Positions 1 through 64,000 of a stretch of DNA of 64,000 nt are shown piece after piece. The notes beneath the pieces were generated by a model. It saw nothing but the letters and a program-made list of their open reading frames with translations, made no database searches and had not been told where the DNA came from. Position 1 is the stretch's first letter. Each line of letters opens with the position of its first letter. The translations under genes were made by a program, and so were the position numbers. The stretch is from Lacimicrobium sp. SS2-24 (GTDB lineage Bacteria > Pseudomonadota > Gammaproteobacteria > Enterobacterales > Alteromonadaceae): NCBI RefSeq assembly GCF_002201535.1, contig NZ_NIWW01000002.1:62001-126000 (forward strand). The letters run 5' to 3'.

Positions 1-590
1 ATGCGGCGTTCGCTGAGGGAGAAGTTAGACACTTGCTGCGGCGCCTTCAGATCGTCTTCATAATCTTCTGAATTGAGGTTATGAGCCAGGAATCCGGGAC
101 TAAATACCTGTTGTGCCAGGGCATCACGCAAAAAGTGACTCACCAGCTCACTGGCAAAGGCCTGATCATCCCTGGCGCCATTGCGAGAGAGACTGTAGTC
201 GAATTTCTTTAACGGCAAACCGCGCCAGGTCAGGGTGAATCGCGCCTGCACTCTGTTGCGTTTGTCAGTGTAACTGAGACTGGAAATTAACAGCTCGTAG
301 TCCGCGCCGGGCTGTTTCAGCAGCACTATCGGAAACAACCCTGTCTGCTGCAAACTCTGTTGAAATGCCTCAGCACCAATGGCGTCAACCTGGCAATGGT
401 GGCGGGCGGCCATGCGCTGACAAGTCTTGTTTAAATCCGATGACGTGGTTTGCGATAACACCCCTAATGCTGGCAGGTCAGTATTCTGGGTAACCGGGGG
501 CATTTGTACTTGCGTGTCGGTTACGGCGCAGGCGCTTAGCATCAATGCCAGGCAAGGTGCCAACATGCGGAAACGGGAAAATGAATTCAT
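1..590 (-). CDS. Lipoprotein of unknown function (3' end cut by window edge)
   Basis: An open frame runs from ATG at 588-590 to the left edge without a stop, giving about 196 residues. The N-terminus is a lipoprotein signal: basic MNSFSRFR, a hydrophobic stretch and the lipobox LMLSAC, so the mature protein should be lipidated and membrane anchored. The rest is soluble and mixed, with no motif I recognise and only a few cysteines. The next gene (727-2013) lies on the same strand upstream of it, but a 136-bp gap with a stem-loop separates them, so co-transcription is uncertain. The C-terminal part is missing here, so the family cannot be fixed. Function unknown. Confidence 0.75.
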   Translation of the reverse strand, partial: MNSFSRFRMLAPCLALMLSACAVTDTQVQMPPVTQNTDLPALGVLSQTTSSDLNKTCQRMAARHHCQVDAIGAEAFQQSLQQTGLFPIVLLKQPGADYELLISSLSYTDKRNRVQARFTLTWRGLPLKKFDYSLSRNGARDDQAFASELVSHFLRDALAQQVFSPGFLAHNLNSEDYEDDLKAPQQVSNFSLSERR

Positions 591-679
591 CCTTGAGCCT
601 CGATAATAGGAAGATGATGGATTGTAGAGGAAGTTGTTTAACAAATATACTACAGATCAACGCTTCATTAACATATTAC

Positions 680-703
680 CGGGCGTTAATCCGTTAACGC
701 CCG
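680..703. other. Stem-loop downstream of the amidohydrolase gene
   Basis: A perfect 10-bp inverted repeat, CGGGCGTTAA (680-689) and TTAACGCCCG (694-703), with a 4-nt loop. It follows the stop of the minus-strand amidohydrolase gene by about 25 bp. There is no clear T-run on either side, so it is either a weak terminator or a transcript-stabilising hairpin. Confidence 0.5.
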
Positions 704-726
704 ACCGCTCTGCATAAATTCTGATA

Positions 727-2013
727 TCACTGCATCTTGATGATCTGGCCGTCTTTCATCACGAAGCTGACTCGGGTCATCAGACTGATATCATCCAGTG
801 GATTTCCCTTCACTGCTACCAAATCGGCTAATTTTCCTTTTTCCACCGTACCCAGCTGGTCGTCCACGCCCAACAGTTTTGCACCATGAAAGGTGGCGGC
901 TCGAATGGCTTCGATGGCTGGCATGCCCGCGTCGGTCATGAGTTTAAATTCCTCGCCATTATCACCATGGGCCGACACACCGGAGTCAGTACCAAACGCA
1001 ATATTGACACCTGCCTTATAGGCTCTGGCAAAGGTCGACTGAATCAGTGGACCGATTTCAGCTGCCTTGGGGCGAACCAGTTCCGGAAAGAAGCCATCAA
1101 TTTCAGCCTTTTCTGCCACCCAGGCACCGGCCAGCACAGTAGGAACATAATAGGTGCCATGTTTTTTCATCAGGGCGATGACATCGTCATCCATATAGGT
1201 GCCGTGCTCGATGGAATGGACACCCGCTTTAATGGCGCGCATCATGCCTTCTTTACCATGCGCATGCACTGCCACCTTCATGTCATAGTCTTTGGCAGTG
1301 TTTACGATGGCCTCCAGTTCATCTGTCATAAACTGAGGGTTCAGCCCGCTTTTGGCCACGCTCAACACACCACCTGTGGCGGTGATTTTAATCAGATCGG
1401 CCCCGTCTTTATAACGTTGACGGACAGCTTCCCGGGCTTCGGCGATACCATTTACCACGCCTTCCTGTGGCCCGGGATCACCCATCAATACCTTTGCTCT
1501 GCCGTTGGTGGGGTCGGCATGTCCCCCGGTTGTGGCGATGGATTTAGCGGCCGTATAAACTCGTGGTCCCTGAACTAAGCCTTTTTCAATGGCTTTTCGC
1601 AATGCCACCGTTTCGTTATAGCTATCTCCCAGGTTGCGTATGGTGGTAAACCCGGCGTTCAACGTCTTCCCGGCGTAATGGACAGCCTTAAAGCTGTAGT
1701 CAGCTTCGTTTAAGGTGAAGCGATCCATATAGGCACCGGGTCCCTGCTGAGAGCTGATGTGGGTGTGCATATCCATTAAGCCAGGCATCAGGGTGCTGTC
1801 GGACAAATCCACTAACTGGTCATTGTCTCCTGCCTCAATAAAGCCACGGCGAACATCTACAATGCGATTATTTTCGACAACCACCGTTGCCTGGCTCATC
1901 ACTTGTGTATCGGTTGCGGTAATCAGCCTGCCCGCGTGGATATAGGTTGCGGCGGAAGCGCCAAGACTGGCCGCTGCCAATGACGCCCCAAACAAAAAAG
2001 AAATGCGTTTCAT
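727..2013 (-). CDS. Secreted metal-dependent amidohydrolase (imidazolonepropionase/Xaa-Pro dipeptidase-like)
   Basis: The 428-residue product has an N-terminal signal peptide ([21 protein letters not shown]) and should act in the periplasm. It shows the full amidohydrolase metal centre: HxH in MDMHTHIS (H83, H85), a lysine likely to be carboxylated in LIKITATGG (K209), histidines in VAVHAHG and SIEHGTY (H250, H270), and the aspartate in FGTDSG (D343). Family members of this exported type hydrolyse cyclic amides or C-terminal dipeptides such as Xaa-Pro or Xaa-Arg; the exact substrate cannot be read from sequence. Length is normal for the family. It is divergent from hemN, with a 129-bp shared intergenic region. 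Assignment to the superfamily is secure, the substrate is not. Confidence 0.88.
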
Positions 2014-2066
2014 CGTGTTATGCTCATTCTGTTGTTTTTTGTGTCCTGGTCACATTAGGCCAGTTG

Positions 2067-2080
2067 TTGTGCCAGATCAA
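2067..2080 (+). promoter_or_regulatory. Candidate FNR/ANR box upstream of hemN
   Basis: TTGTGCCAGATCAA matches the FNR consensus TTGAT-N4-ATCAA at 8 of 10 defined positions (right half-site perfect, left half 3 of 5). It lies 63 bp before the hemN start, a typical position for activation. Oxygen-independent coproporphyrinogen oxidase genes are classic FNR targets, which makes the match more credible than the score alone. Confidence 0.45.
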
Positions 2081-2142
2081 AGTCCGTTGTCGCAGCAATC
2101 AGTACAATCAGGGCATTCGATTAGTGAAGAGAATAGACTCAT

Positions 2143-3498
2143 ATGGCGGCGATGGCAGCACCGGCATTGCGTAAATATCATCTCAATGGCCCCAGATATA
2201 CGTCCTATCCGACGGCATTGCAGCTGGATGACTTCAATCCGGAATTATTAAAACAGCGTTGTCAGCAGGCAGACGCGAAGCCTCTGTCTTTATACCTGCA
2301 TGTCCCCTTCTGCCATTCCCTTTGCTATTACTGTGGCTGTAATAAACAAATCACCCGTCAGACACACAAGGCACAGGTTTATCTGGACTACCTGATGCGA
2401 GAAATTACTCAGCGCTATCAGCTGTTTACTGAGCGGTCTGTCACGCAAATCCATTTCGGTGGTGGAACTCCCACCTATCTCAGTGATGAGCAATTGACCC
2501 GACTCATGGCTCATGTCAGGCAGTGTTTTGAGGTCACCGATGATGCTGAAGTCAGCATTGAGATTGACCCGAGACAGATGACCTTGCCCCGTCTAAAGCA
2601 TCTTTTTGAACTGGGTTTTAACCGGCTCAGTATTGGTGTTCAGGACTTTGACAAAAAAGTGCAGAAAGCGGTAAACCGGGTACAGGACGAAGAGCATATC
2701 GTTGAATTGGTGCGGTTTGCGCGGGAGTTGGGGTTTGCCTCAGTGAGTCTGGATTTGATCTATGGTCTGCCCCACCAAAGCGCAGCAAGCTTTGCTGATT
2801 CGGTTAATAAGGTGCTGAAGATTCGTCCTGACAGGTTGTCGGTGTTTAATTACGCTCATATGCCGGAAAAGTTTGCAGCGCAGCGGCGTATTGATGAACA
2901 GACCCTGCCGGATAGCGCCGAGCGTATGGCCATTTTTTCGCTGGCCAGTGAATTACTCTGTGCGCAAGGGTATGTGTGTATCGGTATGGATCACTTTGCC
3001 CTTGAAGATGATGAATTGGCCAGGGCTCAGCGTCATGGTTCCCTGCATCGCAACTTTCAGGGCTACACCACACAAGGGGATTGTGATTTACTGGGCCTCG
3101 GTGTGTCCGCGATCAGTCAGATAAATGGCCTGATTGTGCAGAATGAGAAAGTGTTGAAACACTATTATCAGGCCATGGATAAAAAGGGCGAGGCGTTAGC
3201 CAAAGGTTATGCGCTGACTGAGGACGACAGACTCCGTGCTGAGGTGATCAAACAATTGATCTGTCACTTTCATCTTTCCTATGCACATATTGAAAAAGCG
3301 TTTCATATTCAGTTTGAGGCATATTTCGCCAAAGAAATAGAACGGTTAAAAGCGATGATGGCTGACGGATTACTGAGCATGTCGTCAACAGGCATACAGG
3401 TAACAGATGCTGGACGCAGCTTAATCCGCGCCATTTGTATGCAGTTTGATCGCTATTTGCCACAGTCCCGTCAGCAGGCATTTTCCCGCATTATATGA
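2143..3498 (+). CDS. hemN: Oxygen-independent coproporphyrinogen III oxidase
   Basis: A 451-residue radical SAM enzyme that converts coproporphyrinogen III to protoporphyrinogen IX in anaerobic or microaerobic haem synthesis in the cytoplasm. The N-terminal PRYTSYP motif and the radical SAM cluster HVPFCHSLCYYCGC (C57, C61, C64, with the HemN-specific fourth cysteine C66) are present, followed by the glycine motif FGGGTPTYLS. The C-terminal HemN domain is intact and the length matches the family (about 455). The extra cysteine and the YTSYP motif favour true HemN over the HemW chaperone. A second in-frame ATG three codons downstream is possible. An FNR-like site lies upstream. Confidence 0.95.
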   Translation: MAAMAAPALRKYHLNGPRYTSYPTALQLDDFNPELLKQRCQQADAKPLSLYLHVPFCHSLCYYCGCNKQITRQTHKAQVYLDYLMREITQRYQLFTERSVTQIHFGGGTPTYLSDEQLTRLMAHVRQCFEVTDDAEVSIEIDPRQMTLPRLKHLFELGFNRLSIGVQDFDKKVQKAVNRVQDEEHIVELVRFARELGFASVSLDLIYGLPHQSAASFADSVNKVLKIRPDRLSVFNYAHMPEKFAAQRRIDEQTLPDSAERMAIFSLASELLCAQGYVCIGMDHFALEDDELARAQRHGSLHRNFQGYTTQGDCDLLGLGVSAISQINGLIVQNEKVLKHYYQAMDKKGEALAKGYALTEDDRLRAEVIKQLICHFHLSYAHIEKAFHIQFEAYFAKEIERLKAMMADGLLSMSSTGIQVTDAGRSLIRAICMQFDRYLPQSRQQAFSRII

Positions 3499-3662
3499 AC
3501 GACACACCGCCTTGCGCCGGCAAAGACACTATTATCGAATCTGCCCATCTGTCCTTTAATGTCTCGGCTTGGCCGAATCTGCGTACTTAACTTACTGGTT
3601 TATCGTATTTTTTTGCTATGCTAAAGAGCTAATCGCATCTTTTTCCGGAGCAATTCACCCTT

Positions 3663-5213
3663 ATGCGCCGCAACCAGTCTGTCGTCAATGAAGAAGTTCA
3701 GTTTTCCGAACAGGAAGAATTGGTGTCCACAACCGATTTACGGGGGATTGTCACCTATGCCAATGAGGCTTTTTGCCGTGTCGCTGGATATGAAGTCGAT
3801 GAGCTTTTGGGCAAAAACCACAATCTGGTGCGTCATCCGGATATGCCAAAATCTGCATTCAAAGATCTATGGGACAAGCTTAAGCAGGGACAGGCCTGGC
3901 GTGGGATGGTCAAGAATCGCTGTAAAGATGGCCGTTATTACTGGGTTGATGCCTATGTAACGCCGGTTTATCAGAATAACAGTGTAGTGGGGTATCAATC
4001 TGTACGGGTAAAGCCGCAACGTGAACTGGTGGCCAGGGCGGAAAAAGCCTACCAGGCCATTAACCAGGGTAAATTCAACGCCCATGAAGTTGCTCTGAAC
4101 CAAAAGTACCTTTCATCTGGTCTCGCGATATTGCTGATTTGTGGCTTGGTTTTCTGGTTCGGCGGCCTCTGGAGTGGTTTGCTAAGTCTGCTGCTACCGC
4201 TTGTTTTAGGTGTCATTTTTCGTTCAGAACTGATGGCGTTTCCGCTTCAGGCTGAGGCCTTAAAAACACAGTACGACAGCATTAGTCGCTTTATCTACAG
4301 TGGCAAAGGCTTACACAGTGTTGTCGATTTTCATCTTGGCCTGGGCCGGGCGCGATTGCGCACGGTGCTGGGACGCATGCAGGATTCGGCATCGGGTCTG
4401 GTTAGCGTGGCGAAAGAGACCAGTAGGGCGGCGCACACTACCGCGGAGGGCATGGAGCAGCAAAAATTTGAAGTGCAGCAGATTGCCACCGCCATTACTG
4501 AAATGGCGGCCACCAGTCAGGAAATAGCGCGCAACACCGTGGAAACTTCAGGCAAGGTGAAAAATGCCAATGATTTGTGTGCAGGCGCGAAAGACAAAGT
4601 GCTGGAGAGCAAAGGTAAGGTCTCCAGTCTCGCCGATGTTGTTGACCAGGCAGCAAGCTCCGCCAACCAGTTGGTGGATGAAGCAGATAAAGTCGCCAAT
4701 GTGATGGGGGAAATTGAGGCGATCGCCGATCAGACCAACCTGCTCGCCCTGAACGCCGCGATTGAGGCGGCCCGTGCAGGCGAGAGTGGCCGCGGCTTTT
4801 CTGTGGTTGCCGATGAGGTACGCGCACTCTCAACCCGTACTCAGACATCTACAGCCAATATCCATACCAGTTTGCAGACGATGCGCTCGACGCTAAAACA
4901 ATGGGTTGGCAGTATGCAGCAAAGCCGCGAGCAGGCCATGGAGTGTGTTGATGACGCGCAGAACTCTGCCGCTGCCATGGAAGAGATTTATCAGGTTATG
5001 ACGGAGATTTCAGATTATTCTGCGCAAATCGCAACGGCGTCGGAGCAACAGGAGAAAGTGTGTGAAGAGGTCAGTCGCAATATCGGCAATATTACGCAGG
5101 TTGCAGATGATAATGCGCAGGTAGCCCAGGATATGGAGCAGAGCTCTGGTAGCCTCAGGGCCAGTATCGACAGGATTGCGGCGATGGTAAAGACCTTTGC
5201 TCAGAAGGAATAA
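3663..5213 (+). CDS. PAS-domain methyl-accepting chemotaxis protein (Aer-like)
   Basis: 516 residues. A cytoplasmic PAS domain (about 15-118, with [21 protein letters not shown] and a DGRYYWV segment) is followed by two closely spaced hydrophobic helices (about 151-186) and then the methyl-accepting signalling domain with the conserved hairpin tip around [20 protein letters not shown]. There is no periplasmic sensor domain, the architecture of the redox/energy receptor Aer, where FAD in PAS reports respiratory state. The HAMP segment is short or divergent. The RBS is GGAG about 12 nt before ATG, rather far. It likely signals through CheW/CheA encoded elsewhere. FAD binding is inferred from the family. 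Confidence 0.9.
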
Positions 5214-5227
5214 GCGCCCAAATCCGG

Positions 5228-5764
5228 TCAGAGCACCCCAAGGCTGAACTGATAGTCGCCGCTTTTAATCATCAGGTGATCTTCGTTGCCCTGACGTTGC
5301 GGACGACCCTGGTCAACTAACTGATAAAACAGATTCTGGTGCAGACGACCAAACAGGTTTCTTCTGACTAAGGCATAGGGCAGCAGATCCCCTGTTACCT
5401 TGTCTGTCTCCAGCACCACAGGATGTTCCTTCCCCACGATAAACTGATCACCCAGATTTGAAGTGAATACTAACTTCTCTTCTTTTCTTTGCCAGTTAGT
5501 GATAATAAAGGGTACGTCTTCGACTGTAATGGCCACCTTCTCTACCGGCGTGACCAGATAGTAACGATCCTGTTCTTTCTTTAAGACACTGGCGAATAAC
5601 CTGACCAGCGCTTCTCGGCCAATGGGGGTGCCCATATAGTCCCACTGACCGTTGTGCCGGATGACCATGTCAAGCTCACCACAGAAGGGCGGGTTCCAAT
5701 CCTCCACAGGCGCCGACTTTTGCGCTTGTGCTGCCAGTTGAGCCTGTAAGTCTTCAAGTTTCAT
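5228..5764 (-). CDS. DUF1285 family protein
   Basis: A 178-residue soluble protein with features of the DUF1285 family, including WNPPFCGELDM near the N-terminus, a G-x-W-x-Y-x-G-TPI segment and LVTPVEKV in the middle. No signal peptide or membrane helix. It follows the DUF3014 gene by 15 nt on the same strand, so the two are probably co-transcribed. The family has no established biochemical function; it is common in marine gammaproteobacteria. It converges with the chemoreceptor gene, 14 bp apart. Confidence 0.8.
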   Translation of the reverse strand: MKLEDLQAQLAAQAQKSAPVEDWNPPFCGELDMVIRHNGQWDYMGTPIGREALVRLFASVLKKEQDRYYLVTPVEKVAITVEDVPFIITNWQRKEEKLVFTSNLGDQFIVGKEHPVVLETDKVTGDLLPYALVRRNLFGRLHQNLFYQLVDQGRPQRQGNEDHLMIKSGDYQFSLGVL

Positions 5765-5779
5765 TTCGCCGCGCGTCGC

Positions 5780-6619
5780 TTAGCGCTGGTTTAGCGCATC
5801 CCGAAGCTCCCGCAATTTCGCTTTGATAACCCGCATGTTTTCAGGGCCTGTGCGCAGCAATTGTTTTTGCGGGGCAGACAGAGATTCGAGACGCTCATCT
5901 TTATATTTGTACATCACACTTTCTGTGGTTACCTCAACAGGCATAGGAACCTCAGGTGTATCCAGCAGATTATCAATGGCTTCGATCAGCACATTGTCAA
6001 AGTCGTCTGACCCGGCGCTGATTTCAGCGAAAATCTCTGCTATCGCGGGCTTATACTGCTCGTAAATGGCAATCATAGCCTCCGTGTCCATGCTTTCCAT
6101 TGCCTCTACGTAGGGCGTATAGCGCTTGTAACTGGCCGCATCGATCCATTCTTTTCCGGCCTGGCGGTAAACTCTGAACTCCTGAGCCGGAGGCTGCAGA
6201 ACCTGATGGTTGGGGGCCAGTTTGTCATCTGCCAGGTTAGCGCTGAAAACCACAAAACGGCGCAACAGATCTTCGTCTACGATCAGTCTGGCCATGGCTT
6301 CATACACGCCAGTCTCTGCAATAGCTGTTTTGATGGCGGCATCACTGGTATCCAAAGGCACAGGCTCCGGTTCTGGTTCGGGCTGTGGCTCTGGCATCGG
6401 AGTCGGTGGTGCTGGTATGGGTTCTGGTTCAGGTTCCGGCTCAGGCAAAGGCTCAGGCTCGGGGTCAGGCTGTGGCTGCATCACCGGCTCAGTGGGTTGA
6501 GTAACCTGTGCCTCGTCCTTGGGCCAGAGAAACAGGGCTACCAGCAAAACAACTAGCAATCCTGCGACTGCGATGTAGGGAAGCAGGGAATTTTTCTCTG
6601 TCGTGTCATTATCTGTCAT
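5780..6619 (-). CDS. DUF3014 family membrane-anchored protein
   Basis: 279 residues. One N-terminal transmembrane helix (about 13-32) is followed by a low-complexity Pro/Glu stretch (about 40-90, repeated PEPEP units) that probably spans the periplasm, then a helical DUF3014 domain containing LARLIVDEDLL-like and VVFSANLAD-type motifs (here MARLIVDEDLLRRFVVFSAN). Topology is type II with the bulk in the periplasm. Function unknown. It is the first gene of a likely two-gene unit with the DUF1285 gene. On the opposite strand the repeat appears as a Gly/Ser-rich frame that is only an antisense shadow. Confidence 0.82.
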   Translation of the reverse strand: MTDNDTTEKNSLLPYIAVAGLLVVLLVALFLWPKDEAQVTQPTEPVMQPQPDPEPEPLPEPEPEPEPIPAPPTPMPEPQPEPEPEPVPLDTSDAAIKTAIAETGVYEAMARLIVDEDLLRRFVVFSANLADDKLAPNHQVLQPPAQEFRVYRQAGKEWIDAASYKRYTPYVEAMESMDTEAMIAIYEQYKPAIAEIFAEISAGSDDFDNVLIEAIDNLLDTPEVPMPVEVTTESVMYKYKDERLESLSAPQKQLLRTGPENMRVIKAKLRELRDALNQR

Positions 6620-6718
6620 AACAACTTACCTTTTCAGCTGGATGTTTCTACCCGAAAGCACATGCTGTCGAAAACGAAAATGTTACTCCGTACTTAGGTA
6701 GTACCTGGTTATAGAGTC

Positions 6719-6819
6719 TATCAGTTAAGACTGATAATGCACCTTGTCTGACACATTATCCAGTCGTTCGTTCACCTGCCCCTAAATCACCTGGCGTGAA
6801 GAATTGAACTGATTATCAG
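6719..6819. promoter_or_regulatory. Cluster of inverted repeats upstream of the DUF6482-like gene
   Basis: Three overlapping or nearby palindromes share the core ACTGAT/ATCAGT. They are TATCAGT-4-ACTGATA (6719-6736, perfect 7-bp arms), GACTGATAATG (6729-6739) opposed to CATTATCCAGTC (6754-6765, one bulge), and CTGATTATCAG (6809-6819). Two of the structures are mutually exclusive if formed in RNA. The arrangement suggests an operator cluster or an RNA switch ahead of the start at 6860; which protein would bind is unknown. Confidence 0.4.
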
Positions 6820-6859
6820 ATTGAAAAGTATAAAAAAAGGTCCATATCAGGAGACTATA

Positions 6860-7171
6860 ATGAACTATCAGCTAACGTCGTTGCAGCGTGATAAGCCGGT
6901 TTTTGAACAGGTCTGGGTACTTTCGTATGAAATGAGTGTCTATCTGGTGCAAATTTCGGTCGATGGGAACCGCGGCCTGGTCTATGCTAATGACAGCAAT
7001 CCGATGAGGTTCACCAGCCTGGAGCAGGTACGGAACGCCTTTTCAGATCTGGTCGTGAAGCAGGCTGAATTGATTCATCATTCTGCTTACGATGAAATGA
7101 TTGGGGCCGCACAAGAGCCCGACAATACCATGAGATTGCCGATACGATTGGGTTTGGAGCACTCGCTGTAA
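6860..7171 (+). CDS. DUF6482-like small protein
   Basis: A 103-residue soluble protein. The start at 6860 (MNYQL) is chosen over an earlier in-frame codon because CAGGAG sits 6-7 nt upstream. It contains a YEMSVYLVQISVDG segment and an FTSLEQVRNAF segment that fit the DUF6482 family of small gammaproteobacterial proteins; this match is from memory of the family pattern and is moderate. No catalytic motif, signal or membrane helix is seen. It stands alone, with a 240-bp upstream region carrying inverted repeats and 112 bp before proB. Function unknown. Confidence 0.7.
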   Translation: MNYQLTSLQRDKPVFEQVWVLSYEMSVYLVQISVDGNRGLVYANDSNPMRFTSLEQVRNAFSDLVVKQAELIHHSAYDEMIGAAQEPDNTMRLPIRLGLEHSL

Positions 7172-7283
7172 AGCGCAAAGTTTACAGTTTGCCACTGGTA
7201 AGAGATTAGCTTATAACCAAACGGCCTTGTTTATCACTTTTATAAGAGTATCCTAATATAAGGATTTGACTTCTGGAGGATAA

Positions 7284-8381
7284 ATGTCTGAATTTAACTG
7301 GCAACGGGCCGTAATTAAGGTAGGGAGTGCTCTGATATCACCCGATGGACATCAGTGCAGCGCGAAGTACTTACTGGCCATCGCCAGGTTCATCACTGAA
7401 AGCCGCGAGCAGGGCAAACAGGTCATTATTGTGTCTTCGGGCAGTGTTGCTGCCGGGCGCAGTGTTATCGCCCACAAGACCCACCCATCCATTGCTGAGA
7501 AACAGGCAATGGCAGCGGTTGGGCAAATGCAAATGATGGAAAACTGGTCACGCTTTTTCGATTTCCCTTGTGCCCAGGTCCTGCTCACCTATGACGATTT
7601 CCATGACAGATCTCGCTATGTGAATATTAAAAACACGGTCCGGGAGCTGCTCAACAATAACGTATTACCCATTGTGAACGAGAACGACACCACCTCCGTG
7701 GACGTGCTCAAGGTGGGTGACAACGATAACCTGGCTGCGTATGCCGCCATGGTGGCAGAGGCCGATACACTGGTCATTTGTTCTGATATAGATGGTTTGT
7801 ACGATGCAGACCCTCGTATCAATCCACAGGCAAAACTGATCCCGGTGGTAAACAACATCGATGGTGAAATTTATGAGCTGGCAGGCGGGCCTGGCAGTAA
7901 AGTCGGCACCGGTGGTATGCGTACCAAAATTGAAGCCGCCGATAAGTGTGCCGAAAGTGGTATACAGACGCTGATCGTAAATGGCAGCAAGGGTGAAGTC
8001 TTTGATGCCCTTCTTGACGGCCGCATTCCCGGTACCCGGTTTGTTCCGGCTAAAACCCCGGATACGGCGAAAGAGCAATGGCTTAAGCATACGTTGATTG
8101 CAACTGGTCGTATTGAAGTGGATCAGGGTGCCAAGAAGGCGCTTATCCAGACCGGTGCCTCGCTATTGCCTGTTGGCATTAGCGGCGTAGAAGGCGATTT
8201 CACAGCCGGTGATGCCGTTGAGATCTGCCACAACAATGTGCCCTTTGCGAAAGGGGTGGCCTTGTACAGTGCCGCAGACCTGAACGCAATCAAAGGTCTT
8301 TACAGTGACGACTTTGAAAACGTCATTGGCTATTCATCGGGCGAAGCTGCGGTACACAGGGACGATCTGGCGTTACTCTAA
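7284..8381 (+). CDS. proB: Glutamate 5-kinase
   Basis: 365 residues, normal for ProB. It phosphorylates L-glutamate with ATP to gamma-glutamyl phosphate, the first step of proline synthesis, and is usually feedback-inhibited by proline. The amino-acid kinase domain shows VIKVGSALIS, IVSSGSVAAG, NENDTTSVD and GTGGMRTKIEAA; the C-terminal PUA domain (about 275-360) is complete. A good RBS (TGGAGG) precedes the ATG. It is followed by proA 77 bp downstream, forming a proBA operon. TATCCTAATATAAGGAT lies just upstream (7249-7265). Confidence 0.97.
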   Translation: MSEFNWQRAVIKVGSALISPDGHQCSAKYLLAIARFITESREQGKQVIIVSSGSVAAGRSVIAHKTHPSIAEKQAMAAVGQMQMMENWSRFFDFPCAQVLLTYDDFHDRSRYVNIKNTVRELLNNNVLPIVNENDTTSVDVLKVGDNDNLAAYAAMVAEADTLVICSDIDGLYDADPRINPQAKLIPVVNNIDGEIYELAGGPGSKVGTGGMRTKIEAADKCAESGIQTLIVNGSKGEVFDALLDGRIPGTRFVPAKTPDTAKEQWLKHTLIATGRIEVDQGAKKALIQTGASLLPVGISGVEGDFTAGDAVEICHNNVPFAKGVALYSAADLNAIKGLYSDDFENVIGYSSGEAAVHRDDLALL

Positions 8382-8458
8382 CGCCACCTTTCACATTGAA
8401 CTCATCTATACAGCCTGCAGGTGAACCTGGCGGGCTGTTTTCCGACAAAGGAGAAAAC

Positions 8459-9709
8459 ATGACTTTTTCGATTAAAGAGATGGCGCAAAAAGCACGAATT
8501 GCCTCACGCCAGCTGGCTAAGCTGACGTCCGTCAAGAAAAACGCAGTATTGCACAGCATTGCTGACAACCTTGAGTCCATGACCGACAGCATTCTTGCGG
8601 CGAATAAAAAAGACGTGGAAGCAGGTCGCCAGGCCGACTTAGCCGAATCCATGCTGGACAGACTGACGCTGGATACGGCCGCCATCGCCAATATTGCCGA
8701 TGCGGTGCGTCAGATTGCAGCACAGGATGACCCCGTTGGCAGCATCCGCGATATTCGTCGTCAGGCAAGTGGCATCGAAGTGGGCAAAATGCGTATTCCT
8801 CTGGGTGTGGTCGCGATGATCTATGAATCACGCCCCAACGTTACCATTGACGCTGCGGCGCTGTGCTTTAAAGCAGGTAATGCAGTGGTGCTGCGTGGCG
8901 GTAAAGAAGCGCTACACTCGAATCTGGCATTGGCTGAATGTATTAAAGCGGCGTTGCAGGAGCACAATGTTGACCCCAATGTGGTGGTAGTGGTGCCAGA
9001 CCCTGATCGCGCGATTATGAATGAACTGATGACGCTGAATGAAGAAATCGATCTGATCATTCCTCGCGGCGGTGAAGGACTGATACGTTTTGTTTCTGAG
9101 AACAGCCGCATCCCGGTTATCCAGCACTATAAAGGGGTGTGTCACCTGTACGTGGACAGCGCGGCCGATGAGGCTAAAGCACTGGGCTTGCTGCAAAACG
9201 GTAAAACCCAGCGCACCGGTGTGTGCAACGCCCTGGAAACGCTGCTGGTGCACAAAGATATTGCACCGAGTTTCCTGCCCATGGCGGCCGCAATGCTGGC
9301 CGAACATAAAGTGCGAGTGCATGCCTGTGAGCAAAGTATTGATTATTTTGACGGTGCGGAAGCGGCCACAGATGAAGACTGGGACGCAGAATACCTGGCG
9401 CTGGAAATTGCGGTACGGGTGGTCGACACCTTTGACGATGCAGTGGCGCATCTTGAGCAATATAGCTCCGGTCACACCGAGGTGATTGCGACTCAGGATT
9501 ACTCCCGCGCACAGCAGTTCATTCGCAGCGTCAATTCCGCGGTGGTGATGGCCAATGCCTCGTCACGTTTCTCTGATGGCGGAGAGCTGGGTCTGGGAGC
9601 CGAGATCGGTATCTCTACCAGTAAGTTGCACGCCTACGGTCCCATGGGGGCAGAATCGCTCACTACGGAGAAGTTTATTGTGCTGGGCGACGGCCATATC
9701 CGCCAGTAA
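8459..9709 (+). CDS. proA: Gamma-glutamyl phosphate reductase (glutamate-5-semialdehyde dehydrogenase)
   Basis: 416 residues from ATG 8459, preceded by AAAGGAG with 6-nt spacing; an in-frame ATG at 8396 lacks this signal and adds sequence not seen in the family. The enzyme reduces gamma-glutamyl phosphate with NADPH to glutamate semialdehyde, which cyclises towards proline. Hallmarks are IYESRPNVTIDAAALC, VLRGGKEA, LIIPRGGEGLI and the catalytic cysteine region KTQRTGVCNALETLLV. The C-terminus ASSRFSDGGELGLGAEIGIS is intact. Second gene of proBA, followed by a rho-independent terminator. Confidence 0.97.
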   Translation: MTFSIKEMAQKARIASRQLAKLTSVKKNAVLHSIADNLESMTDSILAANKKDVEAGRQADLAESMLDRLTLDTAAIANIADAVRQIAAQDDPVGSIRDIRRQASGIEVGKMRIPLGVVAMIYESRPNVTIDAAALCFKAGNAVVLRGGKEALHSNLALAECIKAALQEHNVDPNVVVVVPDPDRAIMNELMTLNEEIDLIIPRGGEGLIRFVSENSRIPVIQHYKGVCHLYVDSAADEAKALGLLQNGKTQRTGVCNALETLLVHKDIAPSFLPMAAAMLAEHKVRVHACEQSIDYFDGAEAATDEDWDAEYLALEIAVRVVDTFDDAVAHLEQYSSGHTEVIATQDYSRAQQFIRSVNSAVVMANASSRFSDGGELGLGAEIGISTSKLHAYGPMGAESLTTEKFIVLGDGHIRQ

Positions 9710-9728
9710 AGAATGAATTATGAAGCGT

Positions 9729-9757
9729 AAGGGCTCCGCATGGAGCCCTTTTTATTT
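9729..9757 (+). terminator. Rho-independent terminator of proBA
   Basis: A 9-bp stem, AAGGGCTCC (9729-9737) with GGAGCCCTT (9742-9750), a 4-nt loop and then TTTATTT. It begins about 20 bp after the proA stop. Confidence 0.88.
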
Positions 9758-9772
9758 GAACGCCCGACAGCC

Positions 9773-10042
9773 CTATTCACGCTCCAGTTGTTTGATCTTT
9801 TGATGCAGCTCCCAGGCAGGATCGGTGACTAATGTTTCCAGCACCTGAATACGTTCCTGTAGTTGCTGAATATGATGATCCTTGTCTTGAGTCCGCTCTG
9901 TGGGTTTGCAATCAAAAGGATTGTCTACCTCTGCATTAAACCAGGCAATCAGTTTCCAGTGGTATTTTTTATCAAGCCAGCAAAGCAGCAGATAGCCGGA
10001 CAGCAGCGCCATCACTAATAAACTTGTCGTCAAAGTCGTCAT
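9773..10042 (-). CDS. Small membrane-anchored coiled-coil protein, PspB-like
   Basis: 89 residues with one N-terminal transmembrane helix (about 5-23) followed by a charged region and a helix HIQQLQERIQVLETLVTD ending in a tryptophan. The layout (short membrane anchor plus the RIQ-LE-LVTD...W coiled coil) resembles the phage-shock protein PspB, which works with PspC in envelope stress. No pspA or pspC lies nearby, so a role in the Psp response is not supported by context. It is convergent with proA and divergent from the carbonic anhydrase gene. Treat the similarity as structural. Confidence 0.65.
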   Translation of the reverse strand: MTTLTTSLLVMALLSGYLLLCWLDKKYHWKLIAWFNAEVDNPFDCKPTERTQDKDHHIQQLQERIQVLETLVTDPAWELHQKIKQLERE

Positions 10043-10196
10043 ATTTTACCCCTGTCATGTTGAGTGAGTGAAACCGGTCATCAAGGTTAGTCGTAGCCAT
10101 CACGGAATCCTTACAAAATTTTCTTGGCTAAGGTCGGCTTTGATCTTGTTATAAAACCCTCTAGAATCCCTTCACACTCCCAATAACGGACCTGCC

Positions 10197-10796
10197 ATGC
10201 CAGCTATTACGGAATTGTTCGAAAAAAACCGCCAGTGGGCTGAGCGCACTGTGGAATCGGAACCTGATTTTTTTAAGAAGCTATCTGAACAGCAGACGCC
10301 GGAGTACTTGTGGATTGGATGTGCTGACAGCCGAGTACCGGCCAATCAGCTCTTAGACCTGTTGCCTGGTGACATTTTCGTGCACCGCAATGTGGCGAAT
10401 CTGGTAATACATACCGACTTGAACTGTCTGTCTGTGCTTCAGTATGCAGTTGAAGTGCTCAAGGTGAAGCACATCATTGTTTGCGGCCATTATGGTTGTG
10501 GCGGGGTAGAGGCTGCATTGGCAAACAGGCAGTTAGGATTAATCGACAACTGGCTGGCCCATATTCAGGATATTGCCACTTACCACTGGCCGGCGCTGGA
10601 ACCACTGTCACCCGAAGACAGGGTGCAAAAGCTGTGTGAGCTCAATGTCCTGGAGCAGGCAAGGAACATTCGCCGCACCTCTATCGTCCGTGATGCACTG
10701 AGCAGAGGCCAGGAATTGCGTATTCACAGTTGGATCTACAGCTTGCGCAATGGCCGTCTGACCGATGTGGAAGCCAAGTACCGCGAAGCAGAGTAG
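10197..10796 (+). CDS. can: Beta-class carbonic anhydrase
   Basis: A 199-residue zinc enzyme that interconverts CO2 and bicarbonate. The zinc ligands are visible as C42 and D44 (CADSR), H98 and C101 (GHYGCGG), with the Asp-Arg dyad D44/R46. The motifs GDIFVHRNVANLV and HSWIYSLRNGRL match the E. coli Can/CynT2 subfamily and the length is slightly short of 220. It supplies bicarbonate for carboxylases. The MOSC-domain gene starts 8 bp after its stop, so they are likely co-transcribed. Confidence 0.94.
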   Translation: MPAITELFEKNRQWAERTVESEPDFFKKLSEQQTPEYLWIGCADSRVPANQLLDLLPGDIFVHRNVANLVIHTDLNCLSVLQYAVEVLKVKHIIVCGHYGCGGVEAALANRQLGLIDNWLAHIQDIATYHWPALEPLSPEDRVQKLCELNVLEQARNIRRTSIVRDALSRGQELRIHSWIYSLRNGRLTDVEAKYREAE

Positions 10797-10804
10797 CTAG
10801 GTCA

Positions 10805-11620
10805 ATGACGGCAACCTTATCCGCACTGACCTTATACCCGATAAAATCTACCCGCGGGCTGCAGGTATCCCGCGCGGTGGCCACCGCCGAAGGTCTGGCC
10901 TTTGACCGTCGCTTTATGCTGGCCGATGAAAAAGGTCGCATGTTGACAGGCCGGGCTCTGCCAAAGCTGGTGCAGGTGCAGGCTACACCAACACCTCTTG
11001 GCTTGTTGGTGACCCATGCTCAGATGCCCCCCTTGCAACTGGATTTTGCCGCATTTACAGGCGCACGCTGCCAAACCCATGTGTGGAAGGACCATTTCAG
11101 CGCGTTTGCCACCCATAGTGATGCGAATCACTGGTTTTCCACCTTGCTGGACCGCCCCTGCCAATTACTATATGCCGGCACCGAGTCACCACGATTCAGT
11201 GAAAGTGCCAATACGACGGTGAGTTTTGCCGATGGATTCCCTCTGCTGCTGTTATCAGAAGCGTCACTGGCAGATCTCAATGCTCGCTGTCAGCAGCGTC
11301 ATAGCATGGCTCAGTTCCGGCCCAATCTGGTGGTAACCAATACCGCAGCGTTTGCCGAAGACAGCTGGTCCCGCATTCGTGTGGGTGAGGTGGAATTGCA
11401 ATTAGACTGTCCGTGCAGTCGCTGTATTTTTGTGACCCGCGATGCCGACAGCGGCGATTTTCTGCCCCAGCGCGAGCCTCTGAACACTCTGGCTCAGTTT
11501 CGTAAAGACCAGCACGGTAAGATTAACTTTGGTATGAATGTCACGGTAATCAAAGGCGGTGTACTGGAATTGGGCGGTGAGATTGAGGTGTTGGAACACA
11601 GAGTGGCAGAAACTTATTAA
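10805..11620 (+). CDS. MOSC domain protein (YcbX N-terminal type, lacking the ferredoxin domain)
   Basis: 271 residues from ATG 10805, where the conserved MOSC N-terminal beta-barrel begins (LSALTLYPIKSTRGL); an earlier in-frame codon inside can is disregarded. The C-terminal MOSC domain has the expected cysteine segment CPCSRCIFVTRD and the FGMNV motif. YcbX and mARC proteins with this core reduce N-hydroxylated compounds using a molybdenum cofactor bound through the MOSC cysteine. E. coli YcbX carries an additional C-terminal [2Fe-2S] ferredoxin domain (about 100 residues) that is absent here, so electrons must come from a separate partner. Co-transcribed with can. Confidence 0.85.
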   Translation: MTATLSALTLYPIKSTRGLQVSRAVATAEGLAFDRRFMLADEKGRMLTGRALPKLVQVQATPTPLGLLVTHAQMPPLQLDFAAFTGARCQTHVWKDHFSAFATHSDANHWFSTLLDRPCQLLYAGTESPRFSESANTTVSFADGFPLLLLSEASLADLNARCQQRHSMAQFRPNLVVTNTAAFAEDSWSRIRVGEVELQLDCPCSRCIFVTRDADSGDFLPQREPLNTLAQFRKDQHGKINFGMNVTVIKGGVLELGGEIEVLEHRVAETY

Positions 11621-11641
11621 GGATTGGCCAGTCTGGCCGGG

Positions 11642-11672
11642 AATAAAAAAAGCCCGGTCAAACTGACCGGGC
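11642..11672 (-). terminator. Rho-independent terminator of ilvC
   Basis: GCCCGGTCA (11652-11660) and TGACCGGGC (11664-11672) form a 9-bp stem with a 3-nt loop. Read on the minus strand it is followed by seven Ts (11651-11645). It lies about 58 bp past the ilvC stop and 30 bp past the convergent MOSC gene. Confidence 0.88.
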
Positions 11673-11729
11673 AACAACAGGTGCCAGGCACCTAACGACA
11701 GAAAATGGGAGAAATTTTCTGCGACTTGC

Positions 11730-13214
11730 TTAATGGTTGGCGACGATAGCTTTCATATCCGTCATATAGCCACGCAGCGTATCACCAATCTTTTCAACCG
11801 GATGCTGACGAATGGCGGCATTAACCTGAACCAGTGTCTTATTGTCCACACTGTTGCTGTCCAGCTTCAGCCCCTTGCCGATAACATCTGTACTCAGGCC
11901 CGGCATGAACTGCTCAGCCAGTAACGGCATGGCCGCATTGGCAAACAAGTAGTTCCCGTATTCTGCGGTGTCAGATATCACCACGTTCATTTCATACAGA
12001 CGCTTACGGGCAATGGTATTGGCGATCAGCGGCGTTTCATGCAGTGATTCGTAGTACGCCGATTCTGGCAGCATACCCGACTCCACCATGACGTCGAAGG
12101 CCAGCTCTACACCGGCTTTGATCATGGCTACCAGTAGAATGCCGTTGTCGAAGAACTCCTGCTCATCGATGGTACCGGTGTATTGTGGCGCTTGTTCAAA
12201 TGCACTCTGGCGGGTTTGTTCACGCCATTTCAATAAATTGGCATCACCGTCAGCCCAATCCTGCATCATAGTGCGAGAGAACTCGCCGCTGAGAATGTCG
12301 TCCTGGTGCTTTTCGAATAACGGGCGCAGCAGTGACTTGAGGCTTTCTGACAGTTCCTGCGCTTTCAGTTTGCCCGGGTTGGAAAGCCTGTCCATCATAT
12401 TGGTGACACCACCGATCTTCAGCGCTTCGGTAATGGCCTGTAATCCATACTGAATCAGCGCGGCGGCATAGGCCTTATCGATGCCGTCGGCGACCATTTT
12501 GTCAAAAGCGAGCAGGGCTGCGGTTTGTTGCATGCCGCAAAGAATTGTCTGCTCACCCATCAGGTCTGACTTCACTTCGGCTACAAAGGAGGACTCCAGT
12601 ACACCGGCACGATCTCCACCTGTGGCAGAAGCCAGCGCCTTGGCAATCTCCAGGCCCTGACCCTGAGGATCATTCTCTGGATGCACGGCGATGAGGGTCG
12701 GTACACCAAAGCCACGCTTATATTCTTCGCGCACTTCTGTACCGGGGCATTTGGGCGCACACATGACTACAGTGATGTCGTCACGAATTTGCTGACCTTC
12801 TTCGACGATGTTGAAGCCGTGTGAGTAGGACAATGCCGCGCCTTTTTTCATCAGCGGCATCACCGCTTCAATCACATTGGCGTGCTGCTTGTCAGGCGTC
12901 AGGTTATATACCAGGTCTGCCTCAGGAATCAGCTGCTGGTATGTACCTACGGTAAAACCATTACTGCTGGCACGCTGATAGGAATCACGTTTCTCATCGA
13001 TCGCACTCTGGCGCAATGCATACGCCACATCCAGGCCAGAATCACGCATGTTGAGGCCCTGATTAAGGCCCTGGGCACCACAACCAACGATGACAATTTT
13101 CTTACCTTTTAAGAATTCACAACCAGATTTAAATTCGTCGCGGTTCATAAACCGGCAACGACCTAACTGGTCCAGCTGCTCTCTGAGCTTCAGAGAATTA
13201 AAATAATTTGCCAT
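11730..13214 (-). CDS. ilvC: Ketol-acid reductoisomerase (class II)
   Basis: 494 residues, the long class II form typical of E. coli-type gammaproteobacteria. It isomerises and reduces acetolactate or acetohydroxybutyrate with NADPH and Mg2+ in Val/Leu/Ile synthesis. The Rossmann motif [18 protein letters not shown] is near residue 44, and the metal/catalytic segments [17 protein letters not shown] and [11 protein letters not shown] are present, followed by the duplicated C-terminal helical domain. It is transcribed divergently from ilvY across a 151-bp region, the arrangement in which IlvY activates ilvC upon substrate binding. Confidence 0.98.
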
Positions 13215-13334
13215 TTCTTGCTCCAGCTATCCCGCATCAGCAGGATGATAATCTTCTTCTTACAAGCCAGTGACGTACTTGTATGTTGGCGAGGATAATA
13301 GACTAGCCAGTGTGTTGAATAAAATGATATATAT

Positions 13335-13362
13335 GCAATATAACGTTTCATAATACGCAATA
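13335..13362. promoter_or_regulatory. Candidate IlvY binding region between ilvC and ilvY
   Basis: Two direct GCAATA hexamers at 13335-13340 and 13357-13362 are spaced 22 bp, about two helical turns, in the AT-rich ilvC/ilvY intergenic region. IlvY binds tandem sites in this gap in E. coli, and the E. coli operators contain TTGCAA-type sequences. The match is suggestive only. Confidence 0.35.
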
Positions 13363-13365
13363 AAT

Positions 13366-14223
13366 ATGGATATCCGTTCATTACAGTTGTTTCAACACCT
13401 GGCGACCAGCCTGCATTTTGCTAAAACCGCTGAGGCGATGTTTGTATCACCCTCTACGCTCAGCCGTGCCATTCAGCGACTTGAGCAGGAGTGCGGGGCG
13501 CCATTGTTTGTGCGCGATAACCGTAATGTCAGACTGACCGCTGCAGGCAGTCGGGTTCTGGATTTCAGTGTTCGTCTGCTACAGGAATGGCAACAGGTAA
13601 GATCTGAGATACAGCAACAGAGTCAGGTTGTGCAGGGAGAGCTTTCCCTGTTCTGTTCCGTCACGGCAAGCTACAGTCATCTGCCGGCCTTGTTGGAGCG
13701 ATTTCGCCATCGCTATCCTCAGGTTGAGATCAAGTTAACGACGGGGGATCCCGCTATGTCCGTCGAAAATGTCCGCACTAAACAAGCCGATCTAGCCATC
13801 GCCGTGGCCTCGCCTGAGTTCGCCGATGAGTTGTGGTTTCAACATCTTGATACCCTGCCCCTGGTGCTGATTTGTCCTGGTAACCTGGGTGTGACGCAGT
13901 TACAGCAAATAGACTGGCGGCAGGTCTCTATGGTGTTACCGGAGTCCGGCCCGTCCCGCCGTATCGTTTATCACTGGTTTGCGGAGCGGGGCATCCGTCC
14001 GAATGTTTATGCGTCGGTGGCCGGCAACGAAGCCATTGTCAGCATGGTGGCGCTGGGGTGCGGCCTGGGCATTGTCCCGCGGCCGGTGGTGGAGCAGTCG
14101 GTACTGGCGAATCAGCTTACCATGATCACCTTGCCAGACATTGAATCCTTCCAGTTGGGCATTTGCTGCCTTAAAGAGCGGGCCAAAGAGCCCCTGATTC
14201 AGGCTCTGATGGCGCAGATTTAG
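13366..14223 (+). CDS. ilvY: LysR-family activator of ilvC
   Basis: 285 residues. The N-terminal winged helix-turn-helix includes FAKTAEAMFVSPSTLSRAIQRLE, close to E. coli IlvY, and FVRDNRNVRLTAAG follows. The substrate-binding domain contains FCSVTASYSHLP, EIKLTTGDPAMSVE, VALGCGLGIVP and ELGIC-like segments typical of IlvY rather than of general LysR proteins. IlvY senses acetolactate/acetohydroxybutyrate and activates ilvC. The divergent ilvC neighbour supports the name. The start is near the ilvC promoter, so autoregulation is likely. Confidence 0.94.
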   Translation: MDIRSLQLFQHLATSLHFAKTAEAMFVSPSTLSRAIQRLEQECGAPLFVRDNRNVRLTAAGSRVLDFSVRLLQEWQQVRSEIQQQSQVVQGELSLFCSVTASYSHLPALLERFRHRYPQVEIKLTTGDPAMSVENVRTKQADLAIAVASPEFADELWFQHLDTLPLVLICPGNLGVTQLQQIDWRQVSMVLPESGPSRRIVYHWFAERGIRPNVYASVAGNEAIVSMVALGCGLGIVPRPVVEQSVLANQLTMITLPDIESFQLGICCLKERAKEPLIQALMAQI

Positions 14224-14308
14224 TGCGCTCGCCCTTACTCTCTGTTTAGCTGGTCGGGTCGCCAACTCTGTGTGTACGTTGATATAACCTTCTTCCCCTG
14301 TTCGGATA

Positions 14309-14335
14309 CAAAAAAACCCGGCGGCGGCCGGGTTT
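14309..14335 (-). terminator. Rho-independent terminator of the FGE-fold protein gene
   Basis: AAACCCGGC (14314-14322) and GCCGGGTTT (14327-14335) form a 9-bp stem with a 4-nt loop. On the minus strand the stem is followed by a run of Ts (complement of the A-run at 14311-14316). It lies 26 bp after the stop of the 14361-16244 gene. Confidence 0.82.
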
Positions 14336-14360
14336 CAAAGGAGGGGATGTGCGCGTGTTA

Positions 14361-16244
14361 TCAGCGTTCGCGCACTACCCGCAGCCCGATATAGTTGGCC
14401 CGGAATTCTGAATCCAGCTCCATACGCGTAGATACACGTGCCAGGCGTGGGGCGAAGTTCCAGGCGCCACCGCGAACCACGGCGCCATTGCCGGCTGAAC
14501 TGTTAATGGTCCATTCCCACACATTGCCGACCGTATCAAACAGCCCAAACTTATTGCGGTCGAAGGAAGACACTGGCGCTGCGGCGATATTGGACCACTG
14601 ACTGCCGCACCAGCCGCAGTTAGCATTACCTGTGCCGACGCTTTCACCCCACCAGTAATCGGTTTCTGTGCCACCTCTGGCGGCATATTCCCATTCAATC
14701 TCTGTAGGCAGACGGTATTTCTTGCCACTGGCTTCGGTAAGCCAGTTTACATAGGCCTGTGCGTCCCGCTGACTGATACAGACAACCGGGTGTTTGTCGC
14801 TGTTGGCATAGCCGGGTGTGCGCCAGTTTAATTGTTCCTGCCATACTGGTGAGCCCTGCTCATAGTAGGCACAGCCTTTGTTTTTCTCAGCATCGGTGAC
14901 ATAGCTGGTTTCTTCCACAAAGCGTCGGAAATCCGCTACGGTGATTTCGGTCTCGCCAATACCAAAGGAATTGTCCAGGGTTTGAGTTTCTACCGGACGC
15001 TCGTTTTCCAGACCGTTACCGGAGATGTCGCCCATGCGATAGGAGCCTGCGGGGATGACGATTAACTGAGGTCCCGGCTCGTCACCATGCAGAATGTCCT
15101 GCACTTTCTCGCCTTTGTTAAAGGCAAACTGCGCGCGCTGCAACTCAACACGCAGCGTGGTGCTTTCTTTAAGATCTATGGTATCGGTGTAGGTTTCGTA
15201 ACCACGCTTAACCACTTCAATATCATGAGGCCCTGCGGGCAGCATAATTTGCAGGCGGGTAGAGCCATAGCTGACGCCATCAATAAAGACTTCATCGTCG
15301 TAAACATTCGACCGTATGGTCAGCTCGTACATGACTGATTCATCAGCGCCTAACTGACTGCCATCCTGAGGCAAGGTGATCACTTTCGCGACCTCCGGTG
15401 GCGTGCGTTCAGCAACACAATAACGGCTGTCTAAACCTAGCAGCTGACAGGCTTGGGTGCGTCGGAGGCTACCCTTCACATCTACGTTCAGCTGTACGGC
15501 ATAGTTACCCGCACCACTGAACCCGTCACGGGCCACTTCACTACGCAGAATTTGCACAAACACATCAGAGTAAGGACGATGTTGTTTGGCGGCGGCGGCC
15601 TCGGTCAGATCATCGTAGAGCTGGTCAAGGAAGCGCTTGGAGGCTTTTTGTTTAGCCAGTGCTTTACCGCGATCGGTACACTTGCCCAACGTTTCGTTTC
15701 TGTCACAGGTCACTTCGTGATTAACCGTCAGGTTTTCCTGGCGGTTAAACTCTTTGACCAGGCGATCAACGCGGGCATTGTTGAGTTGTTCTTTGAGGCT
15801 TTCTATCTTGTTCAGCAGACTGTGCTTGGACAGACGCAACTGCTCCACATCAAGGAGTTTTGACTGCCATTCGTTATAGTTGGCGGTAATCGCGTCTTTG
15901 TTTTCTTTGTGTGCACGGACAGCGGCAAGATAGGCCTGGCGAGCGTCGTTGATATCAATGCTAGGATCTTCAATTGTGCGTTCATACTGCACATTCATTT
16001 CATTCAGGCGTAACTGGCGTGTGTGCTCCAGCTCTTTACCTTTTTCTCTCAACGAGGCCAACTCCCGCTCCAGCTGGGCGGCCATAGAGATTTCATTCTC
16101 CAGGGTCCGGTGATAGCTGTCGTATTCGCTTTGGTTGGTTTGAATTTGCTGTTGTATTTCCTCTACGGATGAATTTTCCGCTGCGATCAGGCCCGCCGAA
16201 TGTATCAGGGCTATCGCTAGAGCAAGGTGTGCTATTCGCTTCAT
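14361..16244 (-). CDS. Secreted coiled-coil/PEGA/FGE-sulfatase-fold protein, apparently non-catalytic
   Basis: 627 residues in four parts. A signal peptide (MKRIAHLALAIALIHSAG...) is followed by a long coiled-coil region (about 25-170), a middle domain with a few cysteines, a PEGA beta-domain (about 310-370: VFIDGVSYGST, LPAGPHDIEVVKRGYE) and a C-terminal SUMF1/FGE domain (about 395-625: IPAGSYRMGD, RLPTEIEWEYAARGG, GNVWEW, VVRGGAWN). The segment after RGGAW has no cysteines, whereas true formylglycine-generating enzymes carry the catalytic pair there, so sulfatase activation is unlikely. A CGWC pair, common in this subgroup, is present. It probably has a binding or scaffold role in the periplasm (inference). 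Monocistronic with its own terminator. Confidence 0.85.
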   Translation of the reverse strand: MKRIAHLALAIALIHSAGLIAAENSSVEEIQQQIQTNQSEYDSYHRTLENEISMAAQLERELASLREKGKELEHTRQLRLNEMNVQYERTIEDPSIDINDARQAYLAAVRAHKENKDAITANYNEWQSKLLDVEQLRLSKHSLLNKIESLKEQLNNARVDRLVKEFNRQENLTVNHEVTCDRNETLGKCTDRGKALAKQKASKRFLDQLYDDLTEAAAAKQHRPYSDVFVQILRSEVARDGFSGAGNYAVQLNVDVKGSLRRTQACQLLGLDSRYCVAERTPPEVAKVITLPQDGSQLGADESVMYELTIRSNVYDDEVFIDGVSYGSTRLQIMLPAGPHDIEVVKRGYETYTDTIDLKESTTLRVELQRAQFAFNKGEKVQDILHGDEPGPQLIVIPAGSYRMGDISGNGLENERPVETQTLDNSFGIGETEITVADFRRFVEETSYVTDAEKNKGCAYYEQGSPVWQEQLNWRTPGYANSDKHPVVCISQRDAQAYVNWLTEASGKKYRLPTEIEWEYAARGGTETDYWWGESVGTGNANCGWCGSQWSNIAAAPVSSFDRNKFGLFDTVGNVWEWTINSSAGNGAVVRGGAWNFAPRLARVSTRMELDSEFRANYIGLRVVRER

Positions 16245-16443
16245 TATTCCATTCCAAACGGGTCGCCAGCCGGCAAACTGCTATTATTTTTTTGGGCGTA
16301 GTTTTATCTAAAACGGCGACGATTAATTGGTTTTCTAATTGTCGCAGTAAGGCCCTATGCTATTGAGTTGTCAAGTAAAGCGCAAGTATCATAGGTGCTT
16401 ATTGGTGATTAATTCGCACAACCAAAGCAAAGGCAGGGCTGCG

Positions 16444-17964
16444 CTACTGGCTTAGTAGTTGATTCAGTAAGCGATCGAAGCTGCGGTATTGTAATGCTTC
16501 AGCCAGATGGTCTTTGCTGATCTGTGCGTGGTTGTCCAGATCGGCAATGGTGCGCGCTACTTTAAGGATGCGATGGTATGTGCGCACAGAGAGACCGAGT
16601 CGCTCACTGCTGCTGACCAGAAACTGGTGGTCGGCGGGGTGCAGCTCACTGCTTTGCGCCAGTTCTGCGCTGTTTAACAGGGCATTGGCCTTACCGCAGC
16701 GTTTCAGTTGCCGGGTTCTGGCCCGTAATACCCGCTCACGCACGACCTGGCTGCTCTCCCCGCGTTGTTGAATTTCCTCGGCGAACTGGCCCTTGGGCAA
16801 TTTGGGGACATCCACCTGCAAGTCGATGCGATCCAGAAACGGGCCAGAAATTCGGTTCAGATACCGCAATATTTGATCCGGTGTGCTGCGTCTGTCCTCC
16901 TGATTTCCGGTGGGACTCGGATTCATGGCTGCAATCAACTGAAATCTGGCGGGAAAAACCGCCTGACGAGCGGCGCGTGATATGGATACCTGCCCCGATT
17001 CGAGAGGTTCCCGAAGCACATCCAGCACCTTGCGTTCAAACTCAGGTAACTCGTCCAGGAACAACACGCCGTTGTGAGCCAGTGAAATTTCACCTGGCCT
17101 CGGGGTGCTTCCACCGCCTACCAGTGCCACTGCCGAACTGGTGTGGTGTGGATGACGAAAGGGACGAATGCGCCAGCCCTTCGGATCAATGGTTTTGCCG
17201 CTGATGGAATAGATGGCAGCAGTTTGCAGCGCTTCTTCTTCGCTCATGGGGGGCAAAATGGTCATTAATCGGTTGGCAAGCATGGTTTTTCCGGTACCTG
17301 GGGGACCGGTCATCAGCAGGTTGTGGCCTCCGGCGGCGGCAATCTCCAGAGCACGCTTGGCCACAGACTGACCGATAATATCGCGCAGGTCTAACGTGGT
17401 TATGGCATCGTCATAGCCGGCATGGGTGACAGCATCGGCCAGCGGTAAAACCTGCTGGCCTATCAAATGATGGTAAACCTCTAACAACTGGGTAGCCGGG
17501 AACAGCCTGGCCCGGCGGATTAACGCGGCTTCTTCAGTGTTGGGATGAGGCAGAATCAGCGCGCGGTTGTTCTGACAGGTCGCGTAAGCCATGGGCAATG
17601 CTCCCTGTATGGCCCGTAATTCCCCGGTTAATGCCAGCTCGCCAACCAGTTCATGCTTATCCAGAGCGGACTGCTCAATCTGACCACTTGCGGCAATAAT
17701 GCCGATGGCAATGGCAAGGTCAAAGCGCCCGCCTTCTTTGGGTAAATCAGCAGGCGCTAGGTTCACGGTGATGCGCCGGGCAGGAAACTCAAATCCCGAG
17801 TTAATCAGCGCACTACGTACGCGATCTCTTGATTCACGCACCGAGGCTTCCGGTAAGCCAACAATATTAAAGGCGGGAAGGCCGTTGGCCAGATGTACTT
17901 CGACCCTAATCGGTGGTGCGTCAACGCCCACACTTGCCCGGGTATGCGTAATGGCTAAGGACAT
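16444..17964 (-). CDS. comM: YifB/ComM family Mg-chelatase-like AAA+ ATPase
   Basis: 506 residues. The N-terminal ChlI domain (MSLAITHTRASVGVDAPPI, FNIVGLPEASVRESRDRV) is followed by the AAA+ Mg-chelatase module with Walker A GPPGTGKTMLANRL, Walker B LFLDELPEF and the sensor segment AAMNPSP, and a C-terminal helical lid with SVRTYHRILKVARTIADL. Homologues (ComM in Vibrio and Haemophilus) are hexameric helicases that promote branch migration during natural transformation; YifB is the E. coli name. No other competence gene is in this window. Full length and intact. Confidence 0.93.
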   Translation of the reverse strand: MSLAITHTRASVGVDAPPIRVEVHLANGLPAFNIVGLPEASVRESRDRVRSALINSGFEFPARRITVNLAPADLPKEGGRFDLAIAIGIIAASGQIEQSALDKHELVGELALTGELRAIQGALPMAYATCQNNRALILPHPNTEEAALIRRARLFPATQLLEVYHHLIGQQVLPLADAVTHAGYDDAITTLDLRDIIGQSVAKRALEIAAAGGHNLLMTGPPGTGKTMLANRLMTILPPMSEEEALQTAAIYSISGKTIDPKGWRIRPFRHPHHTSSAVALVGGGSTPRPGEISLAHNGVLFLDELPEFERKVLDVLREPLESGQVSISRAARQAVFPARFQLIAAMNPSPTGNQEDRRSTPDQILRYLNRISGPFLDRIDLQVDVPKLPKGQFAEEIQQRGESSQVVRERVLRARTRQLKRCGKANALLNSAELAQSSELHPADHQFLVSSSERLGLSVRTYHRILKVARTIADLDNHAQISKDHLAEALQYRSFDRLLNQLLSQ

Positions 17965-18051
17965 GGATGAATCCTTTCATAATCTGATCCCTAAGGTAGT
18001 TATAGCAAGGTTTTGCCGACTAAGTGGTAGCAATCGGGGTGAAGTGCAAAC

Positions 18052-18666
18052 TCAGTGACTGCCTTTAAACACAGGTAATTGCCAGTGCCAGCGTATCGCT
18101 GCCAGTCGCAACCCTAGCGTAGTGAGCAATCCGGCCAGCATCGCTACACTGGTGCCGGTATTCAGCCAGCCACAAAGTACGTACACGATCCCGCCGATTA
18201 TGCAGGTGGTGGCGTACAGCTCTCCTTTGAGTACCAAAGGAATTTCCCGACAGATGACATCGCGGATGAGGCCACCGAATACCGCGGTCATGGTGCCCAT
18301 GACGATAGCAATAAAGGGGCCGGTGCCATAATTTAAGGCTTTTTGCAGTCCCATCACATTGAAAAACGCCAGCCCCAGCGCATCTGCGACCAACAGCAAC
18401 TGGTAAGGAAAGTTATGGGTAATCCGCAGCCAGACAATGGTGACAAAGGCGGCGAGTAAGATGGCATACAGGAAATCAGGTTGTTGTACCCAAAAGACGG
18501 GCAAGTCGAGGATCATATCCCGCAAGGTGCCGCCGCCAATGGCGGTGACCGATGCCAGTACCACTACGCCAAAGCCATCCATGTACTTTTTATGCGCCAT
18601 TAGCGTGCCGGAAATCGCAAAGACGGCCACGCCAAACAAATCGATCCAATGCAGCCACTGCGCCAT
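18052..18666 (-). CDS. TRIC/UPF0126 family inner-membrane channel (YicG-like)
   Basis: 204 residues with about seven predicted membrane helices. It has the duplicated family signature: GGGTLRDMILDLPVFW in the first half and GGLIRDVICREIPLVL in the second, the GG...RD turns characteristic of trimeric intracellular cation channels. Bacterial TRIC homologues conduct monovalent cations; older annotation treats UPF0126 as YicG or a glycine transporter. The substrate is not decidable here. Its promoter region adjoins that of the ilv operon, which is transcribed away from it. Confidence 0.88.
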   Translation of the reverse strand: MAQWLHWIDLFGVAVFAISGTLMAHKKYMDGFGVVVLASVTAIGGGTLRDMILDLPVFWVQQPDFLYAILLAAFVTIVWLRITHNFPYQLLLVADALGLAFFNVMGLQKALNYGTGPFIAIVMGTMTAVFGGLIRDVICREIPLVLKGELYATTCIIGGIVYVLCGWLNTGTSVAMLAGLLTTLGLRLAAIRWHWQLPVFKGSH

Positions 18667-18978
18667 ATCTTATATCCTTAGCCACCTGTTATAACGGCTA
18701 CTTTAACCTCCGTTGCTAAAATAACAAACGCTCATAACGCAAAGGTGCCAGCGCCCCCGTCGTAATACACCTGTTTCCGTGAGTACCTTGGCAGGGAAAA
18801 CGGTGATACTCAGAAAAGAATAAAGTGGGTGGAATATCCTAAAAACCCTTTCTAATAACCAACTATTAGGATACTTGTAACTTAAGTTATGAAACAAAAG
18901 CTTGATCTGTCCTTTATCACCATGGTATTTCTTATAGGCAGTGACGTAACTTGATTAAATTAGGGCAAAAGCCTTTTT
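18667..18978. other. Intergenic region with the ilv operon promoter
   Basis: 312 bp between the divergent TRIC gene and the ilv leader peptide. It must contain the ilv promoter, but no strong -35/-10 pair stands out. The notable element is an 8-bp inverted repeat, TATCCTAA (18835-18842) and TTAGGATA (18866-18873), in an AT-rich stretch. The same TATCCTAA occurs before proB (7249-7256). No small gene is apparent apart from the leader peptide that follows. Confidence 0.5.
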
Positions 18979-19062
18979 ATGAACCAATTCGCAAACCTTC
19001 TTCTTACAGTAGTACTGGTCGTGGTGATTATTCCATCTCCGCGGGGGAAGCGTTTGGCCTGA
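18979..19062 (+). CDS. ilvL: ilv operon leader peptide
   Basis: A 27-codon reading frame, ATG 18979 to TGA 19060-19062, encoding MNQFANLLLTVVLVVVIIPS followed by PRGKRLA. It contains a run of twelve codons, Leu-Leu-Leu-Thr-Val-Val-Leu-Val-Val-Val-Ile-Ile, read by the three amino acids the operon makes. This is the classic layout of an attenuation leader such as E. coli ilvL. The stop lies 18 nt before the attenuator hairpin. The leader codons 19036-19047 also pair with the 5' arm of the terminator. The ribosome-binding site is weak (TAGGG). It is too short for ordinary gene calling but well supported by composition, position and structure. Confidence 0.9.
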   Translation: MNQFANLLLTVVLVVVIIPSPRGKRLA

Positions 19063-19115
19063 ATTAAGTCCAGATTCAAAAAAACCCCCGCACGAGAGTC
19101 CGGGGGTTTTTTTTT
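19036..19115 (+). promoter_or_regulatory. ilv transcription attenuator (terminator and antiterminator)
   Basis: The terminator is a 10-bp stem, AAAACCCCCG (19081-19090) with CGGGGGTTTT (19101-19110), running into a tract of nine Ts (19107-19115). The competing antiterminator pairs GCGGGGG in the leader frame (19041-19047) with CCCCCGC (19085-19091), extended across a small internal loop by TCTC (19036-19039) with GAGA (19094-19097). A ribosome that stalls early at the Leu/Val codons leaves 19036-19047 free and favours read-through; one that reaches the leader stop covers it and lets the terminator form. Confidence 0.88.
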
Positions 19116-19163
19116 GCCAAATGGGCAGGTAAACCGGAAATGGCACAACAAAGAGATACAGCA

Positions 19164-20819
19164 ATGACAGGCGCACAGGCAATTTTGACATCACTGATTG
19201 AACAGGGAGCTGACCGCGTTTTCGGTTATCCCGGTGGCGCCATTATGCCGCTTTACGATGCCTTGCTGGATTCACCGGTAACCCATTACCTGTGCCGTCA
19301 TGAACAAGGCGCGGCCTTTGCTGCGATAGGTTATGCCCGGGCCACCAACAAGGTCGGGGTGTGTATTGCCACATCCGGTCCGGGGGCCACCAATTTACTG
19401 ACCAGTCTCGCCGATGCCAAATTGGATTCCGTACCGCTGGTGGTCATCACCGGTCAGGTCGCTCGCGCCGCCATGGGTTCTGATGCGTTTCAGGAAGTGG
19501 ATGTACTGGGGCTGAGCCTGAGTATTTGTAAACACAGCATGCAGGTGATGGAGCCTGGCGATCTACAACCTATGCTTAATCGGGCCTTCGCCATCGCCAG
19601 GGAAGGACGACCCGGTCCGGTGCTGGTGGATATCCCCAAAGATATCCAGTTGGGATTTGTGCCCGAGCACAGCCCCCGTCCCTGCAACACGGCGAGTCTG
19701 CCACAGGCCAGTCACAACGATATTGAGCAGGCCAATCGGCTGTTAGCACAGAGCCAGCGTCCAGTGGTGTACATTGGCGGCGGCGTGGGTATGGCATCGG
19801 CAGTTCCCCAATTGCGCGACTTTCTGTGTCGCACTCAACTGCCCCATGTCAGCACGTTGAAAGGTCTCGGCAGTGCGGACTATCATCATCCCCTCTACCT
19901 GGGGATGCTTGGTATGCACGGACTGGCTGCGGCCAACCTGGCGGTACAACAGAGCGATCTGTTACTGATAATCGGCGCCCGGCTGGACGACAGGGTCACC
20001 GGCAAGCTGGATGAATTTGCTCCCGAAGCCAAAATCATTCATGTGGACATTGATCCCGCGGAAATCCACAAACGCCGTCATGCCAATGTGAGCCTGCTCG
20101 GTGATCTGCAGCACATACTGCCTGCACTAGAGTGCACATCTTCTAAATCGGCCTGGTCAGCACAGATAGAGCAGCTGAAACAGCAAAAAGGCAATCGCTA
20201 TGAAGACCACGTGAAAGGAAAAGAGATTGATGCCCCTTCATTGCTCAGGCGTCTGAGTGATCTCAGCGCCGATGATGCCATTGTTTGCTGTGATGTGGGA
20301 CAGCATCAGATGTGGGTCGCCCAGCATATGCAGTTTTCTCACCCTACCCGCCATTTAAGCAGCGGCGGATTGGGCACCATGGGATTCGGGTTGCCCGCCG
20401 CCATTGGTGCGCAGGTCGCCGAGCCAGATAAACAGGTGGTTGCTGTCTGTGGTGACGGCTCCTTTATGATGAATGTACAGGAGCTCGGTACCCTGCGCCG
20501 CTATCAAATGCCGGTGAAGATTGTGATATTGGATAACCAGCGCCTGGGAATGGTCAAGCAATGGCAGGAATTGTTTCACAACGAGCGTTACAGTGAGACC
20601 GACCTTTCTGACAACCCGCCCTTCAGCCAGCTTGCCGCGGCGTTCGGGATTGCCAGTGCGGAGATCGCCGATGCCGGTGAGGTGGAGCAGGCACTGACAA
20701 CCTTACTCGAGCACCCCGGCCCCTATTTACTGCATGTACGCCTGAATCATCAGGCCAATGTCTGGCCAATTGTGCCACCCAATACCGCTAATCATGAAAT
20801 GTGGGAGCAAGCCCGATGA
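19164..20819 (+). CDS. ilvG: Acetolactate synthase II large subunit
   Basis: 551 residues from ATG 19164 (MTGAQAIL, aligning with the E. coli start MNGAQ and preceded by AAGAGA); an alternative ATG at 19140 adds eight residues. It is a TPP- and FAD-dependent enzyme joining pyruvate with pyruvate or 2-ketobutyrate. The catalytic glutamate is in [16 protein letters not shown], and the TPP/Mg motif is [12 protein letters not shown] with a downstream Asn (LDNQRLGMV). The frame is intact, unlike the frameshifted ilvG of E. coli K-12. It overlaps ilvM by 4 nt (ATGA), so translation is coupled. First structural gene of the attenuated operon. Confidence 0.97.
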
Positions 20820-21058
20820 CCTATGACCTGGAACTCTTATTATCAGATCAACCCGCCGCGCTTGAGCGGGTATTACAAACGGCCCGTTATCGCGGCTTTA
20901 AAGTGCGCCAGTTGCAAATGCGTCAGCGCGGCTCAGGTTTACAGTTGTCGATGCAGGTATCCGGCCCACAACCTATTAACATACTGACGACCCAGCTACA
21001 TAAGTTGTATGATCTGGCCTCACTGAATATTGAGCAAACTTTGCCGCAAACGGCATAA
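20816..21058 (+). CDS. ilvM: Acetolactate synthase II small (regulatory) subunit
   Basis: An 80-residue ACT-type protein starting at ATG 20816 inside the ATGA overlap with ilvG. Motifs include [26 protein letters not shown] and LHKLYDL. It stabilises and activates IlvG; in E. coli this isozyme is insensitive to valine. Length is close to E. coli IlvM (87). A shorter start is chosen because the overlap start gives the conserved N-terminus. ilvE follows after 12 bp. Confidence 0.92.
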
Positions 21059-21070
21059 CAAGGAACTATC

Positions 21071-22000
21071 ATGGCTAAGAAACAAGCTGAGTTTATCTGG
21101 TTTAACGGTAACGTCCTGCCCTGGCAGGAGGCACAGGTGCATGTGATGACCCATGCCATCCATTATGGATCGTCAGTCTTTGAAGGCGTTCGCGCCTATC
21201 ACACACCGCACAAGGGAACCTGTGTATTCCGTTTGCAGGAACACACTAAACGGTTACTGGATTCAGCCAAAATATACCGTATGACCATTCCTTACAGCGC
21301 TGATCAGATCAATGAAGCCACTAAAGACATCATTAAAAAGAACAAGCTGAAATCGGCGTATATCCGCCCTATCGCCTTTTATGGCGATATTGGTATGGGC
21401 TTACAGGTGCCCTTCGGTCAAGAAACTGAGCTGGTGATAGCAGCCTTTGAATGGGGCGCGTATCTGGGTGAAGAAGGCTTACAAAACGGTGTGGATGCCG
21501 GAATCACCTCCTGGAACCGTCTGGCCGCCAATACCATGCCAACGGGTGCCAAAGCGGGCGGTAACTACCTGTCTTCGCAGTTGATTTCCATGGAAGCGAG
21601 ACGCCATGGTTATCAGGAAGGCATTGCACTGGATATCAACGGTTACCTCAGTGAAGGCGCCGGTGAAAACCTCTTTATCATGCGCGATGGCGTGATCTCC
21701 ACTCCGCCCAGAACAGCAGCGATTTTGCCGGGTATTACCCGCGACACCGTGATCACTCTGCTGGCGGAAATGGGATACAAAGTACGTGAAGAAAATATTC
21801 CCCGTGAAGCACTGTATCTGGCTGATGAGATTCTGATGTGCGGTACCGCCGCAGAAGTGACGCCGGTACGCAGTGTTGATGGTATCAAAGTAGGTAACGG
21901 TAGCCGCGGGCCTATTACCGAGAAAGTGCAGTCTGCCTTCTTCGGGTTATTCGACGGTACCACAGAAGATAAATGGGGCTGGCTGACGCCGGTCGAGTAA
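21071..22000 (+). CDS. ilvE: Branched-chain amino acid aminotransferase
   Basis: 309 residues, a fold-type IV PLP enzyme catalysing the final transamination to Val, Leu and Ile from 2-ketoacids and glutamate. The PLP lysine is K161 in TGAKAGGNYLSSQL. YGSSVFEGVRAY, the phosphate-binding NGYLSEGAGENLF and the C-terminal GTAAEVTPVRSVDG are conserved. RBS AAGGAA. It lies in the ilvGMEDA operon, 12 bp after ilvM; the 92-bp gap to ilvD holds a stem-loop. Confidence 0.97.
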   Translation: MAKKQAEFIWFNGNVLPWQEAQVHVMTHAIHYGSSVFEGVRAYHTPHKGTCVFRLQEHTKRLLDSAKIYRMTIPYSADQINEATKDIIKKNKLKSAYIRPIAFYGDIGMGLQVPFGQETELVIAAFEWGAYLGEEGLQNGVDAGITSWNRLAANTMPTGAKAGGNYLSSQLISMEARRHGYQEGIALDINGYLSEGAGENLFIMRDGVISTPPRTAAILPGITRDTVITLLAEMGYKVREENIPREALYLADEILMCGTAAEVTPVRSVDGIKVGNGSRGPITEKVQSAFFGLFDGTTEDKWGWLTPVE

Positions 22001-22013
22001 ATCGTTTTCAGTT

Positions 22014-22048
22014 GTCAGCGAGCAGCCTCCAGATGTGAGGCCGCTGAC
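22014..22048 (+). other. Stem-loop between ilvE and ilvD
   Basis: A compound hairpin: outer arms GTCAGCG (22014-22020) and CGCTGAC (22042-22048), inner arms GCCTC (22025-22029) and GAGGC (22037-22041), a 7-nt loop and an AGCA bulge on the left side. There is no T-run, so it is more likely an RNA processing or stability element than a terminator. Confidence 0.5.
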
Positions 22049-22092
22049 CCTCTGAATTTAAGCAATAAATAGAGCAATATAAGGGTTAAACA

Positions 22093-23946
22093 ATGCCAAA
22101 ATTACGTTCAGCGACCACCACTCAGGGCAGAAATATGGCCGGTGCCCGGGCGCTATGGCGCGCCACCGGAATGACCGAAGCGGATTTTGGCAAACCCATT
22201 ATTGCGGTGGCCAACTCCTTTACCCAGTTTGTGCCGGGGCATGTGCACTTAAAAGACATGGGGCAGCTGGTGGCACGCAGTATTGAAGCAGCTGGTGGTG
22301 TTGCCAAAGAGTTTAATACCATTGCGGTGGATGACGGCATCGCCATGGGCCATTCGGGCATGCTCTACAGCTTGCCGTCTCGGGAGATCATTGCCGATTC
22401 GGTGGAGTATATGGCTAATGCCCATTGTGCCGACGCGCTGGTGTGCATTTCTAACTGCGACAAAATCACGCCGGGGATGCTGATGGCGGCATTACGCCTC
22501 AATATTCCGGTGGTGTTTGTGTCCGGTGGCCCGATGGAAGCGGGGAAAACCAAACTGTCTGATCAGATCATCGCATTGGATCTGGTGGATGCCATGGTTG
22601 CTGCCGCCGACGATAAGGTTTCCGATGAAGACAGTGAAGCGATAGAACGCTCCGCCTGTCCTACCTGCGGATCCTGCTCTGGCATGTTCACGGCCAATTC
22701 GATGAACTGTCTGACCGAGGCACTGGGATTGTCATTGCCGGGCAACGGCTCGATGCTGGCAACTCATGCCGACCGTGAGAAGTTGTTTATTCAGGCCGGT
22801 GAAGTGGCCGTTGATTTGTGCAAGCGCTATTACCAGCAAAATGATGAAACGGCACTGCCGCGTAATATTGCCGGGCGCGCCGCCTTTGAAAACGCCATGT
22901 GTCTGGACATCGCCATGGGTGGGTCGTCGAACACCATATTGCACTTACTGGCAGCGGCGCAGGAAGCGGAGCTGGACTTCACCTGTGCCGATATCGATCA
23001 GCTGTCCCGCAAGGTTCCCCATTTGTGCAAGGTGGCACCGGCTACCCAGCAATATCATATGGAAGACGTACACCGTGCCGGTGGCGTGATGGGGATTCTG
23101 GCCGAACTGGAACGGGGCGGATTGCTTAAAGGCGACGCCCCGCATGTGCTGGGAAAAACTATCAGCGAGGTGATTGCCCGCTGGGATGTGGTCAACCCCG
23201 AAAATACCCATGCCGATGAATTCTATCGCGCAGGCCCGGCTGGTATTCGCACCACCAAGGCCTTTAGCCAGAGCTGCCGCTATCCGAGTCTGGATACAGA
23301 TCGCGAGAACGGCTGTATTCGTAATATGGAACACGCATTCAGTCAGGAAGGTGGCCTGGCGGTGCTGTTTGGCAACATTGCCGAAGACGGTTGCATCGTT
23401 AAAACCGCCGGTGTGGATGAGAGCATTCACAAGTTCACCGGTCCGGCCCGTATTTACGAAAGCCAGGATGACGCCGTTGCCGGCATCCTTAATAACGAAG
23501 TGCAGCCAGGGGAAGTGGTGGTGATCCGCTATGAAGGCCCTAAAGGGGGCCCCGGCATGCAGGAAATGCTCTACCCGACTTCGTATCTCAAATCCAAGGG
23601 CCTGGGCAAAGCCTGTGCCTTGATCACCGACGGGCGCTTCTCTGGCGGTACCTCGGGACTGTCCATTGGGCATATCTCTCCGGAAGCGGCCGCAGGCGGT
23701 AACATTGCCCTGATCCAACCGGGCGATGAGATTGCCATCGATATTCCTAACCGGCGCATGGATCTGATGATCAGTGCCGAGGAACTCGCGAAGCGCCGCG
23801 CGGATATGGAGGCTTCGGCCAACCCCTGGAAACCGGCAGACAGAGAGCGTCATGTGTCTTTGGCACTGAAAGCCTATGCCATGCTGGCCACCAGTGCCGA
23901 CAAAGGTGCCGTGCGTAATAAAGCCTTGTTGGAGGGGCAGCAATAA
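22093..23946 (+). CDS. ilvD: Dihydroxy-acid dehydratase
   Basis: 617 residues, the expected length. It dehydrates 2,3-dihydroxy-acids to the 2-ketoacid precursors of Val/Leu and Ile using an iron-sulfur cluster. Cluster cysteines are in [12 protein letters not shown] and [13 protein letters not shown], and [21 protein letters not shown] is the conserved C-terminal signature. The stop TAA overlaps the ilvA ATG by one base (TAATG), indicating coupled translation. E. coli homologues are oxygen-sensitive [4Fe-4S] enzymes. Confidence 0.97.
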
Positions 23947-25493
23947 TGGTTTCAGAGGCGGATTATCTGAAGAAAATCCTGCTCTCGCCCGTTTACGATG
24001 TGGCGGTACAGAGTGATCTGGTGCGCCTGGATAAACTCTCGGCGTCACTGGGCAACGATATCTGGCTCAAGCGAGAAGACCAGCAGCCGGTTAAATCTTT
24101 TAAGCTGCGAGGGGCCTATAACCGGCTCTGTCAGTTAACCGAGCAGCAATGCGCTGCCGGAGTGATCGCCGCATCGGCAGGCAATCATGCTCAGGGCGTG
24201 GCCTATTCGGCGCGTATCAAGCAAATGAAAGCCGTGATTGTGATGCCCGAGACCACGCCGGAAATCAAAGTGGAGGCGGTACGCACCTTCGGCGGCGAAT
24301 ATGCCGAGGTGGTATTACATGGCACCAGCTTTGATGCTGCCAGTGCTCATGCGCGGCAGCTGGCCGATCAACACGGCTATACCTTTGTGCCGCCTTTTGA
24401 CGACCCCGATGTGATCGCAGGACAAGGCACCATTGGCCGTGAACTACTGGAACAGAATCCGCATCTCGATACCCTGTTTATTGCCGTGGGCGGCGGTGGT
24501 CTGGCCGCCGGTATCGGCGTGTATCTGAAACAACTCAAGCCCGACTTAAAGATCGTGGCGGTGGAATCGGAAGAGTCCGCCTGCCTCAAGGCCGCCATGG
24601 AAAAAGGCGAGCCCGTGGATCTGCCCTCTGTGGGCATTTTCGCCGACGGGGTAGCAGTAAAGCGCATCGGCAGCGAAACGTTTCGTTTGTGCCAGCAGTA
24701 TGTGGATGAAGTGATCACCGTTTCCAGTGATGAAATCTGTGCGGCCATCAAAGATATTTTTGATGACACCCGGGTCATTGCCGAGCCTGCCGGTGCCCTC
24801 TCGGTGGCTGGTATCCGTAAATATGTACGTGAGAATAACACTCAGGGGCAGAAAATCGGCGGTATCCTCTGTGGTGCCAATATTAACTTCCATACCCTGC
24901 GTTATGTGTCTGAGCGTTGTGAGCTGGGTGAACAAAAAGAAGTGGTGTTCGCCGCCAAAATTCCTGAGCGGCCCGGTGCCTTCCGGCACTTCTGCGAACT
25001 CCTTGGTGGCCGTGCCATCACTGAATTCAATTATCGCTTTGCCAGCAACAAAGAAGCACATATCTTTGTGGGCCTGAAGTTGCGCCAGGGCCGGGAAGAG
25101 TTCAAAGCCATCGCCGAGAGTCTTAAACAGAATGGTTATCAGCTGTTTGATCTCTCTGACAATGAAATGGCCAAGCTGCACGTTCGCTACATGGTAGGGG
25201 GCAGACCGCCCAAGTTACTCAACGAACATGTGTTTTCTTTTGAGTTTCCGGAGCATCCGGGGGCGCTGATGAAGTTTCTGGATACCCTGGGCGAGCGCTG
25301 GAACATCACCCTGTTCCACTACCGTAATCACGGCGCCGCAGAGGGGCTGGTGCTGGCAGGCTTCGATATCCCGGCTGACTCAAGGGCTGATTTCGATCAG
25401 CATCTGACCCAGCTTGGCTATCAGTTTGAAGAGCAGACAGCGAACCCGGCTTACCGCTTCTTTTTGTCTGACCTTAATGGGGTGTTTGATTAA
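23946..25493 (+). CDS. ilvA: Threonine ammonia-lyase (biosynthetic threonine deaminase)
   Basis: 515 residues. A PLP-dependent catalytic domain (about 1-320) with Lys53 in QPVKSFKLRGAYN, the glycine loop SAGNHAQGVAYS and a VGGGGLAAGI segment is followed by two ACT-like regulatory domains (about 335-510) that bind isoleucine and valine in the biosynthetic enzyme. It deaminates threonine to 2-ketobutyrate, committing carbon to isoleucine. The presence of the regulatory half separates it from catabolic TdcB. Last gene of the operon; a 22-bp palindrome overlaps its stop. Confidence 0.96.
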   Translation: MVSEADYLKKILLSPVYDVAVQSDLVRLDKLSASLGNDIWLKREDQQPVKSFKLRGAYNRLCQLTEQQCAAGVIAASAGNHAQGVAYSARIKQMKAVIVMPETTPEIKVEAVRTFGGEYAEVVLHGTSFDAASAHARQLADQHGYTFVPPFDDPDVIAGQGTIGRELLEQNPHLDTLFIAVGGGGLAAGIGVYLKQLKPDLKIVAVESEESACLKAAMEKGEPVDLPSVGIFADGVAVKRIGSETFRLCQQYVDEVITVSSDEICAAIKDIFDDTRVIAEPAGALSVAGIRKYVRENNTQGQKIGGILCGANINFHTLRYVSERCELGEQKEVVFAAKIPERPGAFRHFCELLGGRAITEFNYRFASNKEAHIFVGLKLRQGREEFKAIAESLKQNGYQLFDLSDNEMAKLHVRYMVGGRPPKLLNEHVFSFEFPEHPGALMKFLDTLGERWNITLFHYRNHGAAEGLVLAGFDIPADSRADFDQHLTQLGYQFEEQTANPAYRFFLSDLNGVFD

Positions 25494-25508
25494 ATTTAAT
25501 CAAACGCC
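25481..25508. other. Perfect palindrome at the end of ilvA
   Basis: GTTTGATTAA and its exact complement form a 22-bp uninterrupted palindrome (25484-25505). With one G-T pair it extends to 25481-25508. It spans the ilvA stop codon (25491-25493). No T-run follows, so a simple rho-independent terminator is not evident. It may be a protein-binding site or a 3' stabilising hairpin for the ilv transcript. Confidence 0.5.
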
Positions 25509-25531
25509 TCTCCTCTGACGCTTCATCGAAT

Positions 25532-26752
25532 TTATCGCTCCCCATAGCTTTTTATGTCACATTGTGAATCTGTGATTCTGCTCTCGTTTCCCTTATAGAA
25601 ACACAACACCAGGGTGGCGGCTAGCACCCCGGCGGCGACAAGTAGTGGCAAGGAGGTAGACAAGTCCACCAGCGTGCCAGCGACGAAGGCGCCCATTGAG
25701 GCGACACTGATTTTCGCGGCGGCGACCCACATATAAACTTGTGCCGCACCTTGCTGTGGCGCGTACTCACTTCTGGCTGCCAGCGTTACGGCAAAGAATA
25801 TCGAATTGACGACCCCACAAAGCCAGTATGTGACAAGTCCACTATTAAAGGATTGGCTCGCAACCACCAGTAGTAACGTCACAAGTAGCACCGAGCCGAC
25901 ATTTCTGAGCAAGATTATGGCGTTGGCTCTCAGGGGCCTGAGCATGAGCGCCACGGCGCCGCACAGACAGCCGATACCGTATAACGTGACGAGATAGGCC
26001 CCGCTTTCCTTGCTGTGCTGCCAGCTTTCACTGAGATAAACTGCCAGAACCGGTAACGCCGCCACACTGAAGGATGCCCCTGAGGTCATCGCCAGGGTTC
26101 GTCGCAGCCCTGACGAACGCCTGATAACACTAATTACCTGAGCGAACCCCATGGATAAGTTCTTTTGCTGTGTCGGGTGTCGCGAAGGTGTTGGAATGAA
26201 GAGCATGATACAGCCTGACAGTACCGGCAGACTCATCAGCAATGCAATACTGAACGATACGGAGTAACTGCCGGTTAACATAGCGATCATCATCGGGCCC
26301 AAGGTCAGGCCAAAACCATAAGTGATGGTGTCCCAGCTTTGTGCCTTGCGCCGGGAGGTCAGATCATCATTTACAAGATATGCCAACTGGGTGCTGAGCC
26401 CGCCCATCATAAACGAACTGCTGGCGCCACACATCAGTAGGGCACTGACGGATAACCAGCTGCTATTCCATGCAAAGCCCAGTATCGCCAACTGGTAAAA
26501 AGCGGTAAATGAAAAACAGGCTAGCGCGATAATTTTCAGCGGGTTGTGGCTTTGGTCCAGCCAGCGGCCATAAACAGGTCCAAAGATATGGGGAGCGGTG
26601 AGGCAGGCCACCAGTGCACCTGCCATCTTACCCTCTAAACCATAACGATGGGCCAGCAGAATGACTGCTACGGCGCCGCCTCCGGTGGCAATGCGAGCCA
26701 GCATGGCTGTCAGTACATAGAGGGTCAGGCCGTTTAAGCTAATCCGCCACAT
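25532..26752 (-). CDS. MFS transporter
   Basis: 406 residues from ATG 26752, chosen because GGGGG sits about 8 nt upstream; another ATG lies 15 nt earlier. About 12 membrane helices are expected, with a conserved-loop-like GRWLDQSHNP after helix 2. It is probably an inner-membrane drug/metabolite exporter or importer; substrate unknown. It follows the DapA-family lyase gene on the same strand by 43 bp and is likely in the same operon, facing away from the MocR regulator. That context suggests transport of a substrate or product of the lyase. Confidence 0.85.
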   Translation of the reverse strand: MWRISLNGLTLYVLTAMLARIATGGGAVAVILLAHRYGLEGKMAGALVACLTAPHIFGPVYGRWLDQSHNPLKIIALACFSFTAFYQLAILGFAWNSSWLSVSALLMCGASSSFMMGGLSTQLAYLVNDDLTSRRKAQSWDTITYGFGLTLGPMMIAMLTGSYSVSFSIALLMSLPVLSGCIMLFIPTPSRHPTQQKNLSMGFAQVISVIRRSSGLRRTLAMTSGASFSVAALPVLAVYLSESWQHSKESGAYLVTLYGIGCLCGAVALMLRPLRANAIILLRNVGSVLLVTLLLVVASQSFNSGLVTYWLCGVVNSIFFAVTLAARSEYAPQQGAAQVYMWVAAAKISVASMGAFVAGTLVDLSTSLPLLVAAGVLAATLVLCFYKGNESRITDSQCDIKSYGER

Positions 26753-26795
26753 ACTGTGCCCCCGCATCGCACAAACAATCCTGCTGACGGTCCAT

Positions 26796-27689
26796 TTAGT
26801 CCAGTTGCAACTGTTTTAGTAAGTTTACCAGCGTGGTTCGGTCTTCTTTCCCCAGAGGCTTAAGGGGAGCAGGGAGGCAATTGCCTTCAACGTAACCCAG
26901 AATTTCTGCGGCCGTTGCCATCACTCTTAGCCCGCCCCTATTTCGGGCAAACTGCTCCCAAAGGCCGTCTAACTGTTCAGATGATGTTATGGCAGCGGCA
27001 CTCTGGCCGGACTGAGCGGCCTGCATCAATCGCTGCAGAGTGCGGGGGAAGAGCCCCGCCACCACGGAGAACCACAGATCACATCCGGCCAGCATTCCTC
27101 TGCTACCAAATTTGTCACCACTGACACCAATGGCCACAGAATCCGGCACGATGCGGCGCAATTGTTCCAGTCGCAGTGCCCCATTCTCTGTAGCGAATGG
27201 CACACCCGGAATCTTAATGGCTTTCACGCCATGAAGCCGCGACACCTTATGATACAACTCATCACTAAAGGTAAACTGAGTCACCCCCGGATTTTCATAA
27301 ACACACAAGGGTACCGACAATTCGGCAGTTACGTCTTCGTATAAAGACAAGACTTCATGTTCATGCAATGGATGATAGGTCTGCGGGGCCAGCAAAACCG
27401 CACTGACGCCGGCTTTTTGTGCTGCTTCGGCGTTTTTGATGACATCGACGGTTCGCAGTGCACCAATACCCACCATTACCGGCAGGCCATTCGCCAACTC
27501 AACGGTTTTCTTTGCCACGTTGGCGAAATCCTCTTGGCTCAGATAGGGATATAAGCCGGTCGAGCCCATGGCACAAATTGACTCCACTCTGGCCCCGACC
27601 AGGTTGGTGACTAATTTCTCAAAAGCAGCGAAGTCTACTCGCTCATTTTTAAACGGTGTCAGGGGGAAAGCCGATAAACCAGTAAACAT
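26796..27689 (-). CDS. Dihydrodipicolinate synthase/N-acetylneuraminate lyase family protein
   Basis: 297 residues from ATG 27689 with TAGGAG upstream; a longer frame upstream overlaps the regulatory gap and is discounted. A TIM-barrel class I aldolase: GSTG carboxylate-binding loop (42-45), catalytic Tyr131 in VYENPG and Schiff-base Lys159 in KAIKIPG. The family cleaves or condenses pyruvate-type ketoacids, or deaminates cyclic imines as in hydroxyproline degradation. It is not obviously DapA itself. It sits in an operon with an MFS transporter and is divergent from a MocR regulator, which points to amino-acid-related metabolism (inference). Confidence 0.87.
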   Translation of the reverse strand: MFTGLSAFPLTPFKNERVDFAAFEKLVTNLVGARVESICAMGSTGLYPYLSQEDFANVAKKTVELANGLPVMVGIGALRTVDVIKNAEAAQKAGVSAVLLAPQTYHPLHEHEVLSLYEDVTAELSVPLCVYENPGVTQFTFSDELYHKVSRLHGVKAIKIPGVPFATENGALRLEQLRRIVPDSVAIGVSGDKFGSRGMLAGCDLWFSVVAGLFPRTLQRLMQAAQSGQSAAAITSSEQLDGLWEQFARNRGGLRVMATAAEILGYVEGNCLPAPLKPLGKEDRTTLVNLLKQLQLD

Positions 27690-27753
27690 TCGCGCTCCTA
27701 TTTGTTTAGAATGTGGATAAAACGAAACATGCGATAACCGTCCATTGACTATT

Positions 27754-27789
27754 TTTGACATGTGACGTAAATAAACTTTGTCATAGGAC
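27754..27789 (+). promoter_or_regulatory. Direct repeats in front of the MocR regulator gene
   Basis: Two 13-bp direct repeats, TTTGACATGTGAC (27754-27766) and TTTGTCATAGGAC (27777-27789), identical at 10 of 13 positions and spaced 23 bp. MocR/PdxR-type regulators usually bind direct repeats next to their own gene. The second repeat ends 5 bp before the regulator's start, suitable for autorepression, and both lie in the divergent promoter region. Confidence 0.42.
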
Positions 27790-27793
27790 ATAA

Positions 27794-29095
27794 ATGAAAG
27801 TCAAGATTACAGGTGGATCTGCACAAGAAATCTTTGCGTCAGTGCGTGAGCTAATCAAACAAAATCAGCTTAAAGCCGGCGATACACTGCCGCCAGTCCG
27901 AACACTGGCCGAACAATTAAACGTCAATCGCAACACGGTCGCATCGGGTTATCAGCAATTGGTCAAAGCCGGTCTCGCGGTCGCGCAGGGGCGTTTAGGA
28001 ACCCGTATTTGTGATGTGCCGGATGCCGGAGAGCAGGAAGGCCTCACCGAGACCTCGCTGTTTGATCTCGCCGATGGCAATCCTCGGCGGGAATGGCTTC
28101 CGGATCTGAATAAGGTCGCCAGCGAAACCCATCTGCATCAATTTTTATACGGTGAAGCGGCCATACTTCCCCAGATAATCGAGTATGCAAAGGTCTGGTT
28201 TGATGAAAGCTGTTCGCAGGAATTTGACCTGACATTGTGCAATGGTGCGATTGATACGCTGGAACGTTTACTCGCCGCACACTTGATGCCCGGCGACAAA
28301 GTGGTGGTGGAAGATCCCTGTTATATCAGCTCTGCTAATGCGATCAGGCTGGCGGGCATGCAGGTATCCGGGGCTGAAGTCGATGAATATGGTATGCGTC
28401 CCGATGCCCTCGAAGCAGCCCTGAAAAAAGGCGCCAAAGCCCTGCTAATTACGCCGCGGGCGCACAATCCCACAGGTGCCAGTGTGTCTGCTCAACGCGC
28501 TGAGCAGCTTCGCGAAGTATTACGCCGATACCCCCATGTACTGGTCATGGAAGATGACCATTTTTCATTACTGGCCGTGACTGAACATCATTCTGTGATC
28601 CCCGACAATACTTACAACTGGGCGATATTTCGTTCCGTGTCCAAGGGACTGGGGCCTGATTTGCGCATGGCGTTTGTCGCTGCGGATAAAGATACCGTTA
28701 AACGCATTAATACCCGCCTGGCTCCGGGTATGTCGTGGGTCAGCCGGGTATTGCAGTCATTGGTATATACCTGTCTGACACATGCGCATTTTAAACAGCA
28801 ACGTGAGCAAGCAAAAAAGAACTGTGCCTATCGCCGTAACCTGCTTATCAATGCTCTGACTAAGCATGGCATTGCGCCCGGACCAACGGTTGATGGTTTG
28901 AATGTCTGGGTACCGGTGGGTGGGGATTGTCACGCTGTGGCGTTTGCACTTTCGCGCAAGGGCTGGCTTGTCAGGCCCGGCAGTGCTTTTGATATTAGTC
29001 ATACATCCGGGGCTCTGAGGGTGAGTGTGCAAAAAATGGATGCGCCCACCGCAGAGCAGTTTGCACAGGATATCGCTGCGGTTCTCGCCTCCTGA
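27794..29095 (+). CDS. MocR/PdxR-type GntR-aminotransferase transcriptional regulator
   Basis: 433 residues. An N-terminal GntR winged helix (about 10-70: LKAGDTLPPVRTLAEQLNVN, then RNTVASGYQQL) is joined to a fold-type I aminotransferase-like domain with PLP lysine K284 in FRSVSKGLGPDLR and PRAHNPTGA. In this family PLP, or its adduct with an amino acid, controls DNA binding. It is divergent from the lyase/MFS pair over a 104-bp region with direct repeats, so it probably controls that operon and itself. The effector is unknown. Confidence 0.9.
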   Translation: MKVKITGGSAQEIFASVRELIKQNQLKAGDTLPPVRTLAEQLNVNRNTVASGYQQLVKAGLAVAQGRLGTRICDVPDAGEQEGLTETSLFDLADGNPRREWLPDLNKVASETHLHQFLYGEAAILPQIIEYAKVWFDESCSQEFDLTLCNGAIDTLERLLAAHLMPGDKVVVEDPCYISSANAIRLAGMQVSGAEVDEYGMRPDALEAALKKGAKALLITPRAHNPTGASVSAQRAEQLREVLRRYPHVLVMEDDHFSLLAVTEHHSVIPDNTYNWAIFRSVSKGLGPDLRMAFVAADKDTVKRINTRLAPGMSWVSRVLQSLVYTCLTHAHFKQQREQAKKNCAYRRNLLINALTKHGIAPGPTVDGLNVWVPVGGDCHAVAFALSRKGWLVRPGSAFDISHTSGALRVSVQKMDAPTAEQFAQDIAAVLAS

Positions 29096-29127
29096 GTGTG
29101 CGACTACCGGCTGAAGCGAGAGCGCTG

Positions 29128-29142
29128 TGAGAGTATGAAAAC
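29128..29142 (+). repeat. 15-bp direct repeat, copy 1 (flanks recQ)
   Basis: TGAGAGTATGAAAAC occurs here and again exactly at 30977-30991. The two copies lie on the same strand on either side of recQ, about 1.85 kb apart, both within a CGCTG-like context. Confidence 0.55.
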
Positions 29143-29149
29143 AAGTGAC

Positions 29150-30943
29150 TCATTCACCTGCCAGATGGTCCTTAATGGCGTTTAAAAATGGCTCGCCATA
29201 GCGGGCCAGTTTGGTCTGGCCCACGCCGCTGACGTCCAGCATCTGCGCGTCGCTGGTGGGCAGCAATTCTGCCATGTGAGAGAGGGTCATATCGCTGAAG
29301 ACCACAAAGGGCGGCACCGAATCTTCCTCGGCGATGGCTTTGCGTAATTTTTTCAGCTTGGCGAACAGGGCGCGGTCATAATTGCGGGTGTCCAGTTTCG
29401 CTTTCTTACCTAAATTCAGGCTCATTCTGGGTACCGCCAGATTCACCGCCATCTCACCTTTTAATACCGCTCTGGCCGCTTCATTGAGCTTAATAACGGC
29501 GTTTTGGGTGATGTCTACCCGAGCCAGCCCCTGATGAATCAGCTGGTTGATCAGGTTGTGCCACCAGGCGTCGGATTCGTCTTTACCAATACCATAGGTG
29601 CTGAGCTGATCATGGCCGGCATCGACAATACGCTTGAGTTTCTTACCCCTGAGTACGTCAATCAGATACTGGCTGGCAGCACTTTGTTCGAGCCGATAGA
29701 TACAGGACAAGACTTTTTGTGCGGCCACGGTACCGTCAAAACGCTTGGGCGGATCCAGACAAATATCGCAGTTACCACAGGCAGTGGCATTGTATTCACC
29801 AAAGTAGTTGAGCAGCACCTGACGGCGGCAGGTCTGGGATTCGGCAAAGGCCTCCATGGCCGCAAAGCGTTGTAGCTCCACCTGCTGGCGCTGAGGGTTT
29901 TCGGTCATGCTGATCCACTCACGAATGCGCGCCACGTCTTTTTCGTCAAACAGCAGCAGTGCTTCGGCAGGGCTGCCGTCACGTCCGGCGCGGCCGGTTT
30001 CCTGGTAGTAAGACTCGATGGTACGGGGCAGGTCATGGTGGGCCACAAACCGCACATTGGGTTTGTTGATGCCCATGCCAAAGGCGACCGTAGCCACAAT
30101 CACATCAATGTTGTCGGCGATGAAATCACGCTGAATGATTTCGCGGATTTCCGCTTCCATACCCGCGTGGTAACCGGCGCAGTTGATGCCACGGTTAGCC
30201 AGTTTGTAGCTCACATCATCCACCTTCTTGCGGCTGTTGCAGTAGATAATGCCGCTGCCTTCCTGCTCGCGGATATATCGCTCAAGCTGGTCCAGCGGCT
30301 TATATTTCTGGATTTGGGTATAACGGATATTCGGCCGATCAAAACTGCCCTGATGCACAAAAGGCTGCTGTAAATTTAATTGTTGCAGGATATCGGCGCG
30401 GGTAGCCGGATCGGCGGTGGCGGTCAGGCCCATTACCGGCACACCGGGGAAGAAATGTTTGAGCTGGCCCAAGGCCATGTAGTCCTGTCGAAAATCATGC
30501 CCCCAATGGGAGACACAGTGGGCTTCGTCCACTGCGAACAGGCTCACGGACAAATCCTGTAAGCGCTGAATAAAGTGAGGCTGCATCAGCCTTTCGGGCG
30601 CCACATAAAGGAGTTTAATGTGCCCGTCTCTGACCTGTGACATCACTTCAGACTGTTGCTGGGGTGATAAGGCCGAGGTCAGGCAGGCCGCCTGCACACC
30701 GGAGGCCTTGAGGCCATCGACCTGATCTCTCATCAGTGAAATCAGCGGCGATACCACCACAGTGAGGCCCGGTAACAGTAGGGCCGGAATCTGGTAGCAC
30801 AAGGATTTTCCACCGCCGGTGGGCATCAGCACCAGGGTGTCACGGCCCTCCAGAGACGCCTGAATCACGGGTTGCTGGCCGTCACGAAAGGCCTGATAAC
30901 CGAAGATATCTTTAAGAATGCGTTCCGGAGTGTGCTCGCTCAT
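29150..30943 (-). CDS. recQ: ATP-dependent DNA helicase RecQ
   Basis: 597 residues from ATG 30943 (MSEHTPERIL); a longer upstream frame runs antisense through the thioesterase gene and is not credible. A 3'-5' helicase of recombination and repair. Walker A MPTGGGKSLCYQ, DEAH box VDEAHCVSHWGHDF, motif VI QETGRAGRDG, the RQC zinc cysteines (CRRQVLL... CGNCDICLD) and a C-terminal HRDC domain are all present. No clear Shine-Dalgarno precedes the ATG. Divergent from the yigI-like thioesterase gene, as in the E. coli neighbourhood of recQ, yigI and rarD. Confidence 0.95.
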   Translation of the reverse strand: MSEHTPERILKDIFGYQAFRDGQQPVIQASLEGRDTLVLMPTGGGKSLCYQIPALLLPGLTVVVSPLISLMRDQVDGLKASGVQAACLTSALSPQQQSEVMSQVRDGHIKLLYVAPERLMQPHFIQRLQDLSVSLFAVDEAHCVSHWGHDFRQDYMALGQLKHFFPGVPVMGLTATADPATRADILQQLNLQQPFVHQGSFDRPNIRYTQIQKYKPLDQLERYIREQEGSGIIYCNSRKKVDDVSYKLANRGINCAGYHAGMEAEIREIIQRDFIADNIDVIVATVAFGMGINKPNVRFVAHHDLPRTIESYYQETGRAGRDGSPAEALLLFDEKDVARIREWISMTENPQRQQVELQRFAAMEAFAESQTCRRQVLLNYFGEYNATACGNCDICLDPPKRFDGTVAAQKVLSCIYRLEQSAASQYLIDVLRGKKLKRIVDAGHDQLSTYGIGKDESDAWWHNLINQLIHQGLARVDITQNAVIKLNEAARAVLKGEMAVNLAVPRMSLNLGKKAKLDTRNYDRALFAKLKKLRKAIAEEDSVPPFVVFSDMTLSHMAELLPTSDAQMLDVSGVGQTKLARYGEPFLNAIKDHLAGE

Positions 30944-30976
30944 AGGGTTGGCAACGACGTGTGACAAGAAAACCGC

Positions 30977-30991
30977 TGAGAGTATGAAAAC
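30977..30991 (+). repeat. 15-bp direct repeat, copy 2 (flanks recQ)
   Basis: Exact second copy of TGAGAGTATGAAAAC, located in the recQ/thioesterase divergent region 34 bp upstream of the recQ start. Confidence 0.55.
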
Positions 30992-31115
30992 TGGCGCACA
31001 GTGTAACCTAATCGGCCATGATAATCTGCCCTGCGAAGGCTGTGATCTGGCACTTGTGTAAAGGCTCAGATATGCTGTTGTTATTTCCTGAAAACAGATC
31101 CGACCAGAGGACGCT

Positions 31116-31589
31116 ATGACCCCTTCACCAACCCTGCACAAAAGTGAACTGGCCGAATATGTGACCGCCGTTTTCCGTGACCACATGTCTTTTAACAAAA
31201 TGCTGGGGCTGCAGATCAGCCAGTTTGACGGAGACGGTGTAGAGGTGCGTTTGCCCTGGAACGACAACCTGATGGGCAATCCCCTGCAGAAAATCCTGCA
31301 TGGGGGCGTGACCGCCTCGGTGCTGGATACCGTGGGCGGGTTGATGGCGATTCTGCATGTGGTCAAAGACATGCCGAACATGGATCTGAAGACGTTTCAG
31401 CAACGCCTCGGGCGTATAGGCACCATTGATATGCGTGTAGATTACCTGCGCCCCGGCAAAGGCGAGGAGTTTATTGCCACCGCCAGCGTCATACGAAAAG
31501 GCAGCCGGGTCGCCGTGTGCAGAATGGAGTTGCATAACGAAGCCGGGGAGCATATCGCCTTTGGCACCGGTACTTATATGGTGGGGTGA
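31116..31589 (+). CDS. Hotdog-fold acyl-CoA thioesterase, YigI-like
   Basis: 157 residues. A single hotdog domain with the PaaI-type segment LHGGVTASVLDTVGG holding the likely active-site region, followed by a beta-strand MRVDYLRPG and the tail FGTGTYMVG. Members hydrolyse acyl-CoA thioesters; E. coli YigI is a medium/long-chain acyl-CoA thioesterase. Gene order with recQ and rarD matches the E. coli arrangement, supporting orthology with yigI. RBS is present (AGAGGACGCT). Two hairpins follow its stop. Confidence 0.85.
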   Translation: MTPSPTLHKSELAEYVTAVFRDHMSFNKMLGLQISQFDGDGVEVRLPWNDNLMGNPLQKILHGGVTASVLDTVGGLMAILHVVKDMPNMDLKTFQQRLGRIGTIDMRVDYLRPGKGEEFIATASVIRKGSRVAVCRMELHNEAGEHIAFGTGTYMVG

Positions 31590-31598
31590 ACCACGACC

Positions 31599-31650
31599 GT
31601 TATGCCAGTGGCATAACGCAGCGTGGTGAACGACTCGCCAGGAAGGCGAG
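31599..31650 (+). other. Two adjacent hairpins after the thioesterase gene
   Basis: GTTATGCC-AGT-GGCATAAC (31599-31617, 8-bp perfect stem) and CTCGCC-AGGAA-GGCGAG (31634-31650, 6-bp stem) lie 10 to 60 bp past the stop. Neither has a T-run. They may mark the 3' end of the thioesterase transcript. Confidence 0.45.
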
Positions 31651-31824
31651 GCTGGACCGCTGCCACAAGGACGTGTTTCAACTCAGTTTTAAAGGCGGGC
31701 TCATTATCCAGAGTAGCAAATCATTAATTACTTTTTCTAATCCAAGTGGCGAAAAGCATTCGTTTGCTTTGTGGGTCTTAATCACGGAAGATACGCGCCT
31801 GATCCACTGGCTAAAAACTGTCCA

Positions 31825-32742
31825 ATGTCTGATAAGTCTGCTCGCACCGGAATACTGCTCGCCATTGCCGCCTATAGTATGTGGGGCTTTGCACCCATGT
31901 ATTTCAAGCTGCTGCTGAGTGTGCCTGCACCGGACATTCTGCTGCACCGCATTGTCTGGTCCATGCTGATTCTGGTGGTGCTGGTACTGGTGTTGGGGCA
32001 ATTTGCCAAGGTCAAAAAGGCGCTACTGACACCCAAGGTAATGAAGATCCTGTTGATTTCCGGCGTGTTGCTTGCCGGCAACTGGCTGTTATTTATCTGG
32101 GCTATCAATAACGATCACTTGCTTGATGCCAGTCTGGGTTACTACATCAACCCCCTGCTGAATGTGGCCCTGGGGCGTATTTTTCTGGGTGAACGGTTAC
32201 GCCGGTTACAAAAAATTGCGGTCGGCATGGCACTCTTCGGGGTGGGTATTATGGTGGTGTCTTTCGGTCAGGTACCCTGGATTGCACTGGCCCTGGCGGG
32301 AAGCTTTGGCGTATACGGGTTACTGCGCAAACAGGTTGATGTGGACTCCATGCCCGGACTCTTTCTTGAGACCCTGTTAATGATGCCGGTGGCCATTGCT
32401 TACTGGGTATGGTTTGCCAGCCCCGCCAGCAATATGCTGGAGAATGACTGGACTCTCAATCTGACACTCATCTGTGCCGGTATTGTGACCACGGCCCCCC
32501 TGCTTTGTTTTACCGGTGCAGCAAGACGAATCATGTACTCCACATTGGGTTTTTTCCAGTATATCGGCCCCAGCATTATGTTTGTACTGGCGGTGTTTTT
32601 GTACCATGAGCCACTGCACCAGGAACGCCTGCTGACCTTTGCATTGGTTTGGACCGGTCTGGCGCTGTTCAGTTTTGATTCCTATCGTCACTTTCAGCGT
32701 AACCGAAAGGCCAGAAAGGCGGCCATGGCCGCTGGCGCCTGA
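31825..32742 (+). CDS. rarD: EamA/DMT-family transporter RarD
   Basis: 305 residues from ATG 31825 (MSDKSARTG), matching the E. coli RarD N-terminus. About ten membrane helices with conserved IAAYSMWGFAPMYFKLL, GNWLLFIWAIN, SLGYYINPLLNVALG and STLGFFQYIGPSIMF. A drug/metabolite transporter named from chloramphenicol-sensitivity phenotypes; the substrate is not established. It converges with uvrD, 42 bp apart. Confidence 0.93.
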   Translation: MSDKSARTGILLAIAAYSMWGFAPMYFKLLLSVPAPDILLHRIVWSMLILVVLVLVLGQFAKVKKALLTPKVMKILLISGVLLAGNWLLFIWAINNDHLLDASLGYYINPLLNVALGRIFLGERLRRLQKIAVGMALFGVGIMVVSFGQVPWIALALAGSFGVYGLLRKQVDVDSMPGLFLETLLMMPVAIAYWVWFASPASNMLENDWTLNLTLICAGIVTTAPLLCFTGAARRIMYSTLGFFQYIGPSIMFVLAVFLYHEPLHQERLLTFALVWTGLALFSFDSYRHFQRNRKARKAAMAAGA

Positions 32743-32784
32743 TGTATTTGGCTTAGTTTTTTTGAGTCGGGGGCAAGATCAGGG

Positions 32785-34956
32785 TTATGCCGGGGTGAGC
32801 CGCGCGTAGGTCAGCACCAGCCATTTATTGCCCACGTCACTGAAGTTCACCTGCACCCGGGCGTGCTCACCTGAGCCTTCATAGTTGAGCACCGTGCCTT
32901 CACCAAATTTCGGGTGAATCACCCGTTGGCCCAGTGAAAAGCCGGTAGAGTCAAAGGCCGAGTGAGAGGTGGCCGGGGTGAAGCGATTCTGCACCGGTCG
33001 TGAGACCTGCGTATTGCGCAGACGAATCTCCTCAACGCAGTCAGAGGGGATTTCGCGCAAAAAACGTGACGGGGTATGATACTTTTCCTGCCCATATAAT
33101 CTGCGGCTCTCGGCGTAAGTGATGACCAACTTCTCCATGGCGCGGGTCATGCCTACGTAGCAGAGACGGCGCTCTTCTTCCAAGCGTCCGGGTTCCTCGG
33201 CACTCATCTGGCTGGGAAACATGCCCTCTTCCACGCCCGCAATCAATACCATTGGAAACTCCAGCCCTTTGGCACTGTGCATGGTCATCATCTGCACCGC
33301 ATCCTGATGGCTGTCAGCCTGGGATTCACCCGCCTCCAGGGAGGCGTGGGCGAGGAAAGCCGACAGCGGCGTCATGTTCTCGGCCTCTTCGGGCTTCTCA
33401 AACTGTTTACAGGCGGTGACCAGCTCCTCCAGGTTTTCGATGCGGGCCTGCGCTTTTTCGCCTTTCTCGGCCTGATACATGGCATACAGGCCAGACCCTT
33501 TGATGACCTGATCGGCCTGCTGATCCAGTGACAGCTCCTGCGTGTCCTGTTGCAGTTTAAAAATCAGGTCCACAAAACCCTGCAAGGCATTGGCGGCGCG
33601 ACCGGAAAGCTTTTTCTCCTGCAACATCTGCAGTGAGGTTTGCCATAGCGACAACTCAGACACCTTCGCCATTTCCCGGATCTGCTCCAGAGTGCGCTCG
33701 CCGATACCGCGGCTGGGAGTGTTCACCACCCGTTCGAAGGCCGCGTCGTCCAGAGACTGATTGATCATACGCAGGTAGCCCAGCGCATCTTTGATTTCCT
33801 GACGCTCGAAGAAGCGCAAGCCGCCGTAAATACGATAAGCCAGGCCTTCATGCAGCATGGCCTCCTCCAGTACACGTGATTGGGCGTTGTTACGGTACAG
33901 CACGGCGCAGTCTGACAGGGCGCCCCCTTTGTCATGCCACTGACGTATCTGGGCAACAATAAAGCGGGCTTCATCCAGATCGTTGAAGCCGGCATACAAG
34001 GCGATGGGTTCACCGTCTACACCGTCTGTCCACAGCTCTTTGCCAAGACGACTCTGATTATTCTCAATCACCGCATTGGCGGCCTTGAGAATTTTTCCGG
34101 TGGAGCGGTAGTTCTGCTCCAGCCGGATGGTCTGGGCACTTTCGAAATCACGTAAAAAGTGCTGAATGTTATCCACATTCGCCCCGCGCCAGCCATAAAT
34201 AGACTGGTCATCGTCACCGACGATCATCATGTTATTGTTGTCACTGGCCAGCAACCTCAGCCAGGCATACTGGATATTGTTGGTGTCCTGAAATTCATCC
34301 ACCAGAATGGCGCGAAAACGTTGCTGGTAATGTTGCAAGATGCGCGGATGGTTGACCCAAAGCTCATGGGCGCGTAGCAATAGCTCCGCAAAGTCCACCA
34401 GCCCGGAGCGGTCACAGGTGTCCTGATAGGCCTGATAGATTTCCTTCATGCGCTGTTGGGCCGGATCACCGTGCGTTTCAATGTGCTGTGCCCGCAACCC
34501 CTCGTCTTTGTTGCCGTTGATATACCACTGAATCGATTTGGGGGCCCAGTGCTTCTCATCCAGATTCAGTGCCTTGAGAACCCGGCGAATCAGCCGGTAC
34601 TGATCGTCTGAATCGAGGATCTGAAAATTTTCCGGCAGCCGGGCTTCTTCGTAGTGGGTGCGCAGTAAACGGTGGGCCAGGCCATGGAAGGTGCCAATCC
34701 ACATGCCTTGTAAGGATGAATGCATCAGCTTTTCGACCCGGGCGCGCATCTCTCTGGCGGCTTTATTGGTAAAGGTCACGGCCAGAATACCAAAGGGTGA
34801 AATGCCCTCTACCTCCATCAACCAGGCCATTCTGTGCACCAGTACCCGGGTTTTGCCACTGCCGGCACCAGCCAGCACCAGCATATCACCAGGGGGGGCG
34901 GCAACGGCTTCGCGCTGCTTATCATTGAGGCTATCGATGAGTCTGGATACATCCAT
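32785..34956 (-). CDS. uvrD: DNA helicase II
   Basis: 723 residues from ATG 34956 (MDVSRLIDSLNDKQREAV, as in E. coli); an earlier in-frame codon adds five residues. An SF1A 3'-5' helicase of nucleotide-excision and mismatch repair. Walker A AGAGSGKTRVL, motif II LVDEFQDTN, motif III GDDDQSIYGWRGA, motif V MMTMHSAKGLEF and motif VI CYVGMTRA are intact. A C-terminal Tudor-like segment (GQRVIHPKFGEGTVLN) binds RNA polymerase in UvrD/PcrA. A LexA-type box lies 56 bp upstream, and the preceding operon terminates just before it. Confidence 0.97.
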   Translation of the reverse strand: MDVSRLIDSLNDKQREAVAAPPGDMLVLAGAGSGKTRVLVHRMAWLMEVEGISPFGILAVTFTNKAAREMRARVEKLMHSSLQGMWIGTFHGLAHRLLRTHYEEARLPENFQILDSDDQYRLIRRVLKALNLDEKHWAPKSIQWYINGNKDEGLRAQHIETHGDPAQQRMKEIYQAYQDTCDRSGLVDFAELLLRAHELWVNHPRILQHYQQRFRAILVDEFQDTNNIQYAWLRLLASDNNNMMIVGDDDQSIYGWRGANVDNIQHFLRDFESAQTIRLEQNYRSTGKILKAANAVIENNQSRLGKELWTDGVDGEPIALYAGFNDLDEARFIVAQIRQWHDKGGALSDCAVLYRNNAQSRVLEEAMLHEGLAYRIYGGLRFFERQEIKDALGYLRMINQSLDDAAFERVVNTPSRGIGERTLEQIREMAKVSELSLWQTSLQMLQEKKLSGRAANALQGFVDLIFKLQQDTQELSLDQQADQVIKGSGLYAMYQAEKGEKAQARIENLEELVTACKQFEKPEEAENMTPLSAFLAHASLEAGESQADSHQDAVQMMTMHSAKGLEFPMVLIAGVEEGMFPSQMSAEEPGRLEEERRLCYVGMTRAMEKLVITYAESRRLYGQEKYHTPSRFLREIPSDCVEEIRLRNTQVSRPVQNRFTPATSHSAFDSTGFSLGQRVIHPKFGEGTVLNYEGSGEHARVQVNFSDVGNKWLVLTYARLTPA

Positions 34957-35011
34957 GGGGGCTAATCTCACAGCTGTTGGTGCGTAAACTGGGGCAAGTA
35001 TAACAGTTATA

Positions 35012-35027
35012 CTGTGTATTTATACAC
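35012..35027 (-). promoter_or_regulatory. LexA (SOS) box of uvrD
   Basis: CTGTGTATTTATACAC fits CTGT-N8-ACAG at 7 of 8 defined positions and has the AT-rich core of gammaproteobacterial LexA boxes. It is placed 56 bp before the uvrD start. uvrD is an SOS gene in E. coli, so the context agrees. Confidence 0.65.
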
Positions 35028-35031
35028 TGTC

Positions 35032-35065
35032 AAAAACCACGGCGCCGGCGTTATGCCGAGCCGTG
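35032..35065 (-). terminator. Rho-independent terminator after the lysA-dapF-xerC-yigB operon
   Basis: On the minus strand, CACGGC pairs with GCCGTG and, inside, CGGC pairs with GCCG around an ATAAC loop (35038-35065). Five Ts follow (35036-35032). It sits between the yigB stop (35092) and the uvrD LexA box. Confidence 0.85.
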
Positions 35066-35091
35066 ATGGAATACCTGGCTTATGCCTCTGT

Positions 35092-35808
35092 CTAGAGCAG
35101 GGTGAGCAATTCGTCCAGATTGGCCAGCTGAATATGGGGTAGTACCGTGGCGGGCTCATTATTCATGTCGAGCGGGCGATTCGCGGCATACCAGGCTGAC
35201 TGATAGCCAGCATTGATGGCGCCGGCAATATCATTGCGCAGACCATCGCCAATATGCAGCATCTGTTCAGCTGGTAGGCCCAGATGTTCACGGGCGAGGT
35301 CAAACATGCAGGAATGGGGCTTCATGGGCTGTTTAAGGCTGGCGTGATAGCAGACTTGAAAATAGCCGGCGATACCGATTTTCTCCAGGTTGACATTACC
35401 GTTGGTAATGGCCACCAGGGGCACCTTTTCGCCGAGGTGTTCGAGCAGTTTGCAGGTGCTCTGTGTTACCTGAAAATCACTACGCTGTTCGTAAAAATAA
35501 TCAAAGGCCACCTGGGTGGCGGTGGTCAGGGTTTCTCCCCGATAACCACACTTTTCCAGCCCCTGATTCAGTTGCAGGCGGCGCAACTGGCCCATGTCGT
35601 TTTGCAGCTCTGGTTGAGTTTGCAGCAATGTCGATTTGATTTCCCGCCAGAATTCTATTCCCTGACTGGAGGTATCCGGATACTCAAGGTGGAGAAAGTC
35701 GAGCAGTGCCTGCTCCGCTTTGACCATGATTTTATGGTTATTGTAGAGGGTGTCATCCAAATCAAATGACAAGGCCTTAACTGGCCTCAAGGGACGATAA
35801 ATAATCAT
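35092..35808 (-). CDS. yigB: HAD-family phosphatase YigB-like
   Basis: 238 residues from ATG 35808 (MIIYRPLRPVKAL), the length and start of E. coli YigB; a longer frame overlaps xerC. HAD motif I is FDLDDTLYNN, motif II AITNGN, and motifs III/IV are KP plus GDGLRNDIAGA. E. coli YigB dephosphorylates the riboflavin precursor 5-amino-6-(5-phospho-ribitylamino)uracil and FMN. Position between xerC and uvrD is the same as in E. coli. Last gene of its operon, 7 bp after xerC, with a terminator behind. Confidence 0.9.
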   Translation of the reverse strand: MIIYRPLRPVKALSFDLDDTLYNNHKIMVKAEQALLDFLHLEYPDTSSQGIEFWREIKSTLLQTQPELQNDMGQLRRLQLNQGLEKCGYRGETLTTATQVAFDYFYEQRSDFQVTQSTCKLLEHLGEKVPLVAITNGNVNLEKIGIAGYFQVCYHASLKQPMKPHSCMFDLAREHLGLPAEQMLHIGDGLRNDIAGAINAGYQSAWYAANRPLDMNNEPATVLPHIQLANLDELLTLL

Positions 35809-35815
35809 TTGGCTG

Positions 35816-36733
35816 CTACTGCTCTCTGGGCGTTTTTTTCGCTCTGGGATGGGCTTTGTCATAAACCTGGGCCAGATGCTGAAAATCCAGGTGTGTGTAG
35901 ACCTGTGTGGTGGTCAGATTAGCATGACCTAAGAGTTCCTGCACACCGCGTAAATCGCCGCTCGACTCTAACACATGTGTGGCAAAGGAGTGTCTCAGTT
36001 TGTGCGGGTTTAGCGGCTGATTCAGGCCCTGGCGGCTGGCCCAGTGCTGCATGCGCTGGGCGATCTGCCGTGAGGTAATGCGCTGGCGTTGTTTACTCAC
36101 AAACAGGGCTCGCTCGTCTGCCGGTGCTAACTCCGGGCGCACCCTGAGCCAGGCCTGCACCGCCTGCCGTGCCACTCTGCCAACCGGAAGTAAGCGCTCT
36201 TTATTGCCCTTACCTATGACCCGCAGCAGGCTTTTATCCTGATTGAGGTTATCCAGATTCAGGCCGGTCAGTTCCGCCAGACGCAAACCACAACTGTAGG
36301 TCAGCTCCAGCATGGCTTTATCACGAATACCCAGCACATCATCACCGGGATCAAAATCCAGCAACTGGCTCATTTCATCCACATGCAACTGTTTGGGCAG
36401 CGGGCGCCCCTTTTTGGGTGCCTGAATGCCTGTGGTGGGGTTGGTGCTGAGCTCTCCCTGCAACAACAGGTATTGGCAAAAAGTGCGCAGCGCCGACAAT
36501 TTAAGGGCAATGGAAGCGGGACTAAGCCTTTTACGGCGGGCATCATTGAGCAGTTCGCGGATATGTAAGGCGGTTAATTCAGACCAGCTGTTCAGATTCA
36601 GCTGCTGTGCTACCCCTTCGAGTTGTTGTGCGTAGGTATCGCGGGTGCGCTTAGCAAGATTGCGTTCGTTACGCAGGTGGGCAAAAAACTTCTCCAGCCA
36701 CCTATCAATCTGCTCTGAGGCTGAGGGGGTCAT
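35816..36733 (-). CDS. xerC: Tyrosine recombinase XerC
   Basis: 305 residues. With XerD it resolves chromosome dimers at dif. The N-terminal SAM-like domain (LEKFFAHLRNERNLAKRT) precedes the catalytic domain with the Arg in SYSCGLRLAEL, HKLRHSFATH (His-x-x-Arg), LGHANLTTTQVYTH (His and nucleophilic Tyr). Its place after dapF-DUF484 and before yigB is the housekeeping xerC locus, so this is not a mobile-element integrase. It starts 3 bp after the DUF484 stop. Confidence 0.96.
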   Translation of the reverse strand: MTPSASEQIDRWLEKFFAHLRNERNLAKRTRDTYAQQLEGVAQQLNLNSWSELTALHIRELLNDARRKRLSPASIALKLSALRTFCQYLLLQGELSTNPTTGIQAPKKGRPLPKQLHVDEMSQLLDFDPGDDVLGIRDKAMLELTYSCGLRLAELTGLNLDNLNQDKSLLRVIGKGNKERLLPVGRVARQAVQAWLRVRPELAPADERALFVSKQRQRITSRQIAQRMQHWASRQGLNQPLNPHKLRHSFATHVLESSGDLRGVQELLGHANLTTTQVYTHLDFQHLAQVYDKAHPRAKKTPREQ

Positions 36734-36736
36734 GCC

Positions 36737-37423
36737 TCAGTATTCCGCGAGTTGAGGAACCACCAGGGTGAGGAATTTTTGTAACTGCGTGATCAACAGG
36801 GTATCCATGCCAGGGTGGAAATGGTGCGGTTCATCACTGCCCACGGCGAGCAGTCCCATTTCACCGCGCTCTCCCAGCAGCATCATGGCAACCGAGCCGA
36901 CAGGGCGGTCATTGAATAGCATTTTCTGTTCCTGCTGGCTTAAACGTCCCAGATAATAAATGTTGTTGTTGAAGCGTTTGTCCATCAGGTGCCGCTTACT
37001 GGCTTCTGGTAAATCATCGTCAAAACCAAACAGCTTCAGGGACAAGGTCTGCAACTCCAGCTGGTGCAGTAGCACCTGTTCCAGAGTTTTGCGGGCATCG
37101 AACAAGGTTCGACACTGGAAGAGACGCAGATTGAGATCAGCGTAAATACGGTATATGCGCTCATTTTGCTTGGCGGTGGCCATCAGCTCATTGATTTGCA
37201 GCTGCAGCTTGCGCACTTTCAGGCGAAGCTGTTCTGCCTGTCGCTCAACCAAAGAGACAGTGCCTTTTTGCTGGTGAGGAAGACGAAGACCGTCGAGAAT
37301 TTCAGGAAAATAAACAAAGAAATCCGGGTTGGCCAGCAGATATTCTTTTACGGCTTCCGGTTCCAGTGATGCAAAGCCACTGGAAGTCAGTGGTGCTTTT
37401 TCCTGTCTCGACATGTCACTCAT
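36737..37423 (-). CDS. DUF484 family protein
   Basis: 228 residues. N-terminal [15 protein letters not shown] followed by a coiled-coil helix and a GAF-like C-terminal domain, the standard DUF484 architecture (the yigA locus in E. coli). No function has been established; its fixed position between dapF and xerC in many gammaproteobacteria suggests a conserved role. It overlaps dapF by 4 nt (ATGA) and precedes xerC by 3 nt, so all three are translationally linked. Confidence 0.9.
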
Positions 37424-38250
37424 AGGCTGATACTTCCATCAAATACATGCTCTGCCGGCCCCGTCATCTTCACGACCCGATCACGGCCCTGCCAGCGAAT
37501 GGTCAGTGTTCCTCCGGGGAGGTCGACTCTGACGTCTGATTCCAGTTTCCCCCACAATTGCCCAATGACTGCCGCCGCGCATGCGCCACTGCCACAGGCC
37601 AGGGTCTCACCACTGCCGCGCTCGTAAACACGCAGCTTGATATGAGAGGGTGACAGAATCTGCATAAAGCCCACATTCACCCCTTCGGGAAACCTTTCAT
37701 GTTTTACCAGTAAAGGACCCAGACTTTCAACTGGCGCCTGAGTAATATCATCCACCTCCATCACACAGTGGGGGTTACCCAGCGATACGGCACCACAAAA
37801 AATAGTGTGTTCGCCTTCGCGAATGATATAGGTTGCCTCTTCTTTATTGGCTTTGAGCGGGATCTGCGCCGGTTCAAACTGAGGTTTACCCATATTGACC
37901 GTCACCTGACCATCCCGCTCAAGATACAATACCATCCGTCCGGCTCTGGTGCCTACGACTATTTTATTTCTGTTTATCAGACCTTTATTGCGCACGAAGC
38001 GGGCAAAACAGCGGGCACCATTGCCACACTGGGAGACCTCGGTACCATCGGCATTAAATATACGGTAATGAAAATCCTGATCCGGATCGTAGGGGGGTTC
38101 TACCAGCAACAATTGGTCAAAGCCGATACCGAAATTGCGATCTGCCAGTTGCTGAATCTTATCCTTGGAGAAAAATACATTCTGGGTAACATTGTCGATG
38201 ACCATAAAGTCATTGCCCAGGCCCTGCATTTTTGAAAAATGAATGTGCAT
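37420..38250 (-). CDS. dapF: Diaminopimelate epimerase
   Basis: 276 residues from ATG 38250 ([15 protein letters not shown]); a GTG 9 nt upstream is also in frame. It interconverts LL- and meso-diaminopimelate for peptidoglycan and lysine. The two catalytic cysteines are in [12 protein letters not shown] and ACGSGACAA. Length is typical of the family (274). Directly follows lysA on the same strand and overlaps DUF484 by 4 nt. Confidence 0.97.
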
Positions 38251-38370
38251 CGGTACCACTTATAGTAAGCAAAACAACCGGGGTATGGCGCGATTCATAC
38301 ATTCCTTGACTGAATAGCGTGCCTTGCTTGTTGACCCCGGTGCTGTCGCTGAATTCTGAATAAGGGTAGT

Positions 38371-39621
38371 TTACGGAACTTTATGCTCTCCTTTCCAGAG
38401 ATCCTTGAGTTTTTCTCGTTCTCGCACCAAATAACACTGCTCACCGTCCACCAGAATTTCTGCCGGGCGACAACGGCTATTGTAGTTTGAGGCCATGGTA
38501 AAGCCATAGGCACCGGCGCTGCGCACGGCAATCAGGTCGCCTTCATCAATCGCCAGCTCACGATCCTTACCCAGGAAATCACCGGTTTCACATACTGGAC
38601 CGACCACATCATAGGTGAACGATGAACGGGGCAGGCTGCGATCCACTTCCACAATATCCATCCAGGCAGAATATAAGGCCGGTCGGATCAGATCGTTCAT
38701 GGCGGCATCCACCAGCGCGAAGTTTTTCTCTGCCCCCTGCTTGAGGAATTCCACCTTGCTGACCAGAACCCCGGCATTGGCCATGATGGCCCGTCCCGGC
38801 TCGAAAATCAGCGGTAGGTGGCGCCGGTTCTGCATGCGATCGACAATGGCTTTAACATAGGCATCAGGCTGGGGTGGTTGTTCGTCTTTGTAGGTTACGC
38901 CCAAGCCACCGCCTACATCCAGGTGCTCGATTTCAATGCCTCTTGCAGACAGTTCATCCACCAGCTCAAGCAATCTGTCCAGCGCATCCACAAAAGGGCC
39001 CACTTCGGTCAGTTGTGAACCGATATGACAATCCATGCCCACAATCTTAAGATGTGGCATCTTCGCCGCCTGGGTATACACCTCTACCGCCTGTTCGCGC
39101 TCGATACCGAATTTATTGGCCTTGAGGCCGGTAGAAATATAAGGATGGGTCTTGGCATCCACATCGGGATTAACCCGCAATGAGATCGGTGCCTGTTTAC
39201 CTTGTTCGCCCGCGACTTTGTTGATGCGTTTAAGCTCCGAGGGGGATTCCACGTTAAAGCACTTAATCCCCTGTTCGAGTGCGTAGGCAATTTCCTGCTC
39301 GGTCTTGCCGACGCCGGAAAACACCACCTTGGCAGGATCGCCACCGGCTTCAATCACCCGCGCCAGTTCACCACCGGAAACAATATCAAAGCCTGACCCC
39401 AGTTTGGCCAGTACGCTGAGCACGCCGATATTGGAGTTGGCTTTAACCGCGTAACAGATCAGGTGTGGATGCTCACCCACCGCATCATCAAAGGCACGCC
39501 AGTGACGCTCAATGGTGGCGCGGGAATAGATATAACAGGGTGTACCATATTTGGCGGCAATGTGACTGACGGGAACCTTTTCGGCCATCAGTTTCTGATC
39601 TTGATGTACAAAGAAATCCAT
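38371..39621 (-). CDS. lysA: Diaminopimelate decarboxylase
   Basis: 416 residues, a fold-type III PLP enzyme producing L-lysine from meso-DAP. PLP lysine K60 in YAVKANSN, the HIGSQLTE and GGGLGVTY motifs, EPGRAI, and the cross-subunit cysteine in GPVCETGDFL. In E. coli lysA is elsewhere with divergent lysR; here it lies between lptM and dapF, joining the last two steps of lysine synthesis in one operon. The ATG follows the lptM stop immediately. Confidence 0.96.
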   Translation of the reverse strand: MDFFVHQDQKLMAEKVPVSHIAAKYGTPCYIYSRATIERHWRAFDDAVGEHPHLICYAVKANSNIGVLSVLAKLGSGFDIVSGGELARVIEAGGDPAKVVFSGVGKTEQEIAYALEQGIKCFNVESPSELKRINKVAGEQGKQAPISLRVNPDVDAKTHPYISTGLKANKFGIEREQAVEVYTQAAKMPHLKIVGMDCHIGSQLTEVGPFVDALDRLLELVDELSARGIEIEHLDVGGGLGVTYKDEQPPQPDAYVKAIVDRMQNRRHLPLIFEPGRAIMANAGVLVSKVEFLKQGAEKNFALVDAAMNDLIRPALYSAWMDIVEVDRSLPRSSFTYDVVGPVCETGDFLGKDRELAIDEGDLIAVRSAGAYGFTMASNYNSRCRPAEILVDGEQCYLVREREKLKDLWKGEHKVP

Positions 39622-39780
39622 CTAGTTCTGCTCTTGTTCGCGGGTGGATTGAGGCTGAGGTGCCTGTGTTTGCGCGGGTTTATTCTGTGCCGCAGGTTCC
39701 GGCATAAATAACGGGCCCTTCTGGCCGCAGCCCGCCAACAGCAGCAGGGAAACGAAAGTTGTCAGTTTTAACCTTTTCAC
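39622..39780 (-). CDS. lptM: Small lipoprotein LptM (YifL)
   Basis: 52 residues from GTG 39780, supported by GGAG 7 nt upstream and by the signal-sequence start (V/M)KRLKLTT; longer in-frame extension upstream has no such signal. Lipobox LLLAGC, then GQKGPLFMPEP, the conserved LptM motif, and a Pro/Gln-rich tail. In E. coli LptM helps assemble the LPS translocon by promoting correct LptD disulfides. Gene order lptM-(lysA)-dapF parallels E. coli yifL-dapF. Confidence 0.88.
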   Translation of the reverse strand: MKRLKLTTFVSLLLLAGCGQKGPLFMPEPAAQNKPAQTQAPQPQSTREQEQN

Positions 39781-40143
39781 GGCGTCACTCCACACAGGTA
39801 TCAGACCGGCTATGATGGCATTGGCTGCACAAAAAGCAAAGCAACTTAAGACACTAATATATGCCCGCAAAGCCCTATCTATCGGGGCTTCCGATGCTTT
39901 TTATCGTGTCAGTCGGGGATGTTGCTGTTAAGGGGCGATATGTTTTATTGGAGTATGCGGCAGAGCAAACGGGAATATAGTCTGCGAAAACAAGGATACG
40001 GCGCTATGACATGCCGATAAAAACAAGACCAGCCCCAAAGATACAACGGCCAAAACTTGCGTTAGATTGCAGCAGAAAAAACTGGGGTAAGTCCCCTGCT
40101 ATTCTTTATACTACGCGCATTCATTCAGCATAGGATTTGAATC
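39781..40143. other. Intergenic region between lptM and speB
   Basis: 363 bp between divergent genes, with no credible reading frame; cyaY, usually next to lptM, is absent. Small elements seen are a hairpin AAGCCC-9-GGGCTT (39870-39890) followed 8 nt later by a T-run, which could be an old terminator, a GGGG-5-CCCC hairpin (40084-40096), and TATACT (40107-40112) as a possible -10 for speB. Nothing else stands out. Confidence 0.45.
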
Positions 40144-41046
40144 ATGTCTAACGTAAATACGGTGACGCTGAACCCACCCAGTATGCCTTTTCATATGGCA
40201 AAAACCACGTCTGAAGTGATCCCCGGTCAGTTACATCTGATTGGTTTCGGGTTTGACGGTACCGCCTGTTTTCGCAAGGGCACTCGCAATGGGCCCGATG
40301 CGTTGCGTGATGTGTCGGAGGATATCGAAAGCTATTCGCCCTATCTGGATGCCGATCTGGAGCAGTGTCAGTTTGTTGATATGGGCAACCTGCGCCTTGG
40401 CACCAGTGAAGAAGTAGAAGAGCAGTGGCAAAGTGCCACCGATGATTTCTCTTACCTGTTTGCTGATTGTGATCTGGAGAAGGACAAGGTTCGCATCATG
40501 ACCCTGGGGGGTGAGCATTCGATCTCCTATGCGCCGATTAAAAAGTATCTGCAGCAGTATCCGGATCTGGTACTGGTGCATCTTGATGCCCATGCCGATT
40601 TGCGAGATGGCTACGAGGGCTATCACTATTCTCACGCGTCTATCATCCGGCGGGCACTGGATCATTTTGGTCCGGACCATCAGTTGATTCAGTATGGCAT
40701 TCGTTCCGGCACCAAAGAGGAATACCAGTGGATGCGGGAGCACAAAACCATTCGCACGTCACGGGAGGCATTTCTGGCCGATATTGAAGCGATTGCTGCC
40801 AAACGACCGGTTTATCTGACCCTGGACCTGGATTATTTCGACCCCAGCTTTTTACCGGGTACGGGAACGCCTGAGCCCGGTGGCGAAGATTTCCACTCGT
40901 TTATCAAACTGCTCAAGATCCTACGCAATAAGAATCTGGTGGGATGCGACGTGGTTGAACTCTCACCGGAAATTGACAGCTCAGGCAACAGTGAGGTTTT
41001 TGCTGCTAAAGTGGTACGTGAACTGATACTTTGCATGCAGGCCTGA
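40144..41046 (+). CDS. speB: Agmatinase
   Basis: 300 residues of the ureohydrolase (arginase/agmatinase) family. It hydrolyses agmatine to putrescine and urea with a binuclear Mn centre. Metal ligands are visible in GGEHSISYAP, HLDAHADLRD and LTLDLDYFDPSFLPGTG. The next gene encodes arginine decarboxylase, giving the arginine-agmatine-putrescine route, which identifies this as agmatinase rather than arginase. An 87-bp gap with a hairpin precedes speA. Confidence 0.93.
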   Translation: MSNVNTVTLNPPSMPFHMAKTTSEVIPGQLHLIGFGFDGTACFRKGTRNGPDALRDVSEDIESYSPYLDADLEQCQFVDMGNLRLGTSEEVEEQWQSATDDFSYLFADCDLEKDKVRIMTLGGEHSISYAPIKKYLQQYPDLVLVHLDAHADLRDGYEGYHYSHASIIRRALDHFGPDHQLIQYGIRSGTKEEYQWMREHKTIRTSREAFLADIEAIAAKRPVYLTLDLDYFDPSFLPGTGTPEPGGEDFHSFIKLLKILRNKNLVGCDVVELSPEIDSSGNSEVFAAKVVRELILCMQA

Positions 41047-41078
41047 ATAAGGTCAGATTAAATAAAATAAATACTCGA

Positions 41079-41108
41079 GTCGGCGAAGCGAAAACAGCCA
41101 GCGCCGAC
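41079..41108 (+). other. Hairpin between speB and speA
   Basis: GTCGGCG (41079-41085) and CGCCGAC (41102-41108) form a 7-bp perfect stem with a 16-nt loop, then a U-rich GTGTTGTTATTT and the speA Shine-Dalgarno. It may modulate read-through or speA translation. Confidence 0.45.
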
Positions 41109-41133
41109 GTGTTGTTATTTGGGAGATAGCAGA

Positions 41134-43050
41134 TTGGCAAACTGGACAATAGAAGACGCAGAAAGACTGTATCGGGTAAAGCGCTGGGGTGGTGGTTATT
41201 TTGACATCGGTGAAAATGGCAACCTGTATATCACCCCCATACTCGACAACCCGGATGTGCGCATTGATTTCAATACGGTGATCGAAGAAATCAAACAGGA
41301 AGGCGTTCAGTTTCCGGTTGTGGTGCGCTTTCACGATATTCTCCGCTCACAGGTGGCGTTACTCAATCAGACCTTTCGCCAGTGCATTGGTGAAGCCGAG
41401 TACAAAGGGGCCTACAAGGGCGTGTATCCGGTCAAAGTCAATCAGATGCGTGAAGTGGTGGAGGAGATTGTCGACGCCGGTGCACCCTATGACTATGGTC
41501 TTGAGGCGGGCTCCAAGGCTGAGTTGTTGACGGTGCTTTCCTTTGAAACCACGGAAAACTCGCTGACCATACTCAATGGCTACAAAGACGAAGAATTTAT
41601 GCGTCTGGCATTACTCGGACGTAAGCTGGGCCGCAATATCATTGTGGTGGTGGAAAAATACTCTGAGCTACTGTCATTGGTGCGTATCTCGAAGGAACTG
41701 AACATCGATCCTATTATCGGTGTACGCTCGAAAATGACCGTAAAGGGCAAAGGCAAGTGGGAAAGTTCCGGCGGTGACCGCGCTAAGTTTGGCCTGACCA
41801 TTGCCGAAATTATTAATGCCGCTAAATACCTGCAGGAGCAGGGCCTTGGGCATTGTCTCAAGCTATTGCATTTTCATATTGGCTCTCAGTTGACTGATAT
41901 CCGTTCGGTTAAGGATGCCGTTGCCGAAGGCGGCCGCATCTATGCAGAGTTGCGCAATATGGGCGTGGACTTACAGTATGTGGACGTGGGCGGTGGACTC
42001 GGCGTGGATTACGACGGTACCCAGTCAACCAGCGATTCTTCCCGTAACTACAGCATGCAGGAATACGTGGCCGACGTGGTGTACGGCATGAAAGAAGTCT
42101 GTGATCTGGAAGGGGTGCCTCACCCTAATCTGGTCAGTGAGAGTGGCCGTGCGATAACAGCCCACCACAGCTGTGTGATCACCCAGATCGTAGGGGAAAT
42201 CAAAAACAGCAATATTCAGTTTGATACGCAGGCCGCAGAAGGTGAACATGTGCTTGTCAGCAACATGCGCGATCTGCTCTCGGCCTTTGATAATGACGGG
42301 CGCTTACAGGAAATCTTTAACGACGCCTCAACCTGGAAAGAGCAGGCAGTGGATGCCTTTAAATTGCGCGTGATTTCGCTGGAGGAACTGGCCAAGCTGG
42401 AGACCCTGTACTGGGAAATCATGGCGCGTCTTAATCAGGAACTGAAGCAGGTCGAATACATTCCCGAAGAGCTCAAAGGGCTGGAATATGCGCTGTCTTC
42501 CCAGTATCTGTGTAACTTTTCCATTTTCCAGTCAGCGGCGGATACCTGGGCTATTGATCAGGTATTGCCAGTGGTACCCATTACACGCATGAACGAGGAA
42601 CCTTCGGTCAATTGCTCGCTGGTGGACATAACCTGCGACAGCGACGGTAAAATAGATCAGTTTATCGGCGAACATGGTATCTCCGACGTGCTGCACCTGC
42701 ATAAGCTCAAGCCTGGTGAAGAGTATTACGCGGGTTTGTTCCTGACCGGCGCCTATCAGGATGTGATGGGCGATATGCACAACCTGTTCGGGCGTCTTCA
42801 TGAAGTGCACATTTTCAGTGATGACGACGATCCGGCGGATTTTTACATTGAAGAAGTGGTGACCGGCTCGTCGGTCAGTGGTGTGCTGTCGATTATGCAA
42901 TACAACCCCTCTGCCATGGCCAAAGATGTGAAGCGCTTTATCGATAAACAGGTGGCAGCAGGAAACATCAAACCCCGAGAGGGCGTGAAGTGGACAGACT
43001 TTTATGAAGATTGTCTGCACGGCTACACCTACATGAAAACCAGTAAATAA
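41134..43050 (+). CDS. speA: Biosynthetic arginine decarboxylase
   Basis: 638 residues from TTG 41134. This start is preferred because GGGAG (41121-41125) lies 8 nt before it and the protein then begins (M)ANWTIEDAERLY; an upstream TTG at 41119 overlaps that Shine-Dalgarno. A PLP-dependent fold-type III enzyme converting arginine to agmatine and CO2. PLP lysine in YPVKVNQMREVV, HFHIGSQLTDI, VGGGLGVDYDGT and the C-terminal active-site region VVPITRMNEEPSVNCSLVDI-type (here intact). Length matches SpeA (about 630). It acts directly before agmatinase in putrescine synthesis. The TTG start may limit translation. Confidence 0.94.
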   Translation: MANWTIEDAERLYRVKRWGGGYFDIGENGNLYITPILDNPDVRIDFNTVIEEIKQEGVQFPVVVRFHDILRSQVALLNQTFRQCIGEAEYKGAYKGVYPVKVNQMREVVEEIVDAGAPYDYGLEAGSKAELLTVLSFETTENSLTILNGYKDEEFMRLALLGRKLGRNIIVVVEKYSELLSLVRISKELNIDPIIGVRSKMTVKGKGKWESSGGDRAKFGLTIAEIINAAKYLQEQGLGHCLKLLHFHIGSQLTDIRSVKDAVAEGGRIYAELRNMGVDLQYVDVGGGLGVDYDGTQSTSDSSRNYSMQEYVADVVYGMKEVCDLEGVPHPNLVSESGRAITAHHSCVITQIVGEIKNSNIQFDTQAAEGEHVLVSNMRDLLSAFDNDGRLQEIFNDASTWKEQAVDAFKLRVISLEELAKLETLYWEIMARLNQELKQVEYIPEELKGLEYALSSQYLCNFSIFQSAADTWAIDQVLPVVPITRMNEEPSVNCSLVDITCDSDGKIDQFIGEHGISDVLHLHKLKPGEEYYAGLFLTGAYQDVMGDMHNLFGRLHEVHIFSDDDDPADFYIEEVVTGSSVSGVLSIMQYNPSAMAKDVKRFIDKQVAAGNIKPREGVKWTDFYEDCLHGYTYMKTSK

Positions 43051-43058
43051 GTGATGTC

Positions 43059-43691
43059 ATGGCGCAATATCGGGTAGGGATACTCCTTTTTGATGATGTG
43101 GAGGTGCTGGATTACTGCGGCCCCTTTGAGGTGTTCTCAACCACACGCATGCAGGAGCCCCGTGAGCGCCATCACCCACCACCCTTTGAGGTGGTTTTGC
43201 TGGCAGAAACGGCCGCAACGGTCACCACCAGTGGTGGGATGCAGGTGCTACCGCATGCCACGCTGTATGACGCTCCGGCGCTGGATATTCTGATTATTCC
43301 CGGGGGCTGGGGCACCCGCCAGCAGGCAAACAATACTGCGCTGCTGAACTGGTTGGTACAGCAGCATGCTCAGGTAAACACGCTGGCGTCGGTGTGTACC
43401 GGCTCTATGTTGCTGGCCCAGGCAGGCCTGTTAAATGGTTTGCAGGCCACAACTCACTGGCGTTCCTTGTCTCGTATGCGTGAGCAGTTTCCCAAAGTAA
43501 AGGTCATCGCAGACAAGCATTTTGTGATGCAGGGAAACATCTGCACCAGCGCCGGTATTTCAGCAGGAATTGATTTGTCCATCAGGCTGGTGGCCAGGTA
43601 TCTGGGTGAAACCGTGGCAAGGAATACAGCCAAGCATATGGAATACCCTTACCCGGAGTCTGACACGCGTCGTATCCAGGGGATTGAGTGA
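43059..43691 (+). CDS. DJ-1/PfpI family protein (class I glutamine amidotransferase-like)
   Basis: 210 residues. A DJ-1/PfpI fold with the conserved acid in CGPFEVFS and the nucleophile-elbow cysteine C113 in SVCTGSMLLAQAGLL. It resembles the N-terminal half of GlxA-type AraC regulators and isonitrile hydratases but has no DNA-binding domain. It could be a hydratase, glyoxalase/deglycase or protease-like protein; sequence alone does not decide. It begins 8 bp after speA and is likely co-transcribed with the polyamine genes. Confidence 0.83.
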   Translation: MAQYRVGILLFDDVEVLDYCGPFEVFSTTRMQEPRERHHPPPFEVVLLAETAATVTTSGGMQVLPHATLYDAPALDILIIPGGWGTRQQANNTALLNWLVQQHAQVNTLASVCTGSMLLAQAGLLNGLQATTHWRSLSRMREQFPKVKVIADKHFVMQGNICTSAGISAGIDLSIRLVARYLGETVARNTAKHMEYPYPESDTRRIQGIE

Positions 43692-43696
43692 CACCG

Positions 43697-43981
43697 ATGA
43701 AGTACCGGCTAGAGCTCACGTGCCCACATTGTCAGCAGCCCGCGTTGCGCTGGTGGCAAAAGCTGACGCTCTGGCCTGTCAACACGCGCCTGTGCCAGCA
43801 ATGTCATCGGCCTGTGACCACGTCACTGGCTACTCTGTTTACCCTGCTGCCTTTAGCATCGGCGCTATTTTTCATCAAAGACATGCAGCATCTGCCTTTG
43901 ATGATCATGATTTGGTTATTGGCCGTGCTGGTCGCACTGCACGTTCAGCTTACATTGATACCCTTGATCAAAAAGCCATAA
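43697..43981 (+). CDS. Zinc-ribbon membrane protein of unknown function
   Basis: 94 residues from ATG 43697, 5 bp after the PfpI stop; a GTG at 43688 is also possible. The N-terminus holds two CPxC-type pairs, LTCPHCQQP and LCQQCHRP, which form a probable zinc ribbon, followed by two hydrophobic helices (about 48-64 and 68-88). Such small ribbon-plus-two-helix proteins are widespread in Alteromonadales without assigned roles. Probably the last gene of the speB-speA-pfpI transcript. Confidence 0.7.
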   Translation: MKYRLELTCPHCQQPALRWWQKLTLWPVNTRLCQQCHRPVTTSLATLFTLLPLASALFFIKDMQHLPLMIMIWLLAVLVALHVQLTLIPLIKKP

Positions 43982-44093
43982 AGCCCAGAACCAGGACTGC
44001 ATCTAGCGAATCACGGGCAGAGCATTATCCCTTTTTGATGCTATGTGCCCGGCTATCAAGACGTCAGCGTGATAGAAATTTAAGACGACAAAA

Positions 44094-45032
44094 CTACCAA
44101 TCAATAGCACTCAGAACTTGTTCAACCTGGTGTGTTCTTCGTCTTATGAAGATTTGTTTGATGTGCTTTCGCAACCAAATTAAACCTTTATCGGAACTTT
44201 GTCGCTTATGCCATAACATTGAAATTGAAGATTGAGGAATATCGAATGGCGGGTGGGCAATAGCCAATTCACCGCTCGCTAAATACTTGTGAATCAGGTC
44301 AGTAGGTAAAATCGCAATGAGATCACTCTCTTTAATGATAGGAACTGCTGAGGAAAAGCTATTCACCGTAAAAGCGATTCGTCGGCTTAATCCCAATTGT
44401 TGTAAAGCCTGGTCTGTGGGACTGGCAATATCGCCAGACAATGAGACTAACAAGTGTTCTGCTGATGAAAACGCTTCAACTGTTAGGGGCTTCTTGGTTA
44501 AAGGGTGATCTTTACGCATGACACAGACATAGCTCGTATCAAACAGGTGTTCTGTGCAGATATTCTCTAATGAACGGTTGCTTTGCCCGATAACCAGGTC
44601 AACATCAGCAGCATCCAATATTGGTTTGGTATGGGCTATGGTATAAGGAACCGCATGTAAGTTAAGCCCGGTGGCTTCTTTCTCGAATAACTTTCTTAAC
44701 TCCAACCAAAGCGCATCAACAGCAATATCAGGTAAAGCAATTCTAAATGTCCTCTTAGCCGTTCTGGCCTCAAATTCTTCAGGCTCTATAGCTTGATTGA
44801 TATTATGTAAGGAGTCGCGCACTCTCCCCCAAAGGTTATTTGCATAGGTTGTTGGCTGTATCCTGCGGCCATCTGGAACAAACAGTTTATCTTTCCACAA
44901 CACCCGCATTCTGGACACAGCATTTGACACCGCCGGTTGAGTCATCGATAGCCGTTCAGCCGCCTGTGTTATTGACTTTTCAGTCATGATCACATCGAAG
45001 ATAACCAACAACTTTAACTCATGGGGGCGCAT
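44094..45032 (-). CDS. LysR-family transcriptional regulator
   Basis: 312 residues from ATG 45032 (a GTG lies one codon upstream). The N-terminal HTH reads ELKLLVIFDVIMTEKSITQAAERLSMTQPAV, then SNAVSRMRVLWKDKLFV, of the NodD/LeuO-like branch, with a full LysR substrate domain. It faces the MBL-fold hydrolase gene across a 251-bp AT-rich region containing a T-N11-A box with perfect arms, and it probably regulates that gene. Its codon usage is AT-richer than the flanking core genes. The effector is unknown. Confidence 0.88.
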   Translation of the reverse strand: MRPHELKLLVIFDVIMTEKSITQAAERLSMTQPAVSNAVSRMRVLWKDKLFVPDGRRIQPTTYANNLWGRVRDSLHNINQAIEPEEFEARTAKRTFRIALPDIAVDALWLELRKLFEKEATGLNLHAVPYTIAHTKPILDAADVDLVIGQSNRSLENICTEHLFDTSYVCVMRKDHPLTKKPLTVEAFSSAEHLLVSLSGDIASPTDQALQQLGLSRRIAFTVNSFSSAVPIIKESDLIAILPTDLIHKYLASGELAIAHPPFDIPQSSISMLWHKRQSSDKGLIWLRKHIKQIFIRRRTHQVEQVLSAIDW

Positions 45033-45099
45033 CACTAACGTCCTAAATCACTGTTCAAACCCATCATATATCTTTATGTTTCAGTTTTCATATTACTAT

Positions 45100-45122
45100 A
45101 TTCATCACATTAAGAAATGAAT
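45100..45122. promoter_or_regulatory. LysR-type box (ATTCAT-N11-ATGAAT)
   Basis: Perfect 6-bp inverted arms ATTCAT (45100-45105) and ATGAAT (45117-45122) separated by exactly 11 bp, the T-N11-A geometry of LysR binding sites. It lies 68 bp upstream of the LysR gene start and 162 bp before the MBL-fold gene. Confidence 0.6.
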
Positions 45123-45283
45123 GGAATGTCATTATAAAATTATATTTTGTTTCTGTGCCTCCTTACTATGCATTGAGTAATCAAGCACGGATAACGAGTA
45201 TGAACGCAATCCTCCCCGTATTCAGTTGCTCAGATGATTTTATCGTCAAGCCACTTGCAAGACAGCCGCTCTGGATAGTGATC

Positions 45284-46195
45284 ATGAAAAAAGTGATTCA
45301 GCTTATCGCTATTCTTTGCTGGTGCAGCGTTGCGGCTGCACACAATCACGACAAGGAGAAAGGCTTTGATATCAAGATCACTGACCTTGGGAGTCGCATT
45401 TTTGAACTAAGGACAGACCGTTCTGGCAACGTTGCCGTATTAATCGGCGAAGACGGCGTGTTCATGGTCGATACAAAGATGGAGCACTTAGTCGAGCTGA
45501 TTGATGATGCTCAGAAAAAACTATCTGATAACCGAGAGGTTAATTTAATCCTCAACACACACTTTCATCGGGACCATGTCAGAGGCAATGCCTACTTTAA
45601 GAGGCGCGGCGCGGTGATAATGGCTCATCCCAATGTTCGCCATTATCTTGAAAACCCCAAAGCACTTAAAATGCTGGGTCGTGATGCCCCATCGTTTACA
45701 CCCGAGTATTACCCCACAATCGATGTCACGGACGATACATCGATAAAAATGAATGGCCAAAGTATTGAGCTTTACCACACACCTAATGCGCATACAAATA
45801 GCGACCTCTTTGTTGTATTCAAAGAGGCCAATGTAATACATGGCGGCGACCTCGTTTTTAACAGACGCTTCCCGTTTATTGATATTGACAATGGCGGCAC
45901 GGTAGCAGGCTATATTGCGGGGATTAAAAAGATAATTGAAGTGGCTAATGCTGATACGAAAATTATCGCAGGGCATGGTCCGATAGCGACGATAGTTGAC
46001 TTAGAAGCAAGTATCAGAATGTTGAGTGAGACGCACAAAATTATTAAAGCGTTCATTGAAAAAGGCTTGCCTTTAGAGGCTATTAAGGCATTAAACCCGT
46101 TAAGCCGCTATGCGGAAAAATGGGGCTGGGCTTTTATTAGCGCCGAGAGAATGGTGACAACCCATTACTACGATATTACGGGAATGCTTGAGTAA
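45284..46195 (+). CDS. Secreted metallo-beta-lactamase-fold hydrolase
   Basis: 303 residues from ATG 45284, where a signal peptide starts (MKKVIQLIAILCWCSVAAA); upstream in-frame codons lack one. The zinc motif HFHRDH (H93, H95, D97, H98) and later ligands in TPNAHTNSDL, VIHGGDLVF and IIAGHGP fit the MBL fold. It resembles subclass B3 beta-lactamase relatives and exported quinoprotein-relay-type hydrolases, but true lactamase activity is not implied. It is periplasmic. Divergent from a LysR regulator, a set-up often used for inducible hydrolases. Confidence 0.87.
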   Translation: MKKVIQLIAILCWCSVAAAHNHDKEKGFDIKITDLGSRIFELRTDRSGNVAVLIGEDGVFMVDTKMEHLVELIDDAQKKLSDNREVNLILNTHFHRDHVRGNAYFKRRGAVIMAHPNVRHYLENPKALKMLGRDAPSFTPEYYPTIDVTDDTSIKMNGQSIELYHTPNAHTNSDLFVVFKEANVIHGGDLVFNRRFPFIDIDNGGTVAGYIAGIKKIIEVANADTKIIAGHGPIATIVDLEASIRMLSETHKIIKAFIEKGLPLEAIKALNPLSRYAEKWGWAFISAERMVTTHYYDITGMLE

Positions 46196-46270
46196 TAGTC
46201 TATGAAGGTGAACAACCTATCTGTATTCAATTTTTGTTTGTAATTTTTTTGAGGCGAGTGGGGGGGATCG

Positions 46271-47497
46271 GTGAGTTTAATACCAATATACATAGGTGCG
46301 GCGCTCACACTAGCGGCTGGTAACGGCTTTGCGACGCAAGAAATTATTTTCGCGCAAGATGGCAGGGCCGAGGATTATTTTGGTTACAGTGCGGCAATTG
46401 ATGGGAATACAGTACTCGTTGGTGCCTATAAAGCTGATGTTAAAGGTTTGGTGGATGCTGGGGCGGCCTATGTTTATGTATCAGGTGAGAACGGCTGGTA
46501 TCAACAAGCCAAGCTTGTGGCTGAACCCTCTTTCGCGCAAGACACGCTGGGCGGTAACGTCGCATTAAAAAATGATGTGGCTATGTTAGGCGCTATGAAT
46601 AGGGACGATAAGGGTGAAGACGCCGGCGCGGTGATCTCTTTCGAGCGTCAGTCGGGCAATTGGATGCAGAAGCAAATACTCACCGCACCAGATGCCAGGC
46701 CGGGTGATGCGTTTGGTCAGAGTATTTCGCTTACTGAAAAACACCTTGTCATTGGCGCTCCGCGAAACGACGCCTTGGGGATAGACTCAGGGGCCGCTTA
46801 TATATACAAACGAGAGAATGATGCATGGCACTACCAAACAAAAGTCACAGCAAGTGATGGTGCACAGGAAGACTTATTTGGCATCAGTGTTGCGATTGAC
46901 GGTAATACCATTCTTGTGGGCGCTGATTTGCATGATCAAAAAGCGGAAAACGCAGGAGCCGTTTACGTTTATGTTCTGGATGATAACCAGTGGAAACAAC
47001 AAGCTAAACTTATGGCGTCTGATGGTGGTCAAACCGATATCTTTGGTGTCAGGGTGGCTATTTCTGAAAATACCGCGTTAGTTTCGGCAAGACGGGATGA
47101 TATTGATGGTGTAGGTATCGATGCCGGTTCAGCCTATATTTTTGAGCGAAGAGGTCACGTTTGGACACAAAAGCTTAAATTGACTTCACCGGACGGTAAA
47201 GCAGACGACAGGTTTGGGCGGGGTGTAGCACTAAATAAAGACACCGCAATCATCAGTGCAATGAACCACGACTCAAACGGTGCTGATACCGGGGCGGTCT
47301 ATGTTTATCACAAAGGTGCTGATGGCTGGAACTACACATCAAAAATTACTGCAAAGGTCAGCTTGCCTAATGATCGATTTGGATGGAACGTGGGGTTGCA
47401 TGATGGAATGGCTGTGATATCTACACCAAACCACGATGGTACCGGTGTTGATTCCGGTGCTGTATTCATACAGGCGTTGAATACTCATACCAAATGA
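46271..47497 (+). CDS. Seven-repeat FG-GAP (beta-propeller) protein
   Basis: 408 residues from GTG 46271, preceded by a G-rich Shine-Dalgarno. The N-terminus (MSLIPIYIGAALTLAAGNGFA) is a likely signal peptide. Seven tandem units of about 52-55 residues follow, each with a D-x-[FL]-G-x-x-[VI]-x-[IL] start (DYFGYSAAI, DTLGGNVAL, DAFGQSISL, DLFGISVAI, DIFGVRVAI, DRFGRGVAL, DRFGWNVGL) and a GAxYVY strand near the end. Seven units suggest a complete, closed seven-bladed propeller with no other domain. It starts 75 bp after the MBL gene. Binding partner unknown. Confidence 0.88.
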   Translation: MSLIPIYIGAALTLAAGNGFATQEIIFAQDGRAEDYFGYSAAIDGNTVLVGAYKADVKGLVDAGAAYVYVSGENGWYQQAKLVAEPSFAQDTLGGNVALKNDVAMLGAMNRDDKGEDAGAVISFERQSGNWMQKQILTAPDARPGDAFGQSISLTEKHLVIGAPRNDALGIDSGAAYIYKRENDAWHYQTKVTASDGAQEDLFGISVAIDGNTILVGADLHDQKAENAGAVYVYVLDDNQWKQQAKLMASDGGQTDIFGVRVAISENTALVSARRDDIDGVGIDAGSAYIFERRGHVWTQKLKLTSPDGKADDRFGRGVALNKDTAIISAMNHDSNGADTGAVYVYHKGADGWNYTSKITAKVSLPNDRFGWNVGLHDGMAVISTPNHDGTGVDSGAVFIQALNTHTK

Positions 47498-47800
47498 AAG
47501 AGTGCGAACGGGTTTGAGCGTTCACTGTGATGAGACCGACTGCCCGTAATTGCCATTGCAGCTTCATGGCGCAAAATAGAAAGCTACAATTGGGGCTGCT
47601 ATAAACAACTAACAAGTAACTGTGGCCCTAAGACAATAATTTTGCGCCAGCTATAGCCTCGCAAGGCGGTGCCGGGCGATATTGAGTTCATCATGAAGCA
47701 TAAGTTCGACATTTTTTATTAATTGATAAAGATGCCTTGCTCTAAATTTACTGACGAGTAAGCCGGTTGAAAACGACCGCCGCATATTTCAGGACTGCAT
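47498..47800. other. Intergenic region with a nested inverted repeat
   Basis: 303 bp without a credible gene. TGGCGCAAAAT (47567-47577) and ATTTTGCGCCA (47639-47649) are perfect 11-bp inverted arms. Inside them TTGGGGC (47590-47596) can pair with GCCCTAA (47625-47631), giving a long nested stem. A further GCC-TCGCAA-GGC follows at 47656. It could be a structured RNA, a small mobile-element remnant, or a 3' end structure. It lacks the core sites of an integron attC. Confidence 0.5.
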
Positions 47801-48622
47801 ATGAATACTAAGCCCTTTATTTTTTTGCTTTTTTTACTCGTTCATTTGTCGGCATTTGCCAATGATCCGCGCATGCAATACATGCAAATTTTGCATGACC
47901 CACACTACTTCTCAGTGACAAGAGATTCTGATGGAAAAGAGTTCCATGTTTTTGTTTCTTTGCCTCATGGGTATTCCGAAGATACCAAGTATCCAGCAAT
48001 CTATCTGATTGATGGGGGGATTATGTTTCCAATGCTGGCGAGTTATAACAACTATCTATCAATATCGGAGGAGCTACCGCCAATGATTGTGGTTGGCATC
48101 AGTTATGGTGTTTCTTCTTTCGAGCAAGGAAATAGCCGCGGTCATGACTTCACCTTGCCTTCAACGGTGGCTGGTCACTACGGTGGTGCTGAAGCGTTTT
48201 CTAACTTATTGAAAAGAAAGGTGATAAATCAAATAGAAACAAGGTTCAGTGCCAATCCTGAAAAAAGAATATTGTTCGGACAGTCGTTGGGAGGCCAATT
48301 TGCTCTCTACATGGCAATGTATGGAGATCCAATCTTCTGGGCGCATATAGCGAGTAATCCAGCACTGCACAACAACGTTGAAGCGTTTTTAAACCCTGTC
48401 ACTGCGTCAACTAAACATAAACGCTGGCTATATGTTGCTCAAGGCAGCGACGATAGTGAAAGGTTTCGTGTAGCGGGAAATCAGTGGCGACTGCATTGGC
48501 AGAAAGCAGATACCGGTACATTACATAAAAACATTGTTGTATTACCCAATGAGACCCATTTGTCCGCGCCACCATCGGCTTTCAGAAACGGGTTGGCCTG
48601 GTTGTTTAATGCTGCAAATTAG
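47801..48622 (+). CDS. Secreted alpha/beta-hydrolase (esterase D/Fes/IroE-like)
   Basis: 273 residues with a signal peptide (MNTKPFIFLLFLLVHLSAFA). The hydrolase fold shows YPAIYLIDGG, the nucleophile elbow GQSLGG (S162) and a C-terminal histidine in PNETHLSAPP. It matches the esterase family containing siderophore esterases Fes/IroE and feruloyl-esterase-like proteins. It acts in the periplasm or outside. No siderophore genes are nearby, so the substrate is open. AT-rich like its upstream neighbours. Confidence 0.85.
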   Translation: MNTKPFIFLLFLLVHLSAFANDPRMQYMQILHDPHYFSVTRDSDGKEFHVFVSLPHGYSEDTKYPAIYLIDGGIMFPMLASYNNYLSISEELPPMIVVGISYGVSSFEQGNSRGHDFTLPSTVAGHYGGAEAFSNLLKRKVINQIETRFSANPEKRILFGQSLGGQFALYMAMYGDPIFWAHIASNPALHNNVEAFLNPVTASTKHKRWLYVAQGSDDSERFRVAGNQWRLHWQKADTGTLHKNIVVLPNETHLSAPPSAFRNGLAWLFNAAN

Positions 48623-48710
48623 CCGGTAAGAGCGCAATAAAAAAAGTTCAAATACTAATAGAACTCACAGTACAAAGCAGAAGGATAGGTTTTATTAACG
48701 TTTCACCCAC

Positions 48711-50048
48711 CTAGCCTTTGGGTAAAAAATCCGTCAACAGCAAGGCAATGCCCAGGAACGACATAAACCCGGCAATATCCGTGACGGTGGTCAGCACTAT
48801 TGAAGAGGACTGCGCCGGGTCCATGCCCAGACGTTTTAGTCCCATAGGTACCAGTGCACCGGCACTGCAGGCAATGACCAGAGAGCTGACCATCGCCAGT
48901 GCAATGACCAGGGCCAGTCCGGCCGATTGACTCCAGATATACACGCCAACGGCGCAGGTGATGGCAATGATGACGCCGTTGAGAAAGCCGGCACGCATTT
49001 CCTTAAACAACACTCTGGACCACTGACGGGTGGTGATTTCGCGTAGGGTGAGGCCTCGCATGGTCACCGCCAGGGCCTGCGCTCCGGCATTTCCTGATTG
49101 CCCTGCCGCTACTGGCAGTAAAATCGCCAATGCGGTTACCTCGGCAATCAGATTCTCAAACATGCCCACCACTGCGGCCGCAGCAAAGGCTGTCAGCAAG
49201 TTGATTTGCAGCCACGGCAGGCGGCGGGTCACGGCAAACCAGCTGCTGGAGAGGGCTTTTTCTTCCTTGCTCACCCCGACCATGGTTTGCATGTCGGTGG
49301 CCAGGTCTTCTTTGGTTGACTGATAGACATCGGAATAGCCGATTTGGCCAATCAGCAGGCCCTGGCTGTCCAGCACCGGAATGGATTTGCTGCGGTGGCC
49401 CTCAAAGGTTTCGGTCACGGTGTCTTTATGGTCCAGCGCGTCGAGTGTCACTTTCACCGGTGACGCAATACTGGTCAACGGGGTTGCCGGCGCACAGCTG
49501 ACCAGATCGGTAATATGGATCTGTCCGGTCAGTTGCTGATTGATATCGACAAGATACAGCGTGTCGGGACTGCTTCCCTTGCATCGGCGCAAGCGGCTTA
49601 GCGCATCCGCCACGGTGGTGTCATCCGAGAAGGCCTGAATATTGGTGGTCATCATCCTGGCGGCGGAGTCCTCAGGATAGGTCAGTAAAGAGCGGTATTC
49701 GTTAACCAGTGCGCTGTGTTTGTCTTCCAGCAAGGTGAACAGCGTCCTTTGTCGCTCTATGTTAAGGCGGCTGAGCAGGCTGATAGCCAGATGGCTCTCC
49801 AGAAATCCAATCAGGCGCGCCGCCAGATCGTCACTGAAGTGGCCGAGAATGGCGTCTGAACAGCCAGGGGGGAGATATTTCCACACCCCTGCCAGCAGGT
49901 GCACCGGTTGCTGCTGTAGCAACTGACTGGCCTGCTTTGCCGGCATTTGTTCAAGATAGCGGGCACTTCTGGCAGGGTATTTAGCCAGAAAGACCTGATT
50001 CAGGTGGGAGGCCGTATCATCAAGCTGATCCATGTGGTGCATCGTCAC
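48711..50048 (-). CDS. mgtE: MgtE-family magnesium channel/transporter
   Basis: 445 residues. The N-terminal superhelical MgtE_N domain (about 20-130) and two CBS motifs (about 135-255) gate a C-terminal pore of five helices (about 275-440) with the signature LPVAAGQSGNAGAQALAVTMRGL and a PAQSSSIVLTTVTD segment with the conserved pore-region acid. MgtE is a dimeric Mg2+ channel that closes when the CBS/N domains bind Mg2+. It is the last gene of a three-gene unit with a stand-alone MgtE_N/CBS protein and an MscS-like channel. Confidence 0.93.
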   Translation of the reverse strand: MTMHHMDQLDDTASHLNQVFLAKYPARSARYLEQMPAKQASQLLQQQPVHLLAGVWKYLPPGCSDAILGHFSDDLAARLIGFLESHLAISLLSRLNIERQRTLFTLLEDKHSALVNEYRSLLTYPEDSAARMMTTNIQAFSDDTTVADALSRLRRCKGSSPDTLYLVDINQQLTGQIHITDLVSCAPATPLTSIASPVKVTLDALDHKDTVTETFEGHRSKSIPVLDSQGLLIGQIGYSDVYQSTKEDLATDMQTMVGVSKEEKALSSSWFAVTRRLPWLQINLLTAFAAAAVVGMFENLIAEVTALAILLPVAAGQSGNAGAQALAVTMRGLTLREITTRQWSRVLFKEMRAGFLNGVIIAITCAVGVYIWSQSAGLALVIALAMVSSLVIACSAGALVPMGLKRLGMDPAQSSSIVLTTVTDIAGFMSFLGIALLLTDFLPKG

Positions 50049-50060
50049 GTCTCCTCACCC

Positions 50061-50867
50061 TCAATGTTGAGGGCTGAATAATTCCAACAAGCGGCCCACT
50101 GAGGCCGCATAAGCATTTAATACCTCGTAGGGCAGTGCCAGCTGTTTTCGCGCACTCTGGCGATTCAGCACATAGCGCAGACGGTGGTGATGAATAATCC
50201 CAATCAGCTCATTGTTGAGGTTCACCACCGGCAGGGTGTCAGTCTGTTGCCAGATGCTCATATCTATGGCCGCCTGTAATTCAGTAAAGCCACTCAGTCC
50301 GCTGGTGTGGTGTTCCACTAACCGGGAAACCGGGGTGGATTCAGAGGCATGCAGCAGTTTATACACGCTGACCGGTCCGATAAGTTGCCGATTCTGATTC
50401 ACCACAAAGCTGTGCTGTAAATCAGAGCGGGTAGATTTTCGGATCCTGAGTAAGGCTTCTTTTGCCTGCATGGTATCGGTGAGCATCAGAATGTCGGTTT
50501 CTATCCAGGCGCCGACGGTGTAATCGGGATAACTGAGTAATCGCTGGCAGGCGGCCTGTTTGCGCGGAGACATCAGTGTCAGGCAGTGTGACCGCGGTGC
50601 TTCGTCCATCAATCGGAATATTGTGGCAATATCGGCACTATTTAACTCAGAAAACAGTCTGGCTGCCTGCTCATCTGTCATCAGCGTGAGTACCCGTGAC
50701 GCCTGATCGGGCATCATCGTCGCCAGAGTTGCCGCCGCGACAGACGGTGTGGCCTGCTGTAGCAGTTCAGCCACCTGTTGCGGCGGCTCCCGTTCAAGCT
50801 GGCGGGCGGCCGCTTCGGGTTGCTCTTTGAGAAAATAGAGCGCCATACTCAGATGCGGTGTGGTCAT
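50061..50867 (-). CDS. Soluble MgtE_N/CBS-domain protein without pore
   Basis: 268 residues from ATG 50867, chosen for AAGGGAAA upstream; a longer frame overlaps the preceding gene. The N-terminal half is alpha-helical and repeats the MgtE_N pattern (AELLQQATPSVAAATLATMMPDQAS), then come two CBS motifs (QHSFVVNQNRQLIGPVSVYKLL and DTLPVVNLNNELIGIIHHHRL). There is no membrane segment. It looks like a regulatory half of MgtE and sits 12 bp before mgtE, so it may form mixed complexes or regulate the channel (inference). It is not a truncated gene: it is intact and in frame. Confidence 0.8.
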   Translation of the reverse strand: MTTPHLSMALYFLKEQPEAAARQLEREPPQQVAELLQQATPSVAAATLATMMPDQASRVLTLMTDEQAARLFSELNSADIATIFRLMDEAPRSHCLTLMSPRKQAACQRLLSYPDYTVGAWIETDILMLTDTMQAKEALLRIRKSTRSDLQHSFVVNQNRQLIGPVSVYKLLHASESTPVSRLVEHHTSGLSGFTELQAAIDMSIWQQTDTLPVVNLNNELIGIIHHHRLRYVLNRQSARKQLALPYEVLNAYAASVGRLLELFSPQH

Positions 50868-50878
50868 AGCGTTTCCCT

Positions 50879-51748
50879 TTAAGACTGCGCGGCCGATGAC
50901 GGTTCGGGTTGCCGCCGTTTGAGCACACAACTGCTGCGGTTCATCCATTGTTTACCGGGGATCAGGGTTCTGCCCTGCTCTGTCTCCAGGATCAGCATAT
51001 TGTCGGTAATTTCAAGCAGAACACCTTGTGTATCACCAATCTGAATATAGTCCTGTAACTTGCAGTGCTTTCTGGCCTGTCGGGTACCCACAAGATTCGC
51101 CACCAGGCTCTGGCTGCCCAGTGCAAATGCCAGAGCCAGACCGGCGCTGAATACCGCAATCACCACGACTACAAGGTTGGTAATGAACTGGATGTTGATG
51201 CCCAGCTGTTCAACACCAATCACCAGTGCAGTGAAGATTACGGCGTACTTGACCATGGCCGCCAGCCACATCACTTTGGGCAGCTTTGCGGACTCTGCGG
51301 TGGCCTTGGTCATACTGCTGAGCAGGTTACCTAAAACCACGCCACCGATCATGATCAGCAAGCCAGCCAGCAGGCGGGGCAGGTAGGTCAGGAACTGACC
51401 AAGCCAGTTGGCGAAAAATGCCAGCCCCAGGGTGGAGGTGGCGGCAGCCAGAAAGAACAGCATCACAATCCAGAATACGATCCTACCGGCAATACGGCCA
51501 TGAGCAGGCTTGATATACAGCGCCTTGGAACGCATGGAAAGGGGTTTGAGCGCCCCGAGAAGACGGTTGATAAGGTTAATGACCGAACGGGTAAGTCGGG
51601 ACAGCAGCCAGGCCACCAACCATCCTGCCAGCACCAGTAACAGAGCCCCGAGTAGTTGTGGCAGATAGGCCCAGAGCTGTTCGCTCAGGCCGCTGTAAAG
51701 CTGGGTCAGGGCGGTTTGCCAGTTACCTGAAGGTGATTCAGATGTCAT
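50879..51748 (-). CDS. MscS-like membrane protein (TM_helix repeat family)
   Basis: 289 residues from ATG 51748, with GAGGAAC 8 nt before it; an upstream GTG lacks a ribosome-binding site. Four or five hydrophobic helices, with LPQLLGALLLVLAGWLVAWLLSRL and LLAGLLIMIGGVVLGNLLSSM as tandem TM_helix motifs, then ALAFALGSQSLVANLVG, similar to the pore helix of MscS, and a short beta-domain (DYIQIGDTQGVLLEITDNMLILET). It is a likely mechanosensitive or ion channel. First gene of the MscS/CBS/MgtE unit; it precedes the CBS gene by 11 bp. Confidence 0.85.
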   Translation of the reverse strand: MTSESPSGNWQTALTQLYSGLSEQLWAYLPQLLGALLLVLAGWLVAWLLSRLTRSVINLINRLLGALKPLSMRSKALYIKPAHGRIAGRIVFWIVMLFFLAAATSTLGLAFFANWLGQFLTYLPRLLAGLLIMIGGVVLGNLLSSMTKATAESAKLPKVMWLAAMVKYAVIFTALVIGVEQLGINIQFITNLVVVVIAVFSAGLALAFALGSQSLVANLVGTRQARKHCKLQDYIQIGDTQGVLLEITDNMLILETEQGRTLIPGKQWMNRSSCVLKRRQPEPSSAAQS

Positions 51749-51977
51749 GCTGCGTTCCTCTGCAATGTTCACAATTTATTGATGTTGAGCAATACAATGA
51801 GGATAGCGCGTTCATCGGCTGAGCGCTGCTTTTGCGTTATTCGGTGTAAAAACGCCCGTATTGAGCAGGGGCATTTACAATTGGCAACAAGCGAAAACAA
51901 TTCACAACAAACTGATGAAGAACCGTCGCCGCGCAGCCCTTATGCTGTCTGCATTGGAAAACTATGGAGTATCTACG

Positions 51978-52769
51978 GTGACAGGTTACGTAAAAAACAC
52001 GCTTTTTTTGGTTTTGTTTGCCCTTAGCATCAGCGTTCTGCCCGCCAGAGCGACAGTCGTTGAGGTGCAGACGGTATTGGGAAATTTCCAGGTCAATCTG
52101 TTCGACAGCCACACGCCAAAAACGGTCGAAAACTTCCTCGGGTATGTCAATTCTGGTGCTTACTACAACAATGTGGTTCATCGCAGTGCACCGGATTTTG
52201 TGATTCAGGCTGGGGGGTTTACCTACAATGATGATTTTCCGCTGGATCCGGTGTCAAAAGGGCAGCCGGTCATCAATGAACCTGAGTTATCTAATGTCAG
52301 AGGCACCCTTGCCATGGCAAAAACCGCTGGTAATCCCGACAGCGCCACCTCGGAGTGGTTTATCAATCTGGCCGATAACAGTGCGAATCTGGATATTCAG
52401 AACGGCGGTTTCACGGTGTTTGGTCAGGTGTTAGGAGACGGCATGGACATTGTTGACGCCATTGCCCAGTTGCAAACGTACAATGCCGGTGGCGCTTTTA
52501 CTGAGATCCCGTTGCGCGATTATGCCGGTGCACAGGAGACCATCAGTGAAGAAAATCTGGTGTTGATAACGGATGTGGTGGTGATTGACGCCAATACCGA
52601 TACCCATCCTGAGTTACAGCCCGTCGTTAACACCCTCATTGATACGGTGGCGGACAACAATGATGCAGATTCAGGTGGAAGCATAGGTAATGCGCTCTGG
52701 TGGTTATTGGCGCTGACTATTCTGAGAGTATCGCCAGTGGCGCTTCGTTATCACCGTACAAGGGCATAA
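51978..52769 (+). CDS. Exported cyclophilin-type peptidyl-prolyl isomerase with GlyGly-CTERM-like tail
   Basis: 263 residues from GTG 51978, chosen because GGAG lies 8 nt upstream and a signal peptide then begins (MTGYVKNTLFLVLFALSISVLPARA). The cyclophilin core has VVEVQTVLGNFQVNLF, KTVENFLGYVNSGAYYNNVVHR and SEWFINLADN. The C-terminus has SGGSIGNALWWLLALTILR then basic residues, matching the GlyGly-CTERM pattern handled by rhombosortase. It would be exported, processed and possibly surface-displayed by type II secretion. The last 53 bp overlap the convergent solute-binding gene. Confidence 0.87.
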   Translation: MTGYVKNTLFLVLFALSISVLPARATVVEVQTVLGNFQVNLFDSHTPKTVENFLGYVNSGAYYNNVVHRSAPDFVIQAGGFTYNDDFPLDPVSKGQPVINEPELSNVRGTLAMAKTAGNPDSATSEWFINLADNSANLDIQNGGFTVFGQVLGDGMDIVDAIAQLQTYNAGGAFTEIPLRDYAGAQETISEENLVLITDVVVIDANTDTHPELQPVVNTLIDTVADNNDADSGGSIGNALWWLLALTILRVSPVALRYHRTRA

Positions 52770-53625
52770 GCACGTTTTCTTCGTATTGCTGCCAGAAATC
52801 ACTGTTTTGTGTGGCAAACCAGAAACCGAGACTGTTCAGGTAATCTTGTGACTGCAGCACCTGAGGCAACACCTTGTCGATATCATTAACGGTACCCTGT
52901 CCCCACGGGGTATTGCTGCACCCTATGGCCCCGATAATGGGGCTTTGACTGTTTTGCTGGATTGGTAGATAAACCAATGAAGAGTCTTCAGTCAGCTCGA
53001 AATAACGTCCGATGACCGGATAATCCAGGGTGTAATCGAGCCTTCCTAAGGCCACCATATTCAGCGCCAGCGTCGACTTCCCGGACATGACTCTGTGATT
53101 GTTTTGTTCCTGACTGTATTGGTCCAGCAACGGCTGCAGCGCATCTCCGTAGGCCCTGCCCAGAGGGCGTCCGAATTGCAGGGTTTTATCCTGGAGTAAG
53201 GCGGCAAAATCTGCAGGCTCGCCATAACGCTGGCGGATAATTTTCGCCGACTCCGGGCTGGCGATAAGCTGATGAGGCTTATAATACAGGGTCGCTCTGG
53301 AGTACCGGGTTGTCGCCGTGTGTTCACGTTTTATCATACAGGGAAAGCAGACGGGTGCCTGTTCTTCTCTGAGTCGTGCAATGCGAGCCGGGGGGATGGT
53401 GAGCACATCATGATCGACATCGGGCATGGCCCGAATCATTTCATTGACTAAGACATCGCAGAAACCTTGGCCTTTGAGCTCGCCATCGAGAATATGAAAA
53501 GGAGGACCGTCATTGACCGCCCAGGTGATTTTTTGTGCATCTTCAGAAATGAGCGGTTCTGCATGAACCCAACAACTCATCTGCAAGAAGATGAAAAGCC
53601 AACACACCCTGATGCTACTTTCCAT
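52717..53625 (-). CDS. Periplasmic solute-binding-like protein (SBP_bac_3/TIGR02285-like)
   Basis: 302 residues from ATG 53625, supported by GGGAG 5-6 nt upstream; a TTG further upstream is less likely. A signal peptide (MESSIRVCWLFIFLQMSCWVHA) leads to a two-lobed solute-binding fold: ITWAVNDGPPFHILDGELKG, CFPCMIKREH and a distal ALGRLDYTLDYP segment. It resembles the TIGR02285 group of orphan binding proteins, with the pattern ITW...D.PP..I..G..KG. No ABC permease or ATPase is adjacent, so a transport role is not shown. Its 3' end lies antisense to the sorting tail of the cyclophilin gene. Confidence 0.8.
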   Translation of the reverse strand: MESSIRVCWLFIFLQMSCWVHAEPLISEDAQKITWAVNDGPPFHILDGELKGQGFCDVLVNEMIRAMPDVDHDVLTIPPARIARLREEQAPVCFPCMIKREHTATTRYSRATLYYKPHQLIASPESAKIIRQRYGEPADFAALLQDKTLQFGRPLGRAYGDALQPLLDQYSQEQNNHRVMSGKSTLALNMVALGRLDYTLDYPVIGRYFELTEDSSLVYLPIQQNSQSPIIGAIGCSNTPWGQGTVNDIDKVLPQVLQSQDYLNSLGFWFATQNSDFWQQYEENVLMPLYGDNEAPLAILSE

Positions 53626-53923
53626 ATGCACTCCCAAGTCCAGGTGATCGCAGTTCCTTCGGTAAAAGCACCCTTAGGCTCACCGTACCGATGCTTCGTT
53701 GAGTATAACCTAATCTGTGTATTCAGCCGGTTAATCGACGTTAGTTTTAAGTACGGTCTGCCTCATTTTTCGGACCACTTGTCGCGGTAGCCATCTCCTT
53801 TTCTGGTTTAGCGCCCCTGCAAAGCAATGGAAAAGGGAACTTTCTTGTCTGCCAGATATCTATGCCATTACTTTCAATGGACTGTGCCCCTTTTTGTCTG
53901 TGCCATCATCGTCTAACCGTCGC

Positions 53924-54667
53924 ATGTTACCCTTCCTCCTCGTTTCGCTGTTGATACATGTCATCGGGGTCTGGTGGCTAATGCGTATGCAAACCAATGC
54001 GGTGGCGCCGATGCTCAAGCAGGGGCAGGGGCTGAGCCAGACCAAACCGGCCATTACTGCCCGCCTCTGGACGATGCCGATCTCGTCGCCCGACTCATTA
54101 AAAGAACACTCCGAGCCTCAGCCCTTACAGTCAGAGATCCCATCCGAGTCTGCGCCGCCGAAGCCTCAGGCCTCGCAGGTTGCTTCTTCTGAGCCTCAGG
54201 CCTCGCAGGTTGCTTCTTCTGAGCCTCAGCCTCGAGAGAGCGCTGTCGAGCCATCGCAAGCCTCTGAAGAAAATGTTGAGTTGGTGGAGTCCTCCGAGTT
54301 ATCCCCCTCACCATCCTCAGCAGTGACTCAAAACCCGAAAGGTACCCTGGATGTTTCATCCTATCAGAGTGCGGCGCAGCGTCATCTCTCAGCCTGGCAG
54401 GCCAGACAGGACAGAAAGAATGCAGAGGAGGCGAGCAGAGACTATGCCGAGCGGCGCAATAACCCCATCGGAGAGATTCCTGAATTCACGCCGCGACTCA
54501 GTGAAGAGGAAAAGCTGCTCAAGGCGATCGTTAAAGACGTTAACTGCGAAAAAGGGGCGAATGCCGCCATTACGGCTGTAATGGGGTTTTTTGGTGGCGC
54601 GGTACGTTGCAGTGAGCGCGGCGATTTTCAAAAGCATATCGACAAGCGACTGCATGAGCGTCCTTAG
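53924..54667 (+). CDS. Membrane-anchored Pro/Ser-rich protein of unknown function
   Basis: 247 residues from ATG 53924; an alternative TTG (53894) or GTG (53900) is in frame and none has a clear ribosome site, so the start is uncertain. The N-terminal helix MLPFLLVSLLIHVIGVWWLM resembles a TonB-type anchor. A Pro/Ser/Glu-rich periplasmic spacer with a 30-bp tandem duplication (QASQVASSEP twice) follows, then a C-terminal domain with two cysteines (DVNCEKGANAAITAVMGFF, AVRCSERGDF). It lacks a TonB C-terminal domain. Function unknown. Confidence 0.7.
   Translation: MLPFLLVSLLIHVIGVWWLMRMQTNAVAPMLKQGQGLSQTKPAITARLWTMPISSPDSLKEHSEPQPLQSEIPSESAPPKPQASQVASSEPQASQVASSEPQPRESAVEPSQASEENVELVESSELSPSPSSAVTQNPKGTLDVSSYQSAAQRHLSAWQARQDRKNAEEASRDYAERRNNPIGEIPEFTPRLSEEEKLLKAIVKDVNCEKGANAAITAVMGFFGGAVRCSERGDFQKHIDKRLHERP
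54163..54222 (+). repeat. 30-bp tandem duplication in the Pro/Ser-rich gene
   Basis: Two identical 30-bp units (54163-54192 and 54193-54222), starting GCCTCAGGCC and ending CTTCTTCTGA, followed by a partial third copy. The unit is a multiple of three, so the frame is kept. It encodes PQASQVASSE twice in the periplasmic spacer. Confidence 0.9.
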
Positions 54668-54681
54668 TCATTTTTTGGATA

Positions 54682-54714
54682 AAAATGCATTAAAAATGGG
54701 CGAAAATGCGTTAA
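54682..54714 (+). promoter_or_regulatory. Direct repeats before lysC
   Basis: AAAATGCATTAA (54682-54693) and AAAATGCGTTAA (54703-54714) are identical in 11 of 12 bases and spaced 21 bp, two helical turns, just upstream of lysC. They could be a regulator's binding sites. No lysine riboswitch structure was recognised in the 84-bp gap. Confidence 0.4.
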
Positions 54715-54751
54715 GCTCGGGGCCCTGCAGCACAATACCGGAGGGTGGGAT

Positions 54752-56101
54752 ATGTCACTGAATATCGCTAAGTTTGGCGGAACCAGCGTCGCTAACATTG
54801 AGGCCATGAGCAGCTGTGCTCGTGTTGTAATGGACAACAACGCTACCCGGGTGGTGGTGGTCAGTGCCGCCGCCGGTGTGACCAATTATCTGGTTAAGCT
54901 GGCCAACGAAGAACTCACCACCGAGCAAACCAATGAGGTGATCGCCAGTATCGAACAGATCGAGTTTGCCATTCTTGCTGGCCTCGACTCGCCGCCGCAG
55001 GTCTCGGTCAAACTCAATGAGCTGCTGAGTATTCTGCGTGAATTAGCCTTTCATGAAGAGATATTGCACCGTCCGGATTTAAAAGATGCCATGCTTTCAC
55101 TGGGTGAGCGTATGTCCTCACTGCTGTTTGCCGAGTTGTTGTGTCAAAAAGGTGTGCAGGCGGAGAACTTCGATGCCCGCAAAGTGATTAAAACCGACAG
55201 TGATTTTGGCCAGGCCGTTCCGGACATAGCGCTGGTGGCCCAACAGGCTGAAAAGCTTCTGAAACCCGAACTCGCGCGCACCATTATTGTAACGCAGGGC
55301 TTTGTGGGCTCAGATGAACTGGATAACACCACGACCCTGGGCCGGGGCGGCTCAGATTACACCGCAGCCTTACTGGCAGAGGCGCTGGACGCAGACAGCT
55401 GCGAGATCTGGACAGATGTCATCGGCGTGTACACCACAGATCCGCGCATTACCGACCAGGCCCGGCCATTGCCGGAGCTGAGCTTTGAAGAAGCGGCGGA
55501 GATGGCGACCTTTGGCGCCAAGGTACTGCACCCGGCCACGATGGTGCCGGCAGTACGCAAAAATATACCGGTGTTTGTGGGCTCCAGTCGCGAACCCGAG
55601 AAAGGCGGCACCTGGATTGTCAAAGACTGCAAGCACGAACCCCATTTCCGTGCCCTGACACGTCGCAGAGATCAGGTTCTGGTGACGGTAAAAACGCCGA
55701 GCATGCTGTATGCCTCTGGTTTTTTGCAGCAGGTCTTCGAGATTCTGGCCCGGCACAATCTCAGTGTTGATTTGGTCACCACCTCAGAAATTGCCGTCTC
55801 CCTGACCATTGATAACCCGCCCAATTCGGTGCGCGCTCGCCTCAATCGCGCCAGCATTGAAGATCTTAAAGAGATCAGCGAAGTCAGCGTCGAAGAGGGC
55901 TTCGATCTGGTGACGGTAGTGGGTAACAATATGCACAGTGCAGCAGGCGTTTCCAGTCAGATCTTCGAATCAGTGAAGAACTACAACTTGCGCCTGATTT
56001 GTTACGGCGCCAATCCCCACAATATTTCTTTTCTGGTCAGTGGCGCGGACAGTACAGGTGTGGTGAAAGATCTGCACCGGGATTTATTTGAGGGCAACTG
56101 A
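54752..56101 (+). CDS. lysC: Aspartate kinase, LysC type
   Basis: 449 residues, the length of the monofunctional E. coli aspartokinase III. N-terminal kinase domain with KFGGTSVANIEAM, LSLGERMSSLL and TTLGRGGSDYTAALLAEAL; C-terminal ACT domains (about 300-449, LVTVKTPSMLYASGFL, VTVVGNNMH) where lysine binds for feedback inhibition. First step of the Lys/Met/Thr pathway. Shine-Dalgarno GGAGGG 6-7 nt before the ATG. Together with lysA and dapF, three lysine-pathway enzymes are in this window. Confidence 0.95.
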   Translation: MSLNIAKFGGTSVANIEAMSSCARVVMDNNATRVVVVSAAAGVTNYLVKLANEELTTEQTNEVIASIEQIEFAILAGLDSPPQVSVKLNELLSILRELAFHEEILHRPDLKDAMLSLGERMSSLLFAELLCQKGVQAENFDARKVIKTDSDFGQAVPDIALVAQQAEKLLKPELARTIIVTQGFVGSDELDNTTTLGRGGSDYTAALLAEALDADSCEIWTDVIGVYTTDPRITDQARPLPELSFEEAAEMATFGAKVLHPATMVPAVRKNIPVFVGSSREPEKGGTWIVKDCKHEPHFRALTRRRDQVLVTVKTPSMLYASGFLQQVFEILARHNLSVDLVTTSEIAVSLTIDNPPNSVRARLNRASIEDLKEISEVSVEEGFDLVTVVGNNMHSAAGVSSQIFESVKNYNLRLICYGANPHNISFLVSGADSTGVVKDLHRDLFEGN

Positions 56102-56165
56102 GCGGTTATGAGCGCCGCGCTGGCTGTGGTAAAATTAACGCCCAAATTATTGATGAACTCCTGTT

Positions 56166-56786
56166 ATGGTCAGACGTACAAAGGCTGAGGCCGAAGCCAC
56201 CCGCGCTACTATTCTGGATGCTGCCGAGACATTGTTTTTTGAACAAGGCGTATCTCGAACCACGCTGGATAAGATTGCCCGGGCAGCCGGAGTGACCCGC
56301 GGGGCGGTGTATTGGCATTTCGATAATAAATCAGACTTGTTCACGGCCATGCTTGAGCGGATTCGTCTGCCTTTTCGTATGATGCTCAGTGAAATGGACC
56401 AGGTGGCCGAGGCCGATTCGTTGCAAAGCATTCGCGATATTATGATCCGCTCGCTGCAGATTGTCGGAGAAAGTGAACAGCATCGCCGGGTGCTGAGCAT
56501 CGTCTTTCATCGCTGCGAATACATTGATGAACTCAACCCGGCGGTTCACGAGCAGGAGAAGCTGGACAGCGAAGTGCAGCAAACACTGGAGCGCGCATTC
56601 GAGCGTGCGCGCCAGTCTCACCATCTGAATCCTGATGTCAGCCCGAAGCTTGCCGCCAGCGCCTTGCATGCTTATATCAGTGGGCTGATAGGGAAGTTCC
56701 TGCTCACGCCCAGGCAGTGTGATCTGGCGCAGTCCGCACCCGCATTAATTGATTGTTTCCTGGATGGTTTAAAGCGCCATAGCTGA
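56166..56786 (+). CDS. acrR: TetR-family repressor AcrR
   Basis: 206 residues. The N-terminal HTH reads KAEAEATRATILDAAETLFFEQGVSR with TTLDKIARAAGVTRGAVYWHF, nearly identical in pattern to AcrR/TtgR, and the ligand domain is of that size. It represses the AcrAB pump and is released by drugs or bile-like compounds. Unlike E. coli, where acrR is divergent from acrA, here it reads towards the 3' end of acrB, about 4.4 kb from the acrA promoter that carries its likely operator. Confidence 0.91.
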   Translation: MVRRTKAEAEATRATILDAAETLFFEQGVSRTTLDKIARAAGVTRGAVYWHFDNKSDLFTAMLERIRLPFRMMLSEMDQVAEADSLQSIRDIMIRSLQIVGESEQHRRVLSIVFHRCEYIDELNPAVHEQEKLDSEVQQTLERAFERARQSHHLNPDVSPKLAASALHAYISGLIGKFLLTPRQCDLAQSAPALIDCFLDGLKRHS

Positions 56787-56909
56787 ACAGTATCTGCTTT
56801 CACATATCACGTTGTTCGGACGTTACCCTTTGAGCAGAAAGGTAGTGCATGCGTTGCTTTGTCGCGGATGCAGACCTGACGGCAGCGACGTTAACTAATG
56901 TGCGGGAAA

Positions 56910-56935
56910 GCGCTCTGGCTATCGAACCAGAGCGC
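56910..56935 (-). terminator. Hairpin between acrR and acrB, probable terminator
   Basis: GCGCTCTGG (56910-56918) and CCAGAGCGC (56927-56935) form a 9-bp perfect stem with an 8-nt loop. Short T-runs lie on the acrB side (TTT on the minus strand). It is placed 12 bp after the acrB stop and may terminate both converging transcripts. Confidence 0.6.
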
Positions 56936-56946
56936 AGATATTTGCC

Positions 56947-59900
56947 TTATCCTTTCTTTCTGACAAAGTACTGTTGCACTATGAGATAGAACACCGGCAC
57001 CAGGAATATGGCGAGTAATGTTGCCGAAATCATGCCACCGAGCACACCGATACCGATGGCATTGCGGCTGGCTGAGCCTGCCCCACTGCTGATGGCGAGC
57101 GGTAATACGCCGAGTGAAAAGGCCATCGATGTCATGATGATTGGCCGCAGACGCAGGCGAATGGCCTCCAGAATGGCATCAAACAAGGCCTTGCCCTGAT
57201 CCTGCAGGGCGCGGGCGAATTCGACGATTAAGATGGCATTTTTCGATGCCAGTCCCATGGTGGTTAACAGTCCCACCTGAAAGTAGACATCATTTCCCAG
57301 CCCGGTGAGATAGGCCGCACAGAGGGCACCAATGATTCCCAGTGGCACCACCATGATGACGGAAAACGGGATCGCCCAGCTTTCATACAACGCCGCCAGA
57401 CATAAAAATACCACCAGAATAGAGAGTGCATACAAGGCCGGTGCCTGCGCCCCTGACATGCGCTCCTGATAGGACGTGCCCGTCCACTCAAAGCCAATCC
57501 CCTGAGGCAGTTTGCCAATCAGCTCGGCCATGGTGTTCATGGCATCCCCTGAACTGAACCCTGGTGCAGGCTGGCCCTGTATCTGCATGGCAGACACGCC
57601 GTTGTAGCGCTCGACCCGTTGCGGGCCATATACCCACTCTGTGCTGGCAAACGCGGCAAACGACACCATCTCACCGTCGTTATTTCGCACATACCAGTCG
57701 TTCAGGTTTTCAGGCATCATGCGAAAACGGGCATCGGCCTGGACATAGACCTTTTTCACCCGGCCGCGGTCGACAAAATCATTCACATAGCGGGAGCCCC
57801 AACCGATTGACAGGGTCTGGTTGATGTCGCTAATGCTTACTCCCAGGGCCCTGGCTTTGAGCTCATCGACATTGATTTTCAGCTGCGGGGCATCTTCCAT
57901 GCCATTGGGCCGTACACCGACCACTGCACTCTCCTGCGCTGCCATGCCTAACAACTGGTTTCTGGCCTGTAATAAGGCATCATGACCCAGCCCGGCACGA
58001 TCCTGCAAATACAGGCTGAAACCGGTAGCGTTGCCCAACTGCGCAATGGGCGGCAAATTGAAGGCGAAGATCTGGGCTTCTTTAATGGTTGAGAAAAAGC
58101 CCATGGACTGGCCAATCACCGCGTTCACAGACTGGCTTTCGTCCCGTTCACTCCAGTCTTTGAGGCGCACAAACGCCAGTCCCATGTTCTGTCCCTGACC
58201 CGCAAAGCTAAAGCCCGACACAGTAAATACCGACTCCACCGCATCGACGTCGTCGTAGTAATGGGAAATTTTTGTCATCACCGCTTCTGTGCGCTGCTGG
58301 CTGGCACCTGTTGGCAGTTGGATCAGCGACAGAAATACGCCCTGATCCTCATCGGGCAAGAAAGAGGTGGGCAGGCGCATAAACATGACGGCCATGACTG
58401 CCACTATGGCCAGATATACGGCCATGGAGCGCAGAGGTCTTTTCAGCATGCCACCAACCATGCGCTGATAGCCCTGGTTGCTGCGTTCAAAACCGCGGTT
58501 GAAGCCGCCAAAGAAGCCGCCTTTGTTATGATGGTCCCCTTTAACCGGTTTGAGCATGGTGGCACACAAGGCCGGGGTGAATATCAGTGCGACCAGCACC
58601 GATAACGCCATGGCAGAGACTATGGTAATGGAAAACTGCTGATAAATGGCGCCGGTAGCGCCACCAAAAAAGGCCATTGGCACAAATACGGCAGATAGCA
58701 CCAGGCCAATGCCAATCAGGGCGCCAGTGATCTGACCCATGGATTTACGGGTCGCCTCTACTGGTGACAGTCCCTCTTCGGTCATTACCCGTTCAACGTT
58801 TTCCACCACGACGATGGCGTCGTCTACCAGCAGGCCGATGGCCAGCACCATACCAAACATGGTCAGCGTGTTAATGGTAAAGCCAAACATGGTCATAATG
58901 GCAAAGGTGCCCAGCAGCACCACCGGCACCGCCAGGGTCGGTATAAGCGTTGCCCGCAGGTTTTGCAGGAACAGGTACATCACCAGAAACACCAGCAGTA
59001 TGGCTTCAAACAGGGTCTGTATTACCGAACTGATAGAGGTTTCTACAAAGGGCGTGGTGTCATAAGGGATGACCATTTCCATACCCTCAGGCAGGAAAGG
59101 CTCCATCTCAGCCAGAATATCTTTCACCGCTTTGGCGGTATCCAGGGCGTTGGCACCCGTGGCTAGGTTGATGGCCAGGCCCGTGGCCGGATCGCCATTG
59201 TAGCGACCAATCACCGAGTAATTCTCTCCACCGAGTTCGATTCTGGCCACATCACGCAGCTTCACCTGTGATCCATCGGCGTTGACTCTGAGCAGGATCT
59301 CGCCGAATTCCTCGGCAGTTGTGAGGCGGGTTTGTGCCAGCAACGCAGCATTAAACTGCTGCCCTTCCACGGCAGGGGCTCCACCAATCTGACCTGCGGT
59401 CACCTGGTTGTTCTGCTCGCGGATCGCATCGGTAATATCACCGGGTGTCAGTTGGTATTGGTTGAGCTTATCGGCATTCAGCCAGATGCGCATGGCATAC
59501 TGACTGCCAAACACCTGTACATTGCCCACACCACTGGCCCGGCTGATCGGATCCCTGACCGTAGAAACCACATAATCGGCAATATCGTCACGCTGCATGC
59601 TGCCGTCTTTGGAGACAAACCCCACCACCATCAGAAAACTGCCGTTGGACTTGGCTACGGCCACACCTTGCTGTTGCACCTCCTGTGGTAACAGGGGCAA
59701 GGCGCGTTGTAGCTTATTCTGTACCTGAACCTGGGCAATATCGGCATCGGTGCCGGTCTCAAAAGTCAGCGTCACCGACACATTACCCACCGAATCGCTT
59801 TGTGCCGACATGTACATCAGGTTGTCGAGTCCGGTCATGGACTGTTCAATCACCTGAGTCACGGCATTTTCGGCAGCCTGGGCAGAGGCGCCCGGGTAGC

Positions 59901-60042
59901 TTGCATTAATGGTGACGGCCGGCGGGGCGACCTGAGGATATTGCTCTATGGGCAGTTGTCTGATGGACAGCGCACCGGCAAGCATAATCACAATGGCGAT
60001 CACCCAGGCAAAAATTGGCCTGCCAATAAAGAAATTGGCCAT
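56947..60042 (-). CDS. acrB: RND multidrug efflux inner-membrane pump, AcrB-type
   Basis: 1031 residues with the HAE1/AcrB layout: helix 1 ([18 protein letters not shown]), porter domains PN1-PN2-PC1-PC2, and twelve membrane helices. The proton-relay aspartates are in [18 protein letters not shown]. Late motifs include [12 protein letters not shown] and the C-terminal LVPVFYLIV. It exports drugs, dyes and detergents from the periplasm with AcrA and a TolC-type channel not found here. It starts 3 bp after the acrA stop on the same strand, so they form one operon. The extreme C-terminus is short and basic. Confidence 0.96.
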
Positions 60043-60045
60043 GAA

Positions 60046-61188
60046 TTAACCTCCCTGAGACGCGGACTGTGCGGTGGTAACTTTAACCTCGGCACCGGGG
60101 CGTACCTTTTGCAACCCTTTTACAATCACCCGGTCGCCGGCTTCCAGGCCACCCTTCACGCGCCAGTGCTGATCTCTGGCCTCACCCACCTGAATGATCT
60201 TTTTCACCACCTTGTTGTCGTTGTCGACCAGCAGCACCGACGCTTCGCCTTTTGGTGTGTAAGCAACTGCTGCCTGAGGTACCAGAATGGCATTGGGATC
60301 AGTGCCCAGAGCGACCTGAGCACGTACGAACATGCCGGGTAATAAATCGCCTTCGGTATTGGGGAATACTGCCCTTAAGGTAACCATGGCGGTGCTGGGA
60401 TCCACATTCACTTCAGAAAATTTCAGCTTACCGCGATGCTGATAGACGCTGCCGTCTTCCAGTGTCAGGCTGACATCGGCCTGAGCAGGATCACTGACGT
60501 CACCGCGTTGCAGTTGATGGCGCAGATTACGCAGCTCACTGGCTGACTGAGTCAAATCCACATAAATGGGATCGAGCTGACGAATCGTGGCCAGCCCCTG
60601 TTGCTGATTGGCGGTTAGCAGGGCGCCCTCAGTAACCGCAGAGCGGCCTATTTGGCCACTGATGGGTGCACGGATGCCGGTGTACTGAAGATTAATGCTG
60701 GCGCTTTGTACATCCGCCCTGGCAATGGCCAGCTCCGCCTCAGCCTGCATCAGCGCTGCGTTGGCGTCGTCATATTCCTGTTGGCTCACGGAGTTCGATT
60801 TCAGCAGGCCGGCGAAGCGATCGGCCTTGAGCCGGGCATTGTGCAATACCGCTTCGGCACTTGCCTGGCGAGCCTCGGCACTGTTAAGGGTGGCCTGATA
60901 AGATGCCGGGTCAATCTGATACAACAGTTGCCCCTGCTCTACGTGCTGCCCCTCTTCGAACAGGCGTTGTTGCAGGATGCCGCTGACCTGGGGACGAATC
61001 TCTGCCTGACGATAGTCAACGGTACGCCCGGGTAATTCATTGGTCAGTGCAAGTGGCTGTGACTGGATTTGTGCCACTTCCACTTCCGGAAGTTGGCTGC
61101 CCCGTTGTTGCTGTGGCTGCGGCTGACTGCAACCGCTGAGTAGCAAGCCTAACAGCAACGCTGAACTGATTAATCTGTCTGCTTTCAC
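60046..61188 (-). CDS. acrA: Periplasmic adaptor (membrane fusion) protein, AcrA-type
   Basis: 380 residues from GTG 61188, supported by GAGGTG 5 nt upstream; the longer frame lacks that. A lipoprotein with lipobox LLLSGC, then the lipoyl/hairpin domain with GRTVDYRQAEIRPQVSGILQ, a coiled-coil hairpin, and beta-barrel IQYTGIRAPISGQIGRS-type segment (here INLQYTGIRAPISGQIG). It links AcrB to TolC. It is first in the acrAB operon, with an AcrR-like palindrome 55 bp upstream of the start. Confidence 0.94.
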   Translation of the reverse strand: MKADRLISSALLLGLLLSGCSQPQPQQQRGSQLPEVEVAQIQSQPLALTNELPGRTVDYRQAEIRPQVSGILQQRLFEEGQHVEQGQLLYQIDPASYQATLNSAEARQASAEAVLHNARLKADRFAGLLKSNSVSQQEYDDANAALMQAEAELAIARADVQSASINLQYTGIRAPISGQIGRSAVTEGALLTANQQQGLATIRQLDPIYVDLTQSASELRNLRHQLQRGDVSDPAQADVSLTLEDGSVYQHRGKLKFSEVNVDPSTAMVTLRAVFPNTEGDLLPGMFVRAQVALGTDPNAILVPQAAVAYTPKGEASVLLVDNDNKVVKKIIQVGEARDQHWRVKGGLEAGDRVIVKGLQKVRPGAEVKVTTAQSASQGG

Positions 61189-61242
61189 ATTACACCTCGA
61201 CAATCCCGGTTTAGTTACCCGGTAAAACAATGGTGGGAATTA

Positions 61243-61258
61243 TACATACAGGTATGTA
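61243..61258. promoter_or_regulatory. AcrR-type operator upstream of acrAB
   Basis: TACATAC-AG-GTATGTA is a 16-bp near-perfect palindrome within TATACATACAGGTATGTATG. E. coli AcrR binds TACATAC...GTATGTA at the same place in its acrAB promoter. It lies 55 bp upstream of the acrA start and overlaps the likely promoter. Confidence 0.75.
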
Positions 61259-61353
61259 TGTAAGCAATCCTGTACCTGATGCCTTTGTTGTGTGCGAACA
61301 ACCGTCGCACCGATTCTCTCGCTCTGAAAAGGTGCATTTGCATGATCACGACC

Positions 61354-61371
61354 GGCGCTAAGTCTAGCGCC
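61354..61371. other. Hairpin between acrA and the serine hydrolase gene
   Basis: GGCGCTA (61354-61360) and TAGCGCC (61365-61371) form a 7-bp stem with a 4-nt loop. No strong T-run follows on either strand. It lies about 40 bp after the stop of the serine hydrolase gene and may be a weak terminator that insulates it from the acrAB promoter. Confidence 0.45.
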
Positions 61372-61410
61372 TTAACCTTCATCGGCCTATCTTCAAATTG
61401 TAAACGATGA

Positions 61411-62736
61411 TTACCGACGGCCTGTGTCAACGGTCTTGGTTGCGATGGCGTCATGGGCGATGTTAACCACCTGGCGCCAGATGGGTGTCAGGGATGGATA
61501 ACGCCCGGTTTCATGATTGAGGCCGCCATGCTGTCGATTGGTCAGCAGCACGACGACCAAGGCGCTTTTGGGGTTAATCAGCCAGTATGTACCGGTAAAG
61601 CCGGGATGCCAGTAGTAGGTTTGGTCCAGATACTGACCTTTGCGGAATCCATGGGCCTGTTCATCATCAAAGGGGGTCTGTAAAAACGTCTCGAGTGTGG
61701 TTTTGTCGGTGACGGTGTAGTTCTGGTAGGTGCCGCCATTGACCAGCATCTGGCCCAGAATCGCCAAATCATCCAGGGTGGAAAAAAGCCCAGCATGCCC
61801 TGCAACACCTTCCAGACCATACCAGGTATTGCCATCATTGGCTTCGCCAATCAGGGTATATTTGCGATAGCCATTAAAGTCAGGGTTTTTGGGCGGTCGT
61901 GCAAGAGGGTAAGGCTTTCCGGTTGCCACCATATTGCGCTCATAAGGGTTGCCGTGAGAGGTGGCGGCAATGCGCGGGCGAGCGTCGGGCAGTGGGGTGT
62001 AGCCTGTGTCCTGCATACCCAGAGGGGCATAGAGCTGCGTGTGTACGAACTGCTCCAGTGTTTTACCACTGACGGCCTCGATGATATTGCCGAGTAACAT
62101 AAAACCCAGATCGGAATACGCCCTTCGCTCACCTGGCCCATGACCAAGAGGCAGCGATGCAATGTAGTCATTCAGTTCCTGTGCGTTAGTGAGATACAGC
62201 CAGGTGGGTTGCCATGGCAACAGGCCGCTGCGGTGAGTAAGCAGTTGTTGTACCGTGATGGCCGCTTTGTCGGTGTGTTTAAACTCGGGTAACAATTCGC
62301 CCAGGGTATCCTCCAACGCGAGTTGATTGTTACTGACCAGATGCATGATGGATATGGTGGTCGCGGCAACTTTGCTCACTGACGCCAGATCAAAGATGCT
62401 GTCGGCAGACATCCTGATAGGGTTTGTGCTGTGCACCAGGTTGCCATCGTCTTGCAGGCTCAGTAACTGAGCATGACCCACCGCCTCGCGACACATCACC
62501 CTGCCCTTGTGTGCAATCAGGACCGCGGCACCGGTGAAAAGGGCATTATCATGGATTCCGGCATGCTCATGCAGTAAGCCCTGCACGTTCTCACAGGTCT
62601 GTGCAATGTCACGGTGACTGCCCTTTGGTTCGTCAGCGGCGACGACGTCTGGCAACGGCTGTGCCGACGTGGTGGTGATTAGCGTAACTGAGATCCAAAT
62701 CAGTACACGAAGAATCTGGCAATAGACAGTATGCAT
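61411..62736 (-). CDS. Class C beta-lactamase-like serine hydrolase (YfeW/PBP4B-like)
   Basis: 441 residues from ATG 62736 (MHTVYCQILRVLIWISV, a signal peptide); a longer frame is possible but has no signal. The active-site motif SxxK is SVSK in FDLASVSKVAA, and Y-x-[ND] is YSD in RRAYSDLGFMLLGN. HPGFTG supplies the HxG-like third motif. It resembles E. coli YfeW, a weak D,D-carboxypeptidase, and class C-type esterases. It should be periplasmic. A Shine-Dalgarno is not obvious. It faces away from katG, with which it shares a 219-bp promoter region. Confidence 0.87.
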   Translation of the reverse strand: MHTVYCQILRVLIWISVTLITTTSAQPLPDVVAADEPKGSHRDIAQTCENVQGLLHEHAGIHDNALFTGAAVLIAHKGRVMCREAVGHAQLLSLQDDGNLVHSTNPIRMSADSIFDLASVSKVAATTISIMHLVSNNQLALEDTLGELLPEFKHTDKAAITVQQLLTHRSGLLPWQPTWLYLTNAQELNDYIASLPLGHGPGERRAYSDLGFMLLGNIIEAVSGKTLEQFVHTQLYAPLGMQDTGYTPLPDARPRIAATSHGNPYERNMVATGKPYPLARPPKNPDFNGYRKYTLIGEANDGNTWYGLEGVAGHAGLFSTLDDLAILGQMLVNGGTYQNYTVTDKTTLETFLQTPFDDEQAHGFRKGQYLDQTYYWHPGFTGTYWLINPKSALVVVLLTNRQHGGLNHETGRYPSLTPIWRQVVNIAHDAIATKTVDTGRR

Positions 62737-62907
62737 TATCAGATGGTGACCGCCGTTTTGTGGGTGATTAGCTGGCTTCACCTTGCCAGAAAAAGAGGAT
62801 AAATAACACTGCCGGCAGGTACAGGCGATTATCACAATCGATTTATCAGGCGAGACAGATCAACACTTGTGTTCTACGTTTTGTGGTGACTAAACAAAAA
62901 CAGTGCT

Positions 62908-62937
62908 GGCGACTCAGATGAAAACGCTGACGTCGCC
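62908..62937 (+). other. Hairpin in the katG leader
   Basis: GGCGAC (62908-62913) pairs with GTCGCC (62932-62937), and CAG (62915-62917) with CTG (62927-62929) across a small internal loop. It ends 6 nt before the AAGGAG ribosome site of katG, so it could affect katG translation or mRNA stability. No convincing OxyR site was recognised upstream. Confidence 0.4.
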
Positions 62938-62940
62938 TAA

Positions 62941-64000
<1,060 letters not shown>

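Follow-up and report, generated by a model that had tools for sequence, protein, structure and literature searches.

The window, the whole 64,000-nucleotide stretch of Lacimicrobium sp. SS2-24 DNA analysed here, holds on its plus strand a real open reading frame (51978–52769), identified from the open reading frame list and the sequence, for a secreted cyclophilin of 263 amino acids. It starts with GTG, 8 nt downstream of GGAG (51966–51969, plus strand), the likely ribosome-binding site. Judged by eye from the translation, the protein begins with a putative signal peptide, MTGYVKNTLFLVLFALSISVLPARA (51978–52052, plus strand), with likely cleavage after ARA. There follows a cyclophilin-type peptidyl-prolyl isomerase (PPIase) domain (residues 28–169; 52059–52484, plus strand), which matches the profile PF00160 with E 2.7e-35 and 122.4 bits (cut-off 21.7). 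The C-terminus consists of the GlyGly-CTERM-like signature SGGSIG (residues 232–237; 52671–52688, plus strand), a hydrophobic stretch of 12 residues, NALWWLLALTIL (residues 238–249; 52689–52724, plus strand), and a basic end, RVSPVALRYHRTRA (residues 250–263; 52725–52766, plus strand). The initial annotation had described a secreted PPIase ending in just these three elements, and the sequence and the PF00160 match bear this out. By a simple tripartite-tail rule, this is the only GlyGly-type tail among the 124 open reading frames of at least 100 aa in the window. On the minus strand lies a convergent TIGR02285-like gene (52717–53637; 141.5 bits, cut-off 143.3), which overlaps the cyclophilin gene 3′ end against 3′ end over 53 nt (52717–52769).

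An AlphaFold2 model of the window protein (mean pLDDT 84.0) predicts a cyclophilin fold with its last strand at about residues 196–204 and, after it, a helix at the C-terminus (model residues 294–319). The best Foldseek match of this model is 1j2a, the K163T mutant of E. coli cyclophilin B (TM-score by target length 0.88), and the nearest solved structure by sequence is E. coli PpiA (8xck, E 6.3e-29). With E. coli PpiA (8xck, 1clh, 1j2a) the window protein shares the fold, the export signal, the catalytic Arg and the Gln63-type residue, but it differs in having a Trp for a Phe and a C-terminal tail, and in belonging to a separate clade, set apart from eight PpiA-like sequences with an SH-aLRT of 100 in a 120-row tree. 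Against the PpiA equivalog model NF008151 it scores 120.5 bits, under the cut-off of 308.

For the catalytic positions we use what we take to be the human cyclophilin A numbering, namely Arg55, Phe60, Gln63, Gln111 and Phe113. The Arg55- and Gln63-type positions are invariant in 109/109 and 80/80 alignment rows, Arg69 of the window protein (52182–52184, plus strand) being the Arg55 equivalent in the alignment. The Phe60 type is kept in 108/109 and 79/80 rows and the Phe113 type in 107/109 and 79/80. Because these positions are kept, the window cyclophilin is probably enzymatically active. At the Gln111 position, 14 of the 109 rows carry Glu, the window protein (Glu126) included, and six carry Gly or Ser; the Glu could lower its activity. 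The aligned triplet Glu126-Trp127-Phe128 (52353–52361, plus strand) also contains the marker residue of the clade, Trp127: the position after the SATS[QE] motif is Trp in 104/109 and 79/80 rows, while E. coli PpiA has Phe there.

How good a GlyGly-CTERM signal is this tail? Searched with hmmscan, the model TIGR03501 (cut-off 15.5 bits) gave no match to the window protein up to E 10; a tail below the family model, which the initial annotation had named as evidence against its proposal, is thus literally what we found. Genome scans with TIGR03501 returned nothing at the default threshold, neither in the own genome nor in 14 control genomes; at E 10 they returned six matches in the own genome, the window cyclophilin not among them, and matches in 11 of the 14 controls, one of these over the cut-off. 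On a model built from the tails of 42 relatives, the window tail scored 3.9 bits against a median of 22.35 bits for 58 held-out family tails, of which three scored 3.9 bits or less (of the 67 rows not used for the model, 63 received a score, some of them non-GlyGly; the 58 are the family rows alone). At least 3.9 bits were reached by 14 of 2000 shuffles of the last 40 residues of the window protein and by 5 of 308 control ends of open reading frames from the window and loci L001–L040, four of these five coming from loci of the own genome's candidate sorting-tail genes. A whole-genome scan with the relatives' model at E 10 did not list the window protein. The genus mates are weak as well, with 6.7 bits (L012) and 7.3 bits (L013) on the relatives' model and, on TIGR03501, no match for L012 and 9.5 bits for L013.

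The homologues are better recognised. TIGR03501 matched 75 of 109 (L011–L111, L113, L115, L117–L120, L122 and L123; eight rows lie outside the family) at E ≤ 10. At E ≤ 0.022, a value read from other scored TIGR03501 matches as roughly equal to the 15.5-bit cut-off, 38 of the 109 remained. Because of these matches, we regard the window protein, as judged by sequence models, as a weak member of a recognisable GlyGly-CTERM set. The homologues carry recognisable tails of the GlyGly-CTERM type proposed in the initial annotation, while the own tail stays under the TIGR03501 cut-off.

Low scores in all three genus members would also be expected if the sorting signal had decayed in the species or genus, leaving a plain membrane anchor that would keep the cyclophilin in the inner membrane, facing the periplasm. 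The end of the tail overlaps the convergent neighbour in all three examined genomes of the genus (53, 47 and 44 nt), and the last codons common to both genes may have contributed to such a decay. However, four of the five other loci with this neighbour overlap too (48, 17, 17 and 45 nt; L015 does not), so that overlap alone does not explain a weak tail. We initially considered the overlap a genus-specific cause and dropped this idea, since the true stop positions place an overlap of 17–53 nt in seven of the eight loci holding the convergent neighbour. While it may shape the tail, an overlap that also occurs outside the genus cannot be singled out as the reason for its weakness. The convergent gene adjoins the cyclophilin in only 8 of 30 loci, the own locus included, and hence has no strong functional link to it. 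Against decay speak also the SGG or GGG, the hydrophobic stretch and the basic end, which are retained in all three genus members, and a genome that retains rhombosortase and other GlyGly proteins; we consider it unlikely.

Within the sampled Alteromonadaceae, an orthologue at E < 1e-40 was found in 101 of 147 genomes (counted by hand), at 102 loci. One of these, L112, is truncated at the end of its contig; of the 101 readable loci, 100 carry a GlyGly-type tail, the exception being L038 with a hydrophobic and basic tail without SGG. These counts come from our second tail rule. The first mistook SGG tails preceded by Pro-x-Pro for PEP tails; under the second, the PEP tail of L123, outside the family, counts as GlyGly, and L118 and L164 come out as plain hydrophobic. 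Left out of the second-rule count as duplicates were L167, L168, L219, L223, L231 and L241 (the same as L117, L123, L023, L039, L113 and L045). The initial annotation had called a surface-sorted foldase unusual; inside the family this does not apply, as the tail is present in almost all orthologues. Most likely, the window cyclophilin is a rhombosortase cargo with a weak tail, ordinary for Alteromonadaceae orthologues. Rhombosortase itself is over the cut-off in 144 of the 147 genomes, so that its co-occurrence with the tail is uninformative inside the family. Two genomes with GlyGly-tailed orthologues, G029 and G080, have no rhombosortase over the cut-off in assemblies fragmented into 320 and 800 contigs. 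Since the orthologue is absent from 46 of the 147 genomes, nearly all of them with rhombosortase, the system can do without the cyclophilin.

The machinery for sorting is present in the genome of the window (G000; 3.7 Mb, 21 contigs, 100% complete, window on contig C12). The search for rhombosortase proposed by the initial annotation found a protein of 197 aa on contig C1, with 176.6 bits on TIGR03902 (cut-off 84), so that the proposal is not refuted by a lack of rhombosortase, the first of the annotation's two counter-arguments. At E 0.001 TIGR03902 matches all 14 control genomes (rhomboids generally), and we therefore counted rhombosortase only over the cut-off. The type II secretin GspD reaches 545.9 bits (cut-off 351.35), and beside it lies an open reading frame named GspE-like by eye. 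The presence of GspD is consistent with the suggestion in the initial annotation that the cyclophilin may help type II-secreted enzymes to fold. The genome also encodes an exosortase (L146, G000:C16:226973-227725; 243.6 bits, cut-off 25.7). Other GlyGly-type proteins, which the initial annotation also proposed to look for, are there: an SH3-domain protein (L251/L005) is over the TIGR03501 cut-off with 21.1 and 16.3 bits in two scans, and a choice-of-anchor H protein (L007, 15.0 bits) and a DUF3466 protein (L253/L009, 13.9 bits), both with GlyGly-like tails, are below it. L006, the sole further protein to exceed the cut-off in the genome scan at E 10 (15.6 bits on TIGR03501), was rejected as a PEP-CTERM protein (TIGR02595, 20.1 bits). 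The SH3-domain protein L251 (TIGR03501 match at G000:C12:169191-169256) also shows a marginal transglycosylase (SLT) match under its cut-off. With the known GlyGly-CTERM/rhombosortase system (TIGR03501/TIGR03902; Haft and Varghese 2011, PMC3237569; Gadwal et al. 2018, PMC6219818) the window protein thus shares the tripartite SGG, hydrophobic and basic tail at the extreme C-terminus and a genome with rhombosortase and type II secretin; it differs in being a cyclophilin and in a tail under the model cut-off.

We favour, with some reserve, a Sec-exported cyclophilin that is cut by rhombosortase, probably lipid-anchored and moved outside by type II secretion to isomerise prolyl bonds there. The signal peptide would direct export by Sec, and the C-terminal hydrophobic stretch would hold the protein in the inner membrane until rhombosortase cuts at the SGG motif. 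A phosphoethanolamine-lipid anchor would then probably be added, and type II secretion would move the protein to the outer face of the cell, where the cyclophilin domain could isomerise prolyl bonds of surface or secreted proteins. For cleavage, lipid attachment and transport we rely on the analogy to VesB of Vibrio cholerae (PMC6219818), by which the cyclophilin should be held at the surface; catalysis we infer from residue conservation only, and what it would fold, its clients, is a guess.

Do tail and rhombosortase go together beyond the family? We built a tree from 120 of 195 rows (every fourth family locus of L012–L111 and all remaining rows), on which PEP, JDVT and SGxG labels were set manually, guided by NCBIfam results and visual inspection. 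The GlyGly tails fall into almost a single group, with two changes. PEP tails require five changes on the best tree but only one if just the well-supported branches count; support is weak for 52 of the 117 inner branches. In 40 genomes of unstated completeness reached via named loci, six of them already in the family or class samples through the duplicate loci given above, rhombosortase was over the cut-off in 10/10 with GlyGly or SGxG tails versus 4/30 with other ends, a difference whose Fisher probability of 1.2e-6 overstates the case, as the tree offers one independent pair. With roughly one origin of the GlyGly tail on this tree, we read the association as a single contrast and not as independent evidence; the independent-pairs test, with its one pair, had no power. 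Among tree rows without a GlyGly tail, 6 of 38 come from genomes with rhombosortase.

Among 369 genomes sampled across the class, 12 contained an orthologue at E < 1e-40 and 126 had rhombosortase over the cut-off. G000, G001 and G024 have tails of GlyGly type and G389 has an SGxG variant; these four genomes are rhombosortase-positive. In three further genomes, G229 (with two copies), G360 and G245, the tails are PEP-type and rhombosortase does not exceed the cut-off. G229 (97% complete) has no TIGR03902 match at all and an exosortase of 252.3 bits; one of its two copies, L118, exceeds the VPLPA-CTERM cut-off (25.9 versus 25.35 bits), and the PEP-type tails of L164, L117 and L123 are under the model cut-off. 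Beside one PEP-tailed copy in G229 (L164, G229:C31:16500-24658), a further cyclophilin-like domain lies in an 1840-aa open frame. In G226, where rhombosortase is not over the cut-off, the orthologue carries choice-of-anchor D and U domains and a weak JDVT-CTERM match; a similar choice-of-anchor protein occurs in G339, as a weaker homologue (E 1.2e-33). On the JDVT-CTERM model (cut-off 27), L157 reached 23.0 and L159 14.2 bits. L172, labelled JDVT for the tree by a Gly-Cys rule, gave no JDVT match at E ≤ 1. MrtJ (NF033192) is over its cut-off in G226 and G525 and was not found in G339.

We abandoned the simple idea that the tail type follows the sorting enzyme present, since the own genome has both rhombosortase and exosortase and since no exosortase was found in the PEP-tailed metagenome-assembled genomes (MAGs) G360 (77% complete) and G245 (73% complete), the latter with MrtJ over the cut-off. 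Tails of the PEP-CTERM/VPLPA-CTERM type, as used with exosortase, are carried by the clade relatives L117, L118, L123, L164, L195, L230 and L242, of which L118, L195 and L230 are over a model cut-off and the others below; the window protein differs from them by its tail of GlyGly type, even though an exosortase is encoded in its genome too.

The remaining orthologues of the class sample have no hydrophobic tail (G363 and G468 with rhombosortase not over the cut-off, G377 and G409 with it over). Such tailless clade members, together with a periplasmic E. coli cyclophilin among the nearest solved structures, would suit a rhombosortase that merely frees the protein to work, like PpiA, as a soluble foldase in the periplasm or outside the cell, with no surface anchor. 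The other anchoring tails of relatives and their adhesin-like domains point instead to association with the surface or matrix, and we judge release as a soluble enzyme to be quite improbable. That the tail is a chance hydrophobic end without a sorting role, as its weak model score might suggest, is very hard to reconcile with its conservation in all but one of the readable family loci, many of them only about 40–50% identical to the window protein.

A scan with one genome per species, using an alignment led by a PEP-tailed member, gave at least 575 relatives among the 597 matched stretches listed, of which we kept the best 80, nine of these cut by a contig end. The record names of these best 80 of at least 575 include Pseudomonadota, Verrucomicrobiota, Planctomycetota, Acidobacteriota, Lentisphaerota and others, many being MAGs whose names may be wrong. 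Among the 80, TIGR03501 matched five at E ≤ 1. For GlyGly-type tails outside the family, L184 and L203 score 15.1 and 15.0 bits (cut-off 15.5) among the matches listed, and L181, L211 and L231 gave no TIGR03501 match at E ≤ 1. Among the same best 80, L195 and L230 are over the PEP-CTERM cut-off (TIGR02595) and L242 is below it, three carry choice-of-anchor U, and Ig, TIG, FG-GAP, Calx-beta, cadherin, dockerin and CshA-type domains each occur in one to eight. These C-terminal domains and tails are all of kinds found in extracellular proteins. By the first tail rule, 59 of these best 80 have no hydrophobic tail of a recognised kind.

We tentatively propose, as a possibility that we think less likely than not, that this exported cyclophilin clade is specialised for work outside the cell. 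Its members would be attached by the sorting system that each lineage employs for them, be it rhombosortase, exosortase or perhaps MrtJ/JDVT, or fused to adhesin-like domains, and the foldase would travel with the cargo of the system and help folding or refolding on the surface. Varied sorting tails on a retained helper suggest that its place outside the cell matters, and it is this wider pattern, a single clade of cyclophilins in which the tails for surface sorting are exchanged, that most deserves pursuit. ATP is absent outside the cell, and to our knowledge little is known about how type II and sorted surface proteins stay folded after leaving the periplasm. An ATP-independent prolyl isomerase that shares its anchor signal with the surrounding enzymes would be a concrete and testable candidate for a folding helper at the cell surface, and the exchange of tails in the clade provides a natural set of cases in which to study cargo recognition by sorting systems.

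In those parts of the literature on GlyGly-CTERM, rhombosortase, PEP-CTERM, exosortase, choice-of-anchor or type II secretion with cyclophilins that were at hand, we found no description of such a foldase; the supplementary list of PMC3237569 may already include cyclophilins. The main texts of PMC3237569, PMC6219818 and PMC13393428 contain neither 'isomerase' nor 'cyclophilin'. A possible lead comes from PMC4960237, in which the proteins of the Akkermansia outer-membrane fraction include a peptidyl-prolyl isomerase, Amuc_1026.

Finally, four of the tree sequences, L177, L202, L207 and L208, form a subgroup (SH-aLRT 96) from Pseudomonadales/Cellvibrionales MAGs with a plain hydrophobic and basic tail in which we saw no known sorting motif, and which is perhaps another sorting signal.
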